Shown: positions 1 to 47,553 of the stretch, in pieces
How positions within the stretch are numbered: the first letter of the stretch is position 1
Layout of the letters: every line of letters starts with the position of its first letter
Source of the DNA: Spirochaetota bacterium
GTDB lineage: Bacteria > Spirochaetota > UBA4802 > JAFGDQ01
Reading direction: 5' to 3'
Assembly: GCA_034190085.1 (NCBI GenBank)
Contig: JAXHTS010000026.1
Span: forward strand, 1-47,553
Length of the DNA: 47,553 nt
The notes under the pieces: model-generated
What the model saw: only the letters and a program-made list of their open reading frames with translations
What the model was told of the DNA's origin: nothing
The model's database searches: none
Made by a program: the position numbers and the translations under genes

Positions 1-292
1 CTTCTACAATTTAAACGGATAAACATATTTTAATCTATTTCAAACCTATAATTTTGACATTTCGCTTCCCAAATTCTCAGCACCAATCTAATTTCTAAAT
101 TATCCTTGTATTTTTTTTTTACTTCCTCTAAATTAACTTTTACTTGAAATACTCCATATTATAATACAATATTTGTTTTTCGTTATTCATTAATTCCAGA
201 AGAGGTGAGCCTATCAACTAATAGTTTTCTGCCTAATATTGGCTATTCTTGGCAATTATAAAGATAATAAATCGATGCAATAGGAATTTAAA
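1..292. other. AT-rich noncoding lead-in
   Basis: No convincing gene is seen on either strand. The only short ORF here (minus strand, crossing into the next gene) has no family resemblance. A weak ribosome binding site (TAGGA) lies about 8 bases before the ATG at 293. No clear promoter is visible. Confidence 0.5.
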
Positions 293-2626
293 ATGAAAAT
301 TGAGGATATCATTAAACAGGATAGCGATAGATTGTTTATTATTGATCCTGAATGTTTTATAATCTTTACAGGAGATTCTATTGATGATCCTAAACCCTTT
401 ATAAGAATTGGGAATTGGATAAATCTGCCTGTGAAGAGTATACCCCTTATTGAGAATGTAATTATCCCTGATAGAATTATTGGGAATCCTGCCTATGAAC
501 AATTCAACATTCATCTCAAAGAGATTGGATCAAATAGATATGTTGGAAGCAAAGCCATCATTAAGAGGTACTTGAATTTTCAGAATATCTTCGGGATTGA
601 TCTCTCAAACGTCCCAATCGTTGATGTTGAAACAGATTTGCCATCTTTATCAAAAGAAAAAATAATCTCCGACAAAGACACCTTCATCGGAGTGTTTTAT
701 ATTAATGGCAATTTTTCAGTCATTCTTAATGATAACAAGGTCTTTGATCTGGAAGAAGTCGAAAGAAGTACAATCACCGATGTAAAAATACATGATATAA
801 TTTCATTCACCAACAAGGATACAAAGAGATATGCTGACTCAGGTATTATTTTATTTGGCAATAATCCTATTTTTTATAAAAATAGATACTTCACCTTTTA
901 TCATTTTCCAAATAATTATTTTGAAGGATTTGCACGATTGGGAATCGATCCTGCTAGAGTAAGAGAAATAATAATCCCAAACTCAAATCTTTTGAACATT
1001 ACAAAATTTATAAAATGGAAGAACAGTAAAGGAGGTCGTATAAAGCTATTCTCTGATTCAAAGGAAAAAATCGATCTGATGCAAAAACTTTTTTCAGATG
1101 TGTCCATAATAAGAAAGGATTCCAATGGCCTGTCCTTCAATACTGGGGATGGAATAAATGTTAGGAACTATCCAGGGACACTTAATCTGATAATCACATA
1201 TATAAGTATTAAGCCTGCATATAAGGAGATCACAATCGCCTACATTAAGAGTTACACTGGCATTCAAGAAATATTTAAAGAAACCCTTGATGCGATTTTT
1301 ATTCCCTATACTATTTTTGAGAAGATTAACATACTATTTAAATCAGTGAGCACCCCATACATAATTATTTATGATGGAAATAAAAACATATCGAAAGTAA
1401 TTGGCACAGAGAATATAGTACTCTATCCATTCATTCAGTATGAATTCCAAAAACATACAAACATTGAAAACATATTTCAAAGTGCAATAAGTCTAATTAA
1501 TGACAGGGATTTAGCATCTGGTCTAATTGATGACTATATAAAGAGTATTCATGATGTAATATTTCATAACCAAGCGCCAGGGAAGGAATTATCCTTCAAC
1601 GAAATGCAGGATATCTTTAACGTTATATCAATCTTAAGACTAAACCAGAACTCAACAACTGATAGAAAATTGGTCTCTTTGATCCAGAAATCACTCTATA
1701 AACTTCGATCCCTTGTTAATAATAATACCATGCTTATTAATAATAAAGAACACTTCAAGATTATTTTAACATTTTATAATAATTCAATTTATGAGTTTAT
1801 AAAAAAAATAGATGTTGCCATTTCAGAAGAAGCTGTGTCGTTTGTAGCAGAAGATGGAGAGGAGATGATTGGATATCTTGCAGATGATAGTAATATTGAT
1901 TATAGGGGTTTCCGCGAAAGGATAATAAATGATAGAAGAAGATTTAACGAATTAGTAAATATGTATAATAAACATCATAAAAGAGATAAAGATATCCCTT
2001 GGATGGATGACAAATTTAGAAAAAAGAGAGAAGGTCTCTTATCTGAAAATATTGAAAATGACACCAAAGAGCTGACAAAAAGCATCTTTAGGATGAGGTT
2101 GAGAAAAATCACACGAGTGTTATTGGTATTAGTTTTCACTGCACTCATCTTTATTGTATCTTTATTGAGTTTTAATTATTATCAACGATATCAGGAGAGA
2201 ATAAGGATTGAAAGAGAGAGCAGAAAGATTGAAAAACTTATAAAGAGATACAATATTCATATCTCCGACAAGGATATATATCTCTATGCAGACGAGGTAG
2301 CGGTGAGGAATGGTTATGAAAGGCTTGATTTTAAGACCTTAAAAAAGAAGAATCCTGATTGGATATTTCCTAGTAATATTTTTATATTGCTAGATAAAGA
2401 AAGGATTGTTGTAAAAAAGGGGGACACTCTCTGGGGAATTTCACATAAGAAACTAATGCAAATAAGCATTGAATTCTATATGATAATTGATATAATAAAA
2501 GAAAAAATAGATAAAGGGACAGATATAACTGATGATTTGACAAAGGCAAAAAAGCTTGCCTTTTCAGAAAAGCACTTCAAGTTAATACAGAATTTACTGA
2601 AGAAGACCAAGGATGAAGAGAAGTAG
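293..2626 (+). CDS. Single-pass membrane protein with C-terminal LysM-like motif, unknown function
   Basis: Function is not recognised. The 777-residue protein has no signal peptide. About 600 residues of mixed alpha/beta sequence come first, then a basic stretch and one hydrophobic segment at about residues 609-628. A short coiled, charged linker and an outer domain follow. That domain carries a LysM-like start, VVKKGDTLWGIS, near residues 706-717, but the rest of the LysM fold is not obvious. By the positive-inside rule the large N-terminal part should be cytoplasmic and the LysM-like tail periplasmic, so it may link the cytoplasm to the cell wall. The combination of KNPDWIFPSNIF and KKGDTLW resembles spirochaetal LysM proteins I have seen, which is inference. 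The next gene starts 84 bases downstream on the same strand and may be co-transcribed. Confidence 0.7.
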   Translation: MKIEDIIKQDSDRLFIIDPECFIIFTGDSIDDPKPFIRIGNWINLPVKSIPLIENVIIPDRIIGNPAYEQFNIHLKEIGSNRYVGSKAIIKRYLNFQNIFGIDLSNVPIVDVETDLPSLSKEKIISDKDTFIGVFYINGNFSVILNDNKVFDLEEVERSTITDVKIHDIISFTNKDTKRYADSGIILFGNNPIFYKNRYFTFYHFPNNYFEGFARLGIDPARVREIIIPNSNLLNITKFIKWKNSKGGRIKLFSDSKEKIDLMQKLFSDVSIIRKDSNGLSFNTGDGINVRNYPGTLNLIITYISIKPAYKEITIAYIKSYTGIQEIFKETLDAIFIPYTIFEKINILFKSVSTPYIIIYDGNKNISKVIGTENIVLYPFIQYEFQKHTNIENIFQSAISLINDRDLASGLIDDYIKSIHDVIFHNQAPGKELSFNEMQDIFNVISILRLNQNSTTDRKLVSLIQKSLYKLRSLVNNNTMLINNKEHFKIILTFYNNSIYEFIKKIDVAISEEAVSFVAEDGEEMIGYLADDSNIDYRGFRERIINDRRRFNELVNMYNKHHKRDKDIPWMDDKFRKKREGLLSENIENDTKELTKSIFRMRLRKITRVLLVLVFTALIFIVSLLSFNYYQRYQERIRIERESRKIEKLIKRYNIHISDKDIYLYADEVAVRNGYERLDFKTLKKKNPDWIFPSNIFILLDKERIVVKKGDTLWGISHKKLMQISIEFYMIIDIIKEKIDKGTDITDDLTKAKKLAFSEKHFKLIQNLLKKTKDEEK

Positions 2627-2710
2627 CACTTAGAAATCATTTTGTATTCTTCTTTCCGCTCAATAATATTATTACTGCATTTTTTCGTTGATGGCGCTTA
2701 TCAATTTATA

Positions 2711-3295
2711 ATGACAACTGAAGATAAAAAAAACTTCTATATTGAGCCAGTTGAGATTGAGGTTTACTTTAAAAAGGCTGGAAGGGTACGAACCTTAATC
2801 AAGGACCTATATATAAAACTCATTGATGTTAAACCAGAAACAGAGCATAGCATTAGGATATTTAATTACTTTTTGGAGAAGGATGAGCCAATCGATCTGA
2901 TGGAGGTTATGAATATTTTTCCTGAATATATGCCTGTTATCTTTGATTCATACTATCACAGAATAGCATTATTCGAAAAGCTAAGCATGCACTATAAAGA
3001 AGGTCTTTCCGGCAGCATTGATGCATGGAGACTCTCCCTATATTTCACAGAACTACTGCATAAATATGAGCCTACAGTTGCTTCTACCAAATATCTTGGC
3101 AATTTCCAAACGCATAATTTGAACTATCTGATCAGGAAACTCAATGAACTAAATCAACAATTTCTTTTAGAGGATTCTACTGTTGCGTTTCTAATAAAAA
3201 GGCGCAACAAGGCATTTGAGGGAAAACCTCGTGATCGAATGTTTGATAAACTCGTTGAATTGTGGGAGTTTAATGTAAAAGAGGGAAGCAGATAA
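2711..3295 (+). CDS. Small helical protein of unknown function
   Basis: I do not recognise this 194-residue protein. It is predicted soluble, rich in charged and aromatic residues, and probably mostly helical; no cysteine motif or catalytic signature is visible. The frame is open back to a TTG at 2642, which would add 23 hydrophobic residues. I chose the ATG at 2711 because the protein body begins there with a typical cytosolic N-terminus (MTTEDKKNF) and neither start has a strong ribosome binding site. If the TTG is used, the extra piece could act as a membrane anchor. It follows the LysM-like membrane protein on the same strand, so a shared function is possible. It converges on the glycosyltransferase with only 9 bases between stop codons. 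Confidence 0.65.
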   Translation: MTTEDKKNFYIEPVEIEVYFKKAGRVRTLIKDLYIKLIDVKPETEHSIRIFNYFLEKDEPIDLMEVMNIFPEYMPVIFDSYYHRIALFEKLSMHYKEGLSGSIDAWRLSLYFTELLHKYEPTVASTKYLGNFQTHNLNYLIRKLNELNQQFLLEDSTVAFLIKRRNKAFEGKPRDRMFDKLVELWEFNVKEGSR

Positions 3296-3304
3296 CAAAT
3301 ATAG

Positions 3305-4525
3305 TTACACAAATTTCGAATATACTCCAATCATCTGATTAACAGCGATCTCCCAGTTAAAGCATTCCTCAACCCTCTTAATGCCATTTTGCGCCATGAG
3401 TTTAAGTCTTTCACCATCTTTCAGAAGATCATTTATTGCTCCTGCAAGAGCGACATCATCCTTGGCTGGAACAACAATTCCAGCATCCCCAACAACCTCC
3501 GGAAGTGCGCCTCCATCACTAGAAACTACCGGTATACCACACGACATGGCCTCAGCGGCTGGGAAACCGAAGCCCTCATATACAGAGGGGACAATCGCAA
3601 TCTCAGATTCACAATAATGCTTCACCAGCTCTTCAATTGTAACCTTTCCAGTAAATTCTATATTATCTCCAACTCCAAGCATTTTCATCAATCTTAGTGT
3701 GCTCTTTCTGTGTGGTGAACCGCCATCAACAACTGTCAAAAAGGCTTTTTTATTCACCTGCTTCATCGCCTTTAAAAGATAGACAAAGCCCTTCTTTCTA
3801 TCCTCTACATTCCCAACAAAGATCAACTTACCCCTTTTTTTCTTTATCCCCTTAATAGGCCTAAATATACTTCTATCAAGGCCGTTATACACCACAGTTT
3901 GCTTTTGCATTGGCACCTTAAGATAGCGATTTGTCTTCTTTTTAGAATCCTCAGAAACGACAATAACATGATCAAGTCGCGGAGTTACAAGCCTTTGCAT
4001 TAGGACTGGATAGAAGAGAACCGGACCCATCTTTACCCTGAAGTTTGGCGCTCTTTCAACAGTTTTTTCAAGATCAATATGCAAGGGATGATGGACAGTG
4101 GCAATAATTGGAATACCAAGAGACTTCATCAGGAGAAGCCCATACCCTAGGCATTGATTGTCATGAATAATGTCAAATTTTATTTGTCTCGAGAGTTCCT
4201 TCAACTTCAGATATGCCCTTATACTAAAGGCCATGATTTCAGAAAATATACCAAACCTTGTGCTGAAATATTCATAGAAATTGATAGGGCTCAAAACATT
4301 AAAAGGGAACTCATTGTTTATCACATGAATGCCTTTTTTTATAAAATACTCATTATTATATATGTAGTGGACTGTTACTCCCTTACTCATAGTTGGATAT
4401 GGCGGGCCTATAATAGCATGAACATCATGACCCTGACGCAGTAGTTCATCAGCAATATATTTTAAATATATACCCTGCCCGCCAGAATATGGATTCCCTC
4501 TATAGCATAACAAACAGATTCTCAA
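3305..4525 (-). CDS. Glycosyltransferase family 4 (GT-B fold)
   Basis: This protein likely transfers a sugar from a nucleotide-sugar donor to a lipid or glycan at the cytoplasmic face of the inner membrane. It has the two-domain GT-B layout. An N-terminal acceptor domain carries the glycine loop GGQG at residues 15-18. A C-terminal donor domain carries KLIFVGNVEDRKKG and the EX7E retaining-glycosyltransferase motif, E317-GFGFPAA-E325, followed by SCGIPVVSSDGGALPEV. The 406-residue length is normal for the family. The start is TTG, supported by GGAGG nine bases upstream; no ATG near the N-terminus fits as well. It stands alone, with no polysaccharide cluster around it, so acceptor and product cannot be named. 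Confidence 0.9.
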   Translation of the reverse strand: MRICLLCYRGNPYSGGQGIYLKYIADELLRQGHDVHAIIGPPYPTMSKGVTVHYIYNNEYFIKKGIHVINNEFPFNVLSPINFYEYFSTRFGIFSEIMAFSIRAYLKLKELSRQIKFDIIHDNQCLGYGLLLMKSLGIPIIATVHHPLHIDLEKTVERAPNFRVKMGPVLFYPVLMQRLVTPRLDHVIVVSEDSKKKTNRYLKVPMQKQTVVYNGLDRSIFRPIKGIKKKRGKLIFVGNVEDRKKGFVYLLKAMKQVNKKAFLTVVDGGSPHRKSTLRLMKMLGVGDNIEFTGKVTIEELVKHYCESEIAIVPSVYEGFGFPAAEAMSCGIPVVSSDGGALPEVVGDAGIVVPAKDDVALAGAINDLLKDGERLKLMAQNGIKRVEECFNWEIAVNQMIGVYSKFV

Positions 4526-4682
4526 AGCTTAGTCCCTCCGAAATTGAAATTTGGCTGTACTATCATACTATACAAATTGTCATCTGCAATTACCATCCCA
4601 CATCGACAAATAAAAAAATATTTATCAGTATCTGTGAGATATATCACTAATACATACTATTAAACTAAACCTGCGATATCTA

Positions 4683-5345
4683 TTATATCATGGTAATATA
4701 GTGACTAATAAATTCAAAATTTCTTATTATAGCTTCCTTACCGATAATATAATCCATATGTCCAGGAAGAAGTATCTCAATATCTAGATTTCGTATCTTC
4801 TCAATACTATTCTTAAGCAGTACTGCATCCCCTCCCGGGAAATCCACTCTACCCACGCTCTCCTTGAAAATCAAATCGCCACAGATAAGCGCTTTTTTCT
4901 CTGGCCAATATATACACATTGAACCAGGAGAATGCCCGGGTGTATGATATACCTCAAGAGAAATATCGCCTACCTTCCACTCACCCTCTTGAAGAATTTT
5001 ATCAAATGATAATGATGGTAACTGAATTCCAAGCATCTTAAAAATCACTGGGCCAATCTCATTTATAAAATCTATTTCATCATTATATATTACGATTGGC
5101 ACACCCCTTTCGCGAAAGTATTCACTACCCTCAAAATGATCAGGATGTGAATGGGTATTTGCAATATATTTGATATCCTCTATATCAATTCCATCCCTTT
5201 TCATGTCCTCAAATCTTAAATCAATATAGCGTGTCAATCCCGGATCAAATAGAATGTTTAAGGGATCACCAAAATAAAACATATTACAATTATTTTCGAA
5301 AACGCCTCTCCATATATAGGCATATATTCCATCAAAAATCTTCAT
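4683..5345 (-). CDS. Metallo-beta-lactamase-fold hydrolase (glyoxalase II-like)
   Basis: This is a metal-dependent hydrolase of about 220 residues with the classic zinc site. It has H65-S-H67-P-D69-H70, then GHSPGS with a further histidine, a GDLIF aspartate and LPGH near the C-terminus. The set matches the glyoxalase II/YcbL-like branch, which hydrolyses thioesters or related esters in the cytoplasm; the substrate cannot be read from sequence. The frame is open to a GTG at 5354. The ATG at 5345 is preferred because GGAG lies eight bases before it. The gene is monocistronic, upstream of and co-directional with the glycosyltransferase, with about 150 bases between them. Confidence 0.88.
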   Translation of the reverse strand: MKIFDGIYAYIWRGVFENNCNMFYFGDPLNILFDPGLTRYIDLRFEDMKRDGIDIEDIKYIANTHSHPDHFEGSEYFRERGVPIVIYNDEIDFINEIGPVIFKMLGIQLPSLSFDKILQEGEWKVGDISLEVYHTPGHSPGSMCIYWPEKKALICGDLIFKESVGRVDFPGGDAVLLKNSIEKIRNLDIEILLPGHMDYIIGKEAIIRNFEFISHYITMI

Positions 5346-5758
5346 TTCTTCCACTCCATATTTTTCCTAAATTATTTGATCACAACCCTTTTACTTATAG
5401 AGAGAAGATAAATTGGAAAAATATAGCTATTATTTTAAACTTCCCCCCTGAAGGACATAAAGGATTATATGTGAATTATTAATTTCTATAATAATTACTC
5501 AATTGCTTGACTCTAACGGATCGATCACGTTAATATAATTAGGTTAACAACTCTGATAAACCCTTATACCCTTATTCTAATATACCTTTTAAATTGCAAG
5601 TGACTTTTTTTATGATCCTTATAAGAGTTTATTTCTCAAAAAAATAATTAAAGAGAATTGTTCATCACCTTTATTTTTAATGTTGCTAACCTATCAATTA
5701 TAATAAAGACGATCCAAGCCTACAAGCTTAAGAGTTCCTGTATTTTAAAGGGATTGAT
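5346..5758. other. Divergent intergenic region
   Basis: About 400 bases lie between the minus-strand hydrolase and the plus-strand DUF3047 gene, so promoters for both should be here. A candidate for the plus strand is listed separately. No ORF, repeat or hairpin of note was seen. Confidence 0.5.
5507..5536 (+). promoter_or_regulatory. Candidate sigma-70-type promoter for the DUF3047 gene
   Basis: TTGACT is followed after 18 bases by TAATAT, which runs into a TATAATT. It is about 220 bases upstream of the start codon, so the leader would be long. This is a sequence match only. Confidence 0.25.
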
Positions 5759-6502
5759 ATGAATATAGAGGTTAAACTTTTTTTAAAGACATTGCTCTAC
5801 CTAACACTATCACTTCAATTACATCTTATTTGTCCAGATCAAACTTTTGGGAAAAACAATTTAATAGTTATAGATAATTTTGAACACCCGAGAGGTGATC
5901 TCTTTCAAACATGGTTATTGCGCAATGCGCCAATAAAAGAAGCTAACAAAATATATAAGATTCAAACAAGCAACAACAATAGATTTTTGCATGCAGAATC
6001 CATAGGAACATCGATACAGATAGCAAAGAAAGTTAAGTGGAATATAAAGCGATATCCTATACTCACCTGGAGATGGAGGGCTGTTGAATTAGCTGAAGGA
6101 GCTAATGAAGGGGCAAGAGGGAGAAATGACACAACTGCAAGCATTTATGTCATATTTCAGAGAAATAGTATACCCTTCCTCTCATGGAAATACCAACCCG
6201 TGAATGTTATTAAATATCTATGGAGCACAACCCTGCCAATTGGGAAGGTTGTTCAAAAGGAAAAGGTCAAAATGGGTAAAACAATCTTTGAAGGGAAGTA
6301 TTTGGTGCTACAATCTGGCAAGAAATTGTTAAATAAATGGATTTCTGAAAAACGAAATGTATTATTAGACTATATCAATTTATTTGGCACCCCCCCTAAG
6401 TATAATCCCATACTCATTGGTATTTTAACGGACTCAAATGATACTAATAGTACTGCAATAGCTGACTATGATAACCTAATTATTCATGAATTGAGCCAGT
6501 AA
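5759..6502 (+). CDS. Exported DUF3047 family protein
   Basis: The 247-residue protein has an N-terminal hydrophobic segment (residues about 8-28) that reads as a signal peptide, so it is probably periplasmic. The body matches the DUF3047 pattern: an early I-D-N-F-E strand, LTWRWRAVE, a block with NDTTASIYVIF, and a late DYDNLIIH ending. In typical members the NDT block reads as kaGDDfaaRvYvvF, so this copy is somewhat divergent. The fold is expected to be a jelly-roll, and no enzymatic activity is established for the family. The ribosome binding site is AAAGGGA, six bases from the ATG. It is convergent with lpxC, 66 bases apart, and has no obvious partner. Confidence 0.8.
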   Translation: MNIEVKLFLKTLLYLTLSLQLHLICPDQTFGKNNLIVIDNFEHPRGDLFQTWLLRNAPIKEANKIYKIQTSNNNRFLHAESIGTSIQIAKKVKWNIKRYPILTWRWRAVELAEGANEGARGRNDTTASIYVIFQRNSIPFLSWKYQPVNVIKYLWSTTLPIGKVVQKEKVKMGKTIFEGKYLVLQSGKKLLNKWISEKRNVLLDYINLFGTPPKYNPILIGILTDSNDTNSTAIADYDNLIIHELSQ

Positions 6503-6568
6503 TATGAGAATCATACATATATATATGATATAAATTCTATTATTAAAACACTACTCATTGACTAAGCC

Positions 6569-7465
6569 TTATACCTTCCGTCTGGCAAAGATAGGGGAAT
6601 CTATATTCTTTCCGATATCAATATTAGAATATATTTCAATTATCTTTTTCACAAAACGGATATCAAAGGTATGTCCCGACCTACAGACAATGAAATAACC
6701 CAATACTGGCTTTCCGATTAGTGCTATATCCCCTATAAAATCAAGAATCTTATGCCTAACGCATTCATCTGAAAATCTGGGTTCATTAATATATGAATCA
6801 TCGGATATTACTAAAGCATTGTTGAGGCTTCCACCCATAGCGAAAGAACTTTTCTGTAGGGATTCAACGTCCTTTTCAAACCCATATGTCCTTGCTGGAG
6901 CGATCTCTTCTTTAAAGGTATCCTTAGTTAGGGTAAATTGTGCATACTGTGTTTTAACAATTGGATGATCGTATCTTATTGTATAGGATATCTTTGGAAC
7001 ATCAGAAGGTAATGCTATGATGAATCTATCGCCATCCATTATCCAAATGGGATTTATTATCTCTATCGGCTCAATCCCCTTTTCGAATATATAAAATCTC
7101 TTTTCATTAAAAAGATTTATTATTGGTGTTGCAGAACCATCGAAGATTGGTATCTCATCCCCATCAATCTCAACAATAATATCTGTTATACCAAACGTAT
7201 AGAATACAGATAAGAGATGTTCCACTGTCCTCACTTGCCACTTCCCATTACAAAGTGTAACAGCAAAGTTAGTGTCAATTACTGATTCCGCGATAGCCTT
7301 TATCGGATACTTTATTCCATATTTCTTATTGATAAAGATAATACCGGTATCAACCTCCGCTGGCAAAAGCTTCATTCTTATTGACTTGCCAGAATGAATG
7401 CCTATACCTTCTGTATATATAACATCCTCAATTGTTTTCCTGCTCCAAATAAAATGTCTATCCAT
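6569..7465 (-). CDS. lpxC: UDP-3-O-acyl-N-acetylglucosamine deacetylase
   Basis: This is the zinc enzyme of the committed step of lipid A synthesis. It removes acetate from UDP-3-O-acyl-GlcNAc in the cytoplasm. The zinc ligands are visible: H83 in the TVEHLLS motif, and H238 and D242 in VRHKILDFIGD. The catalytic H265 lies in CRSGHTF. The ARTYGF motif, which contacts the acyl-UDP substrate, is at residues 191-196. At 298 residues it is full length and slightly shorter than the E. coli enzyme. No other lpx gene is adjacent. Its presence shows that the organism makes lipid A and is diderm. The ribosome binding site is weak (GGG). Confidence 0.97.
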   Translation of the reverse strand: MDRHFIWSRKTIEDVIYTEGIGIHSGKSIRMKLLPAEVDTGIIFINKKYGIKYPIKAIAESVIDTNFAVTLCNGKWQVRTVEHLLSVFYTFGITDIIVEIDGDEIPIFDGSATPIINLFNEKRFYIFEKGIEPIEIINPIWIMDGDRFIIALPSDVPKISYTIRYDHPIVKTQYAQFTLTKDTFKEEIAPARTYGFEKDVESLQKSSFAMGGSLNNALVISDDSYINEPRFSDECVRHKILDFIGDIALIGKPVLGYFIVCRSGHTFDIRFVKKIIEIYSNIDIGKNIDSPIFARRKV

Positions 7466-7768
7466 TGCTATACCCGTAGAATTAAGACGTATAATTATAT
7501 GTTAATAAATCAGCAGTCTCCTCTCTAAATAAGGAGATAGGTTTTGTTTATTTCAAATAGGGAGATAGTATTATAATATAAGCGCGTTCTCCGCTTAATA
7601 ATTGGGGTGAGCTTAATGTATGCAAATCTCTGGATCCTTTTATTCACTTCTTCAAACTCGCGAATCTTTTATTACTCAAATTCCTCATTGTGAAGCAACA
7701 TTATTAAACATTTTCTAATCTAAAAAATTCAACATCCAATACCAAAGCTAATATAATAAAATTACATC
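7466..7768. other. Intergenic region between glyS and lpxC
   Basis: About 300 bases separate lpxC from glyS, which lies upstream of it in the direction of transcription. It holds a pair of near-identical 14-mers (listed separately) and an ATTATAAT box at about 7572-7579 that could be a -10 element on either strand. No gene is seen. Confidence 0.45.
7527..7568. repeat. Pair of 14-bp direct repeats upstream of lpxC
   Basis: AAATAAGGAGATAG at 7527-7540 and AAATAGGGAGATAG at 7555-7568 differ at one base and are spaced 28 bases start to start. An ATTATAAT box follows. The spacing is close to two and a half or three helix turns, so a regulator-binding site for lpxC is possible but unproven. Confidence 0.3.
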
Positions 7769-9844
7769 CTATTCTGCGATTCTCGAAAAATCAAGAAAAT
7801 TTCTAAATGGATGTAAAATTATTGTTAATAAGGCTAGCCTATTATCCCTTAACTCAATATCATCAATCATAACCATTACTGAATCAAAAAAACTATCAAT
7901 TATCGATTTTCCATCAATAAGAAGTCTAAATAACTCTATATATCGATTAGTGCGCAAGAAGCACTCTATCTTGGCTTGTCTGGTATTAAAAAAACTATAT
8001 AAATCCCTTTCCTCTTCCTCTTTAAGAATATCTGGATTAAACTGAAGCCTGTATCCTGGATTTTTATCCATAAAGATTGAAAGGATGTTATTCATTCTTT
8101 TAAAACTCAATAACATCTGAGTAAAACCCTCCATCTTTCTGAAATCACTCAAGCTCTTTGCTCTAATGAACAATTCGTAAAAATCATATAAGCCAATAGA
8201 TAAACAAGCGTCAATCTCATCATGCTTTAGGCCATTTTCGAGAAAAATAGTCTTAGTTCTAGCTGTAATAAAATGTAATATCTTCTCCACAAGGGAATCA
8301 CCATTTTTATAGTGCTTTGATATATGACCAACCACACCCTTTAAGCATAGATTGATCTTGTTGACTATTAACATCTCAACAATGGCTGTTGCCTGTCTTC
8401 TCAAAGCATAAGGATCAACTGAACCCTTTGGAATATTGCCCACAGAAAAGGAACCAAAGATGTTATCAAGCTTTTCTGACAAAGAGACAACAATGCTAAT
8501 CATATTATTAGGTAATTCATCGTCCTGATGTCTAGGTTTATAGTGATCACTTATTGCATTTGCAACCTCCAGGGCCTCCCCATCTAATAGGGCATAGATC
8601 CTTCCCACCTCTCCCTGAAGAGATGAAAACTCTGAAACCATCAAAGTAGTAAGATCAGCCTTGCAGAGAATAATTGCCCGCTTTATCTTATTCATATCCT
8701 CCTCTTTAACATGTAAAGAGGTTGAGATGAACTCAGCGATAGTAGCAATTCTCTTCACTTTATCATCAATGGTCCCAAGATCTTTGTGAAACAGTATGCT
8801 CTTTAATGATTCAACCCTTTCAACGAGTTTGATCTTCCTGTCCTCATTAAAAAAGAAGGTGGCATCATTAAACCTTGCGGTAATTACCTTCTCATTCCCC
8901 TTTTTTATATATGAGGTCTGAGGATTGTTGGAAACGACCAAGAAATTTGGCATCAATCCACCTTCAGGGTATTTTAAGGCAAAATAACTCTGATGCTCCT
9001 TCATCTCAGTTATTAAGACTATTTCTGGAATTTTCAGGTATAATTCATCAAAATCACATGCAATAATACAGGGATTCTCAGTAAGAAAGGTTACTCTATT
9101 TAGAAGTTCTTCATCTTCAATTAAGACACCCCCAAGTGTACTCGCTGCATTGGACAATTCCTTTCGTATGAATTCCTTTCTTTCATGATGATTTAGAATG
9201 ACTCCATGCTTTTGAAGCCTTTTTTCATATTCATTGATATCAACAATTTCTATCATTTGATTGGATTGGATATAATGCCCTCTAGTGGTATTAGATGATA
9301 TGATTCCAGACAACTCAAAAGGGATGACCCTATTATTTAGGAGAATAAGGAAATATGTAATCGGTCTGGGGAAGTTAATATCTTTATCACTCCACCTCAT
9401 CCTTTTGGGAAAAGAGAGACTAGTGATTATAAACTCGAATATCTCCGGTAGGATATCTGGTGTGCTCAAGGCTTCCATTTTTTTTATTGCATAGACATAT
9501 TCTCCATTATCTGTCATTTTTTTGTAAACATCATTGTCCTTAATGCTGTTCGCCTTCATAAAACCATGGAGAGCCTTTGTTGGGCTGCCATTGCTATTAT
9601 ATGCTGCTCTAGCCGAAGGACCTTTTATTTCAACTTCACACTCCCTTTGGAAACTCGCCATATTAGATACAAGAACAACCAGTCTTCTAGGTGTTGCGTA
9701 GACCTCAATCTCATCAAATTCAATTCTACTATCATTAAGCTTTTGCTTAAATATCTCCATCATCGCATTTAAGGCGGAAGGGATATAAGCAGCAGGGATC
9801 TCCTCTGTCCCTATTTCAAAAAGAAAATTAGCATTCTTAAGCAT
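7769..9844 (-). CDS. glyS: Glycyl-tRNA synthetase beta subunit
   Basis: This is the beta subunit of the bacterial alpha2beta2 glycyl-tRNA synthetase. It provides tRNA recognition and the anticodon-binding region for charging tRNA-Gly. The N-terminus FLFEIGTEEIPAAYI is diagnostic. The mid-region holds the HD-like core (e.g. EMKEHQSYFAL and HKDLGTIDDKVKRI), and the C-terminus has the DALR-type anticodon-binding domain. The 691-residue length is normal. The start ATG has GTGGA about ten bases upstream. The alpha subunit gene glyQ, usually directly upstream and sometimes fused, is not in the 180 bases before glyS or anywhere in the window, so it must lie elsewhere in the genome. Confidence 0.97.
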   Translation of the reverse strand: MLKNANFLFEIGTEEIPAAYIPSALNAMMEIFKQKLNDSRIEFDEIEVYATPRRLVVLVSNMASFQRECEVEIKGPSARAAYNSNGSPTKALHGFMKANSIKDNDVYKKMTDNGEYVYAIKKMEALSTPDILPEIFEFIITSLSFPKRMRWSDKDINFPRPITYFLILLNNRVIPFELSGIISSNTTRGHYIQSNQMIEIVDINEYEKRLQKHGVILNHHERKEFIRKELSNAASTLGGVLIEDEELLNRVTFLTENPCIIACDFDELYLKIPEIVLITEMKEHQSYFALKYPEGGLMPNFLVVSNNPQTSYIKKGNEKVITARFNDATFFFNEDRKIKLVERVESLKSILFHKDLGTIDDKVKRIATIAEFISTSLHVKEEDMNKIKRAIILCKADLTTLMVSEFSSLQGEVGRIYALLDGEALEVANAISDHYKPRHQDDELPNNMISIVVSLSEKLDNIFGSFSVGNIPKGSVDPYALRRQATAIVEMLIVNKINLCLKGVVGHISKHYKNGDSLVEKILHFITARTKTIFLENGLKHDEIDACLSIGLYDFYELFIRAKSLSDFRKMEGFTQMLLSFKRMNNILSIFMDKNPGYRLQFNPDILKEEEERDLYSFFNTRQAKIECFLRTNRYIELFRLLIDGKSIIDSFFDSVMVMIDDIELRDNRLALLTIILHPFRNFLDFSRIAE

Positions 9845-10025
9845 ATAAGTAATTCCACTTAGTTTTGTTATTTAAATTAAGGTTCCGAATTTGGAATAGG
9901 TGAAGGATAAGGCTTTAGTTAAATCCTATGATTTGATATAGAATTTTGACGAATTATTGATTATTGAATGCATGTGGGATCTAAAAAAATCTAAATTCCT
10001 TATTCAAAAAAATATAAAAGTCACA

Positions 10026-11036
10026 CTATCTCAAATACTTGTAGGGATTGATATGCTTTCCCTTCTTCAATAACTCAAAATGAAGATGTGGTCCAGATGA
10101 GTACCCAGTATTGCCGCTCCTAGCTATAAACTGGCCCTGTTTCACATATTGCCCTTTTCTAACTATTGACCTTGAGAGATGCCCATATAGGGACTTCCAT
10201 CCTCCGGGATGCGCTATTACTACAACTCTTCCATATCCCCCAAGCCATCCTGTGAAAGTAACCTTACCGTATTTAGTCGCTCTTACCCATTGGTATTTAG
10301 ACCTAATGTCGATTCCTAAATGGAAGTGTCTCCTTCTATTAATTGGATGCCTTCTCCAACCATAACCGCTGGTAATATACTTGGTTTGAGCAGGCCATAA
10401 AAAACCAGGGATTATATTTAATGGTTTTGCATCTGGAACAAAAATATCCTCACCTATAGATATAAAATCATAATTTTTTATACTATTTTCAGATAATATC
10501 TTATCAATTGATATTTTATATTTGTTTGCAATATATATAATATTTTGACCCTTCTTAACCCTGTGAAGGATCCCATCCTTATTGGGAATTCGTAGAATAG
10601 CGCCCTCCCTAATTATATCATACGAATTGAGACAATTAGTTCCGCAAATAGTATCCATTGAAACCCCATTCTCTTGTGCAATCTCACTCAAGGTCTCTCC
10701 TCTTTTCACCTTATGAAACCTAATTTGAAGGGGGGTAATACTCTCGGGTGTGGAATAGTCTGTATTATGCGAAAGAAGAAGTTTGTTTTTCTTCTCCTCA
10801 TCTGTCCATAACTCATCGCTATCCCTGATTTTATATGAAGCGAGAATAAGGAATATGCTGAGTAAAACAAAGGTGGATATAACAATTATTCTCTTTCTTG
10901 TAAGTAAGGAGTTATTCCAACTTATTGTTTTTACATAAATCCTTTTTTTCCCGCTGTATAGCAGTGTAACCTCGTGTAATAAAAATGAAACACAGAAATT
11001 ACGAATTCTATATGTCTTTGAATATCTTTTTCTCAT
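10026..11036 (-). CDS. Membrane-anchored LysM / M23 peptidoglycan endopeptidase
   Basis: This is a zinc metallopeptidase expected to cut peptidoglycan cross-bridges in the periplasm. A transmembrane anchor is at about residues 48-67. Two LysM glycan-binding domains follow at about 107-151 and 158-201, then an M23 (LytM) domain from about 218 to the end. All active-site residues are present: H239 and D243 in HFHLGID, H286 in YGHL, and H317-L-H319, so it should be active rather than a degenerate activator of amidases. The N-terminal 45 residues are long and basic, and the true start might be internal because no strong ribosome binding site precedes the ATG at 11036. It lies 57 bases after the bactofilin gene, a pairing seen in cell-shape modules of other bacteria. 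Confidence 0.92.
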   Translation of the reverse strand: MRKRYSKTYRIRNFCVSFLLHEVTLLYSGKKRIYVKTISWNNSLLTRKRIIVISTFVLLSIFLILASYKIRDSDELWTDEEKKNKLLLSHNTDYSTPESITPLQIRFHKVKRGETLSEIAQENGVSMDTICGTNCLNSYDIIREGAILRIPNKDGILHRVKKGQNIIYIANKYKISIDKILSENSIKNYDFISIGEDIFVPDAKPLNIIPGFLWPAQTKYITSGYGWRRHPINRRRHFHLGIDIRSKYQWVRATKYGKVTFTGWLGGYGRVVVIAHPGGWKSLYGHLSRSIVRKGQYVKQGQFIARSGNTGYSSGPHLHFELLKKGKHINPYKYLR

Positions 11037-11093
11037 TAAATAAAGCGAACTTACCCAATGCTAACATTGTAATCATCGGATTATAAAAATTAT

Positions 11094-11513
11094 TTATTTA
11101 ACCTCTTTTGAGTTCTCCTTCTCCTTAACCTTATCGCCCGTATAGCATTCATCCACTAACTTTTTTATATTCTTATTTTCACCACCAGTAACAGTAATCC
11201 GCCCATCTGCAATGACTCCCTTCTCTATTGTAAGGATTGGAGTAACTATATCCCCACTCACCTTGCTAGAACCTATAAGCCTAACCTCCTCAGTTGCATT
11301 GATATTACCAATAACCGTTCCTGCTATAATCACATACCTGGCATCAATATTAGTCTTTACCTTTCCCGTTTCACCCACTACCAATTCCTCATCGGTCTTT
11401 ATTTCACCCTCAAATTTTCCATCGATTCTCAATGATCCACTAATATAAAATTTACCCTCAAAGGTTGATCCTTCACCGATGGCGCTATTAACGGAATCAT
11501 TTTTTCCCGCCAT
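11094..11513 (-). CDS. Bactofilin (polymerising cytoskeletal protein)
   Basis: This is a 139-residue bactofilin, which forms a right-handed beta-helix that self-assembles without nucleotide into filaments under the inner membrane. The repeating pattern of about six residues per strand is clear across residues about 14-115, e.g. SLRIDGKFEGEIKTDEEL and IIAGTVIGNINATEEVRL. The N- and C-terminal tails are short and polar. The start is supported by AGGAG seven bases upstream. Bactofilins recruit M23 peptidases to set cell curvature or shape, as for CcmA and its Csd partner in Helicobacter. The M23 gene directly downstream here fits that role. The gene lies downstream of an M16 peptidase and the nusA-pnp operon. 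Confidence 0.95.
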   Translation of the reverse strand: MAGKNDSVNSAIGEGSTFEGKFYISGSLRIDGKFEGEIKTDEELVVGETGKVKTNIDARYVIIAGTVIGNINATEEVRLIGSSKVSGDIVTPILTIEKGVIADGRITVTGGENKNIKKLVDECYTGDKVKEKENSKEVK

Positions 11514-11603
11514 AAATATCTCCTGAGTTTGGTTAGAAAATACAGTATATCTTTCTCATGTTATTAGTATCAAATAAATTTTACTCACAAGGATAAAGGA
11601 CTA

Positions 11604-11635
11604 ATTACACCTATTGCTGAAGCAGCAGGCGTAAT
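11604..11635 (-). other. Imperfect hairpin between M16 peptidase and bactofilin genes
   Basis: ATTACACCT and AGGCGTAAT form a 9-bp stem with one mismatch, enclosing a smaller GCTG/CAGC stem. On the minus strand no long U-run follows, so it may be a weak attenuator or an RNA-processing site rather than a terminator. Confidence 0.3.
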
Positions 11636-11651
11636 AAATATTTTTTATTCA

Positions 11652-12914
11652 TTAATGTTGAAGATATAATTCCTTGTTATCAATCTCTTTCAGTCTTCCA
11701 ATTGACGCAACAGCGAATCGCTTGTCTTTGAAAATTCTATTACAAACCCTTTTGAAATCATCAATAGTAACATTATCAATTTTCTCTACAATATCCTTAA
11801 AAGAAAAGTATCGACCATATGCCATTTCATTCACTGCGAGGTGACTCATCCTCACTTCCGTGCTTTCTAATCCTAAAGCAAGATTCCCCTTCATATAAGC
11901 CTTTACATCTGCAATCTCCTGTTCAGTAATGCCATTCCTTAAAAGTTTCTCACATTCTGTAATAATTAATTCCAGCGAGCGGTTGTAATTATCCGGGGAG
12001 GTACCACAATATATCCCGAATACACCATTATCAGTATAAGTCGAGTGAAAAGAATAAATTGAATAGCAAAGGCCCTCCCTTTCCCTTACACTCTGGAAAA
12101 GCCTAGATGACATGCTACCACCAAGCAGAGTACTTAGAATATATAAAGCCCATCTATCATCATCACTTTTATTTAATCCATCAGTTCCAATACAAAAGTG
12201 TATCTGCTCGAGGTCTCTTTCAATGTGTGTCCTGTATATTCTAATGGGGGAAGAAGAATCGCTTGAATGGTTGACTGAAGGGTTACCAAGTCTCTCAGAA
12301 AAATACTTCTCGACTAATGAGACAGCCTCGCACTCTTTAAACTTGCCGGCAACAACAAATATGGTATTATCATTGTGATAATACTCATTAAAAAAACCAA
12401 TTATATCTTCCCTGCTAACATCCTGTACACTATCGGTAGTTCCGAGAATAGAATGCCCCAGTGGATGAGAAGATAGCATACTAGACATGAAGATATCATG
12501 GATTAGCTCATCAGGAGTATCATCATACATTCTAATCTCTTCAATGATCACTTTCTTTTCTTTTTCGAGCTCCCCCTCATCGAAGAGAGATCTGTAGTAC
12601 ATCTCTGCAAGCAATTCAATTGAAGACTCAAAATAATCGGATATTACATTTATATAATAGCAAGTATATTCTCTATTAGTGGCAGCATTATGCTGACCAC
12701 CAACCCTATCTACAATCTGAGCTATCTCCTTAGCGGAATATTTTTCAGTCCCTTTAAATAACATATGCTCAACAAAATGAGCATACCCCTCTTCATTAGG
12801 GGTTTCATGTCTAGAACCAGCCTGCACCCATAAACCTAATGATATTGAAACCACGCTATCTATTGGCTCCAATAGAACAGTAAGCCCCTTATCTGTTTTA
12901 TATTTCACAAACAT
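11652..12914 (-). CDS. M16 family zinc peptidase (processing-peptidase-like)
   Basis: This is a 420-residue single-unit M16B peptidase. The inverted zinc motif H46-FV-E49-H50 is intact and a downstream glutamate lies in the EEIRMYDDTPDE region. The C-terminal half carries the usual LLGGSMSSRLFQSVRE block. It has no signal peptide and is probably cytoplasmic. The natural substrate of these bacterial proteins is mostly unknown. The position directly downstream of pnp is widespread in bacteria and is itself a good family clue. It lies about 160 bases after pnp and 138 bases before the bactofilin gene, all on the same strand. Confidence 0.94.
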   Translation of the reverse strand: MFVKYKTDKGLTVLLEPIDSVVSISLGLWVQAGSRHETPNEEGYAHFVEHMLFKGTEKYSAKEIAQIVDRVGGQHNAATNREYTCYYINVISDYFESSIELLAEMYYRSLFDEGELEKEKKVIIEEIRMYDDTPDELIHDIFMSSMLSSHPLGHSILGTTDSVQDVSREDIIGFFNEYYHNDNTIFVVAGKFKECEAVSLVEKYFSERLGNPSVNHSSDSSSPIRIYRTHIERDLEQIHFCIGTDGLNKSDDDRWALYILSTLLGGSMSSRLFQSVREREGLCYSIYSFHSTYTDNGVFGIYCGTSPDNYNRSLELIITECEKLLRNGITEQEIADVKAYMKGNLALGLESTEVRMSHLAVNEMAYGRYFSFKDIVEKIDNVTIDDFKRVCNRIFKDKRFAVASIGRLKEIDNKELYLQH

Positions 12915-13074
12915 TCAATAATGCTATCCAATCTTACTTATATAACTCTATAAATAATCAAATCTGAATACCCAACACCCAAACCCTGCAATAAGCCTCA
13001 CATTTTATTTCAATTAGTTAATAAATAATGAACTCAGGAAATGTTTTTCTTGTATAATCATTGTAAATAGTATA

Positions 13075-15138
13075 TTAAATCTTGCAAAGGTCAATCCTTC
13101 CCAAATCATCAATGCCTATAACCTTTACCATTATATTATCTCCTTCATGAAATAAATCTGCAACCTTTTTTTCCCTTTCATGCCCAAGTTTGGACACATG
13201 AGCCAATCCCTCTTTTCCTGGTAATATCTGCACAAATACTCCATAATCCATTACACGTTTAATTATACCATTGTATGTCTTGCCAATTTCTACTTCCTCT
13301 ACTATAGCATTGATCCTTTCAACTGCCCTATCCACAGCCTTCTGTTCAACAGCTGACACAGTAATGGTTCCATCATTCTCAATATTAATCTCTGCTCCTG
13401 TCTCTTCAATTATATCTTTAACAACCCTGCCACCAGGGCCAATTACCTCTCCAATCTTATCCTTATTCACAGTTATCAATACAATTCTGGGTGCATGAGG
13501 AGATAGATTTTTTTCCGGTCTGGATATAACATTATCCATCTCATCAAGTATATGCAGCCTGCCAGCCCTGGCCTGAAGAAGAACCTCCTTCATTATTTCC
13601 GGTGTAATACCCTCAATCTTTATATCCATCTGGAAACCTGTTATCCCATCCCTAGTTCCAGCCACCTTAAAATCCATATCACCGAGATGATCCTCAAGTC
13701 CAAGGATATCACTGAGAACCGCCCTTTTCTCTCCCTCTATAACCAATCCCATAGCAATTCCTGCAACCGATGACTTCAATGGTACCCCAGCATTAAATAG
13801 GGATAAAGAACTCGAGCAAATCGTTGCCATAGAGGATGATCCATTGGATTCAAGGATTTCTGAAACCACCCTTATAGTATAAGGAAATTCAGTTTCTTCT
13901 GGCAAAACATATTCAAGCGATCTTTCCGCAAGCATACCATGCCCAATCTCTCTCCTCCCGACACTCCCTATTCTTCCGACCTCTCCAACTGAAAAATTAG
14001 GAAAATTATAATGCAGCATAAATCTCTTATATGTTTCACCCTCCAAAGCATCCAGCTTCTTTGAATCTGCTACACTTCCAAGTGTAACAACCCCCAAACT
14101 CTGTGTCTGACCTCGCGTGAATACCGCTGATCCATGGGCTCTGGGCAAAATGCCCACCATGATATCTATTGGCCTGATCTCGTCTATTCTCCTACCATCA
14201 GCCCTAATACCATCATCAAGAATCATCTTTCTTACGATATCTCTGTCAAAATTATCCACAATCGATTTTACCTGATTAATAGTATCTGGAAATCGATCCT
14301 TTAATTCCTCTGCTGCCCTCTCAGCTATCGAATCGAAAGCTTGTTCCCTATCCTTCTTGTCTTTTATATTTCTTAAACCCTCAATATCTGAATAATAACC
14401 CTTTTCTATCTCTTCAATCAATTCATTGTCAATGACATGCGGAGAATAATTCATTATCGGCTTCCCACAAGCATCCCTCATTTCCTCTTGTGTTTTGCAA
14501 ATTTTTATTATATTCTCATGAGCAATCATGATTGCTTCTATTATTTCATCCTCGGATATATTCTTGGCAAATCCCTCTACCATTGTCACACCATTCTTCG
14601 TTCCAGAAACGACGACATCCATCATGCTATTCTCAATCTCCTCAAAGGTAGGGTTGATTATTATTTTATCATCAATCTTTCCTACCCTTACCGTTCCCAC
14701 AGGCCCATTAAAGGGAACCCCTGAGATAATAAGTGCAGCAGAGGCAGCATTAATAGCTATTACATCTGGCTGAATCTGGTTATCAGCTGAAAGGACATAG
14801 ATAACGACCTGCACCTCATTTACATAATCCTTCGGGAAGAGCGGCCTTATTGGTCTATCCCCTAATCTGCTTGTTAAGACCTCCCTATCACTAGGCCTTC
14901 CCTCACGCTTTAAGAATCCCCCAGGGATCTTCCCAGCTGAATAAAACTTTTCTCTATAATCGACGGTTAAGGGGAAAAAGTCCCTACCCTCCTGTACTGT
15001 CTTTGATGCTACTACTGTAGCAAGAACTATTGTCTCATTACAGGATACTGCTACGGCACCATCAGCCTGTTTTGCAAAATAACCAGTATTAAAATGTATT
15101 CTCTCTTCACCAATCTTTACATAATAATCCGAACTCAT
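13075..15138 (-). CDS. pnp: Polyribonucleotide nucleotidyltransferase (PNPase)
   Basis: PNPase degrades RNA 3' to 5' by phosphorolysis and is a core part of mRNA turnover. The order of domains is normal: a first RNase PH domain (DYREKFYSAGKIPGGFLKRE), an all-helical middle, and a second catalytic RNase PH domain (GTRDGITGFQMDIKI, with the catalytic aspartates). KH (GEVIGPGGRVVKDI) and S1 (NGIIKRVMDYGVFVQI) domains follow. At 687 residues it ends right after S1 and lacks the charged tail many orthologues carry. The ribosome binding site is AAAGG. It lies 278 bases after rpsO on the same strand, as in most bacteria. The leader that often mediates RNase III autoregulation was not recognised. Confidence 0.98.
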   Translation of the reverse strand: MSSDYYVKIGEERIHFNTGYFAKQADGAVAVSCNETIVLATVVASKTVQEGRDFFPLTVDYREKFYSAGKIPGGFLKREGRPSDREVLTSRLGDRPIRPLFPKDYVNEVQVVIYVLSADNQIQPDVIAINAASAALIISGVPFNGPVGTVRVGKIDDKIIINPTFEEIENSMMDVVVSGTKNGVTMVEGFAKNISEDEIIEAIMIAHENIIKICKTQEEMRDACGKPIMNYSPHVIDNELIEEIEKGYYSDIEGLRNIKDKKDREQAFDSIAERAAEELKDRFPDTINQVKSIVDNFDRDIVRKMILDDGIRADGRRIDEIRPIDIMVGILPRAHGSAVFTRGQTQSLGVVTLGSVADSKKLDALEGETYKRFMLHYNFPNFSVGEVGRIGSVGRREIGHGMLAERSLEYVLPEETEFPYTIRVVSEILESNGSSSMATICSSSLSLFNAGVPLKSSVAGIAMGLVIEGEKRAVLSDILGLEDHLGDMDFKVAGTRDGITGFQMDIKIEGITPEIMKEVLLQARAGRLHILDEMDNVISRPEKNLSPHAPRIVLITVNKDKIGEVIGPGGRVVKDIIEETGAEINIENDGTITVSAVEQKAVDRAVERINAIVEEVEIGKTYNGIIKRVMDYGVFVQILPGKEGLAHVSKLGHEREKKVADLFHEGDNIMVKVIGIDDLGRIDLCKI

Positions 15139-15416
15139 ATTATTAACCTTTTCTTTTATTATCTAGCCCTCTTACATTGAATAAATTATTCACTCTAATG
15201 TCAATTATTATCGCTTTAATACCCTACACTCGGAACAACCGTATACAAATTAAACATACGAACAATAAAACAACTTAATCCACATAAAAAATGGCTTTTA
15301 TCTCCCACACCCATGAAATTAACGGTCTATCCTCAATCATACCTCAAGCATTGATAGTTATATAGGGGTGAATAATCATAACTATAATCCCTTGCCAAGG
15401 ATACCCTTAAACATAT

Positions 15417-15683
15417 CTATCTTCTAAGACCTAATGACTGGATCAAACCTCTATATCTCTCTAAATCCTTTCCTTTCAAATATGTAAGGAGCCTTCTCCT
15501 ATGGCCTACTAATTTTAGCAGACCCCTTCGTGAATGAAAATCCTTCTTATGCAATTTGAAATGCTCAGTTAGGTTGTTTATCCTTTCTGTTAATAGAGCA
15601 ATCTGAACTTCTGGGGAACCAGTATCCTTCTCATGAATTCTGTATCGTCCGATTGTCTCACTCTTGGTATTCATGCCTGTCAT
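15417..15683 (-). CDS. rpsO: 30S ribosomal protein S15
   Basis: S15 is a primary 16S rRNA-binding protein of the 30S platform. The 88-residue length and the signature [22 protein letters not shown] and [19 protein letters not shown] regions are typical. The start ATG at 15683 is preceded by GGAGG four bases away; a second ATG three codons later is too far from that site. It sits between truB and pnp in the conserved order. ribF, found between truB and rpsO in many bacteria, is missing here. Confidence 0.98.
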
Positions 15684-15813
15684 CTATCCTCCTCATTGTC
15701 TGGAATCATCATTCCTTACTGCCTATTCAATTCATAGAAATAAATGGGAATAACTGTTATACTCTATTAGGGTTCAATTCCGTCAAACCCGATTGTCTAT
15801 CATTGGGGAAGAA

Positions 15814-16722
15814 CTACCCCTTATTAAACACACTCTTATATTCAATTTTCCAATTACTAATATCTATATCTGCTATGGCAATAAGATTTTTATTCTCATC
15901 TAATATCATAAAGGGATTATCTTCCCTGTTGTTAATCTCTATTACATCCCCTCTCCTAAAATAGGCACCGTTTATGATTCGATGCCTGATAGAATCTTTT
16001 ACTATAATGGAGCTAAGACCAGATAAAGCCTCAACTGGATTATAATGAAAAGTCTTATCTATAATGTTACCCTCAACATGTTCAGTCAACTGGCTCAATG
16101 TAACTGCATTTTCCACTGAAAAAGAACCAGATGCTACCCTACGAAGACTCTGTAGATAAGCCCCTGTCCCAAGAAATTCTCCTATATCCTTAGCGAGTGA
16201 TCTGATATAGGTACCCTTAGAACAGAGGACATCAATTGTAATAATTGAGTTATCAAGGTCAAACTTTTGAATATTCAATTCCTTTATAAATATTTTCCTC
16301 TCCTTTAGTTCAACTTCCCTTCCCTCCCTAGCGAGATCAGAAGCCCTCCTCCCTCCAATCTTTATAGCAGAATACTTTGGCGGAAGCTGAAGCATCTCTC
16401 CTGTAAACCGCTTCTTGATCTGCAATATCCTATCATAACTTAAGCCTGTGCAATCCTGTCTTTCTATAATTTTGCCTTCTATATCATATGTATCTGTTAC
16501 AATCCCTAATCTCACCTCTCCGATATATCTCTTATCACTGTTAAGAAACTGGTTAGCAAGCCTTGTCGTCCATCCTGTACATACAACCAGCAATCCTGAA
16601 GCAAACTTATCAAGTGTTCCAGAATGCCCGGCTTTTTGAATTTTAAGAAGCCTTTTTAGCTCTGATATTGTTTGATATGAAGTCTTCCCAACTGATTTAT
16701 CTATTAGTAAAACAGAATCCAT
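15814..16722 (-). CDS. truB: tRNA pseudouridine-55 synthase
   Basis: TruB makes pseudouridine 55 in the T-loop of tRNAs. The catalytic aspartate is D38 in AGHSGTLDKFASGLLV. Most orthologues read GTLDPxAxG, and the lysine-phenylalanine variant seen here is one I associate with spirochaetes. Further conserved blocks are QLPPKYSAIKIGGRRA and VLCSKGTYIRSLAKDIG. A C-terminal extension from about residue 225, with a PUA-like pattern, brings the length to 302. It lies between rbfA and rpsO. No good ribosome binding site is seen, so translation may depend on coupling or an unusual leader. Confidence 0.96.
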   Translation of the reverse strand: MDSVLLIDKSVGKTSYQTISELKRLLKIQKAGHSGTLDKFASGLLVVCTGWTTRLANQFLNSDKRYIGEVRLGIVTDTYDIEGKIIERQDCTGLSYDRILQIKKRFTGEMLQLPPKYSAIKIGGRRASDLAREGREVELKERKIFIKELNIQKFDLDNSIITIDVLCSKGTYIRSLAKDIGEFLGTGAYLQSLRRVASGSFSVENAVTLSQLTEHVEGNIIDKTFHYNPVEALSGLSSIIVKDSIRHRIINGAYFRRGDVIEINNREDNPFMILDENKNLIAIADIDISNWKIEYKSVFNKG

Positions 16723-16865
16723 TATTGAATAGAGCGACCATTACGACCTTGATATATTGCAGATGATATGAGATTTACTAACACCTCTTTTTAAAAGGAG
16801 TAGTAGAGGTTCAGATGCTTGTTGCCAAAATACCGGGAATAAATGGCTGTAACCATCACTTTATA

Positions 16866-17225
16866 TTATTCATATAAAGTATCTTCCTTCTCAAGCTTAT
16901 CAAGGTGATCAATCATATCAACACCCTCCTCTATGGATGTGTCAATATGAAATTTTAGCCTCGGTGTATTCTTCAATCTAATACTCTTCCCAATATGATA
17001 TTGGATATAACCCGATGCTGATCTTAATCCATATAATGAATTCTTCCTATCCTTTTCATCGCCGATTACCGAAACCCAAATCTCAGCATTTGTATAATCC
17101 CTGCTGAGCTTTACCCTGGTAACAGTAACAAATCCGATCCTAGGATCCTTAATATCCTTTAAAAGAGTATCAGCCACTACTCTCTTGATAAGCTCTTCTA
17201 ATCTTTCCTTTCTATAACCAGGCAT
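16866..17225 (-). CDS. rbfA: Ribosome-binding factor A
   Basis: RbfA is a KH-like 30S maturation factor that acts late in 16S processing. The 119-residue protein shows the family hallmarks: an N-terminal RKERLEELIKRVVADTLL helix, DPRIGFVTVTRVKLSRD, and the C-terminal LKNTPRLKFHID strand ending near an acidic helix. It follows infB by 62 bases, as expected. No ribosome binding site of note precedes the ATG. Confidence 0.96.
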   Translation of the reverse strand: MPGYRKERLEELIKRVVADTLLKDIKDPRIGFVTVTRVKLSRDYTNAEIWVSVIGDEKDRKNSLYGLRSASGYIQYHIGKSIRLKNTPRLKFHIDTSIEEGVDMIDHLDKLEKEDTLYE

Positions 17226-17287
17226 ATCATTACAATAAAATTATTACATCTTTCAAGTATTCCTATCCTTATGCGATAATCAATCAC

Positions 17288-19687
17288 CTATATATCCATA
17301 GTCTTTGCAATCTCAATAACCCTATATGATTCAAAGCTATCCCCAACCTTAATGTCATTAAATCCCTCAACGGAAAAACCGCACTCCTGATTGGTCTCAA
17401 CCCCGGAAACATCATCAGTATACCTCTTTAAGGATTTCAGTTCTCCATCATAAACAACTACTCCATCCCTTATTATTCTAATCCTATTATTCCGTTCAAG
17501 TTTGCCTCGATGCAGCACCCCTCCTGCAACAACCCCAACCTTTGATATCTTAAAAATCTGCTTTACACCCCCAATGCCAACAGATTCTTCTTTATAATCC
17601 GGAGATAGCATTCCTTCCATTGCACTCTTGATGTCGTTTGTTGCCTCAAATATAACATTATAAAACTTAATTGAAACACCCTCCCTTTGTGCAACATCTG
17701 CCACCTTGGCAGTTGGTCTTACATGGTAACCAATCACTATTGCATTAGATGCTGAAGCAAGCATTACATCTGATTCGTTAATTCCGCCTGTCCCTGCATG
17801 TATAATCTTCACTCTCACCTCATCAGTGGAAAACTTTTCTAATGATTCCTTTAAGGCCTGAACAGATCCATCAACATCCCCCTTAACTATAATCCTCAAC
17901 TCCTGAATCTCACCCTCCTTGATCATCTCGCTTATGTTTTCTAGGGTAACCTTTCTGATCTTCCTAGCATTCTCTATACGTTGAAGCTCCTGCCTTTTCT
18001 GAGCAATCTGTTTGGCATATTTCTCAGACTCAACACACTGAAATGGATCCCCAGCTGAAGAAACCCCCGAAATCCCAATAACCTCAACCGGGACAGATGG
18101 GCCAGCCTCTTTAATGAATCTACCCTGATCATCAAACATAGCCCTTACCTTGCCGGAATATACACCAACGACAAAGGGATCCCCTACTCTAAGGATTCCC
18201 TCCTGCACAAGGATAGTGGCAACAGGCCCTCTACCGGGATCTATTCTTGACTCAACAACAGTCCCCAAAGCCATAAGCTTAGGATTAGCCTTGAGTTCTA
18301 GCATCTCAGCCTGAATAAGAACAAGTTCCAGCAATCCCTCTATGTTAATCTTCTGCTTTGCGCTAATCTCTGCAAAGAGGGTGTTGCCGCCCCACTCTTC
18401 GGGAACTAAGCCATAATTGGATAACTCCTGTTTCACCCTCTGTATATTGGCGTCCTGAAGGTCTATTTTATTTATTGCCACAATTATCGGCACATCAGCA
18501 TCCTTTGAATGATTTATCGCTTCTATTGTCTGGGGCATAACACCATCATCCGCTGCAACTACGAGTATAACTATATCCGTAATGCTTGCACCTCTTGCCC
18601 TCATGGTTGTAAAGGATTCATGACCGGGTGTATCTAAAAATGTTATGTATTGATCCCCTTCCATAATCATATATGCGCCAATATGCTGGGTTATTCCTCC
18701 AATCTCTTGATCAATAACATTCGTCTTTCTTATGGTATCGAGCAGTCTAGTCTTTCCATGATCCACATGACCCATTACCGTAACTATAGGAGGTCTTAAA
18801 GTTCTATCTTCCTCTCTATCTACCTCCTTTGTCTTAATTAGTGTCTCCTCAAATAGAGATACAACCCTAACCTCTGTATCATACTCAGAAGCTAATATCT
18901 CGGCTGTTTCTACATCAACCACCTGATTGATGGTAGCCATCACTCCCATTTTCATCAGTTTTGTTATCACTTCTTTAGCTTTAATATTTAACTTCTTTGA
19001 CAAGTCACCAACTGTTATGCTCTCTGTAATCTCAATACACTTGGGTATCACCGACACTGGTATGACTTCATCCTTCTTCTTCCGATAATGAAGATCCTTT
19101 TCAACCTCTTCATCTTTATAATATTTCTTCTTATAATTTTTATCTTTATCCTTCTCTTTACCTTTTTTCCGCTTTTTCTGAGATTCATCTTTTGTAGGTG
19201 CTACAACAGATTCTTTATCCTTTCCCTTTGATTCTTTATCCTTTCCCTTTTCTTCAAAGGTCTTCCCTTTGGTGGGTTCCCTCTTCTCAACAACCACTTG
19301 CTGATTGATCTTATTATCTTTTAAATTTTTCTCACTTGTTTCTCTTACAACCTCTCTGGATTCATCCAATTGCTGACTCTTCGTAGGCAATTCAGGGGAG
19401 GGCTCTGCCGGTTTATCTTTTATCAACCCCTTGGATCTCTGAACCTTTCTCTTCAATTTTATCTTTTTACCTTTTTCCCCAGCCTTTACACCCTTTTTAG
19501 CCAAAAGTTCAAGGGTTTTGCTGGCTCTTTCTTCTTTTAACACCTCAATCTTCTTCTCTACAAGAAAGACATCCTTTTCAGAAAGGTCTGAATCATCATT
19601 CTCACATGAAATGCCAAGCTCTTTACATATTATCATAACATGCTCTAATGAAACCCTGTTCTTGGTTGCAATATCAACTGCTTTCAT
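17288..19687 (-). CDS. infB: Translation initiation factor IF-2
   Basis: IF-2 is the GTPase that places fMet-tRNA on the 30S subunit and drives subunit joining. A short IF2_N-like region is at residues 1-55. A highly charged, lysine- and glutamate-rich linker (about 70-205) contains a 7-residue tandem duplication. A second IF2_N domain is at about 215-270. The G domain has GHVDHGKT at 306-313, DTPGHE at 352-357, NKID at 406-409 and SAK at 442-444. Domains II-IV follow to residue 799. The ribosome binding site is GGGA. The gene follows nusA by 137 bases. Confidence 0.98.
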   Translation of the reverse strand: MKAVDIATKNRVSLEHVMIICKELGISCENDDSDLSEKDVFLVEKKIEVLKEERASKTLELLAKKGVKAGEKGKKIKLKRKVQRSKGLIKDKPAEPSPELPTKSQQLDESREVVRETSEKNLKDNKINQQVVVEKREPTKGKTFEEKGKDKESKGKDKESVVAPTKDESQKKRKKGKEKDKDKNYKKKYYKDEEVEKDLHYRKKKDEVIPVSVIPKCIEITESITVGDLSKKLNIKAKEVITKLMKMGVMATINQVVDVETAEILASEYDTEVRVVSLFEETLIKTKEVDREEDRTLRPPIVTVMGHVDHGKTRLLDTIRKTNVIDQEIGGITQHIGAYMIMEGDQYITFLDTPGHESFTTMRARGASITDIVILVVAADDGVMPQTIEAINHSKDADVPIIVAINKIDLQDANIQRVKQELSNYGLVPEEWGGNTLFAEISAKQKINIEGLLELVLIQAEMLELKANPKLMALGTVVESRIDPGRGPVATILVQEGILRVGDPFVVGVYSGKVRAMFDDQGRFIKEAGPSVPVEVIGISGVSSAGDPFQCVESEKYAKQIAQKRQELQRIENARKIRKVTLENISEMIKEGEIQELRIIVKGDVDGSVQALKESLEKFSTDEVRVKIIHAGTGGINESDVMLASASNAIVIGYHVRPTAKVADVAQREGVSIKFYNVIFEATNDIKSAMEGMLSPDYKEESVGIGGVKQIFKISKVGVVAGGVLHRGKLERNNRIRIIRDGVVVYDGELKSLKRYTDDVSGVETNQECGFSVEGFNDIKVGDSFESYRVIEIAKTMDI
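19210..19250. repeat. 21-bp tandem repeat inside infB
   Basis: Two near-perfect copies (19210-19230 and 19231-19250) encode the repeated heptapeptide KGKDKES in the IF-2 linker. The length keeps the reading frame, so copy number could vary between strains without loss of function. Confidence 0.85.
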
Positions 19688-19824
19688 TTATTAAATCCCG
19701 CTTTAGGTAAAAATTATATAAGACCACTAATACATAATACTATAAAATGCTGTGTAGTATCACTTCTCTATAATCATGATATTATGTTAATAAAATTGGC
19801 CATATATCCCCTAATATTGCTAAG

Positions 19825-21150
19825 CTATTCCTCTATACTCCCTTCATCTTCATCATCTTCATCATCCTCAAAATCAACAGACTCCTGAAGAATATCTAGA
19901 ATCATTTTGGCTGTTTTTTCACCAATGCCATCAATCTTTATCAAATCCTCATAAGAAGTCTCCACTAAGTCCTCGACTGAGAAAATACCACCAGACTCCA
20001 AAAGTTTAATGATCCTTGATTTAAGGTCTGATAACTCCTCCAATGGTGTCTCTTCAATCTCCTTCTCCGGGAATAACTGTTCAATTATATCCTGAGATTC
20101 CTTTGAACTCAAAAATTCATGATACTCTTCCTCAGTCTTAATATCAATTTCAAATCCACACATCCTTGATGCAAGTCGTGCATTATGTCCTCCCCGGCCA
20201 AGGGCAAGCCTATATTGATCCTTGTCAACTACTACAATAACCCCTCCATCCTTTTTCGCGATAACATCCTTAACCCTTGCTGGTGTTAAGGAATTCGCGG
20301 CCATGATTACGTTATCTGAAGAGTATTGAACAATGTCTATCTTTTCCCCTTCAAGTTCTCTTACAATCGATTGAATCCGAACACCCTTCATGCCAACACA
20401 AGCGCCAACGCTGTCAACATCATCCCTCTCACTAATTACTGCTACCTTTGTCCTAAATCCAGCTTCTCTTACTATCTTAACAATCCTTATGATACCATCA
20501 TAGACTTCAGGTATCTCCATCTCAAAAAGCTTCTCAACAAATTTGGGGTTTGCTCTTGATAATATAACGGACGGTCCCTTTGAATTCTTTGAGACACTTA
20601 GCACCAGGGCTTTTATCCTATCTCCTATTTTATAATGTTCTAATGGCGATTGCTCTCTGACAGGGAGAACCCCCTCAGTTCTACCAAGATCAATATATAG
20701 GGCATCCCTCATCTTCCGCTGTAGATACCCATTTATCAAATCACCCTCCCTGTCCTTAAACTCATTATGTATTATATCTTTTTCAACTTCTCTTATCTTC
20801 TGTACTATAACCTGTTTTGCTGTCTGTGCTGCGATTCTTCCAAAGGATTCAAGGGGATATTCCTCTACCTCAATCTCATCCCCATATTTCACGTCTGAAT
20901 ACTTTAATCCTGCCTCATCAATTGAAATCTCCTCTGCAAGGTTCTTTGGTGTCTTTACTACCATCTTACGCGTTACGATTCGCACCCTATTCTCATCCCT
21001 ATCAAAATGAACAACAGCGTCATTGATGGTACCATATTGCTTTTTATAAGCAGAGAGCATAGCAGATTCAACAATCTCTTCAATATGTTCTCGTGGTATC
21101 CCCTTTTCTGTTGCAATCTGGTGTAACATTTCAAAAAAATTACTTGCCAT
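19825..21150 (-). CDS. nusA: Transcription termination/antitermination factor NusA
   Basis: NusA binds RNA polymerase near the exit channel and affects pausing, termination and antitermination. It has an N-terminal RNAP-binding domain (1 to about 125), an S1 domain (about 130-200, GYLQRKMRDALYIDLGRTEG), and KH1 (GACVGMKGVRIQSIVREL). KH2 follows (LALGRGGHNARLASRM), then a single helix-hairpin-helix-like C-terminal domain (IDGIGEKTAKMILDIL) and an acidic tail. The frame extends to a TTG at 21156. The ATG at 21150 is chosen because AAGGA lies seven bases upstream. It heads the nusA-infB-rbfA-truB-rpsO-pnp series. rimP, the usual upstream neighbour, is absent. Confidence 0.97.
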   Translation of the reverse strand: MASNFFEMLHQIATEKGIPREHIEEIVESAMLSAYKKQYGTINDAVVHFDRDENRVRIVTRKMVVKTPKNLAEEISIDEAGLKYSDVKYGDEIEVEEYPLESFGRIAAQTAKQVIVQKIREVEKDIIHNEFKDREGDLINGYLQRKMRDALYIDLGRTEGVLPVREQSPLEHYKIGDRIKALVLSVSKNSKGPSVILSRANPKFVEKLFEMEIPEVYDGIIRIVKIVREAGFRTKVAVISERDDVDSVGACVGMKGVRIQSIVRELEGEKIDIVQYSSDNVIMAANSLTPARVKDVIAKKDGGVIVVVDKDQYRLALGRGGHNARLASRMCGFEIDIKTEEEYHEFLSSKESQDIIEQLFPEKEIEETPLEELSDLKSRIIKLLESGGIFSVEDLVETSYEDLIKIDGIGEKTAKMILDILQESVDFEDDEDDEDEGSIEE

Positions 21151-21224
21151 CTTCAAATCCTTTGTAAATTCAAGATTTGCTTTTATATATTGTCAATTAT
21201 ATTCTTATTTAAGTAATAATCTGT

Positions 21225-21249
21225 AAAAAAAGAGTGGCAGTGCCACTCT
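21225..21249 (-). terminator. Intrinsic terminator downstream of gpmI
   Basis: On the minus strand, AGAGTGGCA and TGCCACTCT form a 9-bp stem around a single central base (in practice a 7-bp stem with a 5-base loop). Seven T residues follow. It lies between the end of gpmI and the start of nusA, so it should separate the two transcription units. It is the best terminator in the window. Confidence 0.85.
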
Positions 21250-21465
21250 CTCTTCAAATGCAAAGGGAATTAACTAACACTATAAAACAACATTACCCAG
21301 TATCACGTTAGTATTATGATATCAATAATTTCAAGTCTTTTTTAATTTTTCTTTCGATCTACCTACTATTTATTATATATTGACTTCTTCAACATATATT
21401 CATATAAAACGAAATTGAATGGGAAATATCTCAATCATTGATTATAATCTTCTCTTAAGAGGCTT

Positions 21466-23121
21466 TTAATTAAATTCAATTATTGAGGGCTGATAATCCT
21501 CAGGAGGTTCATATCCCATAAGTAGCAGTAGTGTAGAAGCTATGTTAGCAAGGCCAGGACTATTATCAAATCTTCTTATCCTATATTCCTTATTATAATC
21601 CGGATCAAAGATAATGAAAGGCACGGGATTTAATGTGTGAGAGGTCTTTTTCATATACTCCCGACCCTCTTTGCCCATCTTAATTTTCCCATCGCTATCC
21701 AGTTCATACATCTCATCAAGATTTCCATGATCCGCTGTTATTATAGTCAATCCCATCTTATCACTCACTACTGGAAGAAGTCGGCCAATACATAAATCAA
21801 CAACCTCAGCAGCAATTATTGCCGCCTCAAGATTCCCAGTATGTCCCACCATATCCCCATTAGGGAAGTTTAATCTTATAAAATCGTATTCACCACAGCT
21901 AATTGCCTCAATGACTTTATCGGTTATTTCAGCTGCCTTCATCCATGGACGCTGGTCAAATTCAATCTTGTCAGACAATATCTCTTCATATGTCTCCAGG
22001 TCTTCACTAAACTTGCCACTCCTGTTGCCATTCCAAAAATATGTAACATGTCCGAATTTCTGTGTCTCAGATACAGCATATTGTCGGCATCCCATATTCA
22101 CAAGGTATTCGCTAATAGTTTTATCTATTGCAGGTGGGAATACAAGATATTTCCTAGGTATTTTCAGATCTCCGTCATATTCCATCATACCAGAAAATAC
22201 GACCTTTGGGAATCTTATTCTATCAAAATGATTAAATTTCTCTTCCTCAAAGGCCCTGGAAATTCCTATTGCCCTATCCCCCCTAAAATTAAAAAAGATT
22301 ACAGAATCTCCATCCATAATAGGGCCAACTGGTCCATTTTTGTTTGCTATGGTGAAAGATGGAAGATATTGATCGATTATGCTTGGATCTTCTTCTCTAA
22401 AGGTCAGAATAGCCTCCTCTGCAGACTGAAAGGGTCTGGCCTCTCCAAGAACATGAGCCTCCCAGCCTCGCTTCACTATTCCCCAATCTGCCTCATATCG
22501 ATCCATTGTTGTTATCATTCTTCCACCACCAGAGGCGATCTGATAATCTAGACCTGCCTCCCTGAATTTGCTCAGATGTTTTTCCAATTTATCAACATAA
22601 ATAAGAGCAGAGGTCTCAGGAACATCCCTCCCATCCAATAGGATATGAACCCTCAGCTTTCCTACCCCATCCATTGATGCCCTCTCTATCATTTTTAAAA
22701 GATGTTCAATATGAGAATGGACATTTCCGTCCGAGAGCAACCCAATAAAATGCAGCACTTTCCCTTCAGCAACAGGACCCTTTAACAATTCCTTCCATGT
22801 ATCAGAGGAAAACATCCTACCCGATTCAATCGCTCTGGATACAAGTTTCGCTCCTTGATCAAAAATCCTTCCAGCTCCAATAGCATTATGTCCGACCTCT
22901 GAGTTACCCATATCCTTATCACTTGGAAGACCTACAGCGACTCCATGAGCTTTCAACTCGGTATATAAACAATTCTTCATCAATCTATCCAGATTCAGGG
23001 TTCTTGCCAGATATAAAGCATTCTCATCGCTTTCCCTGCCGATCCCAAAACCATCCATAATTACCAGAACTAAAGGCCCCTTTCTCTTTTTGAATTTCGA
23101 ATTTTTCCCTAAAGTTATCAT
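21466..23121 (-). CDS. gpmI: 2,3-bisphosphoglycerate-independent phosphoglycerate mutase
   Basis: This is the manganese-dependent enzyme that interconverts 3- and 2-phosphoglycerate in glycolysis. It belongs to the alkaline phosphatase superfamily: VLVIMDGFGIG gives the first metal aspartate, and DMGNSEVGHNAIGAG holds the phosphoserine (S74 counting from the ATG used here). Late blocks include DRYEADW, NFPNGDMVGHTG and ITADHGNLDEM. The length of about 551 is a little above the usual 510-520. The frame opens with a TTG at 23130, but the ATG at 23121 fits better with AAGGA nine bases upstream. It lies 78 bases downstream of the deacetylase gene and is followed by a clear terminator. Confidence 0.96.
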   Translation of the reverse strand: MITLGKNSKFKKRKGPLVLVIMDGFGIGRESDENALYLARTLNLDRLMKNCLYTELKAHGVAVGLPSDKDMGNSEVGHNAIGAGRIFDQGAKLVSRAIESGRMFSSDTWKELLKGPVAEGKVLHFIGLLSDGNVHSHIEHLLKMIERASMDGVGKLRVHILLDGRDVPETSALIYVDKLEKHLSKFREAGLDYQIASGGGRMITTMDRYEADWGIVKRGWEAHVLGEARPFQSAEEAILTFREEDPSIIDQYLPSFTIANKNGPVGPIMDGDSVIFFNFRGDRAIGISRAFEEEKFNHFDRIRFPKVVFSGMMEYDGDLKIPRKYLVFPPAIDKTISEYLVNMGCRQYAVSETQKFGHVTYFWNGNRSGKFSEDLETYEEILSDKIEFDQRPWMKAAEITDKVIEAISCGEYDFIRLNFPNGDMVGHTGNLEAAIIAAEVVDLCIGRLLPVVSDKMGLTIITADHGNLDEMYELDSDGKIKMGKEGREYMKKTSHTLNPVPFIIFDPDYNKEYRIRRFDNSPGLANIASTLLLLMGYEPPEDYQPSIIEFN

Positions 23122-23199
23122 CCTATCCAATCCTTCCTTAATGAATGAGAATTATATTATTCCTCAATTATCGAGGAATAAATAGAATATTCATGCCTT

Positions 23200-24027
23200 T
23201 TATTTTACTAAAGCCTCAATATACCTCAATTGATGGGTTCTTTTTATATGTGTTCTCCTAAGGCAATAGTTATCCCTTGTTATGACATTCGATCCAAAAT
23301 CTGTAGAGAAAACCCTTTCATAACCTGAGTCCTTGCACAATCCAATGATTTCTATATTATATCTTCCATAAGGAAAAGCAAAGTATTTTATCCTCTTTTT
23401 CAAATAAAGTTCAATAATCCTTTTTGACAAATAGATCTCTTCAAAAAGCTTTTTCCTCGCCTCCCTCGTCCCCTCTTTTGACAGGGCATCCAAATCCGCA
23501 TGGCTTATGGAATGACACTCCACCCTAATTCCGTTCTGTTCCAACTCCCTTAGATGTTTCCACGTTAAGTTCCTCTTTGCCCGATGATAGATGTTATCAG
23601 TATACACGAATAGTGTCGTCGGATATCCATACTCACTAATCAGGGGAAGAAGTTTTGTATACATTGAGAGGAAGCCATCATCAAAGGAGATGGCTATAGC
23701 CTTTTCAGGAAATGGATGAGGATTCTCAAGTATAGAGACTAAATCTGAGAGTTCAATAATCCTAATATTCGAGTTCTTGAACAATTCAAAATGACTCTTC
23801 AATGTGTCAAGCTGTAACGAATATATACCCTCTCCATCTATATTATGATAGAGCAAAATCGGTGTTGTAACGAACCTGTTAATCGACTCATTCCCCTTTA
23901 CCATCCAAAAAATACCATTTTCTAGAATTGGTTCTGATTGGTCTTTATTTATATTGATTAGGTAGGATACAGATAGGCAAACAATAAATAGACATAACAG
24001 CAGAATCAGTATATAAGAACTCTTCAT
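23200..24027 (-). CDS. Exported polysaccharide deacetylase (NodB homology)
   Basis: This is a carbohydrate esterase family 4-type enzyme, likely removing N-acetyl groups from peptidoglycan or another GlcNAc polymer in the periplasm. A signal anchor is at about residues 4-24. Catalytic motifs are SFDDG (D116, D117) and H172-SIS-H176 as metal ligands, with the FAFPYGRYN motif later. The 275-residue length is normal. It lies among the amidase and GerMN genes, which points to cell wall turnover. No good ribosome binding site precedes the ATG. Confidence 0.9.
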   Translation of the reverse strand: MKSSYILILLLCLFIVCLSVSYLININKDQSEPILENGIFWMVKGNESINRFVTTPILLYHNIDGEGIYSLQLDTLKSHFELFKNSNIRIIELSDLVSILENPHPFPEKAIAISFDDGFLSMYTKLLPLISEYGYPTTLFVYTDNIYHRAKRNLTWKHLRELEQNGIRVECHSISHADLDALSKEGTREARKKLFEEIYLSKRIIELYLKKRIKYFAFPYGRYNIEIIGLCKDSGYERVFSTDFGSNVITRDNYCLRRTHIKRTHQLRYIEALVK

Positions 24028-24101
24028 TGCATAATCGAAGGTTGATATTTAAAAATAAACAGCTTCATTTAATGTTGAGTACAAATAATCCCTTATCCAA
24101 A

Positions 24102-24719
24102 TCAAATGCCGGAATTGATGTCTCTACTTACTTCATCACTTTCTCCCTGGAAGCTTGCTACCTCCCATAATATCATCTGAGGAATTCCACCAGATAGTAT
24201 GGTCACATTTTGTATTGATGGTATATTTTCAGTGATGGTTTTCTCCAATGCCATTCGAAATGTATGTTCTGAGCCTGGAATTATCTCCGCATTCTCGCTA
24301 AGGGATGAAAGGCCAACATCAATTATGCATCTATCATCATGGATCCATATCTTTCTAATAAAGGTATCAATCGGGACCACAGCAGAGGTGTTTTCATTAT
24401 ATGAACCCTTGACAACTATTTCAAACAACAGCTTTATGAATCCCTCCCTATCATTCAATAGGTTAATTCTTCTTTCCTCCTTTAATATACTCTTACCATC
24501 TATATCAGGAAGAAAGATGCTTATACGCTCTCTATCATCCAATAGTGGAAATGCGGGAAATATATCCAGGGGACTCCTACCAGTAAGATAACAGAATGCT
24601 ATATAGTCAAAAAAGAATAATAGTGTTATGAGAAGCAGTATAAATCTTTTACCCTCAAAGGCATCTGATTGTATTCTTGTTCTATAACGTCCAAATTTAT
24701 CATGAATAGATCTAATCAT
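24102..24719 (-). CDS. GerMN-domain membrane protein
   Basis: The 205-residue protein has one membrane segment (about residues 27-46) and an outer domain that reads as GerMN. That domain has an ISIFLPDIDGKSIL opening strand, VPIDTFIRKIWIHDDRCIIDVG in the middle, and a late run ending in VTILSGG. GerMN domains occur in GerM of sporulating Firmicutes and, outside them, in proteins next to N-acetylmuramoyl-L-alanine amidases; they are thought to bind or position envelope components. Here it follows the amidase gene by 30 bases on the minus strand, so the two are probably one functional pair. No sporulation genes are present. Confidence 0.75.
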   Translation of the reverse strand: MIRSIHDKFGRYRTRIQSDAFEGKRFILLLITLLFFFDYIAFCYLTGRSPLDIFPAFPLLDDRERISIFLPDIDGKSILKEERRINLLNDREGFIKLLFEIVVKGSYNENTSAVVPIDTFIRKIWIHDDRCIIDVGLSSLSENAEIIPGSEHTFRMALEKTITENIPSIQNVTILSGGIPQMILWEVASFQGESDEVSRDINSGI

Positions 24720-24749
24720 TTTTATAATACTTACATCAATAGATTTTCA

Positions 24750-25943
24750 TTAATTATTAAGCTGTTTATTATACTTTCTTATAAATGATATTATACCATC
24801 TCCAATTCCATTGGCAATCCTTTTTTGGTAGCTGCTATTTTTTAATAATTTTGCTTCTTTATTATTTGTTATAAAACCAACCTCCACTAAAATAGCTGGC
24901 ATTAGAGTGCCTCTTAATACAAAAAAATCTGCCTTTTTCACTCCCTTAGATTTAAATTCCCATATCTTTCTATCCATCTCCTGCTGAACACATTTTGCCA
25001 GCATTAAACTCTCCTTTTGAATTTGAGTTGTGAGCATAATAGCTTCAATATATTCAACATCATCATAAAATTTTCTCTTTGATTTATTTTCAAGAATAAT
25101 CACATTATTTTCCAGAGCAGCGGTTGCTCTGGCTTCTTCATTAGTTGGATTTGGGGATAGAAAATATGTTTCAAAGCCGGATATCCTTTGCGAAATGGAT
25201 GCATTGACGTGAATACTTAAAAAAATACCATTGCCTCTCAATTTTAATAGATTATTGGCAATATCCGTCCTTTTCTCTAATTCCAAAAACTTATCACTAC
25301 CTCTAGTCAATCTAATCTTTATCTTTTTCATCCTCCTTTTGAGGTATCTCTCCAAATGTTTGGATATCTTTAGGGTGATCCATTTTTCCTTTAGCCCACC
25401 CTTACCAATAGCCCCAGGATCTTTTCCCCCATGTCCTGGATCAATGACTATAAAATCAATCTTATCTTTCTTTAATAGCTTATTCGTATCCTTATCAATC
25501 TCCCCCTTAGCAGGTTTACCCTGTCCTCCCGGAGAAACCCTTTTTTTATAATATAAACAATAGCTCCTTCCTCTTATTTTGAAGGAAAGATAAGGATAGA
25601 GGTGGCCCAATATGCTGCTAATGATACGAATTGGGAATAGAATTTCTCCATTCTTTTGAATTATTGGATAATCCGATTTCTCCAACACCCCGTTTACCAG
25701 TATAATGGAAAATCCAACCTGATATACGACATATGATCCCTTGTAAAATAACTTGCCCCTTCCAATAATGACATCATATGAATTGTTAATATCAAAGGCT
25801 TCAATAAATTCATATAGAGAAATATACTGTCTCCTATTCAAGGTTTTTACTTCCAATTCTCTTATCTGTGATAGAGTGGATGAGGTCGTTAATATAAATA
25901 ATAAAAATAAAGGGAAGAAGCAGTATTTATGTTTTATTCTCAA
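24750..25943 (-). CDS. N-acetylmuramoyl-L-alanine amidase (Amidase_3, AmiC-like)
   Basis: This enzyme cuts the bond between MurNAc and the stem peptide, as needed for daughter cell separation. It has a signal peptide at about 1-25. An N-terminal beta-rich domain (about 30-130) looks like the copper amine oxidase N-like fold (e.g. ILFPIRIISSIL). The Amidase_3 domain starts near 163. Zinc ligands are H171 in IDPGHGGKDPGA, E186 and the SIHVNA histidine; the catalytic glutamate is in ILVEVGFITN. The start is TTG with AAGG seven bases before it, overlapping the end of pgsA by 17 bases. Translational coupling to pgsA is likely. Confidence 0.93.
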   Translation of the reverse strand: MRIKHKYCFFPLFLLFILTTSSTLSQIRELEVKTLNRRQYISLYEFIEAFDINNSYDVIIGRGKLFYKGSYVVYQVGFSIILVNGVLEKSDYPIIQKNGEILFPIRIISSILGHLYPYLSFKIRGRSYCLYYKKRVSPGGQGKPAKGEIDKDTNKLLKKDKIDFIVIDPGHGGKDPGAIGKGGLKEKWITLKISKHLERYLKRRMKKIKIRLTRGSDKFLELEKRTDIANNLLKLRGNGIFLSIHVNASISQRISGFETYFLSPNPTNEEARATAALENNVIILENKSKRKFYDDVEYIEAIMLTTQIQKESLMLAKCVQQEMDRKIWEFKSKGVKKADFFVLRGTLMPAILVEVGFITNNKEAKLLKNSSYQKRIANGIGDGIISFIRKYNKQLNN

Positions 25944-26517
25944 AATATACCTTTGAATAGGTCTTCCAATAGAGGATAGTTGATAATAGCAAGAATGTTA
26001 TGATAAGGATAACAGAGGTTAGCTGAAATGTTAGTCCATATAAGCTATAGGAGGGGGAGAGTATGTATATTATTGCGGAAAGGCCAATACATGCAACCAT
26101 GATTTTCCCAAATTTGTTTGGTTTCACTTGGATATCTCGATTGGAAAAAATTATAATTCCGCCAACGATGCTATAGATATCCCTTAATAGCATAAGAATA
26201 ACAATCCATAAGGGGAAATCCTTATATATATAAAGCAAAAAAAGCCCAAGGGTGCATACAATTTTATCTGCAATAGGATCCAGGAACTGACCAATCTTTG
26301 ATTCCTGATTTAAGAGTCTTGCAAAGTAGCCATCCAAAAAATCTGTTAAGATTATTAAACCCACTATTGAAAGGGTTAGGTATTTATATTCTTTTATTCC
26401 TGTTGTGCCTTCAAGATAAAGAGAATAACCAAATACTGGCATTAGCAATATTCTTAAGAATGAAAGACAATTGGGTAGTGTTATTATCTTTTCCGATAAA
26501 AGTACATTGAGTCTCAT
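25927..26517 (-). CDS. pgsA: CDP-diacylglycerol-glycerol-3-phosphate 3-phosphatidyltransferase
   Basis: PgsA makes phosphatidylglycerol phosphate in the inner membrane. The CDP-alcohol phosphotransferase motif is complete: D59-x2-D62-G63-x2-A66-R67-x8-G76-x3-D80-x3-D84. Four to six hydrophobic segments cover the 196 residues. The N-terminal LPNCLSFLRILLMPVF stretch is typical of PgsA rather than other family members. It overlaps the amidase gene downstream, so pgsA-amidase-GerMN is probably one transcript. A long perfect inverted repeat lies upstream. Confidence 0.9.
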   Translation of the reverse strand: MRLNVLLSEKIITLPNCLSFLRILLMPVFGYSLYLEGTTGIKEYKYLTLSIVGLIILTDFLDGYFARLLNQESKIGQFLDPIADKIVCTLGLFLLYIYKDFPLWIVILMLLRDIYSIVGGIIIFSNRDIQVKPNKFGKIMVACIGLSAIIYILSPSYSLYGLTFQLTSVILIITFLLLSTILYWKTYSKVYFENKT

Positions 26518-26535
26518 GATTTCTAATATTTATAG

Positions 26536-26573
26536 GAATATTATACATCATAATCATATGATGTATAATATTC
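26536..26573. promoter_or_regulatory. Perfect 16-bp inverted repeat upstream of pgsA
   Basis: GAATATTATACATCAT at 26536-26551 is matched exactly by its reverse complement at 26558-26573, with a six-base spacer. It sits 19 bases before the pgsA start codon. No T-run follows on either strand, so it is more likely an operator for a dimeric repressor, or a leader hairpin, than a terminator. Confidence 0.6.
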
Positions 26574-26727
26574 GGTCAAGATAATTTCATAAAAATTATT
26601 AAATGTCAAAAAGCTTTATAGTATTACTCATTCTCTATTCAAAAGAATATGAGCATATCGAAACCACATCTTATTCAAGTAAATCGATAGAAACTACTAA
26701 CAGACAAAACCAAGAATCGATGCAGGG

Positions 26728-28143
26728 TTATGCATGCTTCTCCTTTGACATGTAGACCTTTTTGTAAGATTTCCTCAATCCCATTTGAGTGAAGAAGGAG
26801 GTTGTAGCGACATCTAAGGAAAAGCGGTTTCTCAATGCATGAAAAGTCCTGGATACAATACGCCCCATGGTGTATCCTTGGAGCATAACCTCTCCATTGA
26901 TTTCAAACATCTCCTCAGGCGACATATTGGGATGCTTATAGACAATTGACTCACCGCCGTAACAATCCCAAGAAAGGTCCGTAAATATCCTTCCCTTATC
27001 GAGATACTCTCGGTAAATCTGGCTCCCAGGCATAGGCGTGAGGGTAAAGATAAAGGGGATAATGTTACATTCATTGCAGAAATCCAATGTTTGTCTGTAG
27101 GTTTCAGGGGTGTCTTCATCCCATCCTACTATAAAAAATCCCCAAACCTCTATCCCCAGGCTCTGAATGATCCTGATGTTCTTCTTCATTGTCTCAATAT
27201 CAAAAGTATCGGGTGAAGCACAATGCAACTTCCTCCAGGCTCCGGATTGTGTCTGACCAGACTTGTTCACTGACTCAAGACCTGCGGCTATTGCACAAAG
27301 ACCGCTCTCCGTAGCAAGTTCCAATATCTTCTGACCATCCTTGTAGTTTATAGCAGACAACCCTCCAGCGCCCACCCAAAGGTGTCGAGGACGCAGTTGA
27401 GCGAGTTCGCGATATAGATCAAGGTAATAATTATTCTCATGTAAGCGATCAACTATCTGCGGATGACCAAAGACACTGTCATCAACATTAAAATAGCGTT
27501 TCCGCAGGGTAGCAACCTCAGATACAACCTCATCGATAGGTCGATGCCTAATCTTTGCTCCGAAGATGTCAGTCACAGGACAGAACCTGCAATGATTCGG
27601 ACACCCCCGTGTTGTAAACATTGAATCCATCAGATAACGATTCTTAGGCAGAAGGTCTCGTCTCATCATAGGCAGATTGGCCAAGCTAGGCCGTTGCTTG
27701 CTGTGAAATACCTTACCTGAAAGGAAGTCTGTTTTATAGGGACCGCTGACGTAATAATCACTTTGCATACCCCTCTCAACATCCTCGAGAACAACCGGCC
27801 ACAGCTCTTCAGCTTCGCCAATGACAACAGAAGTGGCATGCTCCTTGGACTCCTCAGGGAAAGCATAGACATGAGGCCCCCCCAAAACCACCCTCTTCCC
27901 TTTAGCCAAAAAAATATCCGCTATTTCATATGCCACAACTGCAAGGGGAGTGCGAACCGTTATGCCCACCACATCCACATCGGAGTCATAGTCCACTTTA
28001 TCGCCATATAACATATCAATTATTTTTACTTCATGTTCCTCTGGTGTTAAAGCGGCTAAAAGCGTTGGAGCCAGGGGCATTACCAGAGCCGTGGCTCTAC
28101 TCGTCTCAAGTTCGCGTCCAGGAAAGATTAGTTCAATTTTCAT
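26728..28143 (-). CDS. B12-binding-domain radical SAM protein
   Basis: The 471-residue protein has an N-terminal cobalamin-binding-like Rossmann domain (about 1-140). It includes VVLGGPHVYAFPEE, but lacks the DxHxxG motif that ligates cobalt through histidine. A radical SAM core follows, with cysteines C181, C185 and C188 in TTRGCPNHCRFC. This layout is shared by BchE, HpnJ and many methyltransferases or cyclases; the substrate cannot be named. The start at 28143 is chosen for a perfect TTAAGGAGG ahead of it; an in-frame upstream ATG lacks this. Its base composition is visibly richer in G and C than the murein genes downstream, so it may have been acquired. Confidence 0.88.
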   Translation of the reverse strand: MKIELIFPGRELETSRATALVMPLAPTLLAALTPEEHEVKIIDMLYGDKVDYDSDVDVVGITVRTPLAVVAYEIADIFLAKGKRVVLGGPHVYAFPEESKEHATSVVIGEAEELWPVVLEDVERGMQSDYYVSGPYKTDFLSGKVFHSKQRPSLANLPMMRRDLLPKNRYLMDSMFTTRGCPNHCRFCPVTDIFGAKIRHRPIDEVVSEVATLRKRYFNVDDSVFGHPQIVDRLHENNYYLDLYRELAQLRPRHLWVGAGGLSAINYKDGQKILELATESGLCAIAAGLESVNKSGQTQSGAWRKLHCASPDTFDIETMKKNIRIIQSLGIEVWGFFIVGWDEDTPETYRQTLDFCNECNIIPFIFTLTPMPGSQIYREYLDKGRIFTDLSWDCYGGESIVYKHPNMSPEEMFEINGEVMLQGYTMGRIVSRTFHALRNRFSLDVATTSFFTQMGLRKSYKKVYMSKEKHA

Positions 28144-28230
28144 TCCTGCCTCCTTAAGCAAATTGAATAAATCTCCCCTCGCTAATAACGATAGCTCGAT
28201 TCTGCAAATTACTGAAGGGGAGCTTTTATT

Positions 28231-29012
28231 TTATAATCTTTTTTCTCTCTTTGCAATCATCCTCTTTATCTTTTGATATGAAGGTGGAGGACCTGTCCTG
28301 ACCTCTTTCGCATCTATGAAAAGTGCATCTGAAATTCCCCATTCTAAAAATACATCTCGATCAGAAGTGTTTATTTCACGAAAGACAACACTATCAGCAA
28401 ATTCTGAAGCAGCCCTCTTTGCTCGCTCAAAAATCATATTTTGAGCAGGACACCAGCCATTAAGGAATGCTGTCACCGTCACCTTCCCTGGAATAGAGTC
28501 AGGCTTCTTTTCGTTTTTTATCCATTTAGGAGCCTCTGCATCTTCAACAAAGGGCTTCCAAAGCAGCACCTGCATCCCTTGCTTATCCACTTTTTCATAT
28601 CCCTGCTTTTTATACCTGAGGACTTCATCCAAAAGGGCAGGGAAATCCCCCAAGCAGCGATTCCCTTTGCACCTTTAGCCTTCACATCACTTTCAGCAGC
28701 CTCAAGTAACGATTTTCCCATCCCTTTTTTCTGAAAATTTCCCCTACCCTTCTTATGCCCATGAACCCAAATGCAATTTATAAAATAAACATCCTTTCCT
28801 AATGCAAATGAATGTTCAATTGGAATATACTGAATCATCCCTCCCACAATTCCATCATCATCAAGAGCAAGCTTCACATCAAGTCCCTTGTCTTTCATAT
28901 TATTATACCAGACCCTCTTGTGGTCACCCGCCTCTTTAATCTCCTCTGACCAATCTTCAAGGCAAACATAATACAAATCCCTATATTCATCAGTAAGATT
29001 GATTATCTTCAT
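28231..29012 (-). pseudogene. GNAT acetyltransferase with YoaP domain, frameshifted
   Basis: Two overlapping minus-strand frames encode one protein. The first (from ATG 29012, behind a strong GGGGGAG site) gives the GNAT domain, ending around AAWGISLPFWMKSS. The second gives GYEKVDKQG, VLLWKPF and a C-terminal YoaP-type domain with FLNGWCPAQN and SDALFI. A single missing base between 28607 and 28617 would join them as FWMKSS...YKKQGYEKV. A run of five T on the plus strand lies in that interval. Without repair the first frame continues as unrelated residues to a stop at 28518. It may be a recent pseudogene, a homopolymer sequencing error, or -1 slippage. Confidence 0.8.
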
Positions 29013-29364
29013 TTCTCCCCCTTGTGAACACTTAAATTGCTCAATTCATAATATTTATCTCTCAATGAACAAGGTCAAAACGCATTAAAGCGGTTGTAGA
29101 TAGGTGAGCATAGGAAATAGGATTATTCAAGTACAAAAAAATATTTGTCAAAAACAACAATAGCCCTTAAATAATAGGGCGACGAAAAGCAATTTCACCA
29201 AAAGAGAGAAAATCGACTTTTCCTCACCCGATGACGCTATAATGATGCTGTCAAATTTTCTCATATTTCCTCAAATGAGTAATTACATCTACGCATTTGA
29301 TATATTTAATAATTTAGAATAGGCCATCGAGCAAAAATTAATATTATAATAGGATTTATCAATT
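29013..29364. other. Divergent intergenic region before the MFS gene
   Basis: About 350 bases between divergent genes. GCCCT/AGGGC at 29163-29180 can form a short hairpin but has no U-run in the relevant direction. TATAAT at about 29230 is a possible -10 box for the MFS gene without a convincing -35. No ORF is seen. Confidence 0.4.
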
Positions 29365-30663
29365 ATGCAACTTAATAACAAGAGAGCAATATTTGGATGG
29401 GGAATGTATGACTGGGCTAATTCAGCTTATGTCACTTCAATCATGGCTGTCTTCTTCCCAATTTTTTTTAATCAATTCTGGAGTATTGATACAGATACTA
29501 CAATCAACACGGCTAGGTTAGGAATGGCGAATTCCATCGCTGGTATCTTTATTGCAATGGTAGCTCCAATACTCGGAGCGATTGCTGATAAGGGAACATC
29601 AAAAAGGAAATTTCTTTTCTTTTTTACCTATTTAGGTATTGTGATGAGTTCTTCTCTATACTTGGTTGCAAAGGGGAGTTGGCAAATTGCCATAATATTG
29701 TATATCCTTGCAACCATTGGATTCTCAGGGGGGAACATCTTTTATGACTCTCTGATAACTGGTATCGCTTCTGAAGAAAAGATAGATTTCGTTTCGTCGC
29801 TGGGTTACTCTTTAGGGTATTTAGGCGGTGGAATTCTTCTATCCTTGAACGTATGGATGACCCTAAGTCCAAAAACCTTTGGATTTACATCCATTGATGA
29901 GGCTGTAAGATGGTCATTCCTTTCCGTTAGTATCTGGTGGGCTCTATTTTCTGTGCCCTTATTCCTATTTGTCAAGGAACCAGCTAGTGAAAAGGAAAAA
30001 CCTACAGTAGGCATGATTAAGTCCGGATTTATACAACTCAAAGAAACATTTCAGCAAGTTCGTCATATGAAGACCATCTTTTTATTCCTAATATCTTATT
30101 GGCTCTATATAGACGGGGTGGATACTATCATTCGTATGGCTGTAGATTATGGAATCTCAATTGGACTTAAATCCAACAATATAGTCCTAGCCTTGCTCAT
30201 CACACAGTTCATTGGGTTCCCATCCTCTATAGCATTTGGTTACCTCGGAGGCAGAATCGGCACAAAGCGGGCAATATTTATCGCCATAATCGTTTATCTC
30301 TTCGTTACTATTTGGGGCGCCTTTATAAACAGTAAAATCGAGTTCTATATTCTATCTAGTATAATTGGCCTAGTTCAAGGCGGCATTCAAGCATTAAGTC
30401 GGTCATTCTATGCAAAGATTATACCTGTGGACAAATCGGCCGAATTCTTTGGATTCTATAATATGATAGGTAAATTTGCTGTAGTGATTGGCCCAGTGCT
30501 CATGGGCGGAGTCGGTCTCTTAGTAAGATCTATGGGATATAGCGGTGATATTGCAACTAGGGTTAGTATTACATCTATCTCATTATTGTTTATTATTGGG
30601 GGGACCCTATTCTATTTTGTGAATGAAGACAGAGCTATAGATGAAATCAAAAATTTGTCATAG
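29365..30663 (+). CDS. MFS transporter, UMF1/Atg22-like
   Basis: The 432-residue membrane protein has about 12 hydrophobic segments. Its N-terminus, FGWGMYDWANSAYVTSI, is the hallmark of the UMF1 branch of the major facilitator superfamily, which includes fungal Atg22 vacuolar amino acid effluxers. The TM2-3 loop GAIADKGTSKRKFLFF fits the MFS A-motif. The bacterial substrate is unknown; amino acid or small solute export is a family-based guess. AGGA lies about nine bases before the ATG. The next gene downstream is convergent and decayed. Confidence 0.9.
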   Translation: MQLNNKRAIFGWGMYDWANSAYVTSIMAVFFPIFFNQFWSIDTDTTINTARLGMANSIAGIFIAMVAPILGAIADKGTSKRKFLFFFTYLGIVMSSSLYLVAKGSWQIAIILYILATIGFSGGNIFYDSLITGIASEEKIDFVSSLGYSLGYLGGGILLSLNVWMTLSPKTFGFTSIDEAVRWSFLSVSIWWALFSVPLFLFVKEPASEKEKPTVGMIKSGFIQLKETFQQVRHMKTIFLFLISYWLYIDGVDTIIRMAVDYGISIGLKSNNIVLALLITQFIGFPSSIAFGYLGGRIGTKRAIFIAIIVYLFVTIWGAFINSKIEFYILSSIIGLVQGGIQALSRSFYAKIIPVDKSAEFFGFYNMIGKFAVVIGPVLMGGVGLLVRSMGYSGDIATRVSITSISLLFIIGGTLFYFVNEDRAIDEIKNLS

Positions 30664-30797
30664 TGATTTACCCCTCTTTAATCTGTGTTCAGAAAAACGA
30701 GGCAAGCCCAGTACATCGTTTGCTCCATGTGCAAGGATTTTGAGCTAATTCTTACATTTCCCCTGCACTTAATGGAAGCATTATGTCACGAAAAATC

Positions 30798-31889
30798 TCA
30801 TCCGCAAGCACGGCATACTGTCTTAAGCACGTGATAAGCAATGGCTCTGTTTCCCTCAAATAGCCAAGTTTGTATATTTTTATTTACTTCCATGCTATCA
30901 TCAGTTATTTTTGTTCCATTTATCCAGACCTCAGCAATTCCATTTGCCTTTGCGGTTTCACCAGCCCAGGTTTTCATCTTTAGGTGGACTTTATACTCCA
31001 TCCACTTTCCGCGGGAATCCCATTCTACATGATCAACACCCTCTGTTGTTGTTCTTGTGGTGTACGAACTAATATAGTTAGAGCCGGGATTATAAAAAAC
31101 ACATGTTGGACATTCATCACCCAAGGAAAATCCATATGAATTATACATTTCATGATTTACAGGATTGTTTCCATTTGATTTTCTAACACCAACAAAATCA
31201 ACTACCCAATTCCCAAATGTTCTGTAGCCATTATCATGATAAACCGTCCACAATTTATCATCAGGAGGACGATAATCATGGTCAGTATTTGTACCGGATT
31301 CTTCGGGCCAATCATCATCATATTTTTGATAATAAACAAAGAAAATTTCATCTGTGTTTGAAAAATCAAGTTTTAGGGAACCATTTGGCAACCCACCAGC
31401 AGATAAACTACCATCCCAATATTCCGGCCACTCCACAAATGACCGACCAGTGGAATAGTGTGGTGAATCACTGTTGATATTGAATAACGGATGACCATCA
31501 ATATGTGTCATGCAACAATCCATACTATAGGGAGAGGTTTTGCAATCACCCATTCAAAAAATCAATTTTTTCCACTGAATCTCACCTGTACTAGGGGGAT
31601 TAGAGCAACTACCATCTGCATTATCACATGACCAATCTGTGGTTTACTCATCAAAATAATCGTAATTTGTCAGGGTATGCTTTACTCCAAAACCAGTTCT
31701 ATGCACCAGTATAGTCTCATCTTGTTGGATTATTCCATCAACTGAATTAATTTCTATTTCATATAAATTATTATCATTGTTATTATCATTGGTTGAATTG
31801 CATCCATATTCGATTGAAAACAAACAAAACATGATGAACAATTAGCTGATAATTCTTATTTCGGTCTTATGGAAATTCTTAAAAAACAT
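30798..31889 (-). pseudogene. Decayed lipoprotein gene with polysaccharide-lyase-like (ConA-like) domain
   Basis: One reading frame runs from an ATG at 31889 to a stop at 30798, broken by three in-frame stops: TAA at 31842-31844, TAA at 31644-31646 and TGA at 31554-31556. The frame itself is intact. The N-terminus reads as a lipoprotein signal (basic FFKNFHKTEIRIIS, then LFIMFCLFSIEYGC with the lipid-bearing cysteine) with the first stop inside it. An asparagine/aspartate-rich linker follows. The largest open part (30798-31553) encodes WDSRGKWMEYKVHLKMKT and GIAEVWING, a pattern seen in heparin-lyase-like and LamG jelly-roll domains. The C-terminal end, VCRACG, looks frayed and may also be truncated. 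Expression of a full product is unlikely. Confidence 0.7.
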
Positions 31890-32366
31890 AACACTTCTTA
31901 TATTAAGTTCATAACACTTACTCCTAATCGCATAGGTCAGTGTTGTTCCTACCACTTTCCCCCTAAAAACTGTACATTATAATCTCCTGTCATTTGTCAT
32001 ATGAATTTCAAAAATATATCGTATAGAAGTTAGCCGCTAAAGAAAAAATTGACTCGTCAGCATTGGGCTACTTATTGATAGCCCTAGTACCTATCAGTAA
32101 GAAATGAATTATTACGAGGTTCTTTTAGCTACTTTAATGTTAATGTCTCCCTTCCGAAATTTGTCAACATATGAGTCAAGCATATACATAAAACTTTTTT
32201 GACGTTTTCATCTATATTGTTTCAGTTGTTTAATATAGAAAAGAGGCCTATCCATCCCCTTTCCTATATCTGATCATGAACAAAAAAAACTTCAGTATTG
32301 ACTATTTTAAAAAATCGATTATAATTATTATACATAGAGTTATTTAGATTATATGATTTCTAATAA
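31890..32366. other. AT-rich noncoding stretch
   Basis: About 480 bases with no ORF of interest, tRNA or recognisable RNA gene. It ends at the left tip of the MITE-like element. Confidence 0.5.
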
Positions 32367-32486
32367 TGGCGTTACTGCAAAAATTACTTTTGACAAAATT
32401 TTGTGTTCCATATTTGGTTATAGTCGCCTGTAATTGACTGTAATCAGTATCGATATTATAGAAATCGACTTTTTGCAGGAACGCCA
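32367..32486. mobile_element. MITE-like element with 17-bp terminal inverted repeats
   Basis: A 120-bp unit is bounded by TGGCGTTACTGCAAAAA at 32367-32383 and the inverse of TGGCGTTCCTGCAAAAA at 32470-32486, which match at 16 of 17 positions. Both sides are flanked by ATAA (32363-32366 and 32487-32490), a possible 4-bp target duplication. No coding capacity is present. The parental transposon is not in the window. Confidence 0.65.
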
Positions 32487-32566
32487 ATAATGCATATTTA
32501 ATATTTCCCAATTATTTTATCATAATCAAATAAAAACAAAGTTGTTTTAATTAGCTTATAATATTT

Positions 32567-33994
32567 ATGATGGTCATAAATAATTTAATAAAAAAGATCA
32601 AGGGCAATAGAAGAATAATCATACCCATACTTTCATTCTTCATCCCATCTGTTTCTGTATTTTTATACTTTAGTTATATCTCTTGGATTAATGAACAACA
32701 ATCTTCAGCAGCGGTTCAAAAGATACTCCCCAGGACTCTTGCCTATATTCAGTTAGAGGAAAATATAATGAAAATGCAGAAAAGCATTTCACTAACTTGT
32801 GCAACCAGGGGTGAGAAGGAAGATGATAATGAATTTTTAAATTCAAAATTATATTATGATAAGGCGCAAAAGGATATATTAAAATTAAAGCAGTTATTTA
32901 TTAACGACCCTCAAAAGCTGAAGAGTTTATTGACCCTTTCTGAATCAATAGATACATATTTTGAGATAGGTATTGAGGTGGCAAAAGCTTATATTGAAGT
33001 TGGAACATCCTATGGGAATGCAATGCTTGAGGTTTTTGCGATCGTTGATGATCAACTGATTTCAAATCTTAGCAGTCAGATCGGGGAGCATACAAGTAAG
33101 ACAATTAGTATTAATTCTTCGATTCAGCAATTGCTGAATAACACAAGGATTTTATTTATTATAATGGGGTTTCTTTTTATAATTTTGAGTATTGTTGTAT
33201 ATTTATTTATGCAGAAGAGGGAGGAACTGCATCAGTCACACATGAAGCTTTCTCAGGCAATGGATTCACTTTGGGGAGAAATGCAGCTTGCGAAGAAGAT
33301 TCAGACAGTGCTTCTGCCAATAAATCCAAAGATAAATGGATTTGAAATTTCAGGAATTATGATACCAGCTGATGATGTTGGAGGTGATTACTTTGATGTG
33401 ATCAATGCTGATGGCGTAAATTGGCTTATTATTGGAGATGTTTCCGGGCATGGGGTTCCAGCAGGGCTTATTATGATGATGGCTCAGACATCTATCCAGA
33501 CAATTCTAAATCAACATCCGAATATATCACCATCAAAATTGTTGACAATTCTAAACAAGGTTTTATCAAAAAATATTAAGAATCTCGGTGAAGAGAAATA
33601 TATGACATTATCTGCATTATCCGCCAATGATAAGGGTGAGGTTACCTTTTCAGGGCTTCATCAGGATATAATGCTCTATAGGGCGGATTGCGACATGGTT
33701 GAACGGATTGAGACAAACGGGATATGGCTTGGAATATTTGATGATATTGATAGAATTAGCAGCGATGAATCCTTTAAGATGAATCATGGTGATATCGTTC
33801 TGCTCTTTACTGATGGGATAACTGAAGCAACCGATGAAAGGGATGTTATGTTTTCTGATGAAAAGTTATTAGAAATATTTAGGAGATTTTGCAACATGGA
33901 TTCTATTGATGCTATTCAGGATGGAATTTTGAAGGAATTGGAATCTTATCATAAGAGTGATGATATTACTTTACTCATGGCTAAACGGATATAG
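32567..33994 (+). CDS. SpoIIE/RsbU-type PP2C phosphatase with extracytoplasmic sensor
   Basis: This is a serine/threonine phosphatase expected to dephosphorylate an anti-sigma factor antagonist (STAS protein) in a partner-switching pathway. TM1 is at about residues 17-36 and TM2 at about 195-215, flanking a helical periplasmic domain of about 155 residues resembling four-helix-bundle sensors. No HAMP domain is visible; a short coiled linker leads to the PP2C domain. Metal-binding residues are present: D269-D270-VGG-D274-YF-D277, GDVSGHG at 290-296, DGITEA and DDITLL near the end. No antagonist or anti-sigma gene is adjacent, so the partner is elsewhere. The MITE-like element ends 80 bases before the ATG. 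Confidence 0.9.
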   Translation: MMVINNLIKKIKGNRRIIIPILSFFIPSVSVFLYFSYISWINEQQSSAAVQKILPRTLAYIQLEENIMKMQKSISLTCATRGEKEDDNEFLNSKLYYDKAQKDILKLKQLFINDPQKLKSLLTLSESIDTYFEIGIEVAKAYIEVGTSYGNAMLEVFAIVDDQLISNLSSQIGEHTSKTISINSSIQQLLNNTRILFIIMGFLFIILSIVVYLFMQKREELHQSHMKLSQAMDSLWGEMQLAKKIQTVLLPINPKINGFEISGIMIPADDVGGDYFDVINADGVNWLIIGDVSGHGVPAGLIMMMAQTSIQTILNQHPNISPSKLLTILNKVLSKNIKNLGEEKYMTLSALSANDKGEVTFSGLHQDIMLYRADCDMVERIETNGIWLGIFDDIDRISSDESFKMNHGDIVLLFTDGITEATDERDVMFSDEKLLEIFRRFCNMDSIDAIQDGILKELESYHKSDDITLLMAKRI

Positions 33995-34054
33995 AAATGA
34001 TTTAGACTGTATTTATATTTAGCGATATAAAAAAAGTGAAGTTGAGGAGTTATT

Positions 34055-35203
34055 ATGGAGTTTCAATTAACAGAAGAACAACAAATGGTTCGGGATTTGG
34101 CTCGACGGTTTGCTGAGGATCATATTAGACCTGTGGCTGCTGAATTGGACAGGATTCATGCCCACCCTGTGGATATTCTCAGAAAGATGGCGGAGCTTAA
34201 ATTTTTAGGCATAGCTGTTCCAGAGGAGTATGGCGGGGGAGGGATGGATAACGTCTCTTATGTGCTGGTCATGATCGAGATATCAAAGGCCTGTGCTTCC
34301 ACCGGCGTCATCATGAGCGCAAATAATTCCCTCTATTGCTATCCGGTCATGGCTTTTGGCACTAGGGAGCAAAAGGATAAGTACCTCACTCCTGTGGCAG
34401 CAGGCAAATCCTTGGGGTGCTATGCCTTGACCGAGGCCGGGGCTGGATCTGACCCAGCCAGCATGCGCACAACTGCTGTAAGGGATGGTAGGGGTTGGAT
34501 ACTAAACGGCGAGAAGAGGTTTATTACCAATGGTAATGTGGCCGATTATTGTGTTATGGCCGCTGTAACGGAGAAGGATAAAGGTTACAAGGGTATATCT
34601 AGTTTTGTTATAAATCTAAGGGAGACCTCTGGGTTTTCCGTGGGTGTGGTAGAAGAGAAGATGGGTATTCGCGCTAGCGGAACAGCTGAGCTTATCTTCG
34701 AAGATGCTTGGGTTCCTGCTGACGCCCTGCTGGGCAGGGAGGGAGAAGGTTTCAAACAGATGCTGATCACACTGGATGGTGGGCGTATCGGTATCGCCGC
34801 CCAGGCCATAGGGATTGGGCGGGTCGCGCTGGAGGAGTCTCTAATCTATGCAAAGGAGCGGACGCAGTTCGGGCAGTCTATATCTAAATTCCAGGCAATC
34901 CAGTGGAAATTAGCCGACATGGCCATGGAGCTTGATGCAGCGGAACTGTTGACCCTGCGCGCTGCTTATCTTGAGGATAATCATTTACCTTTTGAGAAGG
35001 AAGCGGCTATGGCTAAGTGCTTTGCCTCTGACGCTGCTATGCGAGCAGCAGTTGAAGGTGTTCAGATTCTGGGTGGATATGGTTATATAAACGAGTATCC
35101 CATGGAACGGCATATGCGTGATGCCAAAATTTGTCAGATTTACGAGGGGACGAACGAGATTATGCGTATGATAATTGCGAATAATATTCTGAAGGATAAG
35201 TGA
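34055..35203 (+). CDS. Acyl-CoA dehydrogenase (short-chain type)
   Basis: This FAD enzyme oxidises acyl-CoA to 2-enoyl-CoA, passing electrons to ETF. The three-domain layout is complete in 382 residues: a helical N-terminus, the CYALTEAGAGSDPASM FAD/substrate loop, the RTQFGQSISKFQAIQ block and the YEGTNE motif with the catalytic glutamate E364. It is closest in feel to butyryl-CoA dehydrogenases. GAGGAG precedes the ATG. The gene stands without ETF or other beta-oxidation genes. Its base composition is much nearer balanced than that of the flanking genes, suggesting horizontal transfer. Confidence 0.95.
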   Translation: MEFQLTEEQQMVRDLARRFAEDHIRPVAAELDRIHAHPVDILRKMAELKFLGIAVPEEYGGGGMDNVSYVLVMIEISKACASTGVIMSANNSLYCYPVMAFGTREQKDKYLTPVAAGKSLGCYALTEAGAGSDPASMRTTAVRDGRGWILNGEKRFITNGNVADYCVMAAVTEKDKGYKGISSFVINLRETSGFSVGVVEEKMGIRASGTAELIFEDAWVPADALLGREGEGFKQMLITLDGGRIGIAAQAIGIGRVALEESLIYAKERTQFGQSISKFQAIQWKLADMAMELDAAELLTLRAAYLEDNHLPFEKEAAMAKCFASDAAMRAAVEGVQILGGYGYINEYPMERHMRDAKICQIYEGTNEIMRMIIANNILKDK

Positions 35204-35488
35204 TATTTTATCGATGAGTACTATATAAAATATTCATTGAATATTCTATATAATCCGAAAAACAATTTGCTGCCGGTAATGGCTACAGAAGGGGTGCAGG
35301 AGTTATTAGCAGTGGAATTCAGTTGGATATTAAGATTACTTGATTACGGTGATAGCTTACTTTTTATGAAGTCTTTTATGGTTTGAAACCTATTGCAATT
35401 CAAATTTAAATCCAGGAGGCTTAAGAGAAATTACATTTATTCATTTAAAAATGCTTGCGTTTATCATCATGTGACATAAAATAAACAT
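35204..35488. other. Noncoding stretch after the acyl-CoA dehydrogenase
   Basis: No gene is seen. AATATTCA and TGAATATT at 35229-35245 form a short AT-only dyad just after the stop codon, too weak to call a terminator. Confidence 0.4.
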
Positions 35489-35872
35489 ATGATTGCAGAT
35501 CGTAATAACCTGCCAGATGACGCTGAATCAATAATAGATATAATACTTACCCTGATGCAGGAAGACTATCAATCCCACCAATACCACAATCAATATAAAC
35601 CTGTAATTTTCATGAAGATGATCTTCGGTTATTTAAGGACTGGATGTTCAATATGAGATATTAAAAAGATCACAGGGGGAGAGTCATATTGTAACAATCT
35701 TGTAATATTCTTGAGTATGCAAAGTAGCATTGGGATGAGTATACACCAAAGGTATGAGATAAATCACACAAGGCCAAGTATGTTGATGCGAGATAGCTTT
35801 CGGAATATTTCATGAATAGAAATTGAGCATGATTTGCCTGAACAATATAGGAAACAGAACATGATCACATAA
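35489..35872 (+). pseudogene. Remnant of an IS66-type transposase (TnpC N-terminus)
   Basis: One frame, broken by TGA at 35654 and TGA at 35813, reads NNLPDDAESIIDIILTLMQE, then IFGYLRTG, then IEIEHDLPEQYRK. This follows the order seen at the start of IS66 TnpC proteins: an LPDD..L..II..L leader, an RFGR.SEK region and an LPR.EI.HDLPE block. The rest of the transposase is gone. A second scrap of the same block occurs at 38031-38075. The family assignment is by eye and moderately certain. Confidence 0.5.
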
Positions 35873-35893
35873 AGACTTGTATTAGCTTATAAA

Positions 35894-35941
35894 AATCGGA
35901 TTAGGCAACGCTGTGCGTTGCCATGAATCGCGGCTCCGATT
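35894..35941 (+). other. Two-tier stem-loop in the cassette leader, copy 1
   Basis: AATCGGA (35894-35900) pairs with TCCGATT (35935-35941), and inside it GGCAACG pairs with CGTTGCC across a CTGTG loop. In copy 2 the outer stem is unchanged while the inner one is partly lost. It may be an RNA element or a short mobile-DNA end. Confidence 0.5.
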
Positions 35942-35984
35942 AGCACTATGGTTATCAAAGGGGATAATGACAATAAGCAAGAAC

Positions 35985-36013
35985 TTGAGTAATAGAGTAT
36001 AGCGGTTTAATAA
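35985..36013 (+). promoter_or_regulatory. Candidate promoter of porin gene 1, with adjacent dyad
   Basis: TTGAGT and TAATAA are 17 bases apart. Right after lies the perfect palindrome ACAATATTGT (36015-36024), a possible operator. The whole block is identical in unit 2. The -10 match is poor, so this is tentative. Confidence 0.3.
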
Positions 36014-36035
36014 AACAATATTGTCGAATAGATAT

Positions 36036-36060
36036 TACTGCTTAATCGAATTAAGCAGTA
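36036..36060 (+). other. 11-bp perfect hairpin in the porin 1 leader
   Basis: TACTGCTTAAT and ATTAAGCAGTA flank a three-base CGA loop. It lies 46 bases before the start codon and would be in the 5' untranslated region. There is no U-run after it, so an mRNA-stabilising or regulatory role is more likely than termination. Confidence 0.7.
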
Positions 36061-36106
36061 TTAAAGCTGCATAAAGATAATTGATAGTATTTATTGGGAG
36101 GTAACA

Positions 36107-37537
36107 ATGAGAAAGTATATAAATTTAATATGCTGTTTAATGCTATTCATAGGAGGTATTACGCAGGGGCTTAATGCTCAACTCGAAGAAGGGCAACGTT
36201 TTTTTATCTCAGGATTTATGAGTATGAGATATATGCAGACTGAATTCGATTCCCTACATAATTCCTCAGCAGCTGGTTATTCTCCAAATATAAATGAGAA
36301 TGTTTCTTTTTGGCAGAGTAATCTAAATCTTTATTTTACATTCAAACCCACTAGAGATTGGTTTGCCTTTAGTGAAATCAGATTTAATTATGCGCCAACT
36401 GGCGATTATCAACTGATGCCATATGACATGGATGGTGATGGAAATAATGATACATATAGCTTTATCAATTCACTTACCGGACAAACGGAGCCTTTACCCT
36501 TGATATATGCTTTGCCAAACAATACTACACATGTTGACCGATACTTTTTTATGTTTGATTATGGATCAATCTATATTGAACGGGCATATATTGAATGGGA
36601 AAGACTTGCTTATGCTAAGCTTCGAGCAGGAAAGTATATAACTCCCTTTGGCATATTTAGCCAGGATCATGGCGAACCTGCCACTACTTCCATAAGACTT
36701 CCATTAGTAGTTTCCACCTCCCAACCTTATTATGGTATGCCCTTAACACAAACAGGTGTAGAGCTTTATGGTGAATATGGTATTCCCTTGGATATTTTAT
36801 TCGAATATGCTGCTTATGTTGGGAATGGTATATCAACAGGCGATGCTGAATCAGATAGTTTTGATAAGAATAAATCTATTGGCGGATTTATGAATTTTAT
36901 CCTGCATCCAATTGCTGATAACATCTATATTGAATTTGGCGGTTCAGTGTATTATGGGGAAAGATCCCTATTGTTGTACAAGGTTTATAAGACAGTGCCT
37001 GGCATAGCGCCTAATGAGGCAACGGATGATCCAACGGATATTGCTACATATGTTAATTTCTCAAGTGATTCCTCATTAGATAGGTATACAGCAAGGCAAA
37101 TGGAAACCAGTGGCCTAGCCCACCTGAAAATTACAATTCGTTCATTGCCCTTGGATGGGACTTTTGTTCTACAAGCGGAAGGGATATACCAAAAGATAGA
37201 GATGAATAATGATCCTCGTATTGTAGATCCTTTCTCAAAACAGCAGTTAATAATAGAAGACTATTATTATTATGCCTATTATATACAAGGGGAATATCAA
37301 TTCTTCGGAAAGATAACTCCCTATTTTCGATACGAATATTCAGACAGAGACGTAAAAGATCCCCTAAAGCTTATATGGGGAAAAATTATATATTTATATG
37401 TTTTGGGTCTTAATTATAAACCAGACCCTGTGGTTTCCATTAAGGCAGAATGGAATCATATAAAGTCCAATACTCCATTAAGTTATTTCAACAATGATTT
37501 TGATGTATATACAGCATCTGTTTCATTAGCATTTTGA
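36107..37537 (+). CDS. Outer-membrane porin-like beta-barrel protein, copy 1
   Basis: The 476-residue protein has a signal peptide (cleavage likely after LNA at residue 24) and many alternating aromatic strands (e.g. NLNLYFTFKPTRDW, KLRAGKYITPFGIF). It ends in phenylalanine (ASVSLAF) as outer-membrane barrels do. It resembles the barrels often found beside small PstS-like genes, which suggests anion or phosphate passage; that is inference. An EF-hand-like calcium loop, D107-M-D109-G-D111-G-NN-D115, lies in a probable surface loop. The ribosome binding site is GGGAGG. Its stop codon overlaps the ribosome binding site of the next gene. Confidence 0.8.
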   Translation: MRKYINLICCLMLFIGGITQGLNAQLEEGQRFFISGFMSMRYMQTEFDSLHNSSAAGYSPNINENVSFWQSNLNLYFTFKPTRDWFAFSEIRFNYAPTGDYQLMPYDMDGDGNNDTYSFINSLTGQTEPLPLIYALPNNTTHVDRYFFMFDYGSIYIERAYIEWERLAYAKLRAGKYITPFGIFSQDHGEPATTSIRLPLVVSTSQPYYGMPLTQTGVELYGEYGIPLDILFEYAAYVGNGISTGDAESDSFDKNKSIGGFMNFILHPIADNIYIEFGGSVYYGERSLLLYKVYKTVPGIAPNEATDDPTDIATYVNFSSDSSLDRYTARQMETSGLAHLKITIRSLPLDGTFVLQAEGIYQKIEMNNDPRIVDPFSKQQLIIEDYYYYAYYIQGEYQFFGKITPYFRYEYSDRDVKDPLKLIWGKIIYLYVLGLNYKPDPVVSIKAEWNHIKSNTPLSYFNNDFDVYTASVSLAF

Positions 37538-37547
37538 GGAGGAATCA

Positions 37548-37985
37548 ATGAAACCAAAAAGGGCATATTTATATATATTTTTAGTTATATTTTTTATATT
37601 GGATTCTAATAATATTATTTTTAAAGATCTTCCTGCCCAGAACAATGATGTTGTAGTTATAATTAACAAAACCAGGGGCAAGCTATCAAAAATCCAGATT
37701 AAGCGGATTTTTACTGGTAGAATTACACGTTGGCCGAATGGCGGTGGAGATATCAAGATCCTATTAAATAAAGATCCCAAGATTGCTAAGCGTTTCTGCA
37801 AAAAATATCTTAACCTAAAACCGCACGAACTTGATGATATATGGGTAAAGAGGTCCATTCGCACCGGAATTCCAAGGCCGCGTAAGGTTAACAGTGTTGT
37901 AATAACCACTATGGTAGCTAATTCCGATGTCTTTATTGGGGTTGTATCAAAAGCCGAGACAAATACATCAATTAAACAATTATGA
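37548..37985 (+). CDS. Small PstS-like periplasmic binding-domain protein, copy 1
   Basis: The 145-residue exported protein has a hydrophobic signal segment at about 7-20. The body, VVVIINKTRGKLSKIQIKRI, FTGRITRWPNGGGDIKIL and KPHELDDIWVKR, matches the short PstS-like family of phosphate ABC transporter substrate-binding-type proteins that are found next to porins without an ABC transporter. The early I-F-x-G-x-I-x-x-W-P-N-G run is the key signature. The usual C-terminal strand (..AIGYV) is altered to VFIGVV. GAGGAGG lies just before the ATG and overlaps the porin stop codon, so translation is probably coupled. No Pst permease or ATPase genes are in the window. Confidence 0.82.
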   Translation: MKPKRAYLYIFLVIFFILDSNNIIFKDLPAQNNDVVVIINKTRGKLSKIQIKRIFTGRITRWPNGGGDIKILLNKDPKIAKRFCKKYLNLKPHELDDIWVKRSIRTGIPRPRKVNSVVITTMVANSDVFIGVVSKAETNTSIKQL

Positions 37986-38030
37986 TTGTATAGTAAACGA
38001 TAATGAGATGGGAGGCCTCAATAATAATGC

Positions 38031-38075
38031 ACCCTTTCACGAATGGAGATCGAACACGACATACCGGAATTTTAA
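38031..38075 (+). pseudogene. Second scrap of IS66-type transposase
   Basis: A 15-codon frame reads LSRMEIEHDIPEF before a stop. It lines up with IEIEHDLPEQ at 35816-35845 and with the LPR.EI.HDLPE block of IS66 TnpC. It sits at the junction of the two cassette units. Confidence 0.45.
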
Positions 38076-38121
38076 AGAAGAAGATAAATGAGATCATATG
38101 AAGACCTGCATTGGCTTGAAA

Positions 38122-38169
38122 AATCGGATTAGGCGACGCTGTGGATTGCCAAGAATCGCGGCTCCGATT
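38122..38169 (+). other. Stem-loop in the cassette leader, copy 2
   Basis: The outer stem AATCGGA/TCCGATT is kept. The inner stem GGCGACG/GATTGCC has one wobble and two mismatches compared with copy 1. Confidence 0.45.
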
Positions 38170-38212
38170 AGCACTGTAGTTATCAAAGGGGGTGATGACA
38201 ATAAGCAAGAAC

Positions 38213-38241
38213 TTGAGTAATAGAGTATAGCGGTTTAATAA
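38213..38241 (+). promoter_or_regulatory. Candidate promoter of porin gene 2
   Basis: This has the same TTGAGT-N17-TAATAA arrangement as in unit 1, with the same ACAATATTGT palindrome after it. Confidence 0.3.
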
Positions 38242-38263
38242 AACAATATTGTCGAATAGATAT

Positions 38264-38288
38264 TACTGCTTAATCGAATTAAGCAGTA
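38264..38288 (+). other. 11-bp perfect hairpin in the porin 2 leader
   Basis: It is identical to the hairpin at 36036-36060 in stem, loop and flanks, and lies 47 bases before the porin 2 start codon. Confidence 0.7.
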
Positions 38289-38335
38289 TTAAAGCTGCAT
38301 AAAGATAATTGATAGTATTTACTTGGGAGGTAAAA

Positions 38336-39766
38336 ATGAGAAAGTATATAAATTTAATATGCTGCTTAATGCTATTCATAGGAGGTGTTACCCAGGGGCT
38401 TAATGCACAACTTCTTGAAGAAGAGCAACGTCTTTTTATTTCAGGATTTATGAGTATGAGATATATGCAGACTGAATTCGATTCCTTTGATAATTCCTCA
38501 GCAGCTGCTTATTCTCCAAATATAAATGAGAATGTTTCCTTTTGGCAGAGTAATCTAAATCTTTATTTTACATTCAAACCCACTAGAGATTGGTCGGCAT
38601 TTTCTGAAATCAGATTTAATTATGCGCCAACTGGAGATTATCAACTGACACCATATGATATGGATGGTGATGGAAGTAATGATACATATAGCTTTAACAA
38701 TCCACTTACCGGGCAAACGGAGCCCTTACCCTTGATATATGCTATGCCAAACAATACTACGCATGTTGACCGATACTTTTTTATGTTTGACTATGGATCA
38801 ATCTATATTGAACGGGCATATATTGAATGGAAAAGACTTGCTTATGCTAAGCTTCGAGCAGGAAAGTATATAACTCCCTATGGCATATTTAGCCAGGATC
38901 ATGGTGAACCTGCTACTACTTCCATAAGGCTTCCATTAGTGGTTTCCCCACCTGGTAATTATGGCATGCCCCAAACACAAACAGGTGTAGAGCTTTATGG
39001 TGAATATGGTATTCCCTTGGATATTTTATTCGAATATGCTGCTTATGTTGGGAATGGTATATCAACAGGCGATGCTGAATCAGATAGTTTTGATAAGAAT
39101 AAATCTGTTGGCGGATTTATGAATTTTATCCTGCATCCAATTGCTGATAACATCTATATTGAATTTGGTGGTTCAGTGTATTATGGGGAAAGATCCCTAT
39201 TGTTGTACAAGGTTTATAAGACAGTGCCTGGTATAGCGCCTAATGAGGCAACGGATGATCCAACGGATATTACTACATATGTTAATTTCTCAAGTGATTC
39301 CTCATTAGATAGGTATACAGCAAGGCAAATGGAAACCAGTGGTTTAGGCCACCTGAAAATTACAATTCGTTCATTGCCCTTAGATGGAACATTTGTTCTG
39401 CAAACGGAAGGATTATATCAAGAGATAGATATGAATAATGATCCTCGTATTGTAGATCCCGTATCAAAACAGCAATTGACAATAGAAGATTATAATTATT
39501 ATACCTACTATATCCAAGGCGAATATCAATTCTTCGGAAAGATAACACCATATTTTCGATACGAATATTCATATAAAGACATTAAAGATCCTCTAAAACT
39601 TACAGTTTCGAAAAGTATAAATTTGCAGGTTGTGGGTCTTAATTTTAAACCTGATCCGGTGGTTTCCATTAAGGCGGAATGGAATCATGTTAATCTGCAT
39701 ATTCCCTTAAGTTATATCAACAATGATTTTGATGTATATACAGGATCTGTTTCATTAGCATTTTGA
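38336..39766 (+). CDS. Outer-membrane porin-like beta-barrel protein, copy 2
   Basis: This is a 476-residue paralogue of the porin at 36107. The start at 38336 is chosen because GGGAGG precedes it and it matches copy 1; the frame is open nine codons further up. By eye about one residue in ten differs. Changes cluster in the mature N-terminus, a loop around residue 205, and the last 100 residues, while residues of about 215-325 are almost unchanged. The calcium-type loop DMDGDGSND and the terminal phenylalanine are kept. The surface-exposed changes suggest altered specificity or antigenicity. Confidence 0.8.
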   Translation: MRKYINLICCLMLFIGGVTQGLNAQLLEEEQRLFISGFMSMRYMQTEFDSFDNSSAAAYSPNINENVSFWQSNLNLYFTFKPTRDWSAFSEIRFNYAPTGDYQLTPYDMDGDGSNDTYSFNNPLTGQTEPLPLIYAMPNNTTHVDRYFFMFDYGSIYIERAYIEWKRLAYAKLRAGKYITPYGIFSQDHGEPATTSIRLPLVVSPPGNYGMPQTQTGVELYGEYGIPLDILFEYAAYVGNGISTGDAESDSFDKNKSVGGFMNFILHPIADNIYIEFGGSVYYGERSLLLYKVYKTVPGIAPNEATDDPTDITTYVNFSSDSSLDRYTARQMETSGLGHLKITIRSLPLDGTFVLQTEGLYQEIDMNNDPRIVDPVSKQQLTIEDYNYYTYYIQGEYQFFGKITPYFRYEYSYKDIKDPLKLTVSKSINLQVVGLNFKPDPVVSIKAEWNHVNLHIPLSYINNDFDVYTGSVSLAF

Positions 39767-39776
39767 GGAGGAATCA

Positions 39777-40214
39777 ATGAAACCAAAAAGGGCATATTTA
39801 TATATATTTTTAGTTATATTTTTTATATTGGATTCTAATAATATTATTTTTAAAGATCTTCCTGCCCAGAACAATGATGTTGTAGTTATAATTAACAAAA
39901 CCAGGGGCAAGCTATCAAAAATCCAGATTAAGCGGATTTTTACTGGTAGAATTACACGTTGGCCGAATGGCGGTGGAGATATCAAGATCCTATTAAATAA
40001 AGATCCCAAGATTGCTAAGCGTTTCTGCAAAAAATATCTTAACCTAAAACCGTACGAACTTGACGATATATGGGTAAAGAGGTCCATTCGCACCGGAATT
40101 CCAAGGCCGCGTAAGGTTAACAGTGTTGTAATAACCACTATGGTAACTAATTCCGATGTCTTTATCGGAGTTGTATTAAAAGCCGAGACAAATACATCAA
40201 TTAAACAATTATGA
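39777..40214 (+). CDS. Small PstS-like periplasmic binding-domain protein, copy 2
   Basis: This 145-residue protein differs from copy 1 at only three residues (H to Y in KPHELDD, A to T in VANSD, S to L in VVSKAE). At the DNA level I count about six changes in 438 bases, including silent ones. It has the same signal segment, FTGRITRWPNG signature and coupled ribosome binding site. The near-identity is stronger than between the porins and suggests recent homogenisation. Confidence 0.82.
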   Translation: MKPKRAYLYIFLVIFFILDSNNIIFKDLPAQNNDVVVIINKTRGKLSKIQIKRIFTGRITRWPNGGGDIKILLNKDPKIAKRFCKKYLNLKPYELDDIWVKRSIRTGIPRPRKVNSVVITTMVTNSDVFIGVVLKAETNTSIKQL

Positions 40215-40351
40215 TTCTAAGGTATACTATAATGAGATGAGAGGATCAATAGTGCTGGTTGGTTGGGAATGAACGTTATAAGGCTTGTGTATTGATTTAA
40301 ACATTGGCTTTCTTGCGGTGTATATGAGAATTGTATGTGTCCTTAGAAACG

Positions 40352-40370
40352 ACTACACATTACGTGTAGT
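40352..40370. terminator. Weak hairpin between convergent genes
   Basis: ACTACAC and GTGTAGT form a 7-bp stem with a five-base loop, between the end of the plus-strand cassette and the minus-strand gene at 40470. There is no clear U-run on either strand. Confidence 0.25.
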
Positions 40371-40469
40371 ATGGGAAATTTATAAATAATTAAACCATAT
40401 CGCTCTCATGCTTTCCAAGGAATGCCTGAGAATTTAGTCAGGATTGTTAAACCAATTAGAGGAATTCAG

Positions 40470-41906
40470 CTATCTTCGGGAAGATAGAAAATTTTGGTAT
40501 TGGTTCATATTATAGACGGTTCGGAAGGCCGATTGAAAAGACTCAAAAGTCGGAATATTTGCGCGGTTATACTTACCCAGAGCTTCTTGTCGAAGGGCTT
40601 CACCCTCAAGGGTTAAACTCCTCTGGAGTATGATGAAAATGGGTTTATTCAAATTCACTATAACCTCAAGTGTCAGTGCTATAAAAGCATCTAAGAGACG
40701 TCTTCCTCCTATCCCATAGATTGTATCCATCTGTTGAGTGAAAATGATAACATCAATGTTTGGATCGTAACGCAGAAGCGCGAATACCTCTTTAAAGTGA
40801 TCTTCATTAAAGAGTGCAGGCATAATATCGAGTGGATTTTTTACGCTGCTGCCTTCTATAGGGATAAACTCTTCCAGAGATTTAATGGTATCGGCTGAAA
40901 GTTGAGGCACCTTTAATCCCTCGCGTTCCGCGGCATCTGTCATGGTCACACTTCCACCGCCAGCACCTCCAAGTATGGCAGCATTCCTTCCTTTAGGAAG
41001 GATTGTCTTTTGCAGGGCAGATATTGTAAAGACCATCTCATCTATTGAGTTCACTGAAATTATCCCAGTCTGTTTGCAGAGGGACTGCCATATCTGTGGT
41101 GATCCGGCAATTGCTGCTGTATGAGACTGTGTGGCTCTGGAGCCGCCTTCAGTCTGTCCGCCTTTCCATACTACCAGCGGCTTTGTTAGAGTAACTCCCT
41201 TTGCAGCTTCAAAAAAACTACGTCCGCTTTTCATCCCCTCAACATATGAGCCAATGACTTTAGTCTTTTCATCTTGAGCCAAATAGTTAATAAAATCATG
41301 ACACTGTAAATCACTGGCATTGCCAAAGCTGATGGTCTTACTTATACGAAGCCCATGATGTTTGCATTGCTCAATGAATTGTGTCGCAAGTTGTCCGCTC
41401 TGCGAAACAAATCCAATTGTTCCTGGTTTCCTTGAAAAATCATTTGACCAAGAGAGACCCCCCTCGGGGCAGTATATTCCCATACAATTGGGGCCGAGTA
41501 TTCTTATACCCCCTTTATGGGCGATACTAAGCAACTCTTTTTCTATTTCAGTATTTTCTTTACGGTCTGTTTCGCTAAAGCCTGCAGTGAAAATATGCAC
41601 AAATTTAACCCTTTTTTTCACACAATCACGCATTACTGAAAGGACAACGGATCTAGGTACGCTAAAAATTGCCAAGTCAATATCCTCTGGAATTTCCAGA
41701 ATATTTTTGTATGATTTATATCCCAATATTCTTTCAGCGGAGGGATGAACTGGATAGATGCCGCCTTGAAAATTTAATTTGATTGAGCCTAATATGAAGC
41801 CATTGCCACCAAACAGGAATGCACCTGATTTAGGAGAGGCTCCGATTACTGCTATATTTTTTGGATAAAAAAGTCGTTCCAATTTGTTATCAGTTGCTAA
41901 AGACAT
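40470..41906 (-). CDS. ADP-forming acyl-CoA synthetase alpha-subunit-like protein
   Basis: This family converts acyl-CoA, ADP and phosphate to acid, CoA and ATP, or the reverse. The 478-residue protein has an N-terminal CoA-binding domain (NIAVIGASPKSG), succinyl-CoA ligase-like folds with GPNCMG at 138-143 and GFVSQSGQ at 165-172, and the phosphorylated histidine H262 in SHTAAIAGS. The ATP-grasp beta subunit, often fused or adjacent, is missing. The ATG at 41906 is chosen over one at 41921 because GGAGGGG lies six bases upstream. Composition is somewhat richer in G and C than the neighbours. It could work with a beta subunit encoded elsewhere. Confidence 0.88.
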   Translation of the reverse strand: MSLATDNKLERLFYPKNIAVIGASPKSGAFLFGGNGFILGSIKLNFQGGIYPVHPSAERILGYKSYKNILEIPEDIDLAIFSVPRSVVLSVMRDCVKKRVKFVHIFTAGFSETDRKENTEIEKELLSIAHKGGIRILGPNCMGIYCPEGGLSWSNDFSRKPGTIGFVSQSGQLATQFIEQCKHHGLRISKTISFGNASDLQCHDFINYLAQDEKTKVIGSYVEGMKSGRSFFEAAKGVTLTKPLVVWKGGQTEGGSRATQSHTAAIAGSPQIWQSLCKQTGIISVNSIDEMVFTISALQKTILPKGRNAAILGGAGGGSVTMTDAAEREGLKVPQLSADTIKSLEEFIPIEGSSVKNPLDIMPALFNEDHFKEVFALLRYDPNIDVIIFTQQMDTIYGIGGRRLLDAFIALTLEVIVNLNKPIFIILQRSLTLEGEALRQEALGKYNRANIPTFESFQSAFRTVYNMNQYQNFLSSRR

Positions 41907-41994
41907 GTCTATCCCCTCCATATATATTTTGATGCAGCCTTAAGTGACTAACTAAGGAAGATGAGATTGAGAAGTAAGTCGAGGAAATGAATAA

Positions 41995-42972
41995 TCACCT
42001 TTTCTTTTTCTTAGAAGTAAAATCAGATATTGACTTAAAGAACTTTTCTGCATTCCATTTAGTTAAGGCGAAAACATAGGGCGATTCGCTTGAAGTACAC
42101 ATATATTTTTCGTCTTTAACCATATTATATATATTCAAATCAACCGTCTTTTCAAGGGTGGTTAGTTTAATACTGCATATGGCTCTTTTGAGTGATTTTT
42201 TTGATATATCAGGGTAAGATTCCGCCCTTACTGAGCGTGAATCTATTAAAAATGAATCGAATTTTTTCTTATCTATCTCAAGATTCTTATATTCATTACA
42301 TATCCATCTAAATTCTTCCTCAGGCTTCTTCTTCCCCTTCTTATCCCACTCACCTTTGGATTCGGTCTTATCAGGTTTTTCTTGTTCAACCTTGGAAAAC
42401 GTGAGCTTTTTGCCCTTATATATAAAATCAACAGAGGTGATAGAATCCTTGGTGATGTTGTAAACAACCTTTTGCCTCATCTCCTCAATGGTTTTATCAA
42501 ATTGGCGATTAAGATCGCCGGAGGCAAGATATATCTCAGGCGTATCATACATTTTCACATAGGTGCTCTGACCTGTAGAACTCTTTTTCCCGATTAGAAT
42601 ATCCCTTAATGTCTCCTTATCCTTTGTGACGGTAACCCTTATCGCCTTTTCAGGAGATAAATTATATCTCACATAATGTTCTCTACGAGAGATAAAGTCA
42701 ATTATTTTCAGTTCCTTCATCCCATCTTTCATTGTTGTAACAATCGAGTCATCAGCAATATATCCTGGTTTATTTATTACCCACTTGCCTTCCTTCTTAT
42801 ATATCCTAATGGCACCATCCCTATCTTCTCCTTTTTTCAGAAGGATCTCGTCAATATCATCCTGCCATCCTTGAAGCTCAATAATATCTTCCGATTTATG
42901 ATAGTTAGCTATAAGATAATAGATTAGTAAAATCGCGATGATTCCTAGGCTGATTGCTACCCTTTTATTCAT
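41995..42972 (-). CDS. DUF4340 membrane-anchored protein
   Basis: The 325-residue protein has one N-terminal membrane segment (about 5-23) and a periplasmic beta-rich body. The IRIYKKEGKWVINKP and FISRREHYVRYNLS regions are typical of DUF4340, which usually follows GldG-like genes. A lysine/glutamate-rich insert is at about 205-225. The start at 42972 overlaps the end of the GldG-like gene by eight bases (ATGAATAA), with GGAGG 12 bases upstream; an in-frame TTG at 42981 is too close to that site. It completes the ABC operon and likely acts with it. Confidence 0.88.
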   Translation of the reverse strand: MNKRVAISLGIIAILLIYYLIANYHKSEDIIELQGWQDDIDEILLKKGEDRDGAIRIYKKEGKWVINKPGYIADDSIVTTMKDGMKELKIIDFISRREHYVRYNLSPEKAIRVTVTKDKETLRDILIGKKSSTGQSTYVKMYDTPEIYLASGDLNRQFDKTIEEMRQKVVYNITKDSITSVDFIYKGKKLTFSKVEQEKPDKTESKGEWDKKGKKKPEEEFRWICNEYKNLEIDKKKFDSFLIDSRSVRAESYPDISKKSLKRAICSIKLTTLEKTVDLNIYNMVKDEKYMCTSSESPYVFALTKWNAEKFFKSISDFTSKKKKR

Positions 42973-45022
42973 GATTACCAAATTCCTCCATTATTTTATT
43001 TTTTCTTGATATTCTTCTTCTCCATATAACAAGCCCAATTATTATTATAATAAATGGCAAGCCGGCAATATTAAAGAGCTTTATTAGCAATTTAAATGTT
43101 TCATCAGTATCCTGTAAGGGATTAATCTCCAGTCCCTTGCTTCTCATCTCTGGGATGTTGTAATTGCCAGAAAGATAATCAATCATATTGTGAATAAAAA
43201 CAGCATTCGGGGACCTGCCATCCTTATCAACTACAGTGGATGCGGCTACTTCAGAAGTTCCAACAACGATCAATCTTGCCGGTTTCTTCGACTTTATGAG
43301 ATACTCAGTGGATTTTATAGGAGTCTCCTTTGCCTTTTTATTCTCCTTTTTGATCGGGATTTCCTTATCCTTGAAGTAGCTCTCAAATTCTCCTGTCAAG
43401 AGCGTTGATAGATTATATTTTGACATATTCGATTCATTAGGAGGCGACATGCCCCAGGGCGCATAATTGATTCTTCCCTTCATCAACCAGCTTTTTTCTG
43501 ATGAGGATACTAATTCTATAGCCTTGATTCCCAATTTCTCAAGTTTCGTTTTATCAACACTCAATGATGATGCCTTGGGTATAACAATTGTCTTGATAAA
43601 CCTTGTTATTAAATTGTCCATATTTAGTCCATCAACATCAATAATTGGAGCAAAATAGATTTCTTGACCTCCAAATCCTCCCTGAATCGCTCTGTAGCAT
43701 TTTTTATCAAGCACAATATCCTTGTTAACAGTTATACCATAGTGTGCTACTAACTTTTCCAAACCAGTATTCAGCGGCAAAATAACAGGGCCCCTCTGAA
43801 GCATATTACCCATCCCGGGATTAACCTCATTGAATGAATCAAGTAGAAACAATACAGATTTCCCATTCATTATGAACTGGTCTACCTTGAATAATTCTTC
43901 ATCGCTCAACTTCTTTTTGGGGCCATTAATTATTAGGGTGTTAAGATGTTCAGGTATATCCTCTTTGGTAAGATCAATAGGCTTTAATTCATACATATCA
44001 GAGAGTAAATTCTTTAAATATAGGGCTTCTTCACGATTATTGAGTTTCTTCTCGTCATGTCCGGTTATGTAGCCTATTTTTGGATTTATGCTTATTATAT
44101 TATCTACCGCATTATTGATTCTATCCTCTAGGGTCTTCAATTCACCCACCATGTATTGACCAAAGATCGTTCTGGAAAGCAGTTGTATGGTCTCAAATTT
44201 TTCTCCCTTTTCAACTACAATCCCCACAAATCCCTCTCCTGATTTAATTGTTTTGCCTTCCATTGATTTAAAGGAAGGCCAATTCAACTTTATTATTCCA
44301 TAAATGTCCGCGGCATCCATTGCGCTATTATCTGCATAAGGATCTATATAACGATACTGTAGCTTATTGTAATTATGGACATTACATTTTTTTATGATTT
44401 CCGATACCTTTTCATTTAGGTTCTCCATCCCAGATACAGGAAGGTTGCTGCTTGCGTATAACGTAATGTTTATCGGATTCTCCAGTTTTAGAAGAGAATC
44501 TATCTTTCCAGTAATCTTGTTTATTAGAGTTGTTATTCTGTATTCAATTCCGGTTGGTTCTGTTATTGAGGCTATCTTCTCAATCATGTCTCCATGGACT
44601 ATTGCCAAACCCATATATGCATTCCTAAACTTGATCTGATCGTCTTTAATCTCTCTAATCTGTGCAGTAAATATTCCAAAGTCACTTGCCACATCCTTAT
44701 GCTTCTCCACATCCACAATCTCATATCGGAAATTCTTGTTTCCATATTGTGAATACTCTTCGAGTAGGTCCGAGAGATAGCGATATACTGAGTTATAGGG
44801 TGATGGCAGATCCTTTGAAAAGAATACCTTTATGTTAAGCGGATCCTCTAGGTTGGATACTAAATCCTTACTCACATCAGAAAGGGAATAAGCATGATTC
44901 TCAGTTAAATCAATCCTGAAATATAATGTTAAACCCACCAAGTTTATTAATACTATAATTGAGAGGTTTAAGAAAATTGCATTCCTTTCTATAAGTTTTT
45001 TGGCTATTTCTTTCAGTTTCAT
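42965..45022 (-). CDS. GldG-like ABC transport auxiliary protein
   Basis: The 685-residue protein has a first membrane segment at about 17-37, a long periplasmic region and a final membrane segment near 655-672. The early RIDLTENHAYSLSDVSKDLV motif and the central KIGYITGHDEKKL region are typical of the ABC-type uncharacterised transport (GldG) family. Such proteins extend the permease of GldA/GldF-type exporters; in Bacteroidetes these serve gliding, but elsewhere the cargo is unknown. It starts six bases after the permease gene. Confidence 0.9.
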   Translation of the reverse strand: MKLKEIAKKLIERNAIFLNLSIIVLINLVGLTLYFRIDLTENHAYSLSDVSKDLVSNLEDPLNIKVFFSKDLPSPYNSVYRYLSDLLEEYSQYGNKNFRYEIVDVEKHKDVASDFGIFTAQIREIKDDQIKFRNAYMGLAIVHGDMIEKIASITEPTGIEYRITTLINKITGKIDSLLKLENPINITLYASSNLPVSGMENLNEKVSEIIKKCNVHNYNKLQYRYIDPYADNSAMDAADIYGIIKLNWPSFKSMEGKTIKSGEGFVGIVVEKGEKFETIQLLSRTIFGQYMVGELKTLEDRINNAVDNIISINPKIGYITGHDEKKLNNREEALYLKNLLSDMYELKPIDLTKEDIPEHLNTLIINGPKKKLSDEELFKVDQFIMNGKSVLFLLDSFNEVNPGMGNMLQRGPVILPLNTGLEKLVAHYGITVNKDIVLDKKCYRAIQGGFGGQEIYFAPIIDVDGLNMDNLITRFIKTIVIPKASSLSVDKTKLEKLGIKAIELVSSSEKSWLMKGRINYAPWGMSPPNESNMSKYNLSTLLTGEFESYFKDKEIPIKKENKKAKETPIKSTEYLIKSKKPARLIVVGTSEVAASTVVDKDGRSPNAVFIHNMIDYLSGNYNIPEMRSKGLEINPLQDTDETFKLLIKLFNIAGLPFIIIIIGLVIWRRRISRKNKIMEEFGNHE

Positions 45023-45028
45023 ATATCC

Positions 45029-45742
45029 CTATCTCCTTTCCTCTAATATTTGAATTGTTCCAATTATTCCTATAACTGTCACTGAAAGGAAGTATATAAT
45101 GTCTCTAAAATCTATGATCCCCCTTGATATATTCCTAAAATGGTAATCTGCTCCCAGATACTCCACAAAATTCAGTATTGTTGGAGGAAGAAAAAAAAGA
45201 AATTTATCTATCAATGTGAGAGTTAGGCAGATTGATAAACAGATCATAAAGGCTACAATCTGATTTCTGGTTAGAGATGAGGCTAAAACCCCAATCGACG
45301 AGAATGCAGCGCCAAGAAGCACTGCGCCTACATATCCTCCCACAACGGGGCCATAATCGAGTGAGCCAGCAAAGGAAATTGTAATCACGTATGCAATCGT
45401 TGGGAGTAGCATCACAGTGACAAAAAGACTACTAGCAAGAAATTTTCCCATCACTACATCAAAGGTGCTCACAGGGAGGGTCATGAGTATCTCAAAGGAG
45501 CCCGTATGCTCTTCCTCTGAGAATAGACGCATAGTTACTGCTGGTATAACAAAGGAGAATATTATTGGAAGAAGCTTGAAAAATCCTCTAAGTTCAGCCT
45601 GCATATATAGAAAGAAGGTGGAGAAGAAGAACCATCCAGTGACGACTAAAAAAACAGTAATAACTATATAGGCAATTGGTGTTGTATAATAACTTGCCAG
45701 TTCTTTCTTCATAATAATAATGGATTTCCTGAGTCTATTCAT
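45029..45742 (-). CDS. GldF-like ABC transporter permease
   Basis: The 237-residue membrane protein has six predicted transmembrane segments. The opening KKELASYYTTPIAYIVITVFLV and the MRLFSEEEHTGSFEILMTLP motif are standard in the ABC-2/GldF permease family. The ATG overlaps the ATPase stop codon by eight bases, behind GAGGAGGAG, so the two are translationally coupled. Confidence 0.93.
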   Translation of the reverse strand: MNRLRKSIIIMKKELASYYTTPIAYIVITVFLVVTGWFFFSTFFLYMQAELRGFFKLLPIIFSFVIPAVTMRLFSEEEHTGSFEILMTLPVSTFDVVMGKFLASSLFVTVMLLPTIAYVITISFAGSLDYGPVVGGYVGAVLLGAAFSSIGVLASSLTRNQIVAFMICLSICLTLTLIDKFLFFLPPTILNFVEYLGADYHFRNISRGIIDFRDIIYFLSVTVIGIIGTIQILEERR

Positions 45743-46670
45743 TATCTCCTCCTCTCGTCAATTCTCTAAAAACATTTTCAAGAGTCCGATGCTCCTTCAA
45801 CATTTCAAAGAGTATCCACCCTCTTTCACTTATCAGCTTAAATATATCCGCTCTAGCGTCTTTATCAGAAGATGATATTACTGTAGCAGAGGTCAGCCCT
45901 TCTTCGTCGTGCTTTTCCTTTATGCTATTTATCCCATCTATTTTTTTGACTTCTTCAGAAAGGGTATTAAAGTTTACTCCACTGACCTTTATGGAAAGCT
46001 TCACATCCTTGCCTACACCTGATTTTAACTCAGAGGTTCTAGCGTCTGCCACAATGTGACCGCTATCAATTATTATTACCCTGTCACAGGTAGCTTCAAC
46101 CTCTGATAATATATGTGTTGAGAGAATTACCGTCTTTTTCTGCCCAATCCTTTTGATAAGATTTCGTATCTCAATTATCTGGTTGGGATCAAGCCCGCTT
46201 GTGGGCTCATCCAGTATTAGTATCTCTGGATCATGAATCATGGCATGAGCAAGTCCTACCCTCTGCTTATACCCCTTGGATAGTGCACCGATGTTTTTAT
46301 GCATGACATCATTCAGCCCACAGAGATTAGCTATCTCCTTAATCCTGGTTTGATCCACTATGCTTCTGATTTCACCAACAAACTGAAGATAATCATAAAC
46401 TACCATTTCACTATATAGTGGGGCAGTTTCAGGAAGATAACCAATCAGTTTTTTTACCTCCAGTGGATTTTCATCTACGAGATAATCGCCAATGTTTATC
46501 CTCCCTGAAGTTGGATTTAGATAACATGTTAGCATCCTTAGGGTTGTTGTCTTCCCAGCGCCATTTGGCCCCAGAAGCCCAGTAATCTCACCTTCCCTTA
46601 TGGAAAAGGAGATATTGTCTACCGCTAAAAAATCTCCATAATACTTTGTTAAACCGCTTACGTTTATCAT
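45735..46670 (-). CDS. GldA-like ABC transporter ATPase
   Basis: This is the 311-residue nucleotide-binding subunit of the exporter. Walker A GPNGAGKT is at 34-41, the signature LSKGYKQR at 130-137, Walker B LILDEP at 151-156 and the H-loop histidine at 186. A C-terminal regulatory region (about 215-305) is typical of the GldA/NatA branch. AGGAGG lies nine bases before the ATG. It heads a four-gene operon. Confidence 0.95.
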   Translation of the reverse strand: MINVSGLTKYYGDFLAVDNISFSIREGEITGLLGPNGAGKTTTLRMLTCYLNPTSGRINIGDYLVDENPLEVKKLIGYLPETAPLYSEMVVYDYLQFVGEIRSIVDQTRIKEIANLCGLNDVMHKNIGALSKGYKQRVGLAHAMIHDPEILILDEPTSGLDPNQIIEIRNLIKRIGQKKTVILSTHILSEVEATCDRVIIIDSGHIVADARTSELKSGVGKDVKLSIKVSGVNFNTLSEEVKKIDGINSIKEKHDEEGLTSATVISSSDKDARADIFKLISERGWILFEMLKEHRTLENVFRELTRGGDNE

Positions 46671-46785
46671 ATATTAATCCTCCTAAAATGTAAGCAACGA
46701 AATTTTTCACCTTCATTATCTTTAGTAGTAACGAATAGTCGCAATTGGAAATCTCAATTAGGATCTCGTCTAGCAAATATTGTAA

Positions 46786-46815
46786 ATTATAACCGTATCC
46801 CCCCTATTACATCAA
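46786..46815 (-). promoter_or_regulatory. Candidate sigma-70-type promoter of the ABC operon
   Basis: On the minus strand, TTGATG is followed after 18 bases by a perfect TATAAT, about 115 bases before the ATPase start codon. Confidence 0.45.
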
Positions 46816-47432
46816 TAACTATAATTCTGAATGGTATAACATCTTAATAAGTTGTTTTATGAAAGATGATACTATCTCTGATGTAATTTTATTGAAAGTT
46901 AAGGGATGTCTCATCCTAAAGAAATAATAATTGATATGCTTCCAACCGCTGATTTCCTTGAATATATATTTTTTTCATTATATCAATACTAATTAATCCA
47001 AATGTTATAAGCACTAGGAATATGAACATTTGTCAAGTTAGATTAATTTCAAATGAACAAAAAGTATTTGAGAAATAATAAGGTTAGTTAACATCGATTA
47101 TTTTACTTTACTAAATGTAAGGTATCAATAAATAGCATGGGAAGATTACCTGCCACTTTTTTTGAAGTAGTTACTTAAAATTATCATAAGGATTCATCAA
47201 AATAATTGATCTCCTCCAAAGAATTGATCCTTTATTTAGGCAATCATTCAGTTTTGAATATAACTATCAGGGAATATTATGATATCAATAAAAATATACC
47301 CTACCCCCTATATAAACAGGGATAAGGTATTATTCCTGATCTTTTACTATTGAAAGCAAAAAACCTTAATTCTATTCGTATTATAAATCAAAGGAAATGT
47401 TACAAAAAAAATGTATGTCAATTTGGTCATAG
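46816..47432. other. AT-rich noncoding stretch
   Basis: About 600 bases with no ORF or RNA gene I recognise. ATACC at 47296 and GGTAT at 47330 bound an imperfect hairpin of unknown role. Confidence 0.45.
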
Positions 47433-47457
47433 TGTCTCGCTTCAATGAAATGGGACA
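47433..47457 (+). other. Possible left end of an insertion sequence
   Basis: The stretch starts TGTCTC, ends GGGACA and is partly self-complementary (TTCA/TGAA in the centre). It lies 58 bases before a transposase-like start codon, where the terminal repeat of an IS would be expected. The right end lies outside the window. Confidence 0.35.
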
Positions 47458-47514
47458 ATAATAATCAGAAATTAAGTTGGTAAATCCTCCGAGAATAATA
47501 ACCAGGAGGACAAG

Positions 47515-47553
47515 ATGCAAGAGAAGCGAGTTAGACGGAGATATACAGCTGAG
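47515..47553 (+). CDS. Start of a transposase OrfA-like gene (partial)
   Basis: AGGAGG precedes an ATG that opens MQEKRVRRRYTAE and runs off the window. The basic RRRYTAE start is typical of IS3-family OrfA helix-turn-helix proteins (RRxYTxEFK). Only 13 codons are visible, so the family is tentative. Confidence 0.5.
   Translation, partial: MQEKRVRRRYTAE

Follow-up and report, generated by a model that had tools for sequence, protein, structure and literature searches.

A duplicated outer-membrane barrel and single-lobe PstS relative as the probable front end of a module for transmembrane signalling in a Spirochaetota bacterium

Chemoreceptors, kinases and cyclic-di-GMP enzymes are stimulated by substrate-binding proteins (SBPs), a mechanism that is established as widespread and general (PMC9602780). 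Binding of PstS activates the chemoreceptor CtpL in the phosphate chemotaxis of Pseudomonas aeruginosa (PMC4926252), which is the nearest experimental precedent for the module considered here. The binding proteins known to stimulate receptors are complete and two-lobed, and are usually shared with transporters. No published description of a triad of outer-membrane barrel, short PstS-like protein and transducer was found in the literature that we searched, in which few subscription journals were covered.

We analysed a stretch of 47,553 nucleotides from a Spirochaetota bacterium, hereafter the window. It carries two direct repeats arranged head-to-tail with a spacing of ~2,229 bp, and each unit of 2.23 kb encodes an outer-membrane barrel of 476 amino acids followed by a secreted protein of 145 amino acids, here called sPBP. 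The features discussed below are as follows.

32567..33994, + strand: SpoIIE-type PP2C phosphatase (Pfam SpoIIE, 1.8e-34)
35880..36106, + strand: leader of unit 1, 95% identical to the leader of unit 2, with a palindrome at 36033-36063
36107..37537, + strand: barrel 1, ORF of 476 aa with signal peptide and C-terminal Phe (Pfam Porin_O_P, 25.2 bits)
37548..37985, + strand: sPBP 1, 145 aa, secreted and predicted single-lobe PstS relative (PF12849, 25 bits)
38110..38335, + strand: leader of unit 2, duplicate of the unit 1 leader, with a palindrome at 38261-38291
38336..39766, + strand: barrel 2, ORF of 476 aa from the ATG (Pfam Porin_O_P, 27.2 bits)
39777..40214, + strand: sPBP 2, 145 aa, 98% identical to sPBP 1

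The ORFs and the direct repeats confirmed the tandem duplication proposed in an earlier note on this DNA. The translational coupling that it had proposed also held, as the same overlap of stop codon and ribosome-binding site is found at both junctions: the sequence TTTTGAGGAGGAATCAATG is identical in the two units, and the barrel stop sits inside the ribosome-binding site of sPBP, 10 nt ahead of its ATG. The barrel 2 ORF can be extended by an in-frame TTG at 38309. Among the neighbouring genes of the window we found no ABC permease or ATPase gene beside the pair, as the note had stated, and the ABC-2-type genes at 45029-46670 are part of an unrelated minus-strand cluster. The suggestion that the units represent two variants applies to the barrels, which share 90% protein identity (dN 0.055, dS 0.21), but not to the near-identical sPBPs (98% protein identity, dN 0.009, dS 0.03), which differ by three synonymous and three non-synonymous codon changes. 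Elsewhere in the window, the overlapping minus-strand ORFs 28231-28653 and 28518-29012 resemble a single frameshift-split gene of acetyltransferase type (28231-29012).

The leaders had been described as conserved and structured. Conservation is evident between the two units, where the leaders form part of the duplicated DNA, but structure found little support. The z-scores for folding against shuffled sequence were modest (-2.24 for unit 1 and -1.76 for unit 2), no Rfam family matched the leader at the gathering score or at E<=1, and no third copy was present in the rest of the 4.27-Mb genome. For these reasons we do not treat the leader as evidence for a regulatory RNA, and a riboswitch was rejected on the same grounds. 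A mobile element was also rejected, since a search of this one genome gave no further copies. The sole obvious element in each leader is the palindrome, with arms of 11 bp, which may act as an operator or form a hairpin.

Pfam PF12849 (PBP_like_2) matched sPBP at profile positions 87-185 of 267 only, with scores for the two window proteins (25.0 and 23.9 bits) under the 27-bit cut-off, and the PstS model TIGR02136 gave 15.4 bits where its cut-off is 206.6. The profile built from 23 diverse sPBP relatives matched PstS chains of known structure in their central lobe (4q8r, 5e-11; 1twy residues 99-217, 1.5e-9), and Foldseek aligned the AlphaFold model of sPBP (pLDDT 80.8) to about half of PstS structures with a target TM of 0.31-0.37. 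The SGT motif was found in none of the 23 short relatives, compared with 24 of 26 full-length PstS-like ORFs of Spirochaetota, where it follows IFxG..W and lies about six residues ahead of a conserved Phe in the alignments. SGT contacts phosphate in PstS structures. The relation to the PstS fold, on which the earlier note had rested its proposal, is therefore upheld by the profile match and by Foldseek, but it extends to the central lobe only and the SGT is missing. Profile and model together indicate that sPBP is the central PstS lobe alone. Because this lobe stands by itself without the SGT, a complete Venus-flytrap cleft is predicted to be absent and binding of phosphate is doubtful, making it unlikely that sPBP serves as a phosphate-binding protein. 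The current annotation, ‘phosphate ABC transporter substrate-binding protein’, would thus be a misannotation that hides its role.

The barrels scored above the gathering threshold of 20.9 bits for Porin_O_P (OprO/OprP-like), although the match spans only ~45 of 370 profile positions. Other barrels of the system were assigned to Porin_4 or to no family. Comparison of the barrel profile with the PDB gave no credible match, and structure prediction gave no usable model (pLDDT 28).

The short form was present in 5 of 393 sampled Spirochaetota genomes, the remaining matches to the broad profile all being full-length PstS. Outside this phylum the loci were drawn only from plasmid and chromid records, where tblastn detected the short form in Pseudoalteromonas, Alteromonas, Saccharobesus, Pseudomonas, Massilia, Ideonella, Caballeronia, Comamonadaceae, Photobacterium, Vibrio, Halomonas and Persicobacter. 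Scanning 84,980 species genomes with a nine-member alignment returned no more than two loci, neither of them new, as the degenerate pattern is specific to near relatives. A phage origin of the pair was considered and rejected, as no phage match for sPBP was found. In Pseudoalteromonas xiamenensis (NZ_CP099918.1), short PstS-like proteins occur in three places, and the two that were examined are both sPBP-barrel pairs.

We examined the neighbourhoods of 28 sPBP loci from Spirochaetota, Gamma- and Betaproteobacteria and Bacteroidota; the tally was made by hand and contains the near-identical pairs L049/L051 and L050/L052, so that not all loci are independent. A barrel adjoins sPBP firmly in 24 loci and probably in two more, and pstC, pstA and pstB were found at none of the 28. 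The pairing without pstCAB that the earlier note had singled out for checking in other genomes thus recurs, and it does so across three phyla. Of the 27 loci whose flanks could be read, 18 have a transmembrane transducer directly beside the barrel-sPBP cluster and 21 have one with at most a single gene in between. Two unrelated stretches of the plasmids concerned contained 2 transducers among 82 genes, which gives a rough background; as the transducer classes were picked post hoc, significance is somewhat overstated. These transducers are chemoreceptors (MCPs), GGDEF/EAL proteins, hybrid histidine kinases (HisKA-REC), a GAF-domain protein and SpoIIE-type phosphatases.

The order barrel-sPBP-MCP or MCP-barrel-sPBP was seen in Pseudoalteromonas (twice), Massilia, Pseudomonas (twice) and Ideonella, and barrel-sPBP-GGDEF/EAL in Caballeronia (twice), Halomonas and probably Comamonadaceae. 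A hybrid histidine kinase accompanies sPBP-barrel in Photobacterium and Vibrio, and a GAF membrane protein follows the pair in Persicobacter. Genome G181 has the order barrel-sPBP-barrel-sPBP-MCP, and in G111 sPBP-barrel is followed by the contig end. In the relatives G031 and G034 a divergent SpoIIE phosphatase flanks the pair on one side, and the opposite flank carries a SiaC-like gene in G031 and a histidine kinase in G034. The periplasmic domains of the neighbouring transducers vary, including 4HB, dCache_1, dCache_3, a type shared by SpoIIE phosphatases and the C55 chemoreceptor described below, and others that were unassigned. One sPBP near an MCP has no barrel beside it, some barrel-sPBP pairs stand alone, and no transducer occurs within one gene at five loci (L048, L049, L051, L060 and L061). 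At L049 and L051, on Alteromonas plasmids, barrel-sPBP has a type IV CRISPR (csf) locus as its immediate neighbour.

The genome to which the window belongs encodes seven copies of sPBP at four loci, namely the window, C55, C71 and C35. At C55 the barrel-sPBP pair occurs three times, followed by a fourth barrel and an MCP, and at C71 the order is barrel-barrel-sPBP-MCP-CheW-CheA-CheW. At C35 barrel-sPBP is followed by a PilZ/slr1658-like gene and then by a SiaC/slr1659-like gene. Three of the four loci are within ~2.2 kb of one of the 21 MCP/SpoIIE genes of the genome; a simple estimate puts the chance of this at P ~1e-4, somewhat overstating the significance as the classes were picked post hoc. 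The first barrel at C55 has an in-frame TAG soon after the predicted signal peptide (~5600-5690, with an ORF from 5682), which would mark a pseudogene or an assembly error. The genes at C35 (7846-9170), in line with barrel-sPBP, encode PilZ fused to a slr1658/DUF6272-like ATPase and then a slr1659/SiaC-like protein, resembling a partner-switch pair with an unusual PilZ fusion. The slr1658-, slr1659- and SiaC-like genes at C35 and beside sPBP in G031 all scored below cut-off.

In the window, two membrane segments are predicted in the SpoIIE-type phosphatase, which carries a periplasmic sensor domain and is separated from the barrel-sPBP array by an acyl-CoA dehydrogenase gene (34055-35203). It shares 46-47% identity over its full length with the phosphatases that directly flank the pairs in G031 and G034, which on this similarity are its orthologues, and its sensor domain is of the same type as that of the C55 chemoreceptor beside the triple array. 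We consider this phosphatase the likeliest candidate transducer in the window. Its score against the SiaA equivalog model was 51.1 against 700 bits, over the C-terminal part only.

We compared the copies within three independent tandem arrays. Identity of mature sPBPs and of barrels was, respectively, 97% and 90% in the window, 95-97% and 71-83% at C55, and 97% and 57% in G181. In the C55 and G181 arrays the dN of sPBP is 0.01-0.03 at a dS of 0.44-0.62 (dN/dS ~0.02-0.06), and sPBP is therefore under strong purifying selection. The dS of sPBP is lower than that of the barrels in the window and in G181, which suggests that gene conversion contributes partly to its uniformity. Uniform sPBPs alongside varying barrels would be expected of copies that share one downstream partner.

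Taken together, these results suggest, with a probability of roughly two in three, that the barrel and half-SBP serve, here in duplicate, as the front end of a module for transmembrane signalling rather than as a stand-alone system for anion uptake. The barrel would admit or recognise an external compound, and sPBP would serve in the periplasm as an adaptor, making contact with the sensor domain of a transducer in the inner membrane. In the window this transducer would be the SpoIIE phosphatase, with a dephosphorylated regulator of the anti-sigma-antagonist type as output; the slr1658/slr1659-like pair at C35 is a candidate target, by a putative link between the two loci. Elsewhere an MCP, a GGDEF/EAL protein or a hybrid kinase would take this place. 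Several barrels may share one transducer, since the adaptor is near-constant while the barrels diversify. The sequences support the gene architecture and its recurrence across phyla, the secretion signals, the single-lobe fold without SGT, and the pattern of a constant adaptor beside variable barrels; we infer the contact between sPBP and transducer, the direction of the signal and the function of the barrel. The variety of output domains among the transducers is as expected of an interchangeable input module. Counting against the module are the varied sensor domains, with no single obvious docking domain, the dehydrogenase gene between phosphatase and pair in the window, the five loci without a transducer and the possible gene conversion. 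More tentatively, and with odds that we put well below even, the barrel itself may be the receptor, with the cleft-less, half-size sPBP relaying the state of the barrel to the co-encoded transducer. If so, a single transducer could respond to several external cues through arrays of diversified barrels that share a near-invariant adaptor.

A role of sPBP mainly as a partner of the barrel, be it a plug, a gate or a factor for assembly or quality control, with transducers nearby as such barrels matter for sensing generally, would account for the tight translational coupling, for the pairs that stand alone and for an adjacency to barrels (24-26 of 28) that is steadier than adjacency to any one type of transducer. 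However, sPBP is near-constant beside barrels that fall to 57% identity, which argues for a shared partner beyond the variable barrel parts, and the sPBP near an MCP adjoins no barrel; we regard this role as improbable.

We think it less probable still that the pair captures a phosphate-like anion and passes it across the outer membrane to feed general metabolism, as the earlier note had proposed. The weak Porin_O_P match above the gathering score, the derivation of sPBP from the PstS fold and the conservation of the pair without a transporter would agree with such uptake, but sPBP has a single lobe and no SGT, the neighbours are signalling genes, and no inner-membrane transporter is there to take the solute. 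In addition, a canonical pst locus is found elsewhere in this genome, on C18, with genes for PstS, PstB, PhoU, PhoB-like, PhoR-like and PstA-like proteins, named from their sequences. Because of this locus, and because sPBP is an unlikely phosphate binder, anion uptake is not the best reading of the pair. The commonness of tandem duplication and the scores of sPBP under family cut-offs might suggest that an ordinary porin and a degenerate PstS fragment, without any function in common, were duplicated by chance. This is very improbable and already contradicted, because the same pair is conserved across three phyla and in three independent arrays, under purifying selection at C55 and in G181.

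If the signalling module is as proposed, a barrel and half a binding protein would constitute a general sensory input module, coupled to five types of signalling output and present in three phyla or more; the cluster is present in cultivable relatives of Pseudoalteromonas, Pseudomonas and Caballeronia. As in SBP-stimulated receptors, a gene of the SBP fold is encoded with a transmembrane receptor, at the 21 loci with at most one intervening gene; the complete ligand-binding SBP of those systems is here a single lobe.

The SiaABC and Slr1658-Slr1659 partner switches (PMC7647112) likewise have a membrane SpoIIE phosphatase, and C35 has slr1658- and slr1659/SiaC-like genes after sPBP. They differ in that the window phosphatase falls far short of the SiaA score and that no SiaB/SiaC partner genes (kinase, antagonist) are found in the window. 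Chitin sensing in Vibrio similarly combines an outer-membrane chitoporin, a chitin-oligosaccharide-binding protein (CBP) and the hybrid kinase ChiS. ChiS is coupled to CBP, a full-length binding protein that, unlike sPBP, is unrelated to PstS and also serves transport. NspS is a two-lobed SBP. Polyamine signalling by NspS-MbaA resembles the present system in having a dedicated periplasmic binding protein and a GGDEF-EAL receptor, but the binding protein is full-length and no barrel partner is reported in the part of the source consulted (PMC8967002). In the CtpL-PstS system, a PstS-fold periplasmic protein signals to a membrane chemoreceptor that does not itself bind the ligand (PMC4926252), which is the role proposed here for sPBP. 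There, however, the signalling protein is the full two-lobed PstS of the Pst transporter, whereas sPBP has one lobe, no SGT and no adjoining transporter genes, and is encoded together with a barrel of its own.
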